Assembly: GCA_037042915.1 (NCBI GenBank)
Contig: CM073204.1
Location: 372,001 to 436,000 of the forward strand
Origin: Auricularia sp. M13
Taxonomy: Eukaryota > Basidiomycota > Agaricomycetes > Auriculariales > Auriculariaceae
DNA: 64,000 bases
Reading direction: 5' to 3'
Part shown: piece by piece, positions 1 through 64,000 of the stretch
How positions within the stretch are numbered: the stretch's first letter is position 1
Layout of the letters: each line of letters begins with the position of its first letter
Made by a program: the position numbers and the translations under genes
The notes under the pieces: model-generated
The model's input: only the letters and a program-made list of their open reading frames with translations
Database searches by the model: none
What the model was told of the DNA's origin: nothing

Positions 1-410
1 CCTTCTAGATCGCTCGCCCGTCGAGGCTGGTTTCGGGGCCGCGTGCTTGGAGTGGACGGTGTCTCTCAGCAGGGTCATTGAAACTCTGTCCATGGCTTTC
101 TCTAACTTATCGGCATCCGTCGGGTGAGCTCTGCCAGTGCGTATCGCGTATCTCAGAGAAACCGCCCGGGGGGGGGGGGAGACGTGCATCCCATACTAGT
201 AGAAGGCCAGGAAGAAGTACTGCAGCAGACGTACACTATATTCATTTCTGAATTCTGCGCCAACAACCCCTCGTCTCGACGTGCTACTCTACGCAGCGTC
301 GACGTTTTTCAATGACACCAAAAGCCCCCAAAGATCTACGCCTATTATAGAGAATTATGAGGATCGCAATCAAACGGCGGCGCGGCAGTCTGACTGACCA
401 CTCGTGACGC
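1..410. other. Non-coding stretch at window start
   Basis: I see no supportable gene here. Short open frames exist but begin without an ATG or lack coding character. A G homopolymer of about ten bases lies near 170-179. The stretch is downstream of the small minus-strand peptide gene ending at 411. Confidence 0.4.
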
Positions 411-557
411 TCATCGCCGCCCTACCACGCGCATGCGCTTGAACGGCGCATTCCCATCGGCAAAGGGGGTAATGTCCTTGTCTCCAGGACCAAACGGCGT
501 TGCGAGTGCCGCCGCGGCGAGGACGAGAAGGGAGAACGCGACGCGGGGGATGAACAT
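411..557 (-). CDS. Small putative secreted peptide (48 aa)
   Basis: An ATG at 557 on the minus strand opens a 48-codon frame ending at a TGA at 411-413. The start has the form of a signal peptide: MFIPR, then a hydrophobic core SLLVLAAAALA, then a probable cleavage after ALA. The mature part would be about 28 residues, with acidic and proline residues and a basic C-terminus ending GRR. A TATA-like run lies about 50 bp upstream (606-615), which supports transcription from this strand. No cysteine pairs and no CaaX end, so it is not a mating pheromone precursor or a typical Cys-rich effector. It could instead be only the first exon of a longer gene, but I saw no good downstream exon. No family recognised. 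Confidence 0.4.
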   Translation of the reverse strand: MFIPRVAFSLLVLAAAALATPFGPGDKDITPFADGNAPFKRMRVVGRR

Positions 558-1323
558 CTGCGAGTCTGAGTCGGACGGTCGGCTGGGCTTCTTCGTCTGC
601 TGCTACTTATATATACTGTATTGCTGCCCACATTTCTCCCGAGTCTGACTCTGAGTCTCGATCTTTGAATTTTACTGTGACAGACTGAGAATGTCAACAT
701 TACATGCCTTGCGGACCAAACTGCTCCGTGCGCGATCACAGTGATTGAATCTGCCAGATGCGCAGTAAGTACTGACATTGACAGAACTGAGACTCAAATT
801 CGAATCGCACGAAGCTTTAATTGGCTGGATGCCAAATTCCGAGCGGCAGAATGCTGACGAGTGTCTTACATCTAAATCAGCTTCTTTCTTCTACTTGTGG
901 CGTTTGATCGTGAGGGTATCCGCGGGATCCGCAATTCACGGATATGTTGTGACTCTGCGGCCGACTGGTCGGGTGAGACAACGGCGTTGGGGACCCCCGT
1001 CGCTAGGTCGGACGGGATTCTGGAAGGCAATTGAGGGTTGCAGGCGGGATGTGAGATGCGACATGAAAACGGCGTTGCTTCTCTTTGTTTTCACAAAGTA
1101 CCTTTAGGTATGTCTGCGGCGTCTTTTTTAAACTTAATCAAGGGATTAAATAATGGCAGAGATTTCCAAGCATGCAGCAGATGAGACTGAAAGGAGAGAA
1201 TGAAGGCACATGTTGAAAATGAAGGCACTTCGTTCGGAGTTTCGGAGCTTCTTGGCTCTCACAATCGAACGGTCGTCCGTCCGGAAACGCAGTCGAACAC
1301 GACCGCTTCGCTGTTGTGAACCC
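558..1323. other. Intergenic region between divergent genes
   Basis: This separates the minus-strand small peptide gene from the plus-strand DUF6535 gene and should hold both promoters. I see no convincing coding region. An in-frame ATG at 1210 could extend the DUF6535 protein by 38 residues, but the ATG at 1324 fits better. Confidence 0.4.
606..615 (-). promoter_or_regulatory. TATA-like box upstream of small peptide gene
   Basis: An alternating TTATATATAC run sits about 50 bp upstream of the minus-strand ATG at 557. This is a plausible core promoter distance for a fungal gene. Seen in sequence only; function is inferred. Confidence 0.35.
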
Positions 1324-4300
1324 ATGAGCACCGATATCCCGAGTGCAAGCAAGGCCTCCGCGCAGCATACGCAGGCCGAAGGCTCTGGTATACAAAGTCT
1401 TGGAGGTGGCGGGACACAAAGCACCGAAGATCCTGGCGCCAGTGAGCATACGAGCCCCAGATTCCCTCCCGCTGCCATGGACAGACCTCAATACTCCAAT
1501 CCCAAGTACATGGATCCTGAATGGCAGTACGAAGGTGCGTAGTCCGTGTTGCAGCTGCGTGATCGACCGGGAATTAACAGGTACCTTCAGGCCGTCCGAA
1601 AACTAAATTCAACGAGGACTATCCCCCAGACGCGTGGGGAGAAGAGGCCTCCCCTAATGCGCGCGTGTGGAAGATATACCGCGACAAGCAGAGCAACGCC
1701 GACAAGGCGATGCTCGACACTTGGAACAAGACCCTGGACGTGTTGCTGATCTTCGTGAGTGCGCGCCTGTCAGGCCACAGGCTACGATTCTGATCGCGTT
1801 ACCCTTGTATAGGCCGGTCTCTTTTCCGCAGTGTCTACTGCGTTCATCATCGAGTCCTATAAAGCTCTCCAGCCGGACTACACTCAATACATCGCCAACG
1901 TTCTCTACGCAGCTGCCGTCAGCAATCAAACTCTGGCCGGCGTCACTGGCATCGCATCCCCTGACAGCTTCCACCCCTCGGCGACGGAGCGCTGGACAAA
2001 CGGGATGTGGTTCTCGAGCCTGGTCGTCAGCCTGGCCGTCGCGCTGCTCAGCATCCTCATCAAACAGTGGCTCGACGAATACGAAAGGCACATCACGGGC
2101 TCTGCGGTGTCCCCCGTCCACTGGGCGCGCCGCCACCAGCTCTATTCGCGCGGCCTGAAGGCATGGGGTGTCCCGGCGCTCATTTCGCTCCTGCCGCTGC
2201 TCCTGCACGTCTCGCTGTTTCTCTTCTTTGCTGGCCTCGTGCTGTTCCTGCGACCGCTGGACGACGCCATTGCCAATACGCTGCTGGGTCTGGTCGCAGC
2301 TGTCCTGCTATTCTACGTGCTTGCCCTCCTGTTTCCTGCGTGGCGCGTGGAGTGCCCGTCCTACACGCCGCTGCTCGCGCAAGGGCGTTCTGCCGTGACT
2401 TTTGTTCTCCAAATGCTGATCTATCTGAACCTCAATGGGCTGGTTGACAGCTGCTTATCCTACCCCTTACGACACGATGCTGGCCGGTTTGTACGTTTCA
2501 TTGGCTGTAACGATGCCATGGATGCAGTCCGCAATGCTTCTCGACGCGCCGTGTGGGGTCTGGCCAATCTTCTAGAGCGCAGCAAGAACGGCCTCATCCG
2601 GGAGACAAGCGCTATAGATGCACAAAAACGCGAGCTTGATGGATGGGCGCTCGCTGCAGTCCTCCTGTCTACGGCTGACAGCGAGACCGTCAATGCCGGT
2701 ATTGAGGCCCTCGGTGCTGTGCCCGTCGGCCGCACCCTCGACATTGCACTGTCCAATCTCCCGAGAAATCATTGGTACACTATCTACAACGCCTTGTCGC
2801 CCGCCGTCGATCTCCCATCCGAGAGCGGGTTTGCTATCACGACTTTTGCGCGACGCATGCGGACGTGTTTGGTGGGCTCGCCATACAGGTGGCTCCTTCC
2901 TGGCCCTCGGAAGGGACCTGACCTGGCCGCGTCGCTTGGCCTAGACGGCATGTTGCTGATGGCTATGGCGCCCGACTCGCGATTTCAGGAATATTTTGAC
3001 CTGGGCCACCTGGTCACCTTGCTGCAGCGGCAACTCTCCGCCCAGATCTCGGATTCGTCTCACGCTGAGAAAGATCGGTCCCTATCTTTTGGCGAGTCGG
3101 CCTCTCAGTGGAATAGTCTCCCGCACTTCACAGTATGCCTGCTATTCCTGACCTGGCTCGGAGTATCGGGCTTAGCTCCCACGGAACCTCGCTGGGTCTC
3201 CTGCGCCCTTCTTGTGCTATGCGCCGGTCAGTTTCATCGGAGAGAGAATGACGAACGGACACTTGCGATGCGCAGCCTCCTGACATGGCTTGACGCGCCA
3301 GTCGCACACGGAGATGATGCCGATCTCGTGGCCTTAAACGGCTTGTATTCTCTGCTCCGCTCTCAAGGCGGCTTGGACGGCGAGACGATCGGCATCGTCA
3401 TGCACCATCTCCTCTTGCTGTGCCAATATATTGTCCAATGCCCGCCCGATCGCAGGGTGAAATGGTCGAAACTGCCCGACCTTTCGGCTTTCGTGCGTTC
3501 CCCCGAGTTCGAGCAGCATCTTTCCCAGGCAGCGCAGGCTAGCTATATGGCTGTTCTAGCCCGGGTGGACCTCTCTGACATCGAGGAAACAGATATTTCT
3601 GAGGACTATTGCTCGTGTGCCGCCAAACTTCTGAGGCTCAGCTGCGACAGCGATGCCGGACTGCCGCATGTGCACGAGGCGGAGCTGGTGTTTATTTTGG
3701 AGGACTTGCTTCTCTGGCGGACCTCTGCATCTCTTCCTGAGAGCATATGCGACGCCGTGCTTCGTGCGTTTCTGTCTGGCGAGAACGCGGTCTCCACTTG
3801 GTCCGAGGAACGCTGGGTCGGCTGGGATAACGCGAACCCGTTCACCCGCCTCGCCAATATCCTGTCTTCCGTCCTCTGCCACAAACAGCGCCGGCGCCAA
3901 CCTCTCGATCTCGAGCGCACACTCGTCGACGGTTTTTGCTCCGGCGGTTTCCTGCTGCATCGATTCCGCACATTCCTAAGCCGTAATCTCGCGTCAGACT
4001 GGATATGGAGCGATGAGATCATGCCCCTGGCGAGGCATTGCGCGCGCATATCACCGGCTGCGTGGGAGCGAGTCTGCGCGGCGCTCGAGACGACCGGCGA
4101 CGAGGGGAGCGCTCTTCGAGCAGATGCGCTTCGATTTGCGGACGCACTGCGCACCAGGCTCATGCCGGGCAATGTGAATACGGATTGCACTCAGCAATGC
4201 TACTGCATGAGAATCTCTGCTGCTGTTGCAAATTCCACCAAGACGCTGGGCCGCTGGCGTTGGAGAGATCGCATACTCGGAATAGCCATGCGACGGACGC

Positions 4301-4365
4301 GCAATCCAGCTAGGTTCGATTCATATCCAACCGGACATCGACCATCTACAGGTTCGCTTGGCTGA
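1324..4365 (+). CDS. DUF6535 domain multi-pass membrane protein
   Basis: Three exons, 1324-1534, 1591-1754 and 1813-4365, join in frame to give 975 residues. Exon 2 reads RVWKIYRDKQSNADKAMLDT and, across intron 2, WNKTLDVLLIF-AGLFSAV, the recognisable start of the Agaricomycete DUF6535 domain. The domain spans roughly residues 95-305 and holds about four membrane segments: 118-137, 190-210, 246-271 and 280-300. The remaining 670 residues are mostly helical with no domain I recognise. Introns are 56 and 58 bp with GTGCGT and GTGAGT donors and CAG/TAG acceptors. The start at 1324 (MSTDIPSA) is preferred; an in-frame ATG at 1210 is the alternative. The family is large in mushroom genomes and has no established function, so none is assigned. 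Family assignment is from memory of the motif; the exon joins are read directly. Confidence 0.85.
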
Positions 4366-4615
4366 CCGCTCCGGTTTGAGCGGGCTCGTGGAGATCGATG
4401 TCAAGTGATGGACGGAATGTAGTTTGTAGTACTGTAAGGGTTGTGGAAGTGTAGTATAGAACTTCCCCTGCGGACTTTACTTCACACTTGTGCAATTAAG
4501 TAAGATGTGCATGGCTTTCTTATAAGGGAAACAACTGACAAGTCAAAACGATAACCCTGTGAATGCCTCCGCGGCGGGCCGATTGCCCCGCGCGCCTTGA
4601 CCAGTGACCACTACC

Positions 4616-5317
4616 ATGGCCACAGCGACGCCGAGCGTCGCGGAGGCCAACAAGCGGTTCGACTCGGAAGCCGCAAAGTGGGACAGCAAGCCCGAGGTAG
4701 TCGAATCCTCCGCGCGCTGCCACGAATATCTCCTCTCGCGCGCAGACCTCCTCCCGCACGAGCAACTGGCGCAGAGCCTCGTGCTCGAGCTCGGCTGCGG
4801 CACGGGCCTGCTGAGCGTCGCACTCGCGCCGCACGTGCGCCAGATCTGGGCTTTGGACACGTCTGAGGGCATGATCTCCATGCTCCAATCGAAAGTGCAC
4901 GCGCAAGGGCTGGAGGGAAAGGTCGTCCCGCGCGTCAAGCTGCTCGACGACCCGCGCGACCCCGTGCTCGAGGGCCACACGCTCGACCTCGTCGTTAGCC
5001 ATCTCGTGTTCCACCACATACCCGATATGCAGCGCACTGTCGATGTGCTATACGGTTGCTGCAAACCCGACGGAGGCCGGCTATGGATCTCGGACTTCGA
5101 GGACGACGGCCCGCAGGCGCAGAACTTCCATAAGAAGGAGGTGCATGATAGCGTCGAGCGGCATGGGCTCAAGCGTGCTGAGATGGCGCATATATTGGCG
5201 AAGGCGGGATTCGCGGACGTCCAGGTGTTCGAGAGCTTCCGGATGGATAAGACGATTGACAACGGGGAGAAACAGGCGTTTCCTTTCATAGTGGCTACCG
5301 GTGTACGGAGAAAATGA
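4616..5317 (+). CDS. SAM-dependent methyltransferase (class I)
   Basis: A single exon encodes 233 residues starting at an ATG in the context ACCATGGCC. Motif I is LVLELGCGTGLL (about residues 55-66), the SAM-binding glycine loop. It is followed by an acidic residue at the end of strand 2 (WALDTSEGM) and by VVSHLVFHHIPD, the usual motif of UbiE/Methyltransf_11-25 proteins. Length and order of motifs fit the class I Rossmann fold. The substrate cannot be read from the sequence; fungal relatives are mostly uncharacterised small-molecule methyltransferases. No signal peptide or membrane segment. The gene lies 250 bp downstream of the DUF6535 gene on the same strand and converges with the F-box gene on the minus strand. 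Confidence 0.88.
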   Translation: MATATPSVAEANKRFDSEAAKWDSKPEVVESSARCHEYLLSRADLLPHEQLAQSLVLELGCGTGLLSVALAPHVRQIWALDTSEGMISMLQSKVHAQGLEGKVVPRVKLLDDPRDPVLEGHTLDLVVSHLVFHHIPDMQRTVDVLYGCCKPDGGRLWISDFEDDGPQAQNFHKKEVHDSVERHGLKRAEMAHILAKAGFADVQVFESFRMDKTIDNGEKQAFPFIVATGVRRK

Positions 5318-5503
5318 ACGCCCCTTCCCTCAGACGTGCTGGAAGAGTTGTCTATGCGTACGGAACTGTACTAAGCGAATGTTTTCGATACACGCGCGGC
5401 GACGTCTGCAGCTCGAATGGATTCACATGGTAGTCTACCGTTCCACAAAGGCCATCCACTATACGTTCTCAGCACATAGACACAATTCCACTCACAGCAT
5501 GAC

Positions 5504-8051
5504 TCAATCCTCCCTCGTTGCTTTCAAGCGCGGTCGCCAGCCGACTCCATGTTCGTCCACAAGCTGGATACCCTTCTCAAGCAAGACTTCCGCCCACGCT
5601 ACAGCCAGGTCTCCAGCGACCCTGCGCCTGAGGGGGCTCAGGCCGAGTTCCACAAGTAGAGTATGACTTACGGGATGACAGGCCACTCGAGCCTCCCGCC
5701 CACGATCACCCGTAGAGCGGGGAGCGCATCCGGCGCGCGCGACACGGCGTCGAAGAATTCCGACATCTTGTCCAGATAGGCGGCCATCTCCCGCTTCATC
5801 ATGAATGGGAAGCTAATAATAAACGAGGGTCATTCGGAGGGAGGGTGCACACACGTACATGTAGGAATCAGATGCGGTGGAAGCGAGGTCGGGTAACTCG
5901 AGCGTGGCGAGCGTCGGGTGAGGGACGGCGAGCGCGCGCAGAGGCGGGACTTCCTTTAGTTACGTAATAATAGAGTCAGAAAGCATGTTTTGTGAGCCAG
6001 CAGCCAGCGATGAGACTGAGACTCCTCGCGGAGAACATATGTATATGTGGTATCGCACCTCGACATCCGAGAGCACCAGCGTGCGCAGATTGGGGCACAG
6101 CGAGAGCGCGGCTTCGAGGTTCCGCGGGCGCGTCCGGACGTCCTCGCATTGCGCCCCGTGGCTCGCCAGGAAAGAACGGAAGGACTCGTCGCCCGGGCTA
6201 TCGCCGCGCGGGAGGAAAGTCAGGATGTGCAATTTTGGAAGCCTGGGTGGCACAGCTCGTTAAGTAAGCAATTATGTATACGTACTAGTAGTAGCCACCG
6301 AAAAAGATCGGGACCGTCATTGAAGCAAAAAAGAAACGCACGTTGTCCGAATAAACGCGCTCACCACCCAGGGAGGACACGCAGTGGCCAGCGCGAGTTC
6401 CTCCAGGCTCGGCAGGGTGAAGCTGAGCGGATATGGAGGAGGCGGCGGATCGTCCGGGTCCGCCGCAGCGAACCCGATAAAGAGCCTGCGCAGCGCCTGG
6501 AACTCGAAGCTGAACTGAGTCAAGTTCAAGTTCGGACTCACAGCACCCTGGCTCGGAAGATCGCCCCAGGCCGCCAGACAGATGTTGAGTTCCTCCAGGC
6601 TGGCGCTGAGTTTGTCGGAGAGCATGGCGATGTCGGACAGTGGTGCGACGCAGCCGAGCACGCGAAGACTTGGGCTGCTGGTACCTGGCGGGTTGCACTG
6701 GCAGATCAAGCGGAGAAGCGCTACGAGATCCCGGCGCTGGTAGTCCAAATCGCGGCCGTTGAGCATGACGGTATGTACGGGTATGGTCGCGCGACGGCGT
6801 AGATAGCGCGTGAAACTGCGCGCTACGGAGTGGGAGCGGAGCGCGACGCTCGTTGCGGCCAGAGCGCTGTAGATGTCCTGCTCGCAGTCGTCAAGCCCCA
6901 GCCTTCAATCGGGTGAGATGTACGGCATTAACACGCACAAGGAAGAGCTTGCAAACGCGCATGTAGCGGATGGCATGGCATCGCCAGGGAGGAGGCTCCA
7001 ACGGTCGCAGACTGCGGAAGGCAAAACCACGGTGGGAGGGGGTGTCGAAACCGTGGCATTGACTGAGGATGAGAGTCCATATCTTCCGCTGTACCTCGGG
7101 AGGTGCGCCGTGCATCGGGGGTGGCGCGTTTGCCTTGGCATAGACGCTGTCAGTGCCGGTGATGATATGTTGAGCATCTGGTAAAGGGCATACATACTGT
7201 ATGGCTGCAAGACTCACGGACCATTATTCCAGCGCACAAGAAAACGTCTGGAGTGTGCAGCGAGGAACGGTTCGAGGCCCTCGACGTTCCGCGTGGCGTT
7301 GGAGGCGGCGAAGTGGATGACACAGCTTGGCCAAGCCTTGAGAAAACGCGCGAGCTGGTGCAGAGAGAATAGATGGCCAGACATGTGGATGGAAGAGATA
7401 TGCGGCAGCCTCAGAAGGACTTCTCGCACGATGTGGGTTCGCTGAAGGATCGTGGACGGGAAGACCAGAGTGGTCTGCGCCGATCAAATTCACAGATGCA
7501 TGAGGGGACGGACGTTATATTGCACGTACGAGGTTAGTCCAAGACGTTGAGGCATCCCGAATCCTTGATAGGAGGGTGTTGGCAGTCGAGCAGTGGTGGT
7601 GCCACAGCGCACTTAGGAGAAGCCGCGTGGGGTTGATCGCTTTCAAGGCGGCGTACATGGGCTCCACGTCATCTTGTGAGTTGACGTCCAGACAGATGTG
7701 GACGTCGCGCAGCGCGGCAGCGGCAGCGCGGAGCGCCTTGGCCAGGGCTGGCCCAAAGCCGCTCTCGAATCGCATCTTCTTCACGAACGGCGCGAACGTC
7801 GGATTAGCAGCGAGCGCGCACGCTAAAGCCTGTGCCTGCGCATCGGAGCGAATGACGACCGTCTCGTAGAGTAACGGAGTGCCGATACGCGCCCAGCGCT
7901 TGCACGCGTGCAACACGTCCGCTGTTGAATGTCGACGCCGAGCGAACGGCGAGGAAGCCAGGCCGGACAAGTCGGAAAAATCTTCGTCTGGCACGTCGAG
8001 CACGTATGTGAGTATCTGGTGCACCGTTTCATCGGCCAGCTTCTGAGCCAT
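5504..8051 (-). CDS. F-box/LRR-like protein, family A (copy 1)
   Basis: Eight exons on the minus strand (8051-7530, 7474-7218, 7146-6939, 6877-6342, 6242-6059, 5953-5859, 5812-5672, 5627-5504) give 688 residues. The start MAQKLADETVHQIL matches the starts of two paralogues at 52443 and 62045. The N-terminus resembles an F-box (ADETVHQIL, ACKRWARIGTPLLYETVVIR) and the rest has irregular leucine-rich stretches such as LPKLHILTF and LRTLVLSD. The last exon ends EVLLEKGIQLVDEHGVGW, matching copy 2. Intron positions after SWTNL, inside the APPP linker, and before the last exon are shared in position and phase with the paralogues. F-box proteins of this type are usually substrate adaptors of SCF ubiquitin ligases; that role is inferred. 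Introns 4 and 5 (99 and 105 bp) are the least certain. Confidence 0.82.
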
Positions 8052-8446
8052 TAGAGCAACTAGAAAATGGCAAGTTGGTGGGGAAGCAGCTGACTCGGAG
8101 TTGGAAAGCGTGTCACCCATCTTCAATCGGCGCGTTTCCTGTCGGTTTGCAAGCACCAACACCCAGATACGCCGTCTTGATCACTGGAAGCGAGACGTCG
8201 GACTTAGGGGCGTCTTTTTTCTTGTGACTGTTCGACTTCACAAATCGCGGGATGCTCGCATGACTGGCAGCTTTGCCGACTGACCTTAGTTGTCCAATTG
8301 ACAGCTACTTTGGCTCTGAGATAGCGGAATGACCTGTCCACAGCTCCGCATAGGGCTCTATCACGCAAACCGATTATGAATTTTGCAGTGAAACGGTTTG
8401 TTTTCGCCGGCGTCTCCCATACGACTCTTGAACCCGGCCCACCACC
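8052..8446. other. Divergent promoter region, F-box gene and DPH2
   Basis: This 395-bp stretch lies between two divergent start codons (8051 minus, 8447 plus), so it should hold both promoters. No coding region or clear TATA box is visible. Confidence 0.45.
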
Positions 8447-10644
8447 ATGGCGAGCACCAGCGCCTTCTCTTCCTCCGCCGAGGCCGCAATACAGCGTCCA
8501 GTACAGCTCAATGAAGCCGGAACCAGCCTCGTGACCGTGCCAGGGACTGCCGAGGCTGATATCGCGCAGATCTACGAGCTGGACGACATCGCGCGCGAAT
8601 TGGTCGACCGCGGCTTCAAAACTGTGCGCAAACCGCTGAATATCCTGGGATACTTCGGACTGATGACCCCTCGTTCAGATTGCATTACAGTTTCCTGATG
8701 AACTGTTGCATGACGCAGTGCCGGTGTATCGAGAGTTAAAGCAGCGATTGCCGGAGGATGCGCAGGCATATGTGCTGGCCGATACTTCCTACGGGAGGCA
8801 CGTATCAAGCCGCTTAGGATCAATACTAAGGCATCATGCTGAATCTTTGCTTTGCAGCTGCTGTGTGGACGAGGTCGCTGCCCAACACGTCGACGCAGAC
8901 GTCGTTGTGCACTTCGGTCACGCCTGCCTCAGCCGGTAAGCACTCAGTCACGCTGCCCGTTATCCATGCCCATTTCTGTGCTCCAGGGCTTATATTCAAC
9001 GCTTGACGCACCTCCGCGCAGAACATCTCGTCTCCCAGTGCTCTACGTCTTCGGCCGTCGAGCGCTGGACGCAGAACACGCCATTGCGACGCTCGTGGAA
9101 GCCTGCGGTCACTCACCCTCACGAGTCAAACTGCTATACGACGTCGCATACGCACACACCGCCGGTCAGCTGGAACGAATCTTTTGTGGAGATGTATTGA
9201 CATTCTCCTGTTTAGAGCAGCTTCGAGATGCCGCTCACGCGGCGCTGCCAAATGCTCAGATACTTTGGTCGCCGCCGCCAGCGCGGTTCTGGCCACCTGG
9301 TTCGGATACCGCGACCCAGCAGCAGGAGGAGCAGTCGCCCAGCCCAGACACGAATACGAACACGGTCTTGTTCTACGTCGGCGCGGAAAGCCTCGCGCTG
9401 AGCACGGTGCTCATGACGAACGCACTCACGCCGGTACGCACTTTAAGCCATACCGCTCCGCACTCCGCGTCGGCGAGCTGACGGATGACGAAGGCATACT
9501 CATACGACCCCGCGACACGGACAGCGCGCGCCGAGTCCGCGCGCACCAACAGCCAGCTAGCGCGGCGCTACGCGCTCGTGCACCGCGCGCGCGCCGCGGA
9601 CGTGTTCGGCATCGTCGTCGGCACGCTTGGCGTCGGTGCGTCCTGCCTTCTTCCACCCTTGCTCCACGCTGTATCCGCATCACGCACGCTACCCTCCATC
9701 CTCCCTCAACGCCGGCTTCCGCCCTTCCCCGAACATCGTTCCTTCACCCTTCCTCTACGCTTCACGCTGCTCATTCGATGCAATACAGCGGCCTACCTCC
9801 CGCTCATCGCGCATCTACGGCGCGCGCTCGCCCGCGCCCGCAAGAAGACGTACACGCTCGCCGTGGGCAAGCTGAACCCCGCCAAGCTCGCCAACTTCCC
9901 CGACGTCGGCGCGTTCGTGCTCGTCGCGTGCGCGCAGACGAGTCTTGTGGATTCCAGGGTACGTTCACCGTCTTGCTTTCCTCCTTTCCCTTCTTCGTCC
10001 TTCCGCGTTCCTCTTCAGGTTTCCTCTTTCCTCCTTTTCTGCTTCTTCCTTTCCTCCTTTGCTGTCTGCCTCCCCACGCTTTCTGCCCTTTTACTATGCT
10101 ATTTGGTTGTTTAACTGAAGCTAACCTCTCGCGGCTGCGCGCTCGGCAGGACTACTTCGCGCCGGTCGTCACGCCCTTCGAGCTCCTGCTCGCGCTCGCG
10201 CCAGGCGAGCCGGCCGCGGCGTGGACGGGTGACTACGCGCTGGACTTTGCGCGCCTGCTCGCCATGCCCCTCCCCTCTGCCCCTCCCTCTTCCTCTGCAG
10301 ATGAGGACGGGGACGAGCCGCAATACGACTTTACGACAGGCAAGCTGCGCTCTGCGCGCCGCTTCGACTCCGGGTCCGGCTCTGCGCAGGCCGCGAACGG
10401 GGAGCTGGTTGCGCGCAGCTCGGAGCAGGCGCTCGCGCTCGCTAGCGTGGGAGGTGCGCCCGTGCTGCCTCTGCGATCTGTCTGTGCTGACGGGTATGTG
10501 TGTCACGGTGCAGCGGGATTCCTGCAAGAGCGGCAGTTCAAAGGGCTCGAAGTCAACGCGGGGCGCGACGCCCCGTCCGTGCTGGAGCAGGGGCGCAGCG
10601 GGATCGCGCGGGGGTACGATACCGTGGCCGAGGCCGATTCCTGA
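8447..10644 (+). CDS. DPH2: Diphthamide biosynthesis protein 2
   Basis: Eight exons (8447-8623, 8679-8797, 8858-8935, 9022-9433, 9494-9635, 9789-9958, 10150-10453, 10514-10644) give 510 residues, the usual DPH2 length. Diagnostic stretches are [58 protein letters not shown] and [12 protein letters not shown]. Cys100-Cys101 in YGSCC, Cys122 in HACLS and Cys357 in VACAQTS lie where Dph1/Dph2 proteins carry iron-sulphur-related cysteines. DPH2 pairs with DPH1 in the cytosolic [4Fe-4S] radical-SAM enzyme that transfers the 3-amino-3-carboxypropyl group from SAM to a histidine of elongation factor 2, the first step of diphthamide synthesis. The second intron (8798-8857) begins with GC, not GT; only this GC-AG join restores the conserved YGSCC. 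The donor site of the 191-bp intron 6 is clear but its pyrimidine-rich body is unusually long for this locus. Confidence 0.93.
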
Positions 10645-11082
10645 AGATACCGTCTTCTTGGAGATGGATATCGATTTGAAGAAATGCAGCCTGGGCGCGC
10701 GAGCGAGACGCCGTAGCCGCACAAAATGCAATTGAATACGATCGACCTGCGTTGTAATACGGCCTGGCGATCCCCTGCTTCCATTCGAGGGAGCGCGCTC
10801 AGCCGATCGAACTGGAGGACTTGTGCTGTTTACACCAACTGAGCGACGTGCTTCTGTGCTTGGGTCGCGCAAGTGAGGGAGCGTTTCAATCAGGGGCGGC
10901 CGGGTCGATCCTTCAGCTTCGTCGGGATCCTCAGGCCTCAGGCCGCTTCCCTAATAGCAGCCTCAAGGGTATGTTGGGCGTGGCGAACGAAGACGTGCCA
11001 TGAAGGGAAAGCAAATAGCATAGCAGTTGAGTGCGACATGCAGTGAAACCATTACAGATTGATACCGGCCTTGAAACGCAAA
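10645..11082. other. Intergenic, convergent gene ends
   Basis: DPH2 (plus) and the hemerythrin-HHE gene (minus) end towards each other here. I see no further gene. A short CTCAGGCCTCAGGCC repeat lies near 10928-10942. Confidence 0.4.
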
Positions 11083-12102
11083 CTACATCATAAACTGGTC
11101 CATCTCGTTGAGCGTCCAGTACTTGCGCATATTGTCCGTGCTCAGGTCGACACTGCACCTCGACATTTCAGTACGCGAGCAAGCGGAATGTGAGAGGAAG
11201 AGTAGGACGCGGGACGCACACTTCCTCGTCCAGATGCCTGAACAGCACGTCACGGAACGAGTCCAGGCAGTCGCGCAGCTCCTTGGGCGAGTAGGTCTTC
11301 GGGTCCGCGCGCCATTTGTGGACTAGCTCGCTGAGTTTGTCGAGACCTATTACCAGTGGAGGATAGAGAACGATGAGAAGGGATATTTCGTGCAGCGATC
11401 TCACGCGATGCAGGACATACCGTCGTGGATGCCCTTGTGCGAGTTGCGGTGCTGGTCGTTCGGCTGGAAGGCCTTCATGCGCGTCGCGAGGTGGGGGAAG
11501 ATGTATGTCTGTCGCAGGTTCAGTCAATGTCAGAAGAAGGAAAGGAAGGACAGCAGTGAGACAATGGGCTGCATCCTGATGACAGAGTGAGACCCCTACC
11601 TCTTCGATGTTGTGGTGCCCCTCGAGGTCTGCGGCCGAACTGAATAGGATTCCTAAGACGTAAAGCAGGACGTACGACGCTTGAAATTGTTAATCTGCAT
11701 CAGGAACATCGGGAGCGACATCCCGCGCTCATTAAATGAGCCGTCTGCCATCTGCCAAAGTAATGTCTCCTAAGCACCCTACACTGTATTGCCAGCAATT
11801 CTATGACTTACCTCATAGATATCGTTGACTTGAAGGTGGCAGGCAGGTTCACAATTGAAGTCAAGTCGAGTCTTCAGGTAAGCGCGCGCCGATTACCTCA
11901 TGGCATATGGGCGTACGTACAGTCTGCTCGGAAGTACGCGTGGAATTGCTCCATCGTCGTCGCCATCTGCAATTGAAACGATTAGTAGGCTCTCATCAGG
12001 GCGGCCCGAGCGTACGCGGTTGAACTTGCGCTCCTCCAGAGGCGTGAGGGGCGCGTCGGGCGGGAGGATGGTGTTCGGGTCGTTCGACGTCGACGTCGAC
12101 AT
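11083..12102 (-). CDS. Hemerythrin HHE cation-binding domain protein
   Basis: Eight short minus-strand exons (12102-12016, 11966-11921, 11828-11812, 11751-11676, 11628-11600, 11508-11421, 11346-11220, 11152-11083) give 179 residues. Metal-ligand candidates are H38 in MEQFHAYF, H76/H80/H81/E85 in HLEGHHNIEE, H105/H109/H113 in HRNSHKGIHDG and H152/E156 in LFRHLDEEV, the pattern of HHE-domain proteins that bind a di-iron centre in a four-helix bundle. The C-terminus RKYWTLNEMDQF is typical of fungal members. Exon 3 is only 17 nt. The chosen start is MSTSTSND at 12102. The frame stays open upstream and reads as basic, hydrophobic, mitochondrial-presequence-like sequence (RLLARRITRPLSVSHRIRTR) but without an ATG, so an upstream exon or non-AUG start is possible. 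Role in metal or oxygen handling is inferred from the family only. Confidence 0.88.
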
Positions 12103-15100
12103 GGCGCGCGTGCGAATGCGATGGCTGACCGAGAGCGGGCGGGTGATCCTGCGCGCGAGCAGGCGCAATGGCAGCAGGGTGGGCGATATCCAAGCTGGCG
12201 GATTGGACGCGGGCGGCTGCGCATGGCACGCAACAGCTATTTAACCGCCGGTCGGGCCCCGGCAATCTACTGTAGTACTACAGTGTACAGGTTCAAGTCA
12301 TACTGTACAAGAAAATTCTGAGTCGCTGACCGAAGATACGGAGGATGTGTTCCCAACGATTAGATGTTGTATTTGAAGATTACATGATGATTAGGTACCA
12401 ATGGACTACTATACGGCGGTCAAACAGATGCTTGCAAACAGGATCCCTGATGAGCTCATTACGATCACGTTTGCTGGGTCAGCACAGCCTGCTAATACAA
12501 GTGCCGCGGTGTATCTAGCTTTTTCTACCTTGTCGGGGATAAAAGACCATGACCGAGCTCGAGCGTCGTGAAAACATACTGAATTACAAATGATACAAAT
12601 CGTGAGGGAGTAGTAGTGCTGCAAGCTTGACTCGGAGTCGGTTGCAGTCAGTGCTTGAGAAGAAACTGCTTGATTCAATCTAACCCGTGCTCACTGCTGC
12701 AGGGCTTTCGGCGAGTCCACTATCCAAAGTATGCCTTCCTCTCATCTCTAGGCGGGGGACGGACCGGGTGGACAGGGAAGAGTCTTTCTTTGTAGTCCGG
12801 GCCCCGGTTGACAGTTTCGACCCGGGCGTAAACTCGCTAGTACAGCGTCTAAAAGCCTTCAGTTTATAGGTGCCAGCGACTTGGCACTGACAGCTATTTA
12901 CTGTTCGAACTCGAGTCTGATCTCCTGCAAGAGTTGAGACCTCACCGCGTGAAGAGAAAAATATAACAAACGATAGCCCTTTAGGACATAATAAGGCCCT
13001 TTCTCATGAGAGCATGTATAATAAATAGCTCAATGCAGTCCCCACCATCCCGAAACATCCTTTAAAGCCGCGGAACAACGGGAAGCAAGTCTTTTCCAAA
13101 GTCCGACTGAACCTCGTCACATCTTGCGCTCCCAGTCGTGCCAGTCCGATATTTCCTACTGCATCCCCCTCCGACTATACACAGAACAGCGCTTGTCCTG
13201 TGTACCCTAACATGACGTGCACCTGCCAGTGACGTGCCCGGTGGATGGCCAGCGACTCTGCCGCTCGTGGACGTTGCTGGGCCCTGCCAGACAGCTTCGT
13301 CACGCCACATTGCAGCGACTCCACGCAGACCAGAACGCGCTCGGCCCCTGTCCCGCACCCTACGCTACCTGCCTACCTCGGGCAGTATTATCCGCTTGCG
13401 GCAAGGCGCTGCTTTGGCTTTATTCAGTTGCGCAAATACCTAACGGGCGTCGGGCGCGATGGCAGATAGGAATCAGGATGCCCACTGAATCAAAGAATCT
13501 CTAGAAACGCGAAACGCTGTCAGGCCCTGCTTGTCTCTTGCCCGCACTTGCTCCCGTCTGCAATCATTGTCCTGGAGATGTTCTAGTGCGCGTAGCCTGG
13601 ATTCTTGCCGATGCTCCGAGGGTGACATGCCGCGGCCGTGGTTCGACCTTCAAGTTCAAGCTTCAACAGCCTCATTGTTGTATGCGGGATCTTTGTACGC
13701 TCAACTCTGAATCTCACGCTTGGCTATTCAGCGCCTAGTTTACTTTCTCTCTCGAAGAGCATTGGACTCCCACGCCAGAGCTGCCTTAGTTTGCATGTTG
13801 CAGAATACTGGCACATGCACATAGAGAGATGTAACCCAGTTGTGGACCCTCGCCGTATCTCCGTATCCCATATTGTTGTTTCACTCATCTCGGGTGCTGT
13901 TGCTAATTCCTAGGGCTAGGGCAGAGTCGCCAGACCGTCTATGTTGACCGCCGGCTCCATCGGCCTCGTGCTGCTGAACTAATGTCCTGAACGGCGCATA
14001 TGCAGTGCACAGAGCATATGCCTCGCCTAATCAGCGACATGCGACGGGCGACATTGTGCTCTTCTCTGGCGCCAATGGGTACCGCTGTACTCAGCTGCCA
14101 CGATGCAGCCCGACGAAAACTCATGGCTGGTGCAGTCCCTTGAATCTAGATTGGCCTCCCGCCTGCTTCACTGTTACTCGACCTTCTTCGCCGTACAATT
14201 TAGCGCCTCACAATTGTCTGCTTATCAACAACTCGCCAATTGTGAGCAGCACAGCAGCGCTCACATAATCATATTGGCCGCCCTGCTCGCACACACCGGC
14301 AGTCAGGCTTCTATACATATTCTGATCAGCTGCGCTGCACTGTGATCATATGCAGTGCACACGCGCTGGTCAGGTACTCCTCACTTCGAGCGCGTCTCTC
14401 GTGACTTGCGAACATCAGCAGCACCACCGGCGATACTCGAAAACATTCAACCAAACGAAGTTTACGAACGAGTCCCCGGTTCTGCACAGCTTCCCAGCAT
14501 ATGCAAGCGCTGCTGGTAGAAGCGAATGTAGCCAAACTTTCCTGAATCATCAGCGCGAGTTGGCCCAAACTCGCCTGTTCCAAACCGTGCGGGCGTCCGT
14601 TTGATCCGGAGCGCTCTGTGATCGCATTCTCAGGCATGTCGCATGCGCAGGCCTCAGGCTTCGAAAAGGGCTTCCTGAGGCCTGCACAATCCAGTGTTCT
14701 GTCTCCCGGTAAGTTTCCTTCCATGGCAATAAATCTCCCTTAGCGCTTTCATCAGCATAACGCTCGGTGGCGAACCCAGAACAGCAAGTGTTCATATTTG
14801 CTTGACCTTACCACGGACACTACACGCCGGCCCCGCGTCGTGTGTCCTGCAGCTGGACGCTGGGTTCGGCAGATGTAATCGTGGATGTCGCGATGGGACG
14901 AAACTTTGATGTTCGTTGCAAATTCGATCATTTCTGGTTGGAAATCTCGCGGTTAGAGGGGTACTGTTTTTCACCTCTCCTCGAGCTATCACGGCTGCAG
15001 GGGACCTCCGAGTATGAAACTGGGGCCGTGCTCAGTATCCGCAGCGCCCTGGAGACCGTCGACGACGACGACACTCAATTACAAGCACTCGACGTATCCC

Positions 15101-16519
15101 TGCCTAATACAGCTTGCATGTATCGTGGCAGGACAACCGTCGGGCGGCGGAACTACCCCATCGGGGCGATGACACACTGCGTGATAAGGGCCATTCATGG
15201 CGCATACGTAAATAGTGATCACTCCCTGGCCGGTTCGCCGGCCCCCTCAGCCGCGGGTTGACAGCAGGCGGAGAATGAGATACACGATATAATTTTAGAG
15301 TGGAGAGTATCTCATCACACCGGGCTAGATATCTACCCAGATCTGTCGACCAGAGTGTGGGGTAAAGTTGGGGGCCACCTGAGCGATTGTGAGAGCCAAT
15401 GAGACGGCAGCAAGCACACCCTATGCGCGTGTCGGCGTCCGGTAGGCTATGATAATTGTGGTGCGATTTGGCTGCAGCTTACCCTAGCCAGTGCGAGGCT
15501 AAACGGCCCCTCGCACGATGGCGCGAGGCTCTCACGATTAGATAATGAGTACAACAGGCTCGTGCTCGTTCGTAGGACACTCTTGGCGCGCTTGCAGTCG
15601 TGGTGGGCGCAAAGGTTGTGTACATCCTCCCCCCTTTCAATCACCATCCCACGTCCACGCCAAAACCAGCCACCCAACCGAAGATTCTCCAACTGCTCAC
15701 GCCGGCATAGCATATGTACTATCATACTTTTGAGTGGCTCAGGGGAGGGCGTGCGAGGGCGCCACAGAAACAGAAGTCGGTCAGACAGGACGTCAGGCGA
15801 GTCAGTGCACGCGACGCTCTAAAGGCGCAACGCTCGCGGCTCCGGGCCGGACGCAGCCTCGCGCCCTGAGACACAGCGCAGACGACACGCTGGGATGCGT
15901 ATGCAGGCGTATGTAATGCTCTCGTGCCACCGCACCCGCAGCGCAGGCCGAGAGGAGGGCCCGCTGGGACGGGTCGCGTGACGCAGGCATGCCGCATTTC
16001 CGCATTTTGGCGCAAGTGACGCAGGAGCGCGGTGACGCCAGCCTGGCGCAGCGCCTAGCAGAGGAAGAAGCCTGAAAATCTGAATGTATTGTATGGTGCG
16101 CCGGCTAAATCGAATACGCGTCGCTTCGATGTGCAGAATTAGTGTTCGCAGCGACAGGCGAAACGATGCGATTTCCGCCGCAGAATGTTTGCGCAGGGGC
16201 AGGCGACGGTTGCGTTGCGGGTCCTGTATGCGGGTGGACATGGCTGCCAGTGCCATAGGAAGAATGGGAATTCGGCTGTGGGAGAAGGACGAGGAAGAAC
16301 TCTGCTCGTGTCGAAGCCTCGTCGCTCACAATGAGCGCGCGGCTTCCCCTGAAGTCGAACTCGCGTCTGCATTCGAGCATTCCTTCGGGACACAGGATGG
16401 ACCGCGATGAAAGTCCTCTGCGCACGCATGTATTCCAAAATTCCGCCGGGAACATAATAAAATAGAATACATGGACAACGCGAAAGCAAGAGAGCAGGCT
16501 GCGAAACAGAAGATAGAGG
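12103..16519. other. 4.4-kb gene-poor stretch
   Basis: I found no supportable gene. Open frames are short, start without ATG, switch frame and match nothing I recognise. The stretch contains one clean inverted repeat (14647-14685) and a 15-mer, CATATGCAGTGCACA, that occurs near 13998 and again near 14347. It could be decayed transposon sequence, but I see no terminal repeats or transposase motifs to prove it. Confidence 0.4.
14647..14685. repeat. Inverted repeat, 12-bp perfect arms
   Basis: GCAGGCCTCAGG at 14647-14658 is the exact reverse complement of 14674-14685, separated by 15 bases. It could form a hairpin. It lies in the gene-poor stretch and no function is evident. Confidence 0.55.
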
Positions 16520-17599
16520 TTACTGCAGGTGGGGCGGCATCGGGGCAACTTGGAACAATGGAACCTCGTGCGCGGGAGGAGCAGCGTCCGACCTGTTGCG
16601 CGTGCGCCGTAAACCGCGGTGCGATTCGGCAGGGTATGAGCACTTGAGGCTTCGCCGGGCACATTGGCTGCGATGGGCAACAGCATGTTAGCACGAGAAT
16701 AACAAAGGAATGCAGAGGAACGTACTTGCAGGTCTTGTTTTCCGAGTCTGGGTTCAGTGGACCGCCGCAGGCGATCTTGCGGCCGCGACAGAAGAGGCAG
16801 GCCATGACAGGCTTGCGATCGCTGCTGGGCGCGCGTTTCACTGGCGAGCGCGTTGAGTTGGAGCGCGCAAGGGGTTTTGGAGCCATCGCGGCGGCTGAGA
16901 TGGGGGTCTGCCACTGCATCGTGCGCTGGGGATGGTGGGTCAACAGGGGCCAGGGGATGTGATAGATAGATTGCTCACCTGCCCAAAGAACGGCTCGGGC
17001 GACGCAGGCGTCAGCGGCGACTCCTCGGCGGGGAAGATCTGCCTCGGCGTCGCGATACGCAGCGGGGAGAGGTGGTGATGGTTCTTGGTGGGCGCGGCGG
17101 CGGGCGCGGGCGCGGGACGCTGGGCCGGTACAGCCGGATTTGATGCCGCGGCAGGCATCTCGAGCGCGCGCCAGAGGCTCGATGAGGACGGAGATGGCGC
17201 GCGGAACGGCTGCTGGTGGAAGTTGGAATAATACGCCTCCTGCTGCGGCGGGTAGGCGAATGCGTGCTCGGACGAGCCCAGCGCGGGCGGCGGGTACAAA
17301 GGAGGAGGCATTGGGTCATGCGCTGGCCCGACCTGTGCTGGGGCTTGGTAGCCGTAGGGGAAGCCGGGACCGTTGCCCGCCGTCGCGTAGTCCAGCGCGC
17401 CGTTCGGAGTCAGCGGCGACGCCGAGGACAACGACGACGGGAGTTGCTGGTCGAGTCCGGGGTTGTACGCGTCGTACGGCACGTCGAGGTTCAGCTGAGG
17501 CGGGTACAGCTGCGGCTGAGCGTCGTAGCTGCCGGGCGGCGCGTAGAACGGCTGCTGCTGCTGCTGCTGCTGCTGGCCCTCGAAATAGTAGTTGTGCAT
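16520..17599 (-). CDS. Zn2Cys6 binuclear cluster transcription factor
   Basis: Three minus-strand exons (17599-16979, 16925-16726, 16667-16520) give 322 residues. The DNA-binding domain is near the C-terminus: Cys250, 253, 260, 273, 276 and 283, spacing C-x2-C-x6-C-x12-C-x2-C-x6-C, split by intron 2. The N-terminal 200 residues are low complexity, with a polyglutamine run near the start and many Pro, Ala, Ser and Tyr residues, as in activation domains. The true start is the ATG at 17599 (MHNYYFEG). A TATA box lies about 50 bp upstream. The protein lacks the large fungal_trans middle homology region, so it is a short form; C-terminal Zn clusters of this kind are common in basidiomycetes. Target genes are unknown. 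Confidence 0.9.
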
Positions 17600-20500
17600 G
17601 GCGCGTGGGGAGGTCAAACCGATCAGAGATCTCAGCCGAGGCGGTCATTATATACATGTTGCGAAATGGGGAAACCGATTTGTTTGCGTCTGTTGCTGCG
17701 CAATTTCGCCGATGCCCTCGCTTAGTCCTGTTATTTTATCTGACCAGCGCTTTACAATTACATACAATACAACCAACCGTAGATCGCGTCTCGTACGTCG
17801 ACTATCCGACGCCTGGGCCCGTTCGCTCGTCTCACCCATCCTTCAGCACCCAGCGAGAGAAACGCAATCGGCGCTGGAGAATGGAAATCGATCACGAGAG
17901 ATCAATCATCTATCTCTGATTGCAGCTCGTGCCCCTCGGCTGCCCTTTTCAGCCTTCTGCTTCGGTTGCCAACCATGCTGGAAGAACAGACTTTCAGGGG
18001 CGGTCCAGGCAGTGTTCGCGGCTCGTACTTCCGGATGACCGTGATCCGCCGGACCCCGACCTTCCTCCAGCCTGCCATTTCGGGATGCACGCATGCCAGC
18101 TGCGACAGTTGTCCCTCCAACTCTCGCGTCCTTTTGCGCTGCAGGGAATATGTCCGGACACGTTGTGCCTATCGACCGAGTGTCACGGCAATCCGGCATA
18201 CTCCACACCACCCATTCATTCCGCCCTCGGTCACAAACAATCTTTATCACGCCCATTGCCCCCCCGAGCAGTGTCTGTCCCGAGTCAACGACCTGTCTAC
18301 TGTCTGCGCAGTTCGCTATCGAGCGTTGGTATGTCTTCGACCACGTTTTTCGTGCACTGTCACTGCGCCAACTGGCGACACGAACCCTGGTCCACGCGCG
18401 CCTGTTCAGCCTTCGCATCCTTAACGCTGTTGTCTGTCGAAAAGCTGCCTTGATAGCGCGCACCACCATATCTGGTCTCGAACAGGGTCAGCAGGCTAGT
18501 CTTGGAATCGTCTTTCCTCGCGCTTCGCTCGTCTGCATAGGCGAAAATGCTCTGCTCTTCGATCCCTGCGTCACATGAAGCTTCAGGGTACATCATCTTC
18601 TTGAGAATGCGCCAGTAATGCTGCTCCATCTTCATGCGGTCGGGTGATACAGAGCAATCGACACGCCATCGTGTACTATTGTGAGTACCGGCCAGCGTAC
18701 CCCGCTAGGTCGTACCAAGATTTATCTGAGCCCTGCTATTTGCTGGCCATGGCGCCGACACTACTTCGTGCCTCTCTCCGAGCAAGTCCGGCAAGGGACC
18801 AGCAATTTTGCTTGGACTTGCATCTCAGCCTGCAACGATTGATGTTTGAAGGGTTTTTCATTTGCAGGAATGCTTCTCGTTCTGCATTGTTTCTTTGACA
18901 TTCCTGTTTACAGCTTCGGCTCGCCGTTTCATCTGAACTGAACTGCGAAGGTCGGGGGTCGCGATGCTCTCTAGACTCCGGACGCCGGGCGCACGCCATG
19001 ACCCTGCCCTGCTCGCTGAACAAAACCACGGCTACCCCGCATTCACACCGCAATCCTCTGAATGACGCGTCGTCCTCGCTGCTTCTGCACGTTACTATAC
19101 ACTCTCATCTTATCACTCCCGGCGTCGACGGGCGGGCAACTTCTCGCGTCGGCCCTGCTCTACAGTCGACGCTTTTCGAGCAGCCTGAGAGCCGCCCTGG
19201 GACTAAGCGCATTCTGCACACTGGTGGCAGGTTCCGCAGCGCAAACATTCTCAAAGCAGGCAGGCAGCCTGGCAGGCCTTGTCCATTCTCCGATCCCGAC
19301 CGCGCGACGCAGCCCGAGACTGAATGCGGCGCCAACGGCAGCGCACGCGCGCCCTGGCGGCACCGTTCTGGCTCGAAATACCCATGCGTCGCCGATCCGC
19401 AGCCCATCGATCCGACTCCAAACTGTAAGTCGGCCATCCATATTCAGTCCGCATCCTGTCATCGCATGCGCTCTCGGGCTGCCAGTGAGGGCATGCGCAC
19501 GGCCCAGCGTTCTCTGACAGGGCCAATCGATATGGGAGCTCGCATAAACACGTGCCTGACACGACATGCCAACACGACGATGACTCATGGGGTCGTATGA
19601 GAACTCCCGCTGGCGCTGCATTTCTTGCCTTGGCCGGTCCGCGGTCGGCGCGAATTCGAAGGTAGAGAAGTACTGCCGTGCCACCCCCGACGGCCAGCCC
19701 GCCTCCAGCGTCTTCCGATTCGAACTCGCCATGCCGGGCAACAGCAACAAAGTGCTCTCCAGATCGAATCTGAATCTATGTATGCGTATTTCACGCGCCG
19801 TCGTCATACGAGCGCATATTCGGGCTTCCCCCATCAGTCCGAAGGCGCATCCCTGCATGACTTCTATATACACAACCAATTTCCATGTGGCCCGGGATGC
19901 ATCGAGATCCGGCCGGTTATCTCGACCAACTGCCTGCTCGAACTTCGAGCTCTGTTCTCTCATTGCAAAGCTCCTCGCGGGATCAACTCTTGGGACGTGT
20001 CGATGCGACCAGCTGGCACGATTGCGCCGAGAATCCGGCGGTCGTCCTGATCTCGGCGCGCCAAGATACACGCGCCATTATTCCACTGTGGATCTGTGGC
20101 GCTGCAGCCCGCATACCATCCCACACTGTATCCCGGCACACCCGAGGCTCCCAAAATATCCGCGCAGGGCTCGAGGTCTCTGCCAGTACGAACGATCCTG
20201 CGCATCGTACCCTGCGAGCAGATTCACAGGCCTGATTTCTTGAGAGATCAGAATGAGGTCACCAATGGCCTCGACGGTCGAGCCTCACTCTTCCCCCACC
20301 TTCCAGCCTCTAGCCTGCTCCCGGATTCTTCCTCGCAGCAGCAGCCTCTCATCCGGCAATATCGCAGCCGGCGACGACCTGGCTCCAGACCGTGTGCGAA
20401 TATCTGTGCCCTGAGCCATCTTTCAGCATCTGACTGTGATGCCCTGTTTGCCGATGGGCTGTATGCTGGCTAGTCGTCAGTTGGTTGGGCTTTGGAAATG

Positions 20501-21843
20501 TGCAGCTCAGATAGGCTCCAGGCATTGCTCTCTCCGGAGATTGGTCGGGTTGGTGTGCTCAGGTCAGCGAATGCCATAAGCCACGCATAAATGGAGCTAG
20601 TCATCAACTGAATGAGTACCAGAGCTAATCCTCTAACCGCCTAATGGTGTTAGCAGGGAAGGCATTGGCTGAGAGGCTCCTGAACATCGCTTACAAGCCT
20701 CGTCTCGACGACCACGTGGAGATACAGCGCACGTTGGTCGTTGCAGCCCGCAAATTGCATTGCATTCCGCAGTGCTAGGATACAGTAGTGCTGATGACTC
20801 CCTGGATTGGCAGCTGCCTCGTTCGCGGTCTTGTAGAGATATCTATTCAATCTCCTGCGCAACACGCCGAGATATGTGTGGACAGTGTAAGCAACTAGCT
20901 AGACAGTGGCTCGGTTTTTTCAAAGAGAATCAACAAACTTGAGCGGCCCGCAGAATCGTACCTAGGCTTTCCCATGTTTGAAAACTGCAGTATGCTTTTG
21001 ACACCGGCGCGCCAGAGCCGGGCAGCCTATCACTGGCAGCATGTGCTCCTTGCGCTGCTTGCGGCGGTCTCAGACATCTGCGCAAGCGATGATACCTCGC
21101 GGCTCCCTCGCGACTGCAGCTCGATGTGAGAAAGCTGACTTCAGATTGAAGGATTGTCGATGTCCATTCCGTAATTGGACAGCGCCATCGGCTGCCGACC
21201 GATTCCGGCACTCCCGAAGCTGTGCAGCGGAAGCCTATCTTCGATCGGAATGGGATCAACCCGTTATCGCTGATCCCAATGGTGGCTATTGTTGCGCTCT
21301 GCATGCGCTCTACTGCAGGCAGAATTACCCACAGCTATACTCCATTGTGCGGGTGTTCTGGTGCTGTAACTTCAAGTTGTCATCAAGGTCGTTAGCCGAA
21401 TCGTCATGCCAAACAAAGCTCGCTATCGCAGCGCGAGCGCATGGTGGAATGCAATCGTTGGCAGTAGTGCTCCATACCGATTGCTCGGGCCCTGGGACTG
21501 AATGAGGATTATCTGCGCCCGTTCCGCAGATACGTAACAACGGAGCACTTCGCGTCTTCGAGAAATGCTGCAGGAGAGACACCTCTGGAAGTGCGAGTCG
21601 GTTCGTGTACGGAGTCGTCATGGCGCTAATCACCCTCGGCACTCCTTTCCGCAGAACGTGACAGTGGTTGCACGGCCAAATATTGCATACAGTCGAAGCT
21701 ACATTCGAAGCGAAATGAACCATGAAGTTGTCTGCCAGCTCCCAGGGCAATCTGCCATCTGCGCCGGCGGTACGGGGCTTCGAGGTGGAATGATGAACCG
21801 GGGACACGCCGAAAGGATTCACAACCGGAGATTCAGAGTCAGA
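17600..21843. other. 4.2-kb gene-poor stretch
   Basis: I see no gene I can defend. The plus strand is pyrimidine rich in places, notably about 17.9-19.2 kb, and the many open frames overlap on both strands without family motifs. A 47-codon plus-strand frame near 20991 has a hydrophobic stretch but no other support. The left part should hold the promoter of the Zn2Cys6 gene. Confidence 0.4.
17649..17654 (-). promoter_or_regulatory. TATA box of the Zn2Cys6 gene
   Basis: TATATA lies about 50 bp upstream of the ATG at 17599 on the minus strand, a normal fungal spacing. Assignment is by position only. Confidence 0.45.
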
Positions 21844-23357
21844 CTACATTGCATTGCCTGGCAGAGAAACGTGTACAGGAGGGCCCTCTTGCACTCCAAG
21901 CGCCCGCTCAAGATGGAAAATTTGCGCGAGGGCACTAATATCGACTGGACCAGTGTTGCAACACCCCCCGACAATGACACGCGATATACGAGTGGAGTGA
22001 CAGTCTGGAGAAGATGCAGAAGAACGCGTACTAGCGTGGGATCCGAAGGCGGCATCGACAATTCCAACTGCTTCGGCAAGAGCAGCAGACCACGCCGGAG
22101 TATCATTTGCCATCCAGCAAGCGTGTTCCTCGGAGTATTTCCCGCCGTTCGGATACAGCACTATCCACGGCAGATTCCTCTCTTTCGGATGGCGCTGAGA
22201 AAGCGATCAGTCAGAATCTAGGTAGGCCTTCTTGATCACAGGAAGAGTTTCACCTGTGTGAATTCGTTCGATATTAAGGGGTCACTAGCGCCAACAGGAG
22301 AATGAAGAACATGCTGCCGAAGCGCGCTGCACAACTCCTGCGTGAGCCGAGGGAGGAAAGCCGCGGGCGTGCAGTTGATTCCGATTCCTGTGGGAACTGC
22401 AAGGCCATCGCTATCTCCGAGAACAGCGCGCACGATCTCTGAAGCAGCGGCACCAGTTGACACGGTAGCATCAGGGAAGCGCCCCTCAGGTCCCGGAAAG
22501 GTGCACGATATCCACCAATTCTTGTGCGTCGAGGTTGGGAGACCAGGAGAACCAGAAGATCCTGTCACGGGATACGAGTTCTCGGCAGCGGGGATGTTTA
22601 GCTCATCCAGAAGAGTTCGCATAGCGCGCCTTACGGCACGTATCTCGCGCAGGAGCGGGATAGTTTCGAACGCGACGATATTAATCTTAGCCCAAACATC
22701 GTCATGCCGAGCATACACGCGCAGGCGTTCCAGGTGCCAGGAGGCGAGGGCGTCTTCTGCGGCGGCTTCCTCCTCAGGTGGTCCATACGGCGGTGGATAT
22801 ACACCTGAGAATTCACTGCTTGGCACGAGCGTTGCGCCGTATGGTCCGAGAGAAAGCGTCACTTCCAGCCTCGCAGAAGACTGTGCAATATCGTTATGCC
22901 GACCAGCGCCAGTGGGCGATGTTCCACGGCTATTGTGTTCGCCAAGTGTCATGCCGTCGCCACAGTCGCAGAAGGAATTTCGAGCCATGTCTGCAAGTAT
23001 TACGGCAGAGCACATGATCTGCTCAGTCTGCTGCCTGTCGAACCCTGCTCTGGCGCCAGTGACATGGTCGACCTGGTACCTAGAACCGGGGCTGGCGATG
23101 ACGATCTGCAGGGTTCGGTTATGAGCTCAAGACGTACGTGGCAGTTTCGATAATGCGCGCTCCAGCGCCCAGGAACCTTTGGTGGACCTCGACCAGCCTG
23201 TCTGGCGCGTTTTGCACGCACGCGGCCGACCAGAGTGCAGAACCGTCTGCCTCCTTTTCCAAGGCCGTACCCTGGCAATGAATTTTTATCGGTTATCATC
23301 CAGTCATTGGTGGTACCATATGCTCACAAGACCGCCATCCAGGACTGTGATACACAT
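21844..23357 (-). CDS. Homocysteine S-methyltransferase
   Basis: Four minus-strand exons (23357-23328, 23271-23138, 23079-22254, 22194-21844) give 446 residues. Family signatures in order are VLDGGLGTALE, IIETATYQVD, LSLGPYGATL, YPPPYGP, AFETIPLLREIRAVR, GIGINCT (Cys near 291), VLYPNGG and VIVGGCCNTGP (Cys 408-409). The GINC and GGCC cysteines are the zinc ligands of this family. The enzyme methylates homocysteine to methionine using S-methylmethionine or SAM as donor, so it belongs to methionine recycling. The protein is longer than the usual 330-400 residues because of inserts near 90 and 200, where an unrecognised extra intron is possible. The start at 23357 gives MCITVLDGGL, close to the usual N-terminus; no upstream in-frame ATG is nearby. 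Confidence 0.9.
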
Positions 23358-25466
23358 CCGGATCGTAGGCTGAACGTCGTTGGTCGTTTCTGAGCAAAAT
23401 ACGCGTCGGACCGGGCCGACGTGCCGTCGACATGTCCGAAGCAAACCCGCTCAGTCAAACAACCTTTGAACATATGCACATCCCGGGTCCCGTCTCTGCA
23501 CGCCATCCGTCAGCTTTCGCAGACGTTTCCGTGGTGCCATTATAGCCAAGGAAAGTTTTTTGCGAACTCTCATTCAGCGAAGCACGAATGCAACTAATGA
23601 TCACTGAGCAGATCGCGCCAATCGCAAATAAGACGACACTCCCGACTACGGGAGTGTCGTGCAAGCAAATGTTAGATGTTGACCCTGTGGGGTACAGATG
23701 GCCTGCAGCATGCACGTCGATTTAGGGTCACTCTGTCGCGGTCTCATTGCCCTGTTCTCGCTTAGAAGCGGTGAGAGAGCACCCCCTTTGCGTCACGCCG
23801 GCGTCCCTTGTTACTCCTTCCCTCGTATCAGCTTTAACATCGAGAAATCACACCCGGGAGGAGGGGAGGCGAAATAGCATGACTGAACGATGCGCTACGC
23901 GCGCGTGACTTCGGCTGACACGTGAGGGGGGACCTGCTGACCCGCAAAACTGCCTCAGCACCTTCTCATCGTCGCATTTGGCCGTAGGGTCCTGCGCCGC
24001 AGGACTGGAAGTGGCAGGCCCGCGAGCGGTGGTCTGGTGGCATTGCACGCTGGGGCCAAGGGCGAACACTGGTACCATGTCAGCTCCACCTTTCTCGAAT
24101 ATGCAACAAACAGTCCATGGCTATCGCCCCCGTAAGCGCCGTGTCTAAGCTACGCCAGCGCTCAGGCGCATATGGCGACGCTGGTAACTGCGCCCATGAC
24201 CAATCAAACAGCGCGGAACGGTTGATTTGGCAGCTGTGAGTGCACTTCCGGTGCAGAGGAGAGGTGTCAGTGCGTGGCGCGACGGAGGGTTTGCATGATT
24301 AACGTCGAATTGGCGCTGGAAACATGCCTCGCGAGGCGTCTGATTCTCTTCACACGAACTGTAAGGCTAGAAAGTACGTTCGCTACCGCATGGAGCGAAA
24401 TTGTGAGCCGCGCAGGCGTCTGATCATGGCCTTCGTAATTTTGTGGTGATGGTTCTCGTGACTGTGTTCAATGGGACCGCCAGTGAACCGCTCAGTGGCT
24501 TCAAGCTGGTACATTTCCGCCACGTGCAGGCACGAAGCACGCTTTGTTGCTTGCACCAAACGCGGATAGGGCGAAGCTAATAATCGATCGTGTGATGCAA
24601 GCGTACCAGACCCCTTCTTGCCTCCCCCTCGCAGTTGGATCTCCTGTCAGTGCGATCATGGAAGTAATAGATGTCCTGGCGTAAGAAAGTCAGCGTCTGT
24701 ATCGCGTGAGGTAAATAAACATCCCGGGATGACAAGGAGCCCTCGAACTTGAAGGAAGATGTGCGAGACCCGCGCGAGCAGGAACTTGGGTGGCATGTGC
24801 GTGGCAGCTCCCCGATGGACCGCCAAAGACGTAACACGATGTATCTGATGGCGGGACGATGCGCTGCCCGGAAGGCCCTTATGGGTAATGGCTCATTAGC
24901 GCCAGCAGCCACCATCAGTTGTGCACGGGACAGTGCTGGTTGTTCTGATAGTAGAGTTCTCCCGAGAGCCACATTGGCCCAGTGCATTAGAAGCCTCATT
25001 CAATATGCCCGGTCGAGGCTTCAGCCTCAGGAGCGATTGAAATAAATGATGATCGTTTCGTAGGTGGTGACGCAGAGTTGAATGGCCATACTGAAGTTGG
25101 GCCAATGTCATACTGAGTTATGGCTGCTGAAGGGACGTTGTAAAGGCCACGTACACCTCCCTGGAAGCATACACACATGAGGAAGATGCAGAATGTGCTA
25201 CGTCGGCTGTTTCCATCGGTTGTAAACAGGAACGAATCACAAGTTCCGACGCACGCAAAACGCACGCCCTACTGAGCTCAGACACTCAAAGCGTATACCT
25301 TACACTTGCAACGCCTAGCCATTCGATCACGCAGTTTGGCGCACGAGCAGGAGAGTCTTGGGAACAATCAGAACAACTGGCACGGAGGTAATGAATAGAG
25401 ACTCACTCTATTTCCACCAGTCATACATTGCCAGCGTATGCATAGGCAAGGGCGGGGGAGCGTTCC
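23358..25466. other. 2.1-kb intergenic stretch
   Basis: No defensible gene. The most obvious structure is a perfect hairpin at 23633-23660. A minus-strand frame near 23455-23715 has a membrane-like stretch but starts with GTG and its hydrophobic part overlaps the hairpin, so I do not call it. Confidence 0.4.
23633..23660. repeat. Perfect 12-bp hairpin with 4-nt loop
   Basis: ACGACACTCCCG (23633-23644), loop ACTA, then CGGGAGTGTCGT (23649-23660). The arms are exactly complementary. No associated gene or terminal repeat is seen. Confidence 0.7.
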
Positions 25467-26194
25467 ATGGGTTATTGCACCATCCCGCGTCGAAAACATG
25501 CCAGCGACGACATCGGGAGACTGCCGGTCCGAGCACTGCCACTACCTCCGGCCTTTATCAAGCCCAAGTTGATCAAGATTCTGCGGTTTGCGAGGACTCT
25601 GAGGCTGATGTCACTGCCGCACGATTACACGGGCGAGCAAGCCCCCATCCAGAGGGCGTTCTTTTCCAATACCAAGTTTGCGGTCGTCGGAGCCAGCACG
25701 AACAAGGAGAAGTATGGCACGAAGGTAGGTCCAGACTTGTGAGCGTGTATGAGCCCTAACGCGCGAATATGTTCGTTAGATACTGCGGTGGTATTTGGAT
25801 AGGAACAAGGACGTCGTACCTGTTCACCCGAAGGAGGCCGAACTCGAAGGTGTGAAGACTTTGGCGACGCTGGCGAAGTTGCCAGACCCCAAGTCCACGA
25901 GCGTCAGCGTGATCACACCGCCGCCAGTGAGTTGTATCATATATGTCTATATAGACGTCGTTGCGATTGTGAGGGGTTAATCCGATATTTCAGGTTACGC
26001 TGAATATCTTGAAGGAGGCAAAGAACCTCGACATCCCTGTCTTGTGGCTGCAACCTGGCGCGGAGAATGACGAGGTCCGCGCCTACATCGATGAAGCTGG
26101 ATTGAAGGACCGGGTGGTGCTGGGCGGTCCCTGCGTGCTCGTCCTTGGCGACAGACTGCTGGCCGAAGTGGCAGGCAGTAAGGCGAACCTGTAG
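25467..26194 (+). CDS. CoA-binding domain protein (YccU-like)
   Basis: Three exons (25467-25724, 25780-25926, 25994-26194) give 201 residues. The core reads KFAVVGASTNKEKYGTKILR, VVPVHPKEAELEGVKTL, SVSVITPPP, LWLQPGAEND and VVLGGPCVLV, the pattern of the small Rossmann-fold CoA-binding domain (CoA_binding_2). Family members bind CoA or similar nucleotides; the cellular role is unknown. The first 47 residues before MSLPHDYTG are basic and amphipathic (KPKLIKILRFARTLRL), consistent with a mitochondrial presequence, so I use the upstream ATG at 25467 in context TTCCATGG. The alternative start is the ATG at 25608, which gives 154 residues. Introns of 55 and 67 bp are canonical. Confidence 0.88.
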
Positions 26195-26693
26195 GATTAC
26201 TGTGGGCCAAAATGTACCGAACTATGTCGCGAAAAGAGTACATCCTGCTACACTCATAATGTCAGTAATCCCTGATGGTAGAGAAAGTATGAGGAGCGCG
26301 GCGAGTCGTTGACATTCTCCGCGACGATTACTCCTATCACTCCGCCTCGCCACAATGTGACCAGCTGAAGGTCGCCTCATCGAGCCGAATATTTTGAGAC
26401 ACCAGTGCCACGTATGGGATCGTGCGAATCGGATAATCAACCGATGTCGAGTTCAATGGCGAGGATGCAAGCGCGTGCTGACTACGTGCTGAACCTAGGC
26501 AGATAAAGCTTGCGAGGAGCGCTGCTCGGGGATCAGCGGTTTGTATCGGTGGCAAGTGCGCGAATAGCAGTGTGCAGGTCCAGTAAATGTGCCCAGGAAG
26601 CTCCAGTGAATGTGCCCAGGAAGCTCTGAGGACAGGAAGCAGGACCACGCTTTCTAACTCAGCTCCGGCCTTTTTCCAACCACAGCCATCATT
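26195..26693. other. Intergenic with 23-bp tandem duplication
   Basis: No gene seen. The region is upstream of the first coiled-coil F-box gene and should hold its promoter. It contains two adjacent 23-bp copies differing at one base (26581-26603 and 26604-26626). Confidence 0.45.
26581..26626. repeat. Tandem duplication, 2 x 23 bp
   Basis: CAGTAAATGTGCCCAGGAAG plus CTC is followed at once by the same unit with A to G at the fifth base. It sits about 70-110 bp upstream of the F-box start codon. Confidence 0.75.
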
Positions 26694-28262
26694 ATGACCA
26701 GTTCGTCCACGCGCGATCCGAACCGCTTCGCTACTGGGCTCGAGGCCGACGCAGTTCGCTCTAGAATCAACGACGAGGAGCTGGAGCTCGACGTTCTGCA
26801 TGCGAACCGCGAACGCGCCAAGCTTGCGCTGGACGATGCTCAAGCGCGCTTCCATGCTGTCGAGGAGCAGTACCTGCTTCACAAGGCGCTGGTAGACGAC
26901 GCTTCGAAGTATCTGGCGGATGCTGAGCGTAAGCGCGACGCTCAGCAAGCCAGCGTCACCTCCCACCGAGCGTTTTTCCACCCAGTTCGCAAGCTTCCTC
27001 TCGAGGTCCTTGGCCACATCTTCGTGCTTGCGCTGGGCGAGACTGCACTGGAACGCGATATCCCGCCGTCATCTGTACTTGTGCGAAGCATGCAACTTCT
27101 GCCATTCACGCTGGCGTCTGTTTGTCGTCGCTGGCGTCAAGCTAGCCTTGATCATCCTCGCGCCTGGAGCCACCTATATCTTTCATTCGACAGTATCAAG
27201 AGAGGAACGGAGCGCAGATGGACGCAGTTCATTGGCACGTTCCTAATGCGGTCGCGTGCCGTGCCCATCATCATCAGCATTTCTCGAAAAAGGGAGCCCA
27301 AGACATTCCACCAGCCGCTCATCGCCCCTGTCCTCCGCGCTACTGCCAAAGCCTCTGCCATCCAACTATACCTCGCGCATTTTGTATACGACTTCGACAT
27401 GTTCCTCCCGATTTTGACGACCAAGTACCCCAAGCTACTTCGCGCGCGCATCGAACTTCCCGCGACAGGACCTGCATCCCCCACCAACGTCCAGCTGTTC
27501 CCAGAGGCGCTGGCCATGACGTTTCTAGAGGGCACAGTACCTTTTCCCAGCGCCGCCTTCCGTTTTCCAGCGCTCCAAGAAGCACATCTAACCGCGCTGT
27601 CGTGCAAGGACGGAAACGACACGCTCACGGCACTCTTGAGATCATCTCCGTCTCTGCGTGTCCTACGTCTCCTCATCCCCGTCATTCGGAATCGGGGAAT
27701 CCAGCCTCGCATCGTGGCCACGCACCTGGAAACTCTCATACTGGGTGTCGACGCTTCCTGTCCGCTGGAAGCTTTGGCCCGTCGCGTCGAGTTGCCCCGC
27801 CTCAAAACACTCCAACTAGTGGGTGAGGCCCCTTCCGGTCCTCAGCGCGTCGCATTTCTTGGTGCTGTGATCGTCACGTCCCCAGAACTCTCTACTCTGT
27901 CGATATCCAATGTCGACGAACCTACCTTTGTGACGTTGATTGGTCTCCTCCCAACGCTACTGCGGCTCGAGACTTTGATTCTCTCGGATTCTCTCGTGGT
28001 CAAAAACACCATTTCCGCCCTGTCTCGTGCTCTGCAGCCGGCAGAGGGAAGTGACAAGTGGCCGTGCCCAAAACTTTCGGGGATCGCATTTGACCAGAAA
28101 TGCGCCTTCAAGGACGAATGCGATCCGCAGGAAATGGTATCACTACTCGAATCACGGTCGTTAGCATCGCGTGAGGAGGGCTCGGATGTTTCGGCTCTCG
28201 GAGTCATCTGTGATTCCTGGACGACAGGCGCGGTCATCATACGAAGCTGCCAACTCGATTAG
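26694..28262 (+). CDS. Coiled-coil F-box protein, family B (copy 1)
   Basis: A single exon encodes 522 residues. The order is typical of Agaricomycete F-box proteins: a short N-terminal motif (RDPNRFATGLEADAV), an acidic/basic coiled coil at about 20-85, then an F-box at about 95-155 with FHPVRKLPLEVLGHIF and LASVCRRWRQASLDHPRAW. Irregular leucine-rich repeats follow to the C-terminus (LRVLRLLIPV, LETLILG, LKTLQLVG, LRLETLILS). A conserved C-terminal motif, CAFKDECDPQEMV, is shared with the paralogues at 28537 and 39277. F-box proteins normally dock substrates to SCF ubiquitin ligases through Skp1; the substrate is unknown. Intronless, unlike most genes here. Confidence 0.87.
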   Translation: MTSSSTRDPNRFATGLEADAVRSRINDEELELDVLHANRERAKLALDDAQARFHAVEEQYLLHKALVDDASKYLADAERKRDAQQASVTSHRAFFHPVRKLPLEVLGHIFVLALGETALERDIPPSSVLVRSMQLLPFTLASVCRRWRQASLDHPRAWSHLYLSFDSIKRGTERRWTQFIGTFLMRSRAVPIIISISRKREPKTFHQPLIAPVLRATAKASAIQLYLAHFVYDFDMFLPILTTKYPKLLRARIELPATGPASPTNVQLFPEALAMTFLEGTVPFPSAAFRFPALQEAHLTALSCKDGNDTLTALLRSSPSLRVLRLLIPVIRNRGIQPRIVATHLETLILGVDASCPLEALARRVELPRLKTLQLVGEAPSGPQRVAFLGAVIVTSPELSTLSISNVDEPTFVTLIGLLPTLLRLETLILSDSLVVKNTISALSRALQPAEGSDKWPCPKLSGIAFDQKCAFKDECDPQEMVSLLESRSLASREEGSDVSALGVICDSWTTGAVIIRSCQLD

Positions 28263-28991
28263 GTATGGCTACTTATTCATAATTTGCTCGCAAATATTTG
28301 ACGTGCATTGCGCTCTGTCCGTCATGAAATGGCTTCTGGTCGCGCGAGATTCAAAACTGCTTTAGTACCTGCGATAATTCCTTACTTAAATTTATGTGCT
28401 ATCAATTCTAGATATGCGAAGTAATATTGTTATTGGGCTCATTATAGGCGCAGGAGCAACTGATAGTATAAATAAAACCCGCAATGACACGGGACAATGC
28501 ATCTTCAAACTCCGCCCGAGTCTTCTCCACCTTGTCATGGCTGATCGTCTAGACCCGAACAGGTTTGCTGGAAGCTACGAGGAGCCGCACCTACGTGCAC
28601 ACGTCGAAGAGGACGAGCTCGAGCTCGACCTGTTGCGGACAAAATCCGAGCGGGCCAAGCGCGCGCTTGACGAAGCAGACACGCGCTTTCGGGTCATCGA
28701 ACAGCAGTACAAGGAATACAAGCACATAAGAGACGATGCCGCTGCGTACGCCGCCGAGGTGCAGCGCAAACACGAAGCCCAGGTCGCGGTCGTCAGCCTG
28801 CGCAAGGCCTACTTCCACCCGATTCGCAAGCTCGCCGCCGAAACGCTCGAGCGCATTTTCGTGTTTACCATAGGCGACCTGTCTGACGTCGGGAGACAGA
28901 CAACGCCCGAGGATATCTCTACTCGCCAACTACAGCCCTTTCGACTTGCGGCAGTCTGCCGTTGCTGGCGCCAGGCAATCTCGAAAGCCGC

Positions 28992-29001
28992 GGGCCCTTG
29001 G
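28992..29001. repeat. Target site duplication, left copy
   Basis: GGGCCCTTGG directly before the inserted element; the identical 10 bases follow the element at 30185-30194. In the F-box frame these bases encode part of Gly-Pro-Trp. Confidence 0.85.
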
Positions 29002-30184
29002 AGAACGTATGAGTTGCTGACAAAACCAACCAAACCAACCATGCCAAACATACCAACGGGCAGATATGACCGCTACGGCCGATTATACCCGTATGTCCGA
29101 ATCGCCGGTGCCGCAGCCGCTCTGCATCCGGTGTTTGTGTGTTTGGCCGTCGTCGACTTTTGCCTCGTCGCCGTCGTCGATGCAATGGCGCCGCTGATGC
29201 GCTGTACGACACGGGCGTCTTCAGCCCCATCTTCCTTCACGATGTTCTTTCTCGCATAGCCTAAGATTGTATGCTGTCACATCCAGTCCCGTCATCCTCG
29301 TTTCCCCAGACCCCCGGCCCACAGCATCTGCCGTGATACGTGCACACGCCGCCACCGCGAACTCGGCGACGGTGTGCGGTGCGTATCCTCTGCCCCTTGC
29401 TGCACACTAGGATGCTGCGCCGCTGACGTCGTGTGTGAGTGCACGCGCAATGCTGCGTCGTGCACGATTGTACCCATTGCCGCCGCCGTTGCGGTGTTGC
29501 ACGCACCGCGCGGCGCTGAGCTGCCATCCCATGTACAGTTACATCGGCGCCGGCTTACCATGTTCTCCGTATCGCGCTGCGTACGCATGCGTCAGCCGCT
29601 TGCGCGGCCTCGTTTTCCCCAATCCCGCGCGCCACCCCGTCCTAGCCCCCTCCGCACCACCTCCGTTATATCCCACACACCGACCAACATTGTGCCCATT
29701 CACGCCCACCGCGACTCTCCCGAGCTTGTCGCCGACTTGCCGAGATGTACGTGTATATAGCATATCCGGTTTACGCTCTTATGTGCCCATCCTCCCCAGC
29801 TGAGAAAAATTAAATTATCGCGTTGGCATGTCGAAGTTGAACTGTACCTATAGGCTATGACCATCGATCTCTTTTCAATCAATGCTCCCATTTAGCACCC
29901 GTGCAGCCGCTTTCGTGCAGGCCGAAGATGTTGCCCTGAAAACCACAGTGACAGCAAGACGGTATTACATTGCTTAGGCTCTTTTCAAGTTATGCTGGAT
30001 TGCATGATTAAAGGGACAAGACTCAGAGGAGGACATGAAGAAAAGGATAGGAGGCGGGGAGGTCGCAGTGAGGAACGACCGTCGGGCTGTACGCGGAGAT
30101 TGCGGCGCGGAATACGAGCTCGGTGGGCCGGTCGTTGGTATGGTTAGTTTGGTTGGCCGGTTTTGTCCGGATCTCCGACGTTGT
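29002..30184. mobile_element. Non-autonomous TIR transposon in F-box gene
   Basis: The 1183-bp element starts AGAACGTATGAG and ends with the imperfect reverse complement (ACAACGTCGGAG on the other strand). The terminal inverted repeats are about 50-60 bp; both contain GACAAAACC followed by runs of CCAACCAAAC and CCATACCAACG. It is bounded by a 10-bp direct duplication, GGGCCCTTGG (28992-29001 and 30185-30194). I saw no transposase-like reading frame inside, so it looks non-autonomous. A 9-11 bp target duplication fits Mutator-like elements, but the superfamily is not proven. It interrupts the F-box gene exactly between two codons. Confidence 0.82.
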
Positions 30185-30194
30185 GGGCCCTTGG
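30185..30194. repeat. Target site duplication, right copy
   Basis: GGGCCCTTGG, identical to 28992-29001, immediately after the inserted element. The next base begins the codon that continues the F-box reading frame. Confidence 0.85.
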
Positions 30195-31531
30195 ACCCAG
30201 GTCGAAGTATGTCTGGACAGAAGGCCGCACTCGTATGGGTATGGGAAGGCGGCATTCATTGCACTCATGAAGTCTAAATCTGGCACGTCTGCGATCACAC
30301 TCTGCCTACGGCGGCAAGGTGACGCGCACGACACTGACTCTGTGATTATCCGCCGGCTTACCGAATTATTACCCCGGTGCTCGACTCTGCTTATTTACCT
30401 GTCGGATCTCATTGCCAAGGATGCGTTTCTGCCTCTGCTTACAGCCGACATCCCAATTTTAACCGTCGCGCATCTCGAGTTCGACGCGGTCGGCGACGCG
30501 GTTGGCGCCCAAAACCTTATCTTACTCCCAAAAGCGACGCGTCTTCGCTCTCTCTGGTCGAAGAATATTTTCGGGCTCGTTGCGGATACGCTGCCGTCTC
30601 TGACCAATGTTACTTTGGTCAACCTCCACTGCTCCGCCGAGCGCGACGACATCCAGCACCTCATTTCTTCCGCACGCAAGGTGCAGAGCATCCAGCTCAT
30701 CACACCAGTCATCAAAATTCCTAACTCGGCCGACGTTGCAGTCGTCGCGCCCCCCTTGTCTGGGCTGGTGCTCGAGGTCGCAGATGATTGCCGGGTAGAC
30801 AAACTCTCGCGCCGCATCCAATTCACGAGTATATCGCATTTATCGCTCCTTGGTGGGTACGCCTCCAGCAAGTACCGCATGGCGTTCCTCGACACCGTCG
30901 CTAAAAGTGTGCATGTGCGAACTCTTCGAATCAGCTCGCTCAACATCACGTCCCTGCCTCAGCTGGTCTCCATCGTCCCAAATCTCCACGAGCTCACGGA
31001 GCTTCTCATCCAGCGCACGTCGTTCACGAAGGACATGCTGCGCTCTCTCTTCAAGGCGCTCGCTACCACCGGTAAAAAAGCTCGCACATGGCCCTGCCCG
31101 CATCTCGAGACCCTCTGTCTGGACGAAGGCTGCTTCTTCGCAGACGATTGCGATCCCGCAGACATTCTGACCACCGTAAAATCACGGTTGGATGCAGCCA
31201 CCGGCGCGCTGGATGCACCGGACCCGCTCAGGCGGTGTGTTCTCGACGGGTGGGAAAAGAAAGGCCGGACAGGTCTTCAGATGGAGATCAATCAACTTAT
31301 CCTGGCTCAAGATATTTTTGGGTAATTTCAACATGTATCTTACTGTATAAACCTTCTCAGTAGGGCTGTATACGGCTGCACTAGCAGATGTTCAGATCAG
31401 AATTACACTACAATATACTGTACGTATTGAGAGTCAATACAACTACATTACAACCGATACAATTAGATCTGTAGCCAAGCTGGTAGCTGTAGGACCCGGA
31501 CATCCTTCGGTATTCTTTCTCCTCGCTTCTC

Positions 31532-32443
31532 TCAGACGGCCTTCGAAGAGCCGTTGCCGTTTTGAGCGCCATACGAGGTGTTGATGACGATGCCAGCTTG
31601 GGAAGAAGCCGGAGATCTGTTGGCGTATGGCTTTCCCATGTGGTCCTCGTAGTCTTCCGCAAGCTGGGAAGCATAGGAGCGCACGACATAAGCAGAGTCT
31701 GAGCAATATCACATGAACCTCTGCCCAAACCTATTGAGAATCGGAGAGCTCACAAGCCTGTATCAAGACAGCCAGGGCCAGGATAGTGATGAGGATGACC
31801 TTGACGACGGTGAGCTGCTTGAAGCAGAAGTCCCTCAGATGCGATGGCAGGTCGGCGTCATTTAGCGACAGCGCGTTTGCAGAGTCTCTGATAACCTGAT
31901 CAATGACGTCCTCCTTCTTCACACATGCGTCCACGAAGTTCTCGCCACCGTTCATAAAGAGTGAGATGACGAGGAATGCGCCGCTGGCCAGGGAAACGGC
32001 GAGGAGCAGGAAGAGCGCCGCGGAGTATATCGTCACGAGGACTACGCTCCCTGCTACGGATCCGAGGAACCTGTACAGCCGCGCATCAGCACTGCAGGGT
32101 AGGTTTTGAAGTTGCGTTGAACGGACCCGATGAGTGAGAAGAGGGCGATCGCAGAGAATACTGTGCCCGTGACGATCAGGGCAACGTGGGTGGATCCTGT
32201 CGGCTTCCGCTCTGGCGATGATGCACTGGATCAGGCACTCTCATGCAGGAACTCAGGATCGAGAGACGCACTGATGAATTCGAACCAAGTCACTCCACCT
32301 ACCGCGCCGGCTGAAACAGGATGAGCTGCTCGTATTCCTTCGTTTGATACCAAGAACGTACTGATCATCATCGTCATAAAAGAAAAAAGCAGAGCGCCTG
32401 CGCGCACGGGGATGCATCCGCAAAAGTGGTGGGTATGGCCCAT
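31532..32443 (-). CDS. Four-TM small membrane protein (copy 1)
   Basis: Five minus-strand exons (32443-32362, 32310-32272, 32196-32127, 32070-31754, 31698-31532) give 224 residues. The N-terminus (HHFCGCIPVRAGALLFSFMT) has a cysteine-containing start followed by a membrane helix; further helices are VALIVTGTVFSAIALFSL, YSAALFLLLAVSLASGAFLV and VVKVILITILALAVLIQA. The extracellular-type loop between TM3 and TM4 holds an MNGGENFVDAC motif. The cytosolic tail starts SAYVVRSYASQLAED. All four intron positions and phases match the paralogue at 48531-49414, which confirms the model. Overall topology resembles tetraspanin/MARVEL-like fungal proteins of unknown function; I do not assign a named family. 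Convergent with the F-box gene that ends at 31325. Confidence 0.83.
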
Positions 32444-33788
32444 GCTGAATGACAGAAATGAGAAAACGAGGCGAGAATGAAGCGGGACTGAGCCTGTCAG
32501 TCCGGTGGAGGAAACCGAAGGAATGCGCCAGGCGAAGGACTAACCACAGACTGTGCATGTCATGCACTTATAATCATCGCTGTAGTGTGAGCTTGGTAGC
32601 CCAGACTCCTGAGGGCGGCCAGATTCTTTGCGTAGGGACGGTGGATAATTGGTCGCTCGACGGCTGCAATGATCGTACCCCGCTTGGGACGACGAAGGAT
32701 GTGAGATTTGTCCGAGCTAATCAGTTCGGCGTGCTGCAAATTCGCTACCCCGAGCCTGAGCTGGAGATTCCTTCATATGAAAGAGTGCGATGCGAGTGCA
32801 AGAGGAGGTCCGTTGCTGTGCGAGCGTCGCCGATATGATCGCTATATTGAAGCAGCAGCACGTTCCGCAGTTACCCCTATGTCAGTATCTCGGAGACCGA
32901 GTAAGTGGAGCACCGAATATCAACAAGGTCGCCAGTCGGACAAACACCGAAACCGAACATTGGGGACTTCAAGCACAAGTCGGGCGTTGGGAGGCAGATA
33001 GACGGGCTTCGCTGCTGCACTCAGCGGGGAGATGCAAAAAGGTGGAAGCGCTGCACGGGCTGTGGAGTCAGGAAGACTGTGTTTGAGTGGTAATATTGAG
33101 AGCGCGCAGACTGCGGCAGTGCGGGAGGCAGAATCGATGCCGTGGGTAGCGATGGAGAGACTCGGAGCGAGAGAGCAGTGTGAAGACCTGGGGTTTTGTA
33201 AAAATCCAGGGAAAAGAGTTTCATGTGGTGCGGAAGAACGGGGAGAATGAGCAGGATGTGCATCGTTGAGAACACCATCTTTTCAACGCCGGAGATGCTC
33301 CGAGCATGTGTAGCTGCCCACCGTCGCCTATCTCGTTGAAGGAGCTGAAGAGGACCATGACTTCAGTTACTGGTGATGATGAGACATGTTCAACAGCTTA
33401 GGAAAGTCCACAAGGTCAGCCAGTCATTGGATGTAGACGTCGATGACAATGAAGAGTGTCGAATGCTTGAGATCACGGTCGTCGGTAGATCACCCCTACT
33501 TCGCCAGAACAAGGGATACCGCGTTCTGGACGATGGACAAAATATCATCACTCTCCGATTTGCAAGAAGCGAACGGAAAGCCCAGTGTGACGTCGATGAG
33601 CAGGAAACGCGCCAGGGGAAGTCTCTGAGTGCTTTGTAGGAAAGAATCATCATCATGAAACGTGAACGGTGAAGTTGTAGTCACGTGACACGTTCTGCTC
33701 CAGCTGGGAGTGAGGAAAGCGGCTGCGGCTGGCCGGATTGAGATGGAGCGCAGCCTGGGGCATGAGAAGCTTCTGTAAAAATTGACCT

Positions 33789-33866
33789 TGCTCTGGAGCG
33801 CTCCTCGTGCTCTGGAGCCGGAAAGCGCCGTAGCGACGTTCCCTGCTCTGGAGCACCTCCAGAGCA
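33789..33866. repeat. Cluster of TGCTCTGGAGC near-palindromes
   Basis: TGCTCTGGAGC occurs at 33789-33799, 33808-33818 and 33844-33854, with the inverse CCAGAGCA at 33859-33866. The reverse-complement form TGCTCCAGAGCA recurs at 35230-35241. Origin unknown. Confidence 0.55.
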
Positions 33867-34538
33867 ACCCCGTTGCTCTCAGAGTGCTCTGGGACTGCTG
33901 TGGAGAACCCTAAAGCGACGCAGCACCTGCTTTGCTTACTATTATTGAAATTAAATAGAATTTCCGTCTGCCGGTATAAAATGATGGAGAAAAAAAGTGA
34001 TATTGCCTGCGGTTAGATACATAGGAACAGGAATAAATGTACAAAAGGCTATTGCTGTATCTCCCGATGCACCTCGTCCGGTCGTGAGCCCCTCCACTAC
34101 GCCGGCGAACCAGACCGTGCACCACTGCTGGCAGGACTGCTGCACTCGAGTGGACAATGCGAACCGAGTGCCGTGAGAGGCAAGGTTGCTTGTGCGCGAT
34201 GCCGGGAATTGGCATCTGGAACGCGAATGAGCAAATGACGGTGGTAAACGAGCCGGGCGAGAGTGTGGACGCGCCGCGTACCGTATCCTATGCTACACGC
34301 CGTTACACGAATCAAACCAGCACAAGTGACATGATATCGGTGGGTTGCACGTGGAGTGAACGAAGGGCGAACGATGTAATTTGCGGGCGTCCCGACTGTA
34401 CACGATAGCAAAAAGAAAAACGTGAGCGACCATGCTCTGGTACGCAGATAGGGACAGAATACACATACATAACACGCAAGAGCTAGGCCGACGGGTCGCC
34501 GGGCAGAAGGGAATAATGGAGAGCCCACGAAGAGACGA

Positions 34539-34595
34539 GGCAGCTGGGTGTCCAAGCACGCGGGGGCCAGCCGCGGTCCTTGACACCCAGCTGCC
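34539..34595. repeat. Hairpin with 17-18 bp arms
   Basis: GGCAGCTGGGTGTCCAAG (34539-34556) pairs with CTTGACACCCAGCTGCC (34579-34595) with a single bulged base; the loop is 22 bases and GC rich. No terminal repeats of a larger element seen. Confidence 0.65.
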
Positions 34596-36163
34596 TTCGT
34601 TAACGCTGGGTTTACTCCAGGCCGGGGAGTTTGCACAGAGGTAAGTGGTAGGGCCAGGCTGGCAACGATGCAGTGCGAGTCGGGGGAGGGCAAACGGGAC
34701 TTGGAGCAAAAATGGTTCGGTCGGAACTTCAAAATTGCGCCCGGACTCCGCAATTGTGTGATCATCCCAGCGCTCAGCGGTGCTCACTGCTCACCGCCAC
34801 ACTTGAGATGAGCATTCAACAGTTCTGGGCTCATGACTTGAGATTGTAAAATGAGCTTCCATGAATAATTGAGAACCCACATGTATTCCATAATAATCAG
34901 CTCATTAATGTGGTTCAGCTGCTTGTACGCAATAACAGCAGACAAATTTTTCACAGGGATTCACTTGCAGGGCGGTAGCTTGAACACTCGAAACTCACTC
35001 ATGCCAATCCCTGGACCCGAGGTAAGTGGGCATCAGTTGTCGGGATCTTCGGCAGTTGCTCCTGCATTCATCCTCTGAATTGTACATGTGTGAGTGCCAA
35101 AGACCTGCAGAGTACGAAAGCATGAAAGCACGGAAGTAACTCCAAGGCTTTCGGGCTTTAGTGCTCTGAGAGTGCTGCGGAGCGGCGAAGCACCAAAGTA
35201 TGCCAAAGCATGCCAAAGCACAGATACCGTGCTCCAGAGCAGATCCGTTTTTACAGAAGAGTGGATGAGTGGATGCGGTGAGAAGGCAGCCAGTAGAGTG
35301 TTACTGGCAGGCAGTCGAGTGATGTTGATATGGTGCATACGCAGCGACGGGCGACAGGCCTCCAGGAGTGCATCTTATGTAAAGGAACAACAGCTGCATG
35401 CTGCGACCTCCGAGGTCGGCCGTGACAGTAAGTTCCCACGACGTGAACGTAAGCGCACTTTAAGGCTGGCCGCACGACCAGACAGGAGTCGGCGCACCAA
35501 CGGAGGCCTTTGCTCGACTTTGCCACCACTGGTGCCAATGCAGCACAATACCGCAGAGGAGCGGCCTCGGAGTGCAGGGCACTTCTCAGAGCAGCGTCCA
35601 GGCTCCAGGCTCGTCTGCTCGCTGTCTGCTGTATGGAGAACAAGGGGCGATCAAATAAGTCGCGATGGCGCCATCGCCAGAGCCACATGGTAGCGCCGGG
35701 AGGACTGCATCGGATCCCCGGGAGGGCAGTGCGGTGTGCAAGTGGCAGAGCGATGGGAAGATCTCAGTCGCAGCGCTGAGCCGAGTCAGAGGAAGAGACA
35801 GGGCGATTGGACGAAGACGAAACAGGATTCCATTACGCTGGCATGGCACTCTCTAGTAGTAGAAAAAGACCCTGAGAGACACACGAGGTACGGGAAGCGG
35901 CAGTGGGGTTGGCGGCGGGCGAGGTCCTAGTCGTACATCGTACATCTCGCTGGCAGGCATGGAGTACGGGAGTCCAGTCGTTTGGTTTCGGTTCGGTGTG
36001 TGAGCGGCTACATGGGCGGGGCATGGGAACATGGTAGGCGGAGATGAGGGCGGATGAGGAGATAGTCGAGCCATAGTGTCGCCATCGTCGGTGCGAGGAT
36101 ATAAAATGCGGGTGGCGGCGGGAAAGATGGGAGCAATAAATTCTAGCGGGCGGGCTGGCGGGC

Positions 36164-36916
36164 CTATGCGGATTCGCGCTTGCGCTTGCCGACGCCGACG
36201 ACGGGGAGGTGGTCGGATGACGAGGATGCAGCGCCGGCCTGGGTGACGCCGACGACGAGGCCCTTGAGCCAGCCGTTCTCGCGGCGCAGGGCCTCGCACT
36301 CGCGCTCGAGCTCGCCGACGCGGACCTCGAGCTCCTTGGAGCGCGTCTCGAGCGCCGCCTCGCGCTCCTTCTTTTTCGCCCGGAAGCGCGCGCTGGCGGC
36401 CGTGTTGCGCCGCCGCTTGTCCTCGGCCGCGGTGACGGGCGTGTCGCTCGGCGGCGGCGACGCGGCGCGCGCGTCCGAGCCCTTGCGCGCACGCGGCTTC
36501 TTGGGCGCCGGCGGCGACGCCTCGGACGCCGCGAACGTCGAGAGGCTCGGGCTGGGCGCGACCAGGAACGGGTCGACGGTGAAGAGCCGCCCAAAATCGC
36601 CGGGGGTGGCCGCGGCGCTCGCCGTCTCGCCCGGGCCGGGCACCGCGGTCTCAGCGCTGGCACCGCTGGCGGCGGCGGCGGCGGCGAGCTCCTCCTCGCC
36701 CAGACGGACGAGGTCGTCGAGCGTGGCGGCGCCGGGCTTGGGGTGGCCCAGGCCGGCGAACGGGAGACGGTCGTCCTCGTGGGAGAAGTGCATGTACTGG
36801 AGGAAGTCGAGGTGCGCGGCGAGGTCCGGCGGCAGGCCCGAGGGCTCGTCGCCGGCGGCGGCGGCGGCGTCGCCAAAGTCGATGATGTTGAGGCCCTGCA
36901 GCGACGACGGCGCCAT
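36164..36916 (-). CDS. bZIP transcription factor
   Basis: A single exon encodes 250 residues. The basic region is AEDKRRRNTAASARFRAKKK (164-183), with Asn171 and Arg179 in the N-x7-R arrangement that contacts DNA. A leucine-zipper-like heptad region follows (LETRSKELEVRVGELERECEALRRENGWLKGL, 189-220; shown here only as the region). The sequence around the basic region resembles fungal cys-3/Zip1-type factors, which in other fungi control sulphur or metal responses, but that is a family resemblance and not proof. The N-terminal 160 residues are Ala, Pro and Gly rich with acidic patches, as in activation domains. Start at ATG 36916. A larger Arg-rich open frame on the same strand is a GC-rich shadow. 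Confidence 0.9.
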   Translation of the reverse strand: MAPSSLQGLNIIDFGDAAAAAGDEPSGLPPDLAAHLDFLQYMHFSHEDDRLPFAGLGHPKPGAATLDDLVRLGEEELAAAAAASGASAETAVPGPGETASAAATPGDFGRLFTVDPFLVAPSPSLSTFAASEASPPAPKKPRARKGSDARAASPPPSDTPVTAAEDKRRRNTAASARFRAKKKEREAALETRSKELEVRVGELERECEALRRENGWLKGLVVGVTQAGAASSSSDHLPVVGVGKRKRESA

Positions 36917-38369
36917 TGCGCGCTGCTCTGTCTGCTGATTCGTTGCGGGAGGGGCGAAGTTGCGAGCCGTGATTTACGCTCCGCAGCGGATCTCGGGCCC
37001 AGCTCGATCATCGCTCGACTTTGTCAGCATTTGACTGAGACAGAACCGGTCCGAGCCTCCCTCGTTACCCACTGGCCACTCTCAGCGCCCAGGGCGCCTC
37101 GTCTCTACTGCGGACGACCGCTTGCTACACTTCACAGGTGGACCCTTGTGCGGGAGCCACGATTCACAACTTCGGCGCGCAAAATGAGAGCTCCCGAACT
37201 GCTCAATCTTAGGCACGGCAGGCCCCGTGACCCCGACCTTATCAGCCTCCGCAGAACAACACATGCGTTGACCACCATGGCCAGTCTGAGTTTCTCAGAC
37301 TGAGACTGTCTTACTCTCAGACACCGGCAGACAACCTCAACGGGCAGCGATGGCCGGCCAGCGAGCTAGGACGCCCGCATACGTACATGCTTCACTAAGC
37401 TGGGCGGTACACCAGAGAGACCGCGGCCCATTTAGCTCGCGAACCGGAGCGTTCTGCAGACTTGACTGCCAACTGTATTGCAGGCCATCATGAGTTGACA
37501 AAGCCACGTACCTCCACGGGTAGCAATCCTCGCCAAATTGGAGGACTGCACGTCAGCCACACGCTTCCTCCTCGGCATCCCCACTGGGAGCAGTGGCAGG
37601 CTGAGCGGGGAAGAGTTCGGCAACCAGGGAAGGAAATATACTGTATGTATATACTGTATAAATGCGGCCGTCGTGGAATTCGAGGCGAGACACTTCTGGC
37701 CAGTGGAAGACTATGTGCATGCCTATTCGTCGGAAAGACGACTCGGAATCCTAAAATACACTGCGAAGACGGCGTGCAGAAGAGCGACATTGTGGCAAGC
37801 AATCCTCACGGACGGTGAGCAACTCGCAGGGGCAGACCAATAAGGTGGTGTCAGGCTGAGGAAACTGCGCCCTTTGGCGAAGAAAGTGATGCTGGAAGCT
37901 GGCACGCTATTCGCTCTATAGCTATTTCAAAGCTTGTGAAGTGTCTATTTAATTGTGCCACCGAAAGGCCTGAGGACATCTTGCGAAGTGACACGATATG
38001 AACCTCCGCACGACCTTCCTCTCTTCCCTCCGCATCTGGGCGGTGAATACGCTGCCACAGCGTGGTACTATTAGCGTGGAATTACACAGACGACCTCGAG
38101 GCTTCCGCTCGGAGGCGTGTTTCCGAAACATTGGCATTGTGGAACCCGAACAGCACTCTCTGCAGTGTTCCAAGATCCGTGCAAGAGCACAGACATGAAT
38201 ATCTCCCAGCTCACCCGAATCTCCAAGCTTTTGTGGATAAGAGCTCTCATCCTCTGACGGGACATTCTTCCACCGCCACAGGTCGCGCAGCATCTCACAG
38301 AGTGCAACTGATACTCATCGTTCTCAATAGTTCTCCATGTTAGCGCCTCGCCGTCTCAGACAGACCTGA
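36917..38369. other. 1.45-kb upstream region of the bZIP gene
   Basis: No gene seen. A palindrome, CAGTCTGAG-TTT-CTCAGACTG, sits at 37282-37302, about 370 bp upstream of the bZIP start. The right end may hold decayed N-terminal sequence of the F-box pseudogene, but I could not align it. Confidence 0.4.
37282..37302. promoter_or_regulatory. Palindrome upstream of the bZIP gene
   Basis: Nine-base arms CAGTCTGAG and CTCAGACTG are exact inverses with a TTT centre. It could be a dimeric regulator site. No direct evidence of function. Confidence 0.3.
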
Positions 38370-38900
38370 TTGAGTTGCCGCACTGGCACCGGTCGAAGCT
38401 CAGCTTCTTCGGGAACGAGGAACTCGGGTGGGCCTCAGCCTCGACTGAGACACCTGCGCATCGGCGACGCCCACCTCGCGGAATTTCCGACGCCGGGACA
38501 CTTTGTGCTGCTCGTACCCGTCCTTCCGCACCTCCTCGCACTCGTCAGTTTTAAATTCAGAAACATACCGCTCACCAGGGACGCGTTTTGCGCGTTCTGC
38601 CGCGCGCTTGATCGTCCTCAGCATGCCAATGACTCCTGACTGTGCCCACGCTTGACCTCCATCGCGTCCACGGGACACCAGGTCTTCGGCGCAAATTGCG
38701 ATACAACGGACATCTACTCGCTTCTTCGGAGACGACTCGCAGCTGACGATCTGAGCGCGAACGAGTCTGGAAAGGATCTGGCTCGGCTCTCTGCGTTCGA
38801 GATCTGCGGCTGGACTCAAAGCTTTCTTGAGATGCAAGACCGCATTAACAACCTTTTGCATGGAGGCCGACGATTTCTGAGGACTGTCCTGTACACGTAG
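38370..38900 (+). pseudogene. Decayed coiled-coil F-box gene, family B (3' part)
   Basis: This frame aligns with the C-terminal third of the F-box protein at 39277-40902. Matching stretches are LRHLRIGDAHLAEF, VLLVPVLPHLLALVSF, DAFCAFCRALDRP, VFGANCDTTDIYSLLRRRL and LSAFEICGWTQSFLEMQDRI. One in-frame TGA at 38637-38639 falls where the paralogue has Trp (GSWICCQL), so the break is a single nonsense change. The frame is otherwise open to the natural stop at 38898-38900. The 5' two thirds, including the F-box, are missing or unrecognisable. It lies directly upstream of its closest intact relative, in the same orientation, which points to an old tandem duplication. Confidence 0.75.
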
Positions 38901-39276
38901 CCCAACTCAAGTGCCGCCTTACTGTAAGAAATCTTCAAGCGCCGTCCAACAACCCCGCTGTTACACCCGTAACCCATATTGCAGGTCTCGTTGGATGTTA
39001 ACTTGGATGCGGGAGGCCCGACTGATCATTTGTTGCGACAGAAAGTCGATGATGGTGCGACTGAGTCGGTGCCCCTAGTCCGCGGCTCCTTCTTAACTAA
39101 TTTACATAGTCATTTTTCATCCTAATTGACTTGAAACAGGAAATTTGGAGACATTTTGAGAGCGCGAATGCATGTTCTGCATAATGGAAGACGGAACAAA
39201 AACGCTTTGAAGCTCCGCCCGCATCCTTTCTTGCCGTCCACCACCCAGACGCTACACTGTGTTCTGCTCGTGCAGT
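38901..39276. other. Spacer between F-box pseudogene and F-box gene
   Basis: No gene. It should contain the promoter of the intact gene at 39277. No clear TATA box. Confidence 0.4.
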
Positions 39277-40902
39277 ATGGCGTTTCCTGAGCGCGATCCC
39301 AACCGCTACGCTGGCGCAATGGAAGCTGCCAGTGTTCGGGCATGCCTTGCCGCCCAGGCCGACGAGCTGCTCCTCCTTCGGGAGAACCACCAACAGGCGC
39401 GAAGGGCGACTGCAGACGCCGAAGCGCGCGTTTGCGAAAAAATCCTGGAAGAAATTCACTTGCTCAGGCACATCCGAGACGATGCTGCTTCGCTCGAAGC
39501 AGATCTGCAGCGGCGGCTGGACGCCCTGACGGAGGAGATCGTCATCAACTGTGGTCTGCTGCATCCTGTCCGAAAGATGCCGCTCGAGCTCCTCGGCGAA
39601 ATTTTCGAGTACTGCCTAGTCGACATTCGCGATGAGGGTTGGGACGACGAACACTTGCTATACGAAAACGATATCTATCCTCGACAAGTGCAGCCGTTCA
39701 GGCTTGCTGCCGTTTGTAGGAGATGGCGGATGGCTAGCTTCGCAGCTCCCAGAGTGTGGTCCCACGTCGCTCTTTCATTTGATTCTGTGACGCAGCGAAC
39801 AGTTGCCATGTGGATGACATTCCTTGGGACAGTGCTGCAGCGTTCGGGAGCCGCGCCAATATGTATCTTTGTCGCCCGCGCGTACGCGAGCCAGTCCTAC
39901 CATGCCGCACCAGCCGCTATACTAGCGAATGCCATGTCTCGCTGCTGTTTCCTGCGCGTTGCTATCAAGGGCTTCACCCACAACGACGCTCTGCTCGCGG
40001 TTCTCGGTTCACGGTCGCCACGGCTGCTCCACGCCTCATTATTTGCGAGGGACATAAATTCTGACTCTCCTGGGATGATGGAGCTGCTTCCTGGAGCGCA
40101 TAATCTTCGTCGATTGAAGTCATGCAACGTGTTCAGAAAAGGGCCGACCGTCTTTCCTGCCCTCACCAGCCTATCTCTGACCATCCCACACTGTCTGTCC
40201 GAGCGGGACGACATTGCCCATGTCATCGAGACCTCTCCACTTCTGAAGTACCTGGTTATAGAGCTTCCCATCATACTCCAAAGGGTTCTTCCCACGGAAA
40301 AGGCTGTCGCTCCATCCCTCACGCACATGGGAGTCATTCTGTTCGGCGCACGCCCCTTCCAATGCCTTGCAGATTTTTTGGAATTCCCCGACCTATCGAC
40401 GCTTTTCCTGAAGAGGGACAAAGACTTAGACGCCGACCTCATTGAGTTCATCTCGAAGCTTGCGACGTCGTCGTCCCGACTGTCGCGCTTGACCTTCGAA
40501 AGCTCGGGCGAGGCGGAGTTCTTGAACTTTCTCGCCGTTCTCCCTCTCCTGGGAGCACTTGTGGCTCTCAACTTCGACGGCGCTCCCATCTGGACCATAA
40601 CCAAGCGCGATTTGCACTCATTCTGCACCGTACTCGATCATCCTCGAGCCGACGGTTCCTGGATCTGCTGCCAGCTAGACTCCATATCATTCGGCGGTCA
40701 TTGTAAATTCGACGCCGACTGCGACCCCGAGGATATATATCGTCTCATCCAGAAGCGACTTACAGCATGTGACGAGGAACGCGAGCATACTGTGGCTTCG
40801 CTCTCGACGTTCACAGTTGCCGGCTGGCCGTCTGAAACGCGAGCGATTGTGCAGCACCGCATCAACGCCATGCTCGAATGTATCGATGACGATTATACTT
40901 AG
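39277..40902 (+). CDS. Coiled-coil F-box protein, family B (copy 4)
   Basis: A single exon encodes 541 residues, starting MAFPERDPNRYAGAMEAASV. Residues 20-90 form a charged coiled coil; the F-box follows at about 95-165 with LHPVRKMPLELLGEIFEYCL and RLAAVCRRWRMASFAAPRVW. The remainder has irregular leucine-rich segments and the shared motif CKFDADCDPEDIYRLI near the C-terminus. The same architecture is seen at 26694 and in the two broken copies at 28537 and 38370. Presumed SCF ubiquitin-ligase adaptor; substrate unknown. Intronless. Confidence 0.87.
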   Translation: MAFPERDPNRYAGAMEAASVRACLAAQADELLLLRENHQQARRATADAEARVCEKILEEIHLLRHIRDDAASLEADLQRRLDALTEEIVINCGLLHPVRKMPLELLGEIFEYCLVDIRDEGWDDEHLLYENDIYPRQVQPFRLAAVCRRWRMASFAAPRVWSHVALSFDSVTQRTVAMWMTFLGTVLQRSGAAPICIFVARAYASQSYHAAPAAILANAMSRCCFLRVAIKGFTHNDALLAVLGSRSPRLLHASLFARDINSDSPGMMELLPGAHNLRRLKSCNVFRKGPTVFPALTSLSLTIPHCLSERDDIAHVIETSPLLKYLVIELPIILQRVLPTEKAVAPSLTHMGVILFGARPFQCLADFLEFPDLSTLFLKRDKDLDADLIEFISKLATSSSRLSRLTFESSGEAEFLNFLAVLPLLGALVALNFDGAPIWTITKRDLHSFCTVLDHPRADGSWICCQLDSISFGGHCKFDADCDPEDIYRLIQKRLTACDEEREHTVASLSTFTVAGWPSETRAIVQHRINAMLECIDDDYT

Positions 40903-42201
40903 AAACGCAGAGGCCGATGGTCTCTCATATTTTTCTTGTCTCCATACTGTATCTGTGTCGTGCTTCATTGAAGATCTGTACCGTGCCGTCGCAGGAGATG
41001 CTGAGGCTGTACGCCCTCTTCCGATTTACGCAAGCGAGGAATAATAGCGTATACCGATTTTTATCATGGTCATGTATGTCCTCCGGCGGTTGTCTGTGCA
41101 ACAGATTTTGCGCGGGGGAAAACGCAAAGGCGGAGACTGAAAGCGTTCTGTTCCGAACTTCATATCCCCAACAGCGCGTTTCTGGCGCTCTGGTTATTCT
41201 CGATACTGCCCCTGATGCAACTTGGACGCTATTCTCTGCCAGTCTAATAAAGGCTCATATTCACGAATCAAAATCTTACGCTCGTTGGACATGAGTTGTT
41301 CTTGGAAACAGTAGACTTATTCGGTACGTCCAAAATACCTATAACCCATGTTGTACCCATGAAAATATGCTCACCCCCAAGTGGCGACCTTTGACAAGAA
41401 TAGACCTGGTATATCATGAGTGGGCCATCGCAGGAGGTCTACATTTGCCGTCTCGGGTCATGTTCACCCTGACGCGTCCAATAATTGCCTGGAACTGGTT
41501 GCTGGGTGTCAAACATTCTTTTCGCATGGCACGTGATCGCGGGGTATATTTGATTAGTGTGTGGTCTCATTATCGCGCTTCATTATAGCTGACAGGTCAA
41601 GAAGAAAATCAGGGCGTTGCACAGCTCACCGATGCAGCCATGATGCAGCCCCAACTTCTTGGCTCGCGCACTCTGCTCAAGGCGTCAAACTACATGCCAA
41701 CTCTTGAGAGCATCTCAAAGGACCGGGCAAATTTGCTTCGAAACGTACGATCACATCACAGCGCTGGCGAAGCCCTGACGGCCACACCGTCGTCAACGGA
41801 TGTGCACACGACATATACGGCTAACAAGGAACGTTAAGGGCGTCATCGATTGCTCAGCAGCCATTCCAAACCCTCAAATGGTTGTGTATGACCCTGGTGC
41901 TGTCAGGCTCGCATTGTATCCCTCCCTCCACGCCTTCGGCCGCAGCGACTCAAGTCACTTGCAACAAGTTCGCTTACCAGGTGAGGGTCTGCCTCTACAT
42001 GCTTCTCTGGTTGACGATTTGTGCTAGCAACCGTGCGTGACCGCTGGACCGCTAAGCTGCAAGGGACAAACCGTCATGGAAAATTTTGCTGATGAAGATG
42101 TCCGCATTTCTTATTTCCTGGAAAACGTCAAGCTGCGCGCTAACCATAGCAATCTAAGATAATTATACACTCAAAAGGCTCCTCGACGCCGCCAAGCTCC
42201 T
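40903..42201. other. 1.3-kb AT-richer intergenic region
   Basis: No supportable gene. It lies between the convergent ends of the F-box gene and the monooxygenase gene. Several short frames exist but none shows family motifs. Confidence 0.4.
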
Positions 42202-44245
42202 TCATGCAATCAGCGCTTTGGGTTCAGTGGCCGCCACCTCGAGGGCAGTGATAGCAAACGTGGCGTCTTTGGAAACGGTGTGGCCGGCAGTCGCCTCTTC
42301 GTGCATTGTGATGTCGCTCTCGGTCCCTTCGCTGACAGAGCGAGCCTCGGTGGTCTCGCTCTCCGTGCCCTCGCTGTTCGAATGCTGCTCGCTGAAGTCG
42401 ACCTCTAGACCGTGCTCAACGAGCCAACGTGTCACGGCCTCGTCTGCGTCGTACCCAAACAGCGCCTGGCTCTTGCGCATGTCTGCCCACTGGTTCGGGT
42501 TCCCCTCGTGTGCCTCGTTCTCGCCGTCTTCCTGCGCCTCCTTGACAGTGGTCTGCGCGAGCCCAGTCGCGTCTACCGAGCGTGTAGCTGGTGACGACGA
42601 AGCCGATTTGGGCGGGAGCCCTGTACCGTAGTTCCTGCCCTTTAACGTCGCGCGCATTTGCTCGTCGCGCTCCTCTTGCGCCGGGCCGTCGGGCAGGTGG
42701 AAAATGTGCTGGTTGAGCCGCGAGCTAGCCTGAACGTCCGCAGTGCGCTGGTGCCGTAGCGCCTCATACGCTTTCAGCAGCACCGGTACTTGTTCGGCGC
42801 TCTGTAGTCGCGCAAACAACGCGCCCAACACAGCGCCGTCCTCGATCTAACAGACACATAGTCATGCATCAGCTTCCGCCAGTCAAGCAACCATCCGAGC
42901 GGACGTACCGCCATTGCAGCTCCTTGCGCGCGGTAGGGCTGCGCGACAAACGACATGTTAGCGCGGCCGCGAAGGATGGCGCGGTAGACGCACCAGCATT
43001 GGATGGCAGGCGTCTCCCAGAAGCACGAGCTGCTGGTCTGGATGGATCCAGCTCTCGAGCGGTTGGCGGTCCATCAGCTTCCACTTGAGTGTGGAAGGCA
43101 CAAACGACAAGAGCTTCTCGACTCTGCAATTGATGCCGCTATCGTCAACGTATGTCCCAAAATAAGGCGGAACCACTGCTCACCGAGGTTCCCAGTTGGC
43201 AAAGTCTGCACGCATTTTGTCTGCGCTGCCCTCCGCCGTCCACGACTCAACTGACCCGTCGTCGGGGTGGAGAAGAACGATGTTATATTCATTCTTCGCA
43301 CGCTATTGCAAAACACAAAGTCGTAAGCGTGACGTCGAAGCCCTATGCTGCCGCGCGGAGGAGACGCACAATGCAGTAGCCCATGACGTGCCGCCCGGGA
43401 CCCATCCAGCTTGTCATGTGTGGCCGTTCCACAAGCTCGCGAAGGTCGTCGTGTTCGAGAAGCAGCGACGCCGGGACAATGGCGCGATAGGCAGCGTCGC
43501 CCGTCGCGGATGCCTGGTCTGGGGTGCCGACAACGGCGCTGCGAAGCACGCTCTTCACGCCGTCCGCGCCCACGACAAGATCTGCCCGCAGGGTTTCAAT
43601 CTTGCCGTTGCTCGTGACGGTAATCGTTCCAGCTCCGGAATACTCCTTAACCCATGTGGCCAGGCGCAGCTTGACGAGCGGCAGGGTAATGTCCATGAGC
43701 ATATTGTGCAGATCGGCGCGCTGAACGCGGCGGCGTCAGACAGGTTCAACGGGTGCTAAGTTATATCGACGCACATGGACATGATAATATGGCGCGCCGT
43801 ACAGCTGCTCCATATTGCTCCAATCGGTGCGTCCGAGCAGCTCTCCGGTCTTGTCTATAGTGATCGATGTTTAACAGGAGTTCAGGATATTGTGCGCCAA
43901 TGACCGGACTTACAGCGTCGGAAAACGATGCCTTCCGGTTGGACCGCCGTCTTCGCCAGCTGCTCGCCGAGGCCAAACCTAATCAAAACGCGGGCGACGT
44001 TCGGGGAGACCTGATGTGGGGTTTAGCGACCGCTGGGTACGTGGTCAGCGGTTCGGACAGACCTGGATGCCTGCGCCAACTTCGGCAATGGCGACCGCGG
44101 ACTCGACGATGGTGACATTGTGTCCTGCGCGAGCGAGGCCATACGCAGCGGCGAGTCCGCCGAGGCCACAGCCCACGACGATGATGTCCAGTACATGTGA
44201 AGTCTGACGTCCTCCATAGAGTTCGGGCATGGATGAAGAGGACAT
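42202..44245 (-). CDS. FAD-dependent monooxygenase (salicylate hydroxylase-like)
   Basis: Eight minus-strand exons (44245-44063, 44010-43914, 43854-43775, 43720-43370, 43302-43184, 43123-42994, 42938-42909, 42846-42202) give 544 residues. The FAD-binding Rossmann motif is IIVVGCGLGGLAAAYGLARA (21-40) with Glu49 at the end of strand 2. The DG motif is VVGADGVKSVLR (169-180) and the GD motif is LLGDACHPML followed by PYRAQGAAMAIEDG (311-334). These define the group A aromatic hydroxylases, which use NAD(P)H and oxygen to hydroxylate aromatic acids such as salicylate. The C-terminal 210 residues include NPNQWADMRKSQALFGYDAD, common in fungal members, and end in an acidic, Thr/Ser-rich tail with a repeated SEGTES motif. 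An alternative start is the ATG at 44230. Exon 7 is only 30 nt. The exact substrate is not deducible. Confidence 0.9.
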
Positions 44246-47200
44246 GGAGGAGGCGAAGCGGCTTAAACAGCTGGCTGTCCAAGTTGAAGTATGTCGCACA
44301 GTCGACGGCGGCAATAGACAGTTGACGGGGACACGAGGTAGGGGGATACTTTAAGCGCAGGTGCTTTGAATACTCACGCTCGGCGGGCGCACGACGTCAG
44401 GTTGCAAGAAGCGGTCTTCTGACTGTGGTTCGGGCGGATCCTGCCTTGTCGACAGTCACAGGGGCAGACCATCCCTCATCAAGCCTTAGAGGTTATATAC
44501 TGCACAGCAGCCCGCGGCCTGCGTTTCGTGAAGGGACTGTCGAGGCGTGGATGACGGATGCAGTCCGAAGACAACATGGCAGTTCCGTCACGCTCTGGAG
44601 GGTGCGAAGCCGGCATCCCGATTTGGAAAATTCCCGATTAGATAAGGCGCTAATCTCGACAGCTGCCTACATCGCAAGTCACATTGAAAACCAATGAAAC
44701 AGAACCATACTAAGGTAGGCGTCCAATATATACTGTTTCTTTCCTTAGTCGATACGGACGTGGTGACCAATGATCTTTCCAGGCGTTCAGTGAATGACCA
44801 GTTCAGTCCCTGCCGAGCGAGCATCGCCAATGAGCGTCTTACGCGCCCAAAGCAGTCGTACGACTCGAGGATCTCGTCATCATAGCGTCCATCGATCACT
44901 GTCAAATCAACTCTGGCAGCGCTTGGGTTGGCAGGAGCAAGACTCAATGTCCAATCGCATTGCACGTCACGGAGAGCGGCGCAGAGATATGGCGCAAGAG
45001 TGGCCGGTATCAAGGCGTGCGATGCCCTCGTCTCATCCTGTTGCTGGGCGGTCCCTGCGGCATATCTTTGTCGGCCATGTTTGGCCACATGAGCGTCTAG
45101 TCGTCCATCCGAAATCGTTGTCGGATCGGGTTTTCGCACTCTCAAACCGTGCGCTTCACAGCAACCACCTCAAAATTGCGTGCGTGGCAGAGGTTTCACC
45201 GGATCTCACCTCCACTCATGCCTAACCCGTCGGAACGACGTCCGCCGTCAAGGTAGCGGTGAGGAACGAATATCCGACTGCTCTCCCGCCCGCGGCTGTT
45301 GATCATCCTGGCAGTGACACGTCGCTGTCACTCGTCAGTGCCATAGATTGAAGGCTTGTTTGCTGCGGAAGTGGTAACATTGATGTCTCAGTATGCAAGG
45401 AACTAAACGCGCGCGCTCTGCTGACACAGAGAACCTCTCCTAGCGCCGACTCCGCTGATATCTTCTGTGCGCCCAGGCACAGCCTGTCACCGTACGAGAT
45501 GCCGCTCACACTATATTCTCCGTGGTCATAGGCTGATTGAACAAAACGTGCCAAACGAGCCCGACTCGTGTGCGTTCAGGATGAGATTGTCCAGCACCTA
45601 CTCCTGCTAGGCTCTGCGATGCACGTTACCTGGTGCATTCGCAATCTGACTACCTCATTTCACCGTCCAGAGCGCTCAGCAATCGAATGGCTAAAGGGTG
45701 TAGCGTACAGTTCATCATGCGTGCAATTATCAGTGCCACTGTAGACACGGCAACACCGTGCGTATCCTGTATCTGTATTGGCCACTGACGCGTGCGTATT
45801 GACATCCTACACGACGACCCGTTGTGTAAGGTGACAATCTGCGAACCCAGGTACTGTAGAAGTCTGTGACTTACTAGCAATTGCACAAAATGAACAACTG
45901 AGACGCGATAGAGCGTCTTAAGCTTCCGATCATCGGGCAGTAACCTGCCCATGAAACTCTGGCAATGGCTCGCTATTTTCGAGGACATTATTTTGGTGAT
46001 GATTCCCGCAATCTCAATCCTCGCCTTGCGTCATCCGGCGGTGCGATTGTTGCCATGCGAGAGGGTACGGAAATCCCGCCAAGGGTCAAAAACGTGCCTC
46101 GGAGTTCAACAGTTTCCACCAGCGCCTTTCTGGCAGCGCACATTCCTTTTTCAGTCGGCGTGTTCCCAAGGCCTCTTCGAGACGCGCAAACACTCGGACA
46201 AAACGGGATTGGGGAGCGATTATCATGATGTGGTTGGAGGGGCTCTGGTTATCCGGCGTCGGGAGTTCACTAAGCGGCGGTGGCAAAGAGCGCTCAGCGG
46301 CGACATGCTCTGATCCTGCAGGTATTCACTCATGAATCAGAACTATGCCGATTAGATATGCATAACTGAGATATAAGATTGCAAGCACGACTCGCGGTAC
46401 CGACTACGCGCGCCAAAGAAGGCGAGACTCTGAAAGAGTCGAGCGAAGCAGCCCTGAGCCTGCGTCTCGTCCGGAGCGATGGAAAGGGGATACAGGTGAG
46501 ACGCGAGCGCCGCTAAGCCTCGGCGCCGTACGTCTTCGTCGATCTTAAAGATGAGAATAAATTCATACTCTCCATTGAGATGTGAGGCCCAACGCGCTTT
46601 GTAGACGACGCGGGGCGTTATGCTTGGGGCTTCTAACCTTCCAGCCTGGTTCATTATGCGATTTACACGCCATTCAATTGTTTTTAGTCAGTGACAATAC
46701 GCCAGCTCAGTTTTCAGACCGTCTGCTTGAGCGCTTCATGTCCTCGCGTTGGCGATTTCCGGGCGCCGTGGTGCTTTCACCGGCCAACGTAAGTAGTATA
46801 GAGAGATTTCGGTAGACGACCGCCCCGACTTTCCTCGGACTAACGTTCCAGAACTATCGGAGAGTTCCAGCTGGTGGCTCACCCTTGACAAAGCCGCGCG
46901 CGGCCTCACAGGCCGACGCCGTCGGATAAGAGACAAAGAAGATTAGGCATCCGTTGCTATGCAGAAGCTCTAGTCTTCCCAGCAAGCATTAAGATGTGTT
47001 ATACCTGATTCCTGTCATTATGTTCAACCTTAGAGGGAAGCGCCAATTTGTATTGCGTTGAGCCTATCTGTGGGGAACTTCTTATGAGGCGGCCAGATGA
47101 GACCTGACAGAAAAAGTACCAAGATTTCCTACGTCACTTACTCCCAGTAAAGATATGAATATTTTTCTAGAGCATGGATGTGAAAAATGATTTTTCGCTG

Positions 47201-47288
47201 CAAGATTAAGAACAAGCCGCGGAGTTGTCGGAGTTGGATTTCGCGTTGCCCTTGTCGTTCCGTTTGCAACCGATTCAATCCCGACATC
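44246..47288. other. 3.0-kb gene-poor region
   Basis: No gene I can defend. A minus-strand frame at 44588-45145 (185 codons) and plus-strand frames near 45951 and 46582 are open but without recognised motifs. A possible splice pair near 46790/46850 follows a frame reading LLERFMSSRWRFPGAVVL, which may be a remnant of an unknown gene. Confidence 0.35.
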
Positions 47289-48411
47289 ATGGCGACCAAA
47301 GTGGAAGTTCGCCATTCTGACGACCCCGAAATATCCCATATCGCGTTCACCAAATTCACCAACTTGGATGGCGAAAAGCGTTTGTCAGTTATATCATTTT
47401 TGCACTTTCACGCACCTGAGTGACGCTGTTGCTGGCGCGCACCTTCTTACTATACAGCGAGGAAATGACGGACAGCATGCATGACTCGCGTCAGGAGGTA
47501 AAAGAGCGTGTCAAGGATCTTCAGGCCTTCTGCGATGGATGTGGCGCTAACAGGCGCGTTACCGAACTCAAGCGCTGCATACGCTGCCACAGCGCACATT
47601 ACTGTGGAAAAGAGGTAATTTCGGTCTGTAAAAACCAGGAATAGTTCATATAGCTGATAGAATCTTTGCGTAGTGCCAGCTTGCACATTGGTTCGTCTGC
47701 AATTCGGGTCGCCAGATGACGCCCATAGTAACATACCCCTAGGCCAACCCACAAGCCACTATGCGCGACAAAGGACAAGCGCGACCTGTCGCTCAAGCTG
47801 GCGCAGCGCCTCGGCGCGCAGGTGACGATTATGGGCATGCTCTCGCACGCTGCGATCCTCGAGCTCGACGTCCTCGCCGACCCTGCAAATTCTTACAAGC
47901 ATTACCTGCGTGTTCCAGTGCGCACGCAGATCCCTGACCTCTCTATCATGATGCAACGCATTATGGAGCGCAAGGAGGCCGAGCAGACCGGCGAGACTCT
48001 GTGTCTCCAGCTCGGCGAGTTCAAGGTCATGCCTCGTGAAGGCGCACCGCCTGCCATCGAGGCCGAGTTCGAGGCTGCCCGGAAGAGGGCGCAGGAAGCG
48101 GGGCAGAGCAGCGACTGCCCTGTTGCAGTCTTCTGCTATGTGAGCGAGAAGACGCCGACGTCGTTCGTGCTCGCAAGCACGATCTTGCTCTCCGACCTGC
48201 TCGAGTATGCGGCCAGCAAGCCGACCATGACCGTCCAAAGCGCCATGTTTGGTATCGTGACGCAGCCTTGGAGCACGTACAATCTGCGCGAGTGCGTGTC
48301 TGCTCTGCGACGCGGCTGGGATGCTGCAAGCTGACCCTCATGCACAGGCAAATCAACCAAATGATCCGTCAAGATACCAACAACAAGTTGAAGCTGCGGG
48401 GAAAGGCGTAG
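47289..48411 (+). CDS. MYND-type zinc finger protein
   Basis: Five exons (47289-47383, 47458-47614, 47674-47690, 47743-48291, 48348-48411) give 293 residues. The MYND finger is complete and spans three exons: Cys57, 60, 72, 75, 81, 85, His93 and Cys97 in the spacing C-x2-C-x11-C-x2-C-x5-C-x3-C-x7-H-x3-C. Exon 3 is 17 nt and encodes CQLAHW, which carries the sixth ligand. MYND fingers mediate protein-protein contacts. The C-terminal half (SLKLAQRLGA onward) has no domain I recognise. The last intron removes an in-frame TGA at 48332 and leads to the ending INQMIRQDTNNKLKLRGKA. Introns are 52-74 bp. The exact match of the finger spacing gives high confidence in the splice choices. Confidence 0.88.
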
Positions 48412-48530
48412 CCTTCCCTAATGGACCCCTTAGCGGTGCACCTCTCGTCGCTCGTGCTTTCGAATCATAGATATATGGTTACAATAAAAATTACCGTACT
48501 CGTTTCCTCACAATACATGCAGCTTGCTGA

Positions 48531-49414
48531 TCATGCCATCCTGGGTGCGTAGGGGTTGTATCGCATCTGGGGCGCGACGACGATAGGCTGGGGGTAGCTC
48601 ACAAGCCGCTGCTTGTCCTCCAGGATCTCTTCCTCGTCGAGCTGCGATGCGTAGCTCTGGACGATGTGGGCGCAGTCTGTCATACGAACGCGTATCAGAA
48701 AAGTGCGCTTCTACGCCGATGTCTGCATCCAGGACTCACAGAGTTGGATCAGCACGACGATGACCATCAGGACGATGTAGACGATCTTGAACGTCGTGAG
48801 GAGGCCGTCGCAGACGGTGTTGAGCGCCTTGTCGAAGGTCTCCTGGGCGCCGTCAATAGCCTTGGCCTGAGCGAGGTCGATCTTATCGCTCTGCGCGCGG
48901 CAAGTCGCGAGGAATTGCTCGCCGCCGGAGTGGTAGAGCGTGTAGACGAAGAACACGCTCGCGCCGACCGAGGCAAGGATCAGGCAGTACAGCATAACCG
49001 CGTACGACTGAACGAGCCCGCGGACGCGTACCATCGCGCCGATGAAGCTGTCATAAACGGTGGCTTGAGCTGATGCGGTTTTAAGCAAGTACGGCACGCA
49101 CCCGAAGAGCGCAGCCAGCGCCATGACGCCGAAGACGGCGCCAGTCACGATGTGCGCTACACGCTCAGTTCCAACAAGGCGCTCGCCCGCCGCTAATGAA
49201 GTACAATATCAGGCCCAGGTCGAGCGCAGCTTCTTGTCGTTGCACGCACTGATGAAGTCGTGCCAGATGAGACCGGCAATGGCACCCGCTACGAGGGGAG
49301 TCATGAGCAATTTCTCTCTTCCTGGTGAAATCACGTACCAAAGAGGAGTTGGAGGAAAGAGAGAACAAAGACGCCGAGGCGAACGGGCAGGCAGCAGCAG
49401 AAGAAACGAGTCAT
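48531..49414 (-). CDS. Four-TM small membrane protein (copy 2)
   Basis: Five minus-strand exons (49414-49339, 49288-49250, 49156-49102, 49047-48740, 48676-48531) give 207 residues. The N-terminus MTRFFCCCLPVRLGVFVLSF is a Cys-cluster followed by a membrane helix; the other helices are IVTGAVFGVMALAALFG, YAVMLYCLILASVGASVFFV and FKIVYIVLMVIVVLIQL. A loop of about 60 residues with Cys (GGEQFLATCRAQSDK and LNTVCDGLL) separates TM3 from TM4. The tail starts CAHIVQSYASQLDEEE and ends with a Pro/Tyr-rich stretch. Exon 2 is 39 nt in both this gene and the paralogue at 31532-32443, and intron phases agree. Function unknown; the Cys-Cys N-terminus could be palmitoylated, which is inference. Confidence 0.85.
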
Positions 49415-49899
49415 GGCGAACAGGGAAAAAAAGGATTTTTTGGAAGGTCAAACGGTGGCTGAACGGGCTAACTTCAAGCTAGGAAGGGAAAATAGAAACA
49501 GGCGAAAAAGGTGCTCGAAGTTGAAGGTGAAGGTGGAAGTCAAAGCGAAAGCAAGATCGGGCCGCTGCGGAGCTGGTCTTCATACGGCTGTGCACTTGGT
49601 GATCAGAATTGATAATCATGTCGCGCTGCAGTGGGCGCAACAGATACAGTACATGCGAATCTTGCAAGAACAAGAAATGTAAGTGCTACTAAGCTACCCA
49701 CGCAATAGGTAAAGTATGTGATTATTGAGGTGGGCACGGATGAGATTTGGGCAGCCTACGCAGGCGTCAATGACTAGCTTGCAGTTGAATATATGAAAGG
49801 AAGGAAGGAATTGCAATTACTTCTTTGCTTCCAGCCAGAAGTCCTCACGGCGATAGATGTTACTCTAGCACACGGACCCCGTTTCAGTGCCGTTGAAGG
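49415..49899. other. Intergenic region
   Basis: Upstream of the four-TM gene and downstream of the F-box/LRR gene, both on the minus strand. No gene seen. Confidence 0.4.
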
Positions 49900-52443
49900 C
49901 TACTGTCTGCCTTTCTTGTGCGGTTTCAATCGCGGTGTCCAGCCAATGCCGCGGGCATCTACCAACCGAATTCCGCGCTCAAGAAGTGTTTCCGCCCATC
50001 CAGGCAGGGGGCTCTTTGCGATTTCCTTCCTATCAGCCAGCAAAATATCACATAACGGTCGCAGCGATGAACTGTAGACGTACTCTGTCGTCGGCCACAG
50101 CCCAGAGGGATTGGCAACTCGCACGACCTTGAGCGCCGGAAATTGTGGTGCGCTCGCGAAGAAATTGAACAACTCCGTCCAGGCGCCGATTACTTCCTGG
50201 AGGTGCTGTTTCTCACCACGGCCAGCGTACAGGCGCAAGCTGCGCAAAACGCGTTATACACGTCAAATGCCTCGCACGATGGTGTAGACGCACTCAACTG
50301 CGATAACTGAAATTTCTTTCAGTCGCAGACAAACTGGCGCTGACTTGAAGTACATCACTGAAGGATGACGCTGGATCAAAGTGTCAGTCTCTGCGAACTC
50401 GGATATAAAACGTGACGGACATTGAACGATATTTCTTCATCATCAGGGTATACGAGAAACTCGATGTCGGGACAATGCCGCAAAAGATTACTGATCGACT
50501 TTTCGTGGAGGGAGAGCGTGTGGAGCTTGTGGCCGTGGGTGGCACAAAACTCCTCTAGAACCGCGTCGGCGTCCCACGCCCCCGCGACTTCTAAGGTGCG
50601 AAGCCTGTCGAGGCTGCATAATTGATGAGCAAATAGCAGCTTCCTCTAATCGCACTGGCTCGGCGCGCACCGCAAAGGACAGATTATCCGTAGAAAGTCA
50701 GCGCAACCTCCTCCTTCGAGATGTAGACACTCAAGTTGCCTGAGTGCATGAAGCGGGGGTGAGCTGAGATGCCGCGCTGCACCGCTGACGATCCTTAGGC
50801 TGAGGCGTTGAAGAGATGTGAACGCATGCATTTGATAATCAATTGGCAGCGGCGAAGGGGACCGAGGAGGGACGTAATCGAGCCGCGGGGGAGAAGGGGA
50901 CCAGTAGCGGTCGTCGCGGTTGTCCAGATGAAACGTCAGCTCTCGCAGAGTTTCCGAAATCGGAGCTAGGGCCGCAAGATCTTTGAGTTGTAGAGGGTAG
51001 TCGTGAAACTTCACATTGAATACGCGGAGGTTGACGAGCGTAGGAAGGTGAGGCTTGACCATATCGAAACACTGGCCGGCGTAGTCCAAGGGTTCGAAGA
51101 GGAAGCTGTGGTAGTGTGCGGTTAGATCTAATGTCTCGACGAGCGGAGACAGATACGGCATTTTCGCCAAGCAGGTCGCAAAACCTTCCGCGGTAGACAG
51201 CCCATGCAGGCTGACATGCCGGCATGCGAGCTCCAAGATCACGTCCTAGGGGTTAAATTCAATGTTGCGTGCAGGGTGGAGCGCAAGATACGGACCTTGA
51301 ATTCGGAACAGACGAGCATACACTGTTGCCTCGGCGCGAATTTCATCGGCCCCCAAGCCATAAACGCTGCAGTGCCATCGTGTTTCGAGCGACGGTAATC
51401 CTCGAACAACAACTCAAAGACGCGCGACCATATCTTTCGCCGTACGTTGGACGGCGTATGTTTCATCGGCTGATAAAACGGATTGGGAGGCGGAGCAATG
51501 CACGCAGTCTGCCTGCATAGTAGCAGTCGGTCAGCAAGACGAACGGGCATAGTAAAAAAGAAAATATGACAGAATACACACGCGGGGGCAGCGAATATGA
51601 CCTTCGCCAATTGCGTCCGGGGAATGCGCTCCTTTTCGCGCAAATACTGTGAATTTTTGCCACGAAAATAGCCGTCTCCCGGGTCCGGCCATCCGACGCG
51701 AATATGCTTCACGTTCGCAGGGCATTCACGCACGAAGGTCGGTAGGGCGACCGAGTCTTCGGGAAATCGGAGTTCCTCTAGATGCTTTGCAGTAAGCAGC
51801 GTTATTCTGAGTGGTTCCATGGTAGCTGTGTCGCCTTTCAGTTGTACGATGCGCTACAGAGAGGCAATCGAGTTCACATGGCACAAAGAAATGAATATCA
51901 CTATTCACGCACCAGAGAAGTCCATGAAGTGATGCATTGGGCCACAGTGGACATGACGAGTCGCGTATTGGCATTATTGGCAATCGGAACAATTCCTGAG
52001 CGATAGATGATGAGCCGCCGGATATTTGCAGCCCTCTCCAGAGCCGCACACATCGGCTTAGGCTTGTCGTCGCTGGTGTAGTTGAGCATGAGCCAGATGT
52101 CCGTAATATCTGGTGCCCATTCGAGAATCTTCCGGACCGACACGCCGAAGCCGCCCTCGATGCGCAATTTCTTAACGTACTGGCCGAAGGTTGGGTTGGC
52201 TTTCAGCGCCAAGGCAAGCGCGTCTGCTTGTGCGGTAGAGCGCAGAATGACCGTGTTGTATAAGAGTGGCGTGCTTATGCGCATCCAGCGCTTGCACACC
52301 ACCAGCGGTGTTGACGACGATGTCTGCCGGTTGACGAACGGCGACTCGGAGAGCTCGGCCAGGCTCGCAAAGTCCTCGTCGGGCACCTTGAGGCTATAAT
52401 CAAGGATCTCTGCAAGCGTCTCATCCGCAAGCTTGTGCGCCAT
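49900..52443 (-). CDS. F-box/LRR-like protein, family A (copy 2)
   Basis: Eight minus-strand exons (52443-51913, 51853-51582, 51512-51296, 51245-50671, 50613-50421, 50343-50294, 50239-50084, 50029-49900) give 707 residues. The start MAHKLADETLAEILDYSLKV and the segment CKRWMRISTPLLYNTVILRS form an F-box-like N-terminus. Later segments are leucine rich (LVETLDL, LVNLRVF, LQRLSLRI, LECLHLEG). The C-terminus LLERGIRLVDARGIGWTPRL matches copy 1. The first exon is exactly 531 nt, as in the copy at 62045, and intron phases agree throughout. The acceptor of exon 6 is the least certain (a CAAG site chosen because it keeps the frame). Presumed SCF adaptor. The upstream 100 bp also resembles the upstream of the copy at 62045, so the duplication included the promoter. 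Confidence 0.85.
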
Positions 52444-53354
52444 GATAGCTTCGGTGTGGTAGGTAGATGGTGAGTAAAAAGCGTGTCCGGTAGACGCCGG
52501 TGGCGCGGCGCGGACTTGGCACGCTGACTTTGTTCCGTGGAGCCAGATTTTCACATACAACATGAGCCGTTTGCCCCAGCACTGGGCCCGGAATTGTGTG
52601 GTGGACGAGAATTGTTAGAGATTACCAGCATGATTTTCTGCAAGAACGAAAGACAATTTATTGAATGTGGCACAATACAAATCTCAGTGCCACTCACTAC
52701 AAAATCACGTACAATATGTCTTGAACATGTGAATAGTATGAATGGTGGTCCTGAGATTTGTCAACGACCACCCTCAAACTATTGTCTTGCATTCTTGCAG
52801 AAAGTCAAGGGAATAATCTCTAACAAATCACAACCACCACACTACTATTCCGGGCCCAGTGCAGCAGAGAACTGCGTCACCTGATAGATTAGTATGTGTG
52901 CTATCACGCACAATATTTACCATTATATTTGGAGAAAGCCCCAAAGCATTTACGTATACTTACTGCCTGCTTAGTACTACGGACACCCTCAACTATTGTT
53001 ACTAATGGTACTTATAGTCACGGAATAACCTAAGTATTTCGCAGTCACATGATGTGTACCTCCTATTACTGATACTCTAACTTTGGGAAAGTACTGTGTC
53101 CGGGGTAGTTAGAGCAACTCAACGGATATCTTGGGCCTTGGCCGCGGTGAAAATCTCGATCCCAAGTCGCCGCTTCATCGGAAGATGGAAGGAAACACAG
53201 GGGATGGCTAATATGACGAATTGAGATCGTGTTGTGCGGTCTGAGGGGAGCAGCGGGGAGGCGTTGTGTATACCAACCGGCGCGCGTCTTGAACATGAAG
53301 GCATTCGCCTGCCTCCACCACAGCCGACTCAGCGTTGTTGCACTGAAGTCCTGG
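52444..53354. other. AT-rich intergenic region with a MITE
   Basis: Holds the promoter of the F-box/LRR gene (left), the foldback MITE at 52580-52861, and about 490 bp of AT-rich sequence without genes up to the seven-TM gene end at 53355. Confidence 0.45.
52580..52861. mobile_element. Foldback MITE, CACTG-terminated (282 bp)
   Basis: The element starts CACTGGGCCCGGAAT and ends with its exact inverse CCGGGCCCAGTG. Similarity between the arms extends about 115 bp inward: both arms contain TTGTTAGAGATTA, TTTCTGCAAGAA, AAGACAAT and CAAATCTCAG in the same order. The element is therefore nearly all inverted repeat and has no coding capacity. It is flanked by CAG on both sides (52577-52579 and 52862-52864), a possible 3-bp target duplication. 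CACTG ends with a 3-bp duplication fit the CACTA (EnSpm/CMC) group; this assignment is inference. It lies about 135 bp upstream of the F-box/LRR start codon. Confidence 0.82.
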
Positions 53355-54474
53355 CTAGTCTCTCGGCTCGTTATCGCCCCCTCTCGCTTGCAGCGCCGGC
53401 AGCACATACTTGACCTCGGCCGTATAACCGCCGACCTGGAGCATGATCCCGAGTGGCATACCGGCGGTAAACGCGACCAAGGTGACATAGTACGGCGCGG
53501 CCCTGCTGCTGCGGTAGAAGAAGATCAAGGGTATCCACACGGAGGAGTACACCAGCGTGCTGAGCGCGAGCAGTCTGGCCATTTTAGTATAATGCGCGCC
53601 TCCGCCATGCAGGACAGGTGCGGCTGAGCGCAACTCGCGGCGTGCGTGGAGGAGCCGGGCGATGGCAGCAGCAGATAGTAAGGCGTTGAGAGAGACTGTG
53701 AGGACGATAGCTGCGAGCCCCGAAGCGGGTGCCACCGACGACGCGGCGTGCGTTCCTGGTTGGACCAGGCTCCCAATCCCCTGGGGACTGAAAGTATCGC
53801 CCACGATGAGAGTGTAGTATGAAATACCTGATGAGCGGAATGTACGCGTTGAAAAGATTTTCTCTATGAAGCGCAATGCGTACGTACCAAGTTCTGCACA
53901 GAAGATGATGATGGGCACACAGACCCAGCGTGACCGTCCCCAGATGATCCAACATCTGTATATCTAGAAGTCCTTGAGTTGCGATTCTTCAGACTCATGA
54001 GTAACGCATTAAACGTACGAAGATGCTATCTCCAATCGTAAAACTGAGCGCGACTGAGACGAACATGGCTGGAACCGTCCAAGGAGGGCTGTGCGCGCAG
54101 TTTATATGTAAGAATCAGCGCAGCCTATCCGTAACAAGCGAACAACACGACTCACGGCCACAACATTCGCAAGGAGCTATGAAGCAAGGACAGGACACTG
54201 ATGTTGTGCGCCGTGTGAAGCAACACAACAACGACAACAATGGACGTCATTATCCAAAACGTGCGTCGCGGCAGGTGGGCGAGTCCGTGCAGTCTGCGTA
54301 TAGCGACAACGGCGAGGGCCACACATGCACCTGTGGACATGGATGCAACTGCGTGAATGGCCTGTCCCTCGCGACCGACGGATTCATGTTACCGTAGAGC
54401 ACTGCGGAGGTCACCGCTGCTGCGAATAAGCTGGTTTGAAACAGCCTGTAAAGCGCGGGGTCTATCTCGGACAT
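53355..54474 (-). CDS. Seven-TM-like membrane protein (copy 1)
   Basis: Five minus-strand exons (54474-54393, 54330-54156, 54088-54019, 53963-53888, 53827-53355) give 291 residues. Hydrophobic segments include LFAAAVTSAVLY, CVALAVVAI, FWIMTSIVVVVVLL, VPAMFVSVALSFTIGDSIF, WVCVPIIIFCAEL, LAAIVLTVSLNALLSAAAIA, LLALSTLVYSSVWIPLIFF and YYVTLVAFTAGMPLGIML. The motif IYRCWIIWGRSRWVCVP after the third or fourth helix is characteristic of a large, uncharacterised Agaricomycete integral membrane family. The loop LLHARRELRSAAP is cytosolic-like. Exons 1, 3 and 4 have exactly the same lengths (82, 70, 76 nt) as those of the next gene. Function unknown; receptor-like topology is only a resemblance. Confidence 0.85.
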
Positions 54475-55122
54475 GGAGCATGGGAATGAGGTGCGGGGAG
54501 AAATGACCTGATGCAAGCCTGGAGCGAGGGTCGGCATTATTTCAGCAGCAGCTCGATCGCATCGGTCCGAGCGATCGACATGGACCGTCGCTGCTGCCGC
54601 GACCTGGGGCGCGTGACCATGAACACATCCTTGAAAGTTTTATTTCTCGTTCCGATAGTTCCGGTCATTTGGTTTGTGGCGAACTGATTTGACGTGAGAA
54701 GAAGAGACACGGCTGATGCCGTGCGCGGACTGCATGCACTTTTGTTCCGCGGCCTTAAAATGACTCTATTGTCGCCAATATTGTTCATAAATTACAGATG
54801 AAATGTGCCAAATGTCTATTAAATTTTCAGAAAATCTAAATTCATGCGGACTAGAGGGAAAACCGCAGGAGACTCCGAGGAGAAACGACAACTGTGCATG
54901 TCATCGTGGTATTCGCCCTCAAGGTCATCTGAGATTATACCACTGCATTACGAGATTACTTGTTTTTCCACAGGTGGAGATTATGGTAGAAATTCCAAGT
55001 CCGTATTCGTGATGTCGCAGGTTGCCAATATGCAACTCTTCATTTCCTTAAGGAATGAGGTTCACTACATAAGCAGGCCATTTGAGACGTTGCGCATTTG
55101 CTGTGTGGAAGTGCATTTCTTG
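54475..55122. other. Spacer between tandem seven-TM genes
   Basis: No gene seen in this 648-bp stretch. It should contain the promoter of the left seven-TM gene and the 3' end of the right one. Confidence 0.4.
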
Positions 55123-56299
55123 TTATTGGAAAATACTACAGCTATCTCTTCTGAAACTTCGTGTACAATCTCTTCGGTCTCCGTTGCTGGACGGAAAGCT
55201 CGGTGAGTCCCTCCGCTCATCTCCCTCTCCCCTTAGGCGGGGAAGGTGATACGGCGCTTCGGTCCTAATGCTCCCAGCATGGAGCATGACGACAAGCGGC
55301 ATCGCAGCGACGAGCGCAAACAAGGCGACATAGTACGGCGTGATACGGACCGTCTCGCACCACGCGAGCATTGGGATCCATACTGTGGCATAGACCACGG
55401 TGCTGATCGCCAGCACGAGGGAGATGCGGACGTAATGCGCGCCGCCGCCAGGCAGCGCGGCGGCGCGCAGCTCGCGGCGCGCGAGGAGCAGCCGGGTGAT
55501 GGCTGCTCCTGCGAGAAGCGTGTTAAGCAGAATCGTCAAGATGATACCGGCCACGCCAGCCGCTGTCGCTCTCGGCGAGACTTCGAGCAGCCCAACGATG
55601 TCGGCCACCTGGACGCGGCTGCGCAGCGCGGCCTGGACGATGCTGTAGTATGACGTCGCTGGATGGGGGCTCAGGCGTGCCTTCGGACGGTATAGTCGGC
55701 CTGCGTTGCTTACCGAGTTCTGCGCAGAAGATGAGCGCGGGAACGATGACCCAGTGCGAGCGCCCCCATATGATCCAACACCTATATATCTAGCGCGCAG
55801 AATAAATCAGTGAATGGCTGGGATGAGACGTCCTGCGGCCATACGCACGAAAAGGCCATCTCCAATGCTCAGTGCAAAGGCACTGCATCCAAAGATGGCT
55901 GGCACAGGCCACATCGGTCTACTCGTACAATTGCGTGAGAGATGTGGGAAACGAGAATTTAGAGGTGACTCACGTTTTCCCGGTCGATAGCCCCAGGAGG
56001 GCATAAAGAAGTGTTGAAACGGAGGTGACCAGCGCGACGAAGAGCAGGGTGATCACGACCACAATGGATGCCATCATGTAGAACGTGTGCCGCGGCAGAG
56101 AAGGAAGGCCATGCAGCCTGCGAACAGTCGCAATGCCCAGTGTAAGGAAAGCACCTAGAAGCCGGGTGAACGTGAGTCATTAGCGATTGAGCTCAGGATG
56201 AAACCATGCTTCAGTACCGAACAACACCACGGCCGTCACGGTCCCGATGAATAAGTAGATGCGCAACGCTTGGAACGTTGCATAATCTATCACATCCAT
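55123..56299 (-). CDS. Seven-TM-like membrane protein (copy 2)
   Basis: Five minus-strand exons (56299-56218, 56154-55974, 55918-55849, 55789-55714, 55658-55123) give 314 residues. It parallels copy 1 through its length: the start MDVIDYATFQALRIYLFIGT, then LTLGIATVRRLHGLPSLPRH, VPAIFGCSAFALSIGDGLF, IYRCWIIWGRSHWVIVPALI and LLLARRELRAAALPGGGAHY. There are seven or eight hydrophobic segments. The C-terminal tail is longer and rich in Arg, Asp and Ser, so the last part after about residue 270 may have diverged freely. Intron phases are identical to copy 1. The two genes are tandem on the same strand, 648 bp apart. Function unknown. Confidence 0.85.
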
Positions 56300-57088
56300 A
56301 GAGCGCGAGGGAGAGGGGCGGGGCAGAGGGCTTCTAAGTGAGGCGAGGTTAGCATAATATCCGCAAGGTTTGAACGATCGGAGCGGTCCGAGCGATCGAG
56401 TGCATGATAGCGGGCAAAAACCGTGAAAGTGAAACTCCACTTTCGAAGGGAAAGTGCGCAAGAGTGTATGTGAAAGTGGAAAAACTAGGTGGTGCCGAGC
56501 ACACACTTGGAGACACTTACCTGGCTGTGAGGCTTGAGTTCAGTCGCGCGTCACAAGGACGCCTGAACCGAACATAGAACGCGCGACGTCACGCTTGCGA
56601 GAGCTGATTGAGCGAGCAGGCGTAAACGGCCTCCGGAATATGACGAAAAAGCGGGCGACGGTTCGAGGTCGGGGGATCACAGACTCAGTACACTTGCAGT
56701 CGAGATCGATTTTTCCCGGCCCAAGGCTTTCCAGCGGACTCAGCGAGAAGCGTCGTCTCGCTGAGTCCTCTGGGAAGCCAACCAATAATACAGGAGTTTC
56801 ACCAGCAAGTAGCCCAATGCGCTTTCAGTAAAGCAAAGCAAATCAATCCTGAGAGGCAAGCATACTCGTACGTAACAGAATCGTAGAGGAAAAAAAAAAA
56901 AAAATAGCAACATAACACATGCAGGAGGGGGTCGTGATCATGACAGACAGACAGACGGGAACATGCAAAAAAAAAGAAAGAAAAAATGGACAGCAAAATA
57001 CATACAGCAACAGAGCCCCAACACCCTCAGCGCAAACAAAGCCGAAGTCTGAGCACAATGTCACCCGCAGTCGACTCGACCGGTCCCC
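56300..57088. other. Intergenic region with long hairpin and A-tracts
   Basis: No gene. It has a near-perfect 55-nt hairpin (56725-56779), a poly-A run of about 15 near 56890 and a second A-rich run near 56969. It separates the seven-TM gene start from the 3' end of the kinase gene. Confidence 0.45.
56725..56779. repeat. Long hairpin, 13-bp perfect core plus 11-bp flank
   Basis: GGACTCAGCGAGA (56736-56748) is the exact inverse of TCTCGCTGAGTCC (56756-56768) around a 7-nt loop. The stem continues outward with GGCTTTCCAGC against TCTGGGAAGCC (9 of 11 pairing). The size resembles small-RNA precursor hairpins. Confidence 0.7.
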
Positions 57089-60000
57089 CTATTGCGTCCC
57101 AGCGCGCGCGAGAATCCGCCGCGCATCCTCGCTGGCAGCCTTAGCGCGCGCGAGGCTCGGCCGCGCCTTGGCCGCCAGCGTGCCCATCGCGCTCGGCCGC
57201 TTGACGAGCGTCGGCCGCGCCGGCGCCGCGCGCGTCGCCACCGGGTTCCCGCCCCCGTTTGCATTCCCAGTTGCGTTCGCGTTGGAGTTGGAGGTGGCGT
57301 TTGCGTTCGCGTTGGAATTGGCGTTGGAGTTGGAATTGGCGTTGGAGCTCGCATCGGTATTGGACGCATTACCGTTGCCGCCGCCACTACCGTTGGCGTC
57401 CACTTTGGATTTCGCGTCCGCTTTAGCTTTCGCGTCCGCTTTCGAGCCAGCATTGTTGGCGGTAGGCACATTGCGCTTAATAAACGGGCTCGGCAAATTC
57501 TCCTCGTCCTCGAGGTTATACACCGGCGCAGCGGCCGCAGCGAGCAGCCGGCTGAGCTTCCTGTCCACCGGCCGCTTCGCCGTCCCAGTCACCGGCTTTT
57601 CAGAAGACGTCGGGGCGGTGTTGGTGACGTTCGAGAGGGAGGCGGGCGATTTCGCAGTAGTGGCAGTGGAGGAGGAGGTGGTGGTAGGAGGCGCGACGAG
57701 CACGGGCAGGCTGCTCATCTTGCGCGCGCGCGGCGGCGGGCGCTCGCGCTCTGCGGGGCACGGGCTGTGCGGCCGCTCGTCGTCGTCGTGCTCGTCGTGG
57801 TCGTCGTCGGCGAAGCTATTCCGTTCAGTTTATCAGCACCGCGCGCAAAAGATGCCGAAAATCGCGGGCAACGGGAGGGAGCAAAGCAGGGAGGAAAGGA
57901 GCAGGGGAGAAACGCGAGAGAAAGCCAGGAGGATGGAAAGCAAGGGGGCGGAGAAGGTGAAGGACAAGCAAAAAAAAAAGAGCACATACCGCCCAAAATC
58001 CAGCCCAACAACGGGGCTCGCCTGCAACAGCTTCGCGAGGTCCTTCGCCGCGGGCACGTCGTGGTGCTCGATCGCCTTCCCCTGCGGGGGCGTGGGCAGC
58101 GCCTCGCCCGTCGACGTCAGCACGACGCCCTTCATCGCGCTCCCCGGCGCGGGCGACAGCGCGAACCGGCTCACGGGCGTCTTCGGCGCGAACTGGAGGC
58201 GTTGCAGCAGGTTGAAGGGCCTAGCGGGGGAGGGAGTGCGGCGTCATCAGTCAGCGAAAAGGGAAGGGAAGGAATAGAAGGGCAAAAGAAGAAAGGGGAA
58301 GCAGGAAACGCACTTGGCTTGCGGCTGCGGCTGCGGTTGGGTCTGCGGTTGCGTCTTCTTCTCCCTCTCGCGCTCAGCCTCCAACTCAGCCCTAAGCGCC
58401 TCAACCATCTCCCCCTCCCTCCGCACCGCCTCCTCCCTCGCAACCATCTCATTCTCCCGTCTCTCCCAGGCCACCCTTATCTCCTCCTCCCTTTCCTCCC
58501 ACCTCACGCGTAACTCCTCCTCCCGCCTCAACACGCCCGCACACAGCTCGCGCTCGCGCGCCATCATGGCCTCGCGCAGCTCCGCCTCGCGCGCCTCCAT
58601 CGCCGCGCGCACCTCCGCCTCTTTCTGCAGCAGGAAGGCGCGGAAGGCGTCGCTGTGCGCCGCGAGCTCGCGCTCGCGCACAGCGAGCGCCGCCTCGCGC
58701 GCCGCGAGCTGCGCTTTCATGCTCTTCACTTGGCGCACCATCTTTTCCATGTTGGATAGCTTGAAGGCGAGGTCGAGCCGCTCGTGTTGGAGGAGTTGTT
58801 GGGCTGAGGGGCGCATTGCGGGCTGCACGGGCGAACACGTTAGCTTTTCTTTCCCCTTTTTCTCGCAGAAAGATTGAGGGAAAGGAAGGACTGACGTTGA
58901 CGTTGAGCATGGCCTTGATGACCTGCGTCAGGCTGCTCGAGTACACGCGCGGGAGGGGCGGTATGCGCCCGCTGCGGATAAAGTGCGACAGCTCCGCGTG
59001 CGTCTTCGCTTCGTGGAACGGCGGGCTACCGGAGGGATGAACATTAGTCGCACGCGGGGTCTTGCTGAGCAAGCTGGATGATTGACGCACTTGAGCGCAC
59101 ATAATTCGTACAGCAGGCAGCCGAGGCTCCAGATGTCGCTCTTGCTGTCGTACGCCTTCTCCTGCATGACTTCCGGCGACATGTAGTATGGCGTCTGTCG
59201 TACGTTCGTCAGTCAGCACACGGGCGAGGATAGGATGAAGTATCAAAGGGACGTACGCCGACGTAGGTATTCGCGAAGCTGGCCGAGGCGAGCTGCTTGC
59301 TGAGCCCAAAGTCGCCCATCTTGACGACGCCCTCGCCGTTCAAAAACACTGCCGCAGAAAAGACATTAAGCATCAGCAGTCACTCGACGCCGGTGCGCGC
59401 ACCGTTCTCGGGCTTGATATCGCGATGCAGCACCTGCCCGCGCTGCTTCGTTCCAGCGTCCTGCGCATCGGCCGGGGCGGCGGCGGGGGGCGTGGTGCCG
59501 GTGTGGACCTTGACGCCGGGGTGGTGGCATTGGTGGAGGGCGAGGACGATTTGGAGGAAGTAGGACCAGATGGTGTCTTCGGGCAGCATCGTGCCCTCGC
59601 GCCGGCACCGCTGGATGATGGCTGCCAGGTCGCCGCCGCCGCAATACTACCACATCGTCAGTCAGGGAATGCATGCAAAAGGGCTGACTGACCTCCATGA
59701 CTATGTACAGAATGCCGTTGTCGCGGTCGACGAACTGCGGCTGGGCGTCAGGACTGAGCGAGCAACGTTGGGCTGGCTTACGCGGTCGTGGTAGCGTACA
59801 ATGTGTTCGTGGTCGAGGTCTTTCAGGATGTTGCTGTCGGCGCGCGGTCAGCGGTGCAGGAGCGGCGAGCGCGTCACAACGCAACGTACACTTCAGCAAC
59901 GATCTGCTTGCGGTCTCGTTCGGTCATACGCTCGAAATTGAGCTCTTTGCGTGCAAATATCTGCCAGCCCGCGCGCACACTAGTCAGCACGCCAGCGCCA

Positions 60001-60131
60001 ACGCCCAGACCAGCGAGCTCGCGCACCTGCCCATCGGCCTTTCTCCTGACTTTGCGGATGGTCCCAAACGAGCCGGTGCCGACGACCTCGAGCGGCTCGT
60101 AGTTGTCCAACGGGTTCCCAGACGGCTCCAT
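57089..60131 (-). CDS. nimA: NIMA-family (NEK2/KIN3) mitotic serine/threonine kinase
   Basis: Eleven minus-strand exons (60131-60027, 59960-59890, 59833-59782, 59740-59693, 59646-59403, 59348-59257, 59194-59091, 59025-58896, 58822-58314, 58220-57990, 57815-57089) give 770 residues. Kinase signatures are GTGSFG (18-23), the ATP lysine Lys40 in [13 protein letters not shown] (166-173), DFG (186-188) and SPE in the activation segment. The catalytic loop is preceded by an insert of about 40 residues rich in Pro, Ala and Thr, as in fungal KIN3/NIMA. After the kinase domain comes a coiled coil (about 300-440) that normally drives dimerisation, then a disordered tail with an Asn/Ser/Ala low-complexity run. 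NIMA kinases promote mitotic entry and spindle-pole function. Intron 3 is only 41 bp; intron 10 is 174 bp. Antisense frames across the GC-rich exons are shadows. Confidence 0.93.
57260..57425. repeat. Low-complexity Asn/Ser/Ala codon repeat in kinase tail
   Basis: A run of short units, read on the plus strand as GTTGGAGTTGGAATTGGC-like hexamers, encodes alternating Asn, Ser, Ala and Thr in the kinase C-terminal tail. Such runs can vary in length between strains by slippage. Confidence 0.6.
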
Positions 60132-62044
60132 CGTGGGCGGGCGGGGTAGCGGCGACGGTCGCGGCGAAGGCGGAGGCCGGGGGTGGTGGCCGGTCGGGAA
60201 AGAGGAGCGTGTGGAGGGTCACGTGCCACATCCAACTCCCCTTTGCTTCCGCTCCGCGGCCGGCCGAGAACAAATTCTTTTCCGTCCGGTTCGAACAGAC
60301 CCTAAAATATTCGCCCTGGGGCAATGACAAGGTAGGATAGGGTGGCTGCATTATACATGTGCGTGCGTGATAGAGCAGATACGTATCCAAGCGCCACTGG
60401 CAGGGTTCGACTACCTCAAAGTCAGACACTGCGGCGCAACCGTGGTCGACTCACCCGAAGCCTCATTGGCATTACTGACGGAACGGTGACCTTCCACATG
60501 AGCTAAGTCCACGTACTGCTTTGCGCCAAGAATCATCGCGCTCGACTAGGCGCTCCTCCGCTCGGCGCTGAGGCTACTTCAGAGTCGACCCGGACGATCT
60601 TGCGTATCACGAGCTGCCGTGCACAGATGGATCTCATCGACGACACGACAGGAGATCTGGGACTCGAGATAATTACTACTCTCAAGCCGCTACAGAAGAC
60701 TGATGCCAACCGCCGCAACTCGTTTTCAAGTTGATACTCTACGGAGATGAACACAGCGGCCTTCAAGTTCAACGTTGCAATCCTGTTATGTGCCGCGGCA
60801 TCCACTGGCAGAGCCGATGTAGCAATCCTCATCTGTAAAGCGCGCGGGAGGAGACATATACATGTTGCATATCTGCTGTACAGAAGCATGTCTGGCACTC
60901 GGAGATGTCGACTGGGACTGCACGTTCGGATAACGTCGCTACCGTTATCCTCTACAATATGCGCGTAATCAGCGTCTTTTTTTCTTCTACATTGTGTTGC
61001 GACCGTATTTGAGAGCGTATGGAGAGGCCATCCGTTCAGCTGCCCTCGACAGACTCACGCTCACACTGAGCCGTCCCGCATACAGCCACCCCTAGATGGC
61101 ATTCATTCATTCATTCATCGACTTTTTCCCGTAGTACAGCAAGTTCATCTGCGGAGACTTATAATATATCCGCCCGACAGACGATTACAGTAAGTTATAA
61201 CCCGCAGATTTGTAAATGTCGCATTTGGGATCGGTCGCGCTGAATCTGCCAGTGCGTGTCCAGGCTACCCGTGTTGATCATGAGTCAGTGGTCACTCACA
61301 CATTTACAAGTCCCCCATACTACAGCCTTATAAACAGAGCCAAGCCCGGTGCACAAAAGCTAAACGGCCACCTGGGGGGACGAGGATGTACTGGGCCGCG
61401 ACCATCCTCGTCGTCCGAGTCTCATTCACCGCACAGCTTGCCGTCGCCGCTCCTCCATCACCTGGTCGCAGTTCCCGGCGGTGTGCGCCTGACATTTACT
61501 GGCAAGTATCAGGGCGGGTGTCGTCAACTTCGCGCTAGACTGTGTTGTCTAGATCTTGAGCACCAAGTTCAAGCCTTTCAATTTCGCTATTCCGCTCGTC
61601 AAGATCCTCTAGGTTGGCAGAAACAAGGATGATATGGTGTACACGCGCCGGGTGAGTTTAATCTACGGCATGCTTTATAAGGCGCGGTTGCTGCCACGTC
61701 AGTTGAAGTTGTGACGAGGATGCTCGAGACGCGTAACTATGGAATCCGCTGCATTCCCCCAGCCTGAGCATGAGAGCGACCCAGTGGCATGATGTAGAGA
61801 CTTCTGCGATATTCATCGTAGCATAAAACGACTTGATGTTTAAATCACCAAAACGACCAATTCACGAATTCGAACTCTTAGATGCACTGTACAAATGCGC
61901 AAAAACGAAGCTCACTTTGGCTCCGCGGAACAAAAACAGCGTGTCAAGTCCGCGCGCAGCCACCGGCGCCTCCCGAACCCCTCCGTCGCCCGAATCAACC
62001 TACCTACCTACCTACCCGAGTCCTATCCCACGCATACACCTCGC
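60132..62044. other. 1.9-kb intergenic region
   Basis: Between the divergent starts of the kinase gene and the third F-box/LRR gene, so it holds both promoters. No supportable gene; a minus-strand frame at 60533-60898 has no recognised motif. There is a short ATTC microsatellite near 61101-61117 and an inverted repeat GACGAGGATG/CATCCTCGTC at 61379-61412. The last about 125 bp resemble the upstream of the F-box/LRR gene at 52443. Confidence 0.45.
61379..61412. repeat. Inverted repeat, 10-bp perfect arms
   Basis: GACGAGGATG (61379-61388) and CATCCTCGTC (61403-61412) are exact inverses around 14 bases. Function unknown. Confidence 0.5.
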
Positions 62045-64000
62045 ATGGCGCACAAACTCGCCGAAGAAACCATAGCCGAAATCCTCGGCTACAGCCTCAA
62101 CGTCCCGGACGCCGACTTCGCGAGCCTCGCGGAGCTCTCGACCTCGCCCTTCGTCAACCGGCAAACCTCCTCGTCCACAGCGCTGCGCGTCTGCAAGCGC
62201 TGGATGCGCATTGGCACACCACTGATCTACAACACGGCGATCCTGCGCTCGACGGCGCAGGCGGACGCGCTGGCCCTCGCGCTCAAGGCCAACCCGACAT
62301 TCGCGCCGTACCTGAGGAAGCTGCGCATCGAGGGCGGGTTTGGCGTCGCCGTCCGCAAGATCCTCGAGCTTGCGCCTGGGGTGTCGGATATTTGGCTTAT
62401 GCTCAATTATAGCAGCGAGGACAAGACGAAGCCGATGTGTGCGGCGCTGGAGAAGATGGCGAGCGTCCGCCGGCTCGTTATTTACTCCTCGCGCATGGTG
62501 TCGTTCGCGAATAACGCCAGTACGCGCCTCGTTATGTCTACTGTGCTGCACGGCATTATGTCGTGGCCGTCTCTGGTGCGTCAGCATTCGTATCCCTTGT
62601 CTCACGCGCCGCCTGACTACGTGCAATCCGTGCGGCGTGCGTACGTAGCGGATCGTGCAACTCCGCGGGGACACGGCCCTCATGGAACCGCTCCGGGGAA
62701 CACTCCTTGCCGCGAAGCAGGTGGAGGAATGGCGCTTTCCCGAAGACTCGTACCACCTGCCGGCCTTCGTGCAAGAATGTCCCGCAAATGTCAAGCGGAT
62801 CCGCGTCGCATGGCCGGACCCCGGCGACGGCTACTTTCGCGATAAACGGGGCTCGTTCTACATTCGCGAGAAGGAGCGCCTGCCCGCGGCGCAACTCGCG
62901 AAGGTCATATTTGCTGCTCCGGTGTGCGTAATGCGTCCTGTGTTGCTGCTGCCACGCACTGTACAGTATTGACCCGATCCCCATTTACAGCCAGATCGCG
63001 TGCATTGCCCCGCCTCCCAACCCCTTTTACAAGCCTATGAAATACACGCCGGCGGACGTGCGGCGCAAGATCTGGGCGCGCGTCTTGGAGTTGCTGGTCG
63101 AGGAATTCGACCTCTCGAAAGGCAGACGCTACGACGCTTGGGGCGAGATGAGGTTCGGCGTCAGGCAACACTGCATGCTGGTCTCTTCTGAGTTCCGAGT
63201 CCGTATCCTCCTCCCCGCCTCCACCCGCACCGCTAACTTCGTTCCTCAGGACGTGATGCTCGAGCTGTCCTGTCGGAACGTCAAGCTGGATGGGCTTTCT
63301 GCGGTACAGGGCTTTGTAACCTGCCTGCAGAACAATTCGCACCTCGCTCCGCTCGTGCGCACTCTGGACCTGCGCGAAGAGTGCAGTCGCTTGCTCTACA
63401 CTCCCTCGCCGCATCTCAACGAGTGTTTCGACCTGGTGCTCTCCTGCCTCCCCGCCCTCGTCAACCTGCGCTCGTTCACAGCGCGGTTCCACGACTACCC
63501 TCTCCAGCTCAAGCAGCTCGCGTCCCTCGCTCCCATTGCCGAGACTCTGCACGAGCTGCAGCTGCATCTGGGCGCGACGCACGACGACGACCATTATCTC
63601 CTCTCATGGTCCCCTCCGCCGCCGCCCGTCGATTACCAACTCCACGCGTTCGCGTCGCTCAGGAGGATCAGCCTCATGATAGGCCGAGGCGCGGCGAATC
63701 ATCTGACGCCGCCTCCAGCGCATGCGCTCAACGCGCTTGAGACTCTGCACCTCGAAGGCGAAGGCTGCACAGAATTCCTGCGGTTAATCTGCCCGTTACG
63801 GTGCGTCAGTCGAACACATTAATATCATAACGACAATATTCACTCATCAGTTTCTGCAGTCTCGAGGCGCTTCGCGCTCTGAAGGTCGCGGAGGTATGGT
63901 ACGCCGACGCCGCGCTGGAAGATTTCTGCGCGACGCACGGCCACAAGCTCCGCGCGCTCTCGATCCACCAGAAGTCCATCCCCTCGCTGCTGAAGCACTG
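62045..64000 (+). CDS. F-box/LRR-like protein, family A (copy 3), 3' truncated by window
   Basis: Five exons are visible: 62045-62575, 62649-62923, 62991-63198, 63250-63800 and 63860 to beyond the window end. They encode MAHKLAEETIAEILGYSLNV, an F-box-like segment with CKRWMRIGTPLIYNTAILRS, a linker with IAPPPNPFYKPMKYTPADVR and leucine-rich segments (LVRTLDL, LVNLRSF, LETLHLEG, LRALSIHQKS). All visible exons align with the gene at 49900-52443, and introns fall at the same places in the same phase. The two proteins are the closest pair in family A. The gene starts at the ATG at 62045; the frame is open upstream but that part corresponds to conserved 5' flank. About three more exons are expected beyond 64000. 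Confidence 0.85.

Follow-up and report, generated by a model that had tools for sequence, protein, structure and literature searches.

A recently inserted non-autonomous DNA transposon in an F-box-like gene of Auricularia sp. M13 and its likely relationship to CxC6-bearing elements

A gene of Auricularia sp. M13 is interrupted in its coding sequence by an insert of about 1.2 kb, which raises the questions of what this insert is, how recently it arrived and what moved it. The locus lies in a window of 64,000 nucleotides, by which we mean the whole stretch of DNA analysed (C12:372001-436000; C-numbers denote the contigs of a 52-Mb, 14-contig assembly). A first-pass annotation, made from the letters of this window, had described a DNA transposon of 1183 bp with imperfect terminal inverted repeats (TIRs), a 10-bp target site duplication and an insertion point exactly between two codons.

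To define the edges of the insert, its ends were lined up with those of other copies in the genome. The direct repeat GGGCCCTTGG is indeed present on both sides, at 28992-29001 and 30185-30194, but the alignment reduces the duplication to 8 bp and extends the element to 1185 bp, starting and ending with G. The longer repeat was read because both terminal bases of the element are G and agree with flank bases, and the extra G on either side is a coincidence between flank and element. The imperfect inverted repeats were confirmed, with 19 of the 26 terminal bases pairing; among 20000 random pairs of places set equally far apart in the window, none reached this value, and in 20000 such controls one showed a repeated 8-mer at the element's spacing. 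The inverted ends and the direct repeat are thus beyond chance. The features of the element are as follows.

28993..29000, no strand: target site duplication GGCCCTTG, left copy, 8 bp; a single copy stands in the empty allele on C9
29001..30185, plus strand: non-autonomous TIR DNA transposon, 1185 bp, without recognizable coding capacity
29001..29031, plus strand: left terminal inverted repeat GAGAACGTATGAGTTGCTGACAAAACCAACC, carrying the end pattern common to the copies
29026..29058, plus strand: left subterminal AACC/CCAA array, inverted partner of 30133-30156, with similar arrays in other copies and in a 3.9-kb relative on C4
30133..30156, minus strand: right subterminal AACC/CCAA array, inverted partner of the left array
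30155..30185, minus strand: right terminal inverted repeat, reading inward CACAACGTCGGAGATCCGGACAAAACCGGCC, placed by alignment with other copies
30186..30193, no strand: target site duplication GGCCCTTG, right copy, 8 bp, direct repeat

The outer ends read GAGAACGTATGAG at the left and GTCCGGATCTCCGACG at the right, the latter replaced by GTCCGGAAGTCCGACG in some copies, and the exact end pair of the element is GAGAACGTATGAG/CGTCGGAGATCCGGAC. Subterminal CCAACC runs had been put forward as a family signature. These runs are indeed found again, in the left end of those copies that were read and at either end of the C4 relative, but the outer-end sequences are the sharper signature. An Rfam scan of 28900-30300 gave no matches, a scan for bacterial-type promoters and terminators remained at chance level, and the exact left end had no match in viral contigs.

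The revised edges also move the insertion point within the gene, whose parts are listed here.

28537..29001, plus strand: 5' part (155 codons) of the interrupted gene, with its coiled-coil and F-box-like region, 99% identical to C9:503461-503925
29257..29259, plus strand: first in-frame stop of the interrupted gene, inside the element, giving a predicted unspliced product of 240 aa
30195..31325, plus strand: 3' part of the interrupted gene, leucine-rich-repeat (LRR)-like region (Pfam matches below cut-off), 376 codons and stop, open, 99% identical to C9:502333-503460

Because the duplication is 8 bp long and the element starts at 29001, the insertion falls not between codons but after the second base of codon 155 (TGG), the first G of the element supplying the third base. 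Without the insert the flanks form one open frame, in agreement with the earlier proposal that removal of the element and one duplication copy restores the gene. The joined length of 155 + 376 = 531 aa lies, as had been claimed, between those of two paralogous ORFs in the window (522 and 547 aa, the latter counted from GTG). With the insert, the frame from the ATG at 28537 passes codon 155 and stops after 240 codons. Since the insertion follows the F-box-like part, this allele is predicted to yield at most a truncated protein in which the LRR part is missing. As for the label of a coiled-coil F-box gene, the Pfam F-box-like score of 13.5 bits, against a cut-off of 24.3, points only weakly to an F-box identity; the two window paralogues score 23.0 and 18.7 bits. 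These paralogues lie at window positions 26694-28262 and 39259-40902, and more relatives are clustered on C12 and C9. An insertion preference for this gene family was considered and dropped, since the 995 bases to the left and to the right of each of the other 13 copies showed no similarity to the interrupted gene or to the two window paralogues. Elsewhere in the window, an 844-aa frame at 1831-4365 carries DUF6535 (5.2e-43), the stretch 1497-2397 has copies on C1, C7 and C11 that are 70-75% identical, and 11605-12204, probably another repeat, is 86% identical to C1:9179300-9179861. The DUF6535 gene, the expanded F-box-like/LRR genes and the KDZ matches of the genome point to a mushroom-forming basidiomycete.

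Next, we compared the locus with its counterpart on C9. The stretch C9:503300-503620 equals the window flanks minus the element and minus one duplication copy, at 320 of 321 bases. When the two gene halves were searched separately as proteins, both found 99% identical partners there that are directly contiguous (right part, C9:502333-503460; left part, C9:503461-503925), and the C9 allele has an uninterrupted open frame of 575 aa. The perfect site, free of any footprint, fits a state in which the element was never inserted. The near-identical empty allele in the same assembly supports a recent insertion, as the first-pass annotation had proposed, and the right part of the gene, still open, is as expected of a recent event. 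The insertion itself is all but certain.

In this region, C9 and C12 have the appearance of two haplotypes. Sixteen paired places, hand-picked from similarity listings, run in strictly inverse order, C12:253 kb-946 kb against C9:666 kb-206 kb. If C9 were instead a segmental duplicate, the insertion would be fixed in one of two paralogous genes. Such a duplication would accommodate the variable identity between the contigs (94% over 7 kb, 320 of 321 bases at this site) and the unequal paired span (about 0.69 Mb on C12 versus 0.46 Mb on C9); C12 places at 577 kb, 823 kb and 891 kb are without a C9 partner in the similarity lists. The strictly inverse order of all 16 pairs is more simply explained by a leftover haplotig, and we regard the duplicate as quite improbable.

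The same empty allele bears on the idea that the gene simply has a long intron here, or that the insert is removed by splicing in the same way. The start of the element, GAGAACGTATGAG, holds a possible donor, and 4 of the 120 donor/acceptor pairs formed from donors in 28950-29400 and acceptors in 29700-30260 would restore the downstream frame. Yet the four candidates are 944-1214 bp long and show no CTRAY motif in their last 50 bases, the C9 allele lacks the insert altogether, and the ends recur at 13 other places, eight of them with perfect 8-bp duplications of other sequence. An intron is therefore scarcely credible, and the insert is treated below as a transposon.

The whole-genome search for further copies and an autonomous relative that had been suggested at the outset yielded 13 more two-ended copies and one coding candidate. 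With the insert as query, at least 37 matches were obtained: the insert itself, four relatives that share its interior (83, 79, 77 and 76% identical over the main piece) and further places sharing ends alone or short pieces. The left-end pattern (24 bases, two free positions), allowing up to 3 mismatches, gave 21 matches, comprising 14 left ends and 7 right ends, versus 0 for the control; it was exact in 12 of the 14 left ends, the other two having 1 and 2 mismatches. The right-end pattern gave 22 matches versus 4 for the control, and 8 of the 22 were unpaired. The 14 two-ended copies, including that of the window, measure 1035-2375 bp. Their first base is G in 13 of 14, L012 being shortened at its left end, and their last base is G in all 14. 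The 8-bp duplication is perfect in nine copies and matches at 7 of 8 bases in two, while three have no good duplication (L012, 5/8; L015, 3/8; L018, 1/8 bases).

These copies share ends rather than interiors. Type A interiors are found in the window copy and L009-L012, and type B interiors in L013, L014 and L016-L021, with no alignment between the two types beyond the ends. L015 (C7:2672613-2674333; L015:1000-2720) combines the ends of the family with another interior that holds a Copia gag-like frame (PF14223, 2.4e-14). In block alignments of the five type A copies and of seven of the eight type B copies (L021 left out), identity per 50-column block was 93-100% over the first 100 columns and 86-97% in the last two blocks, whereas interior blocks dropped to 72% in type A and 57% in type B. 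Indel lengths showed no preference for multiples of three (76, 78 and 60 of 214 in type A; 85, 174 and 120 of 379 in type B). The closest pair among the copies compared, L019 (C2:710548-711871) and L020 (C1:8622729-8624043), both of type B, is 98% identical at different sites, indicating that some copies moved recently.

In agreement with the earlier statement that the element has no transposase frame, the longest frame of the window copy (166 aa) had no Pfam match at E 0.05. The coding scan of the sister copies covered one frame each of 4 of the 13 (L009, L012, L015 and L021): besides the gag-like frame of L015, it gave a weak MYT1 match in L009 (15.6 bits, cut-off 27) and no match in L012 and L021. 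Inverted ends shared by dispersed copies, an 8-bp duplication, a clean empty site and no transposase encoded in the frames scanned together characterize a non-autonomous class II TIR (cut-and-paste) element.

Several structures related to, or nested in, these copies were observed. In L021, about 0.9 kb at ~2056-2965 has its own inverted ends, GGGGTCCGGCAACGTCAG...CTGACGTTGCCGGACCCC, and is apparently another transposon nested in a type B copy; one long frame in this extra stretch had no Pfam match. At L022:2988-3461 (C2:1617724-1618197), two type B right ends form a tandem spaced by about 0.4 kb, for which no left end was found. Three places (L081, C5:2959017; L082, C5:3533627; L084, C2:211371-211533) represent a third related type; they have a subterminal stretch in common and ends like CAGTGTCGGAGTTGCGGACAAAACA. 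The sequence CAGGTGCGAGTTCCAGACAAAACT, with 13 exact occurrences in the genome search, was also considered as a family end; the one place inspected (201 bases) had no end structure, and we took it for another repeat.

A type B query revealed further relatives sharing subterminal sequence. Among them are two widely spaced pairs of ends, one spanning 3.85 kb on C4 and one spanning about 4.0 kb on C5; the putative C5 relative, at about C5:3533830-3537845, adjoins the third-type place at C5:3533627. Shorter end pairs related to the C4 element, about 1.1-1.3 kb apart, lie at C8:1823798-1825120, C3:3129135-3130440, C6:3972552-3973861 and C1:8159155-8160292. The C4 element entered this comparison with 301 bases of its interior and 157 bases around its ends.

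C4:498471-502345: C4 relative, 3875 bp, left end GTGAACGT..., right end ...CTCCGACGCATTG, with GTGAGAAC on both outer sides as an 8-bp duplication

The layout of its ends is similar to that of the window family. The link from the window element to C4 is stepwise, from type A to type B and from type B to C4, with ends shared and no interior in the compared parts. A type B copy and the C4 element are 90% identical over 81 subterminal bases. Corresponding ends of the C4 element and of types A and B agree at 21 to 25 of the 31 terminal bases, opposite ends at 19 to 20; for type A alone the values are 22 and 21 of 31, where opposite ends already reach 19. In the middle of the C4 element, a 301-base stretch encodes a CxC6 domain on the minus strand (66.8 bits against a cut-off of 27.5; E 2e-18), the zinc cluster that owes its name to its association with KDZ transposases. 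A stop precedes CxC6 in the same frame and possibly lies in an intron. Searching viral contigs with the CxC6 fragment gave eight pattern matches, none of them a relative. The KDZ core (PF18758) was not found in C4:498471-502345 among the 149 matches listed (150 of 163 candidates scored), which leaves KDZ membership unproven. The first-pass annotation had assigned the element to no family; the 13 sister copies and the 3.9-kb relative with its KDZ-associated CxC6 narrow that choice.

To find the source of mobility, the coordinates of domain matches and of the 14 two-ended copies were compared by eye: the listed KDZ (149), hAT (21, from a single domain model) and MULE (6) matches all fall outside the copies, and the C4 relative likewise contains none of the listed hAT or MULE matches. 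In 3-kb hAT and KDZ loci, the TIR core was matched at no more than 14 of 19 bases, which does not exceed the level of 18 control stretches from the window. A right-end-like stretch at C5:657173-657212 (L023:3999-4038), about 1.4 kb upstream of a KDZ match on the minus strand (C5:655152-655742), was considered as one end of an autonomous copy and rejected, since its inner side faces away from the match; by a rough estimate, this closeness is not striking.

These results bear on two other possible sources of the transposase. hAT elements have subterminal repeats and end in 5'-CAG/TAG. Movement of the same insertion by a hAT-type transposase would fit the subterminal repeats, as also seen in hAT MITEs, and the 21 dimerization-domain matches in the genome, but the ends GAG/CAC/CAA of the element differ from those of hAT, no listed match falls in any copy or in the C4 relative, and the TIR-core matches at hAT loci do not rise above the controls. 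The 8-bp duplications are likewise shared with hAT (PMC12730594). On balance, we consider a hAT source unlikely. A Mutator-like transposase is highly improbable: the duplication is 8 bp, not 9, in each of the 11 copies (of 14) that allow it to be read, and the six MULE-domain matches of the genome, which would otherwise speak for it, all lie outside the 14 copies and the C4 relative. Mutator-like elements are known for 9-bp (8-11) duplications, long TIRs and a MULE domain, and the duplication range and TIRs would be compatible with the element.

The remaining, and preferred, candidate is a KDZ-like source, and we compared the family with described systems. Duplications of 8 bp are given for Zisupton and Dileera, and of 7 bp, without TIRs, for two Laccaria Kyakuja families (PMC12730594). 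In Cryptococcus neoformans, KDZ1 makes 8-bp and KDZ2 and KDZ3 make 4-8 bp duplications; all three are about 9-11 kb long with TIRs of 139-241 bp (139-169 bp in KDZ2 and KDZ3) and carry CxC1 and the KDZ core, and that study found no evidence that clearly non-autonomous copies had moved (PMC12810828). The window family thus shares with Zisupton, Dileera and KDZ1 the 8-bp duplication, and with KDZ1 also the TIRs and a CxC zinc cluster, which belongs to the transposase gene of the full-length KDZ element there and is the CxC6 of the C4 relative here. It differs from KDZ1-3 in the length of its TIRs (about 30 bp), in the C4 relative, which measures 3.9 kb and carries CxC6 but in which no KDZ core was detected, and in the lack of a gene in the window copy. 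As the KDZ core was not found, we do not file the window element as a KDZ member; it behaves like one.

Another parallel comes from a sporeless strain of Pleurotus ostreatus, in which a CxC5/CxC6 insert of 6,792 bp with an ORF of 739 aa interrupts MSH4 (PMC7641404). In both cases a repeated fragment breaks a mushroom gene in one strain or allele and is absent from that gene in another, whereas the window copy is 1.2 kb long and has no recognizable gene. According to that study, intact KDZ genes of P. ostreatus are never preceded by CxC5/CxC6, no KDZ gene lies near the CxC5/CxC6 regions, and the authors associate the insert with Copia and suggest the involvement of Copia (PMC7641404). The terms 'inverted repeat', 'target site' and 'duplication' are absent from its main text. 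Among the open-licence papers listed by our literature searches, we found no description of a TIR element with CxC5/CxC6.

Taken together, the insert is probably a non-autonomous cut-and-paste DNA transposon that entered one haplotype recently, is KDZ-like, and is moved in trans by CxC6-bearing relatives. The latter part is likely, its basis being the stepwise similarity of ends and one short interior stretch. Against it stand the KDZ core that was not found in the C4 relative, the three copies without a good duplication, the 4-8 bp duplications and 139-169-bp TIRs of KDZ2 and KDZ3, and the P. ostreatus KDZ genes that CxC5/CxC6 never precedes. In the proposed course of events, the element, one of at least 14 two-ended copies, inserted into what is probably one haplotype of the F-box-like/LRR gene and duplicated 8 bp. 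Its ends (imperfect TIRs of about 30 bp and inverted AACC arrays) are kept near constant, presumably as the binding sites of a transposase that is supplied in trans, whereas interiors would be free to drift or to be exchanged. The enzyme would most likely come from the element type represented by the 3875-bp C4 copy, because of its similar end layout, its 8-bp duplication and its KDZ-associated CxC6 gene, and the CxC6 protein would then be the transposase or belong to it. The window allele would give a truncated protein at most, and the C9 allele is intact.

A further, tentative reading is that CxC5/CxC6 proteins are the transposases, or essential partners, of a TIR transposon group of their own that lacks the KDZ core; we hold this to be possible but doubtful. 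Its marks would be AACC arrays, 8-bp duplications and, in most copies, the ends GWGAACGT.../CAnnnCGTCGGAGAT...; besides a coding form of about 3.9 kb, it would comprise many smaller derivatives that are non-coding and unrelated in their interiors. If so, the insert that breaks MSH4 in the oyster mushroom could be such an element and not a by-product of Copia.

For the fungus, the insertion is an ordinary loss-of-function allele, and it is a clean marker of recent activity because the empty allele sits in the same assembly. The useful part is the link to CxC6. The nature of CxC6-carrying elements was left open in the oyster-mushroom MSH4 work (PMC7641404), and the present family suggests both ends and a duplication length for them, so that the source of mobility is now testable in this and other mushroom genomes.
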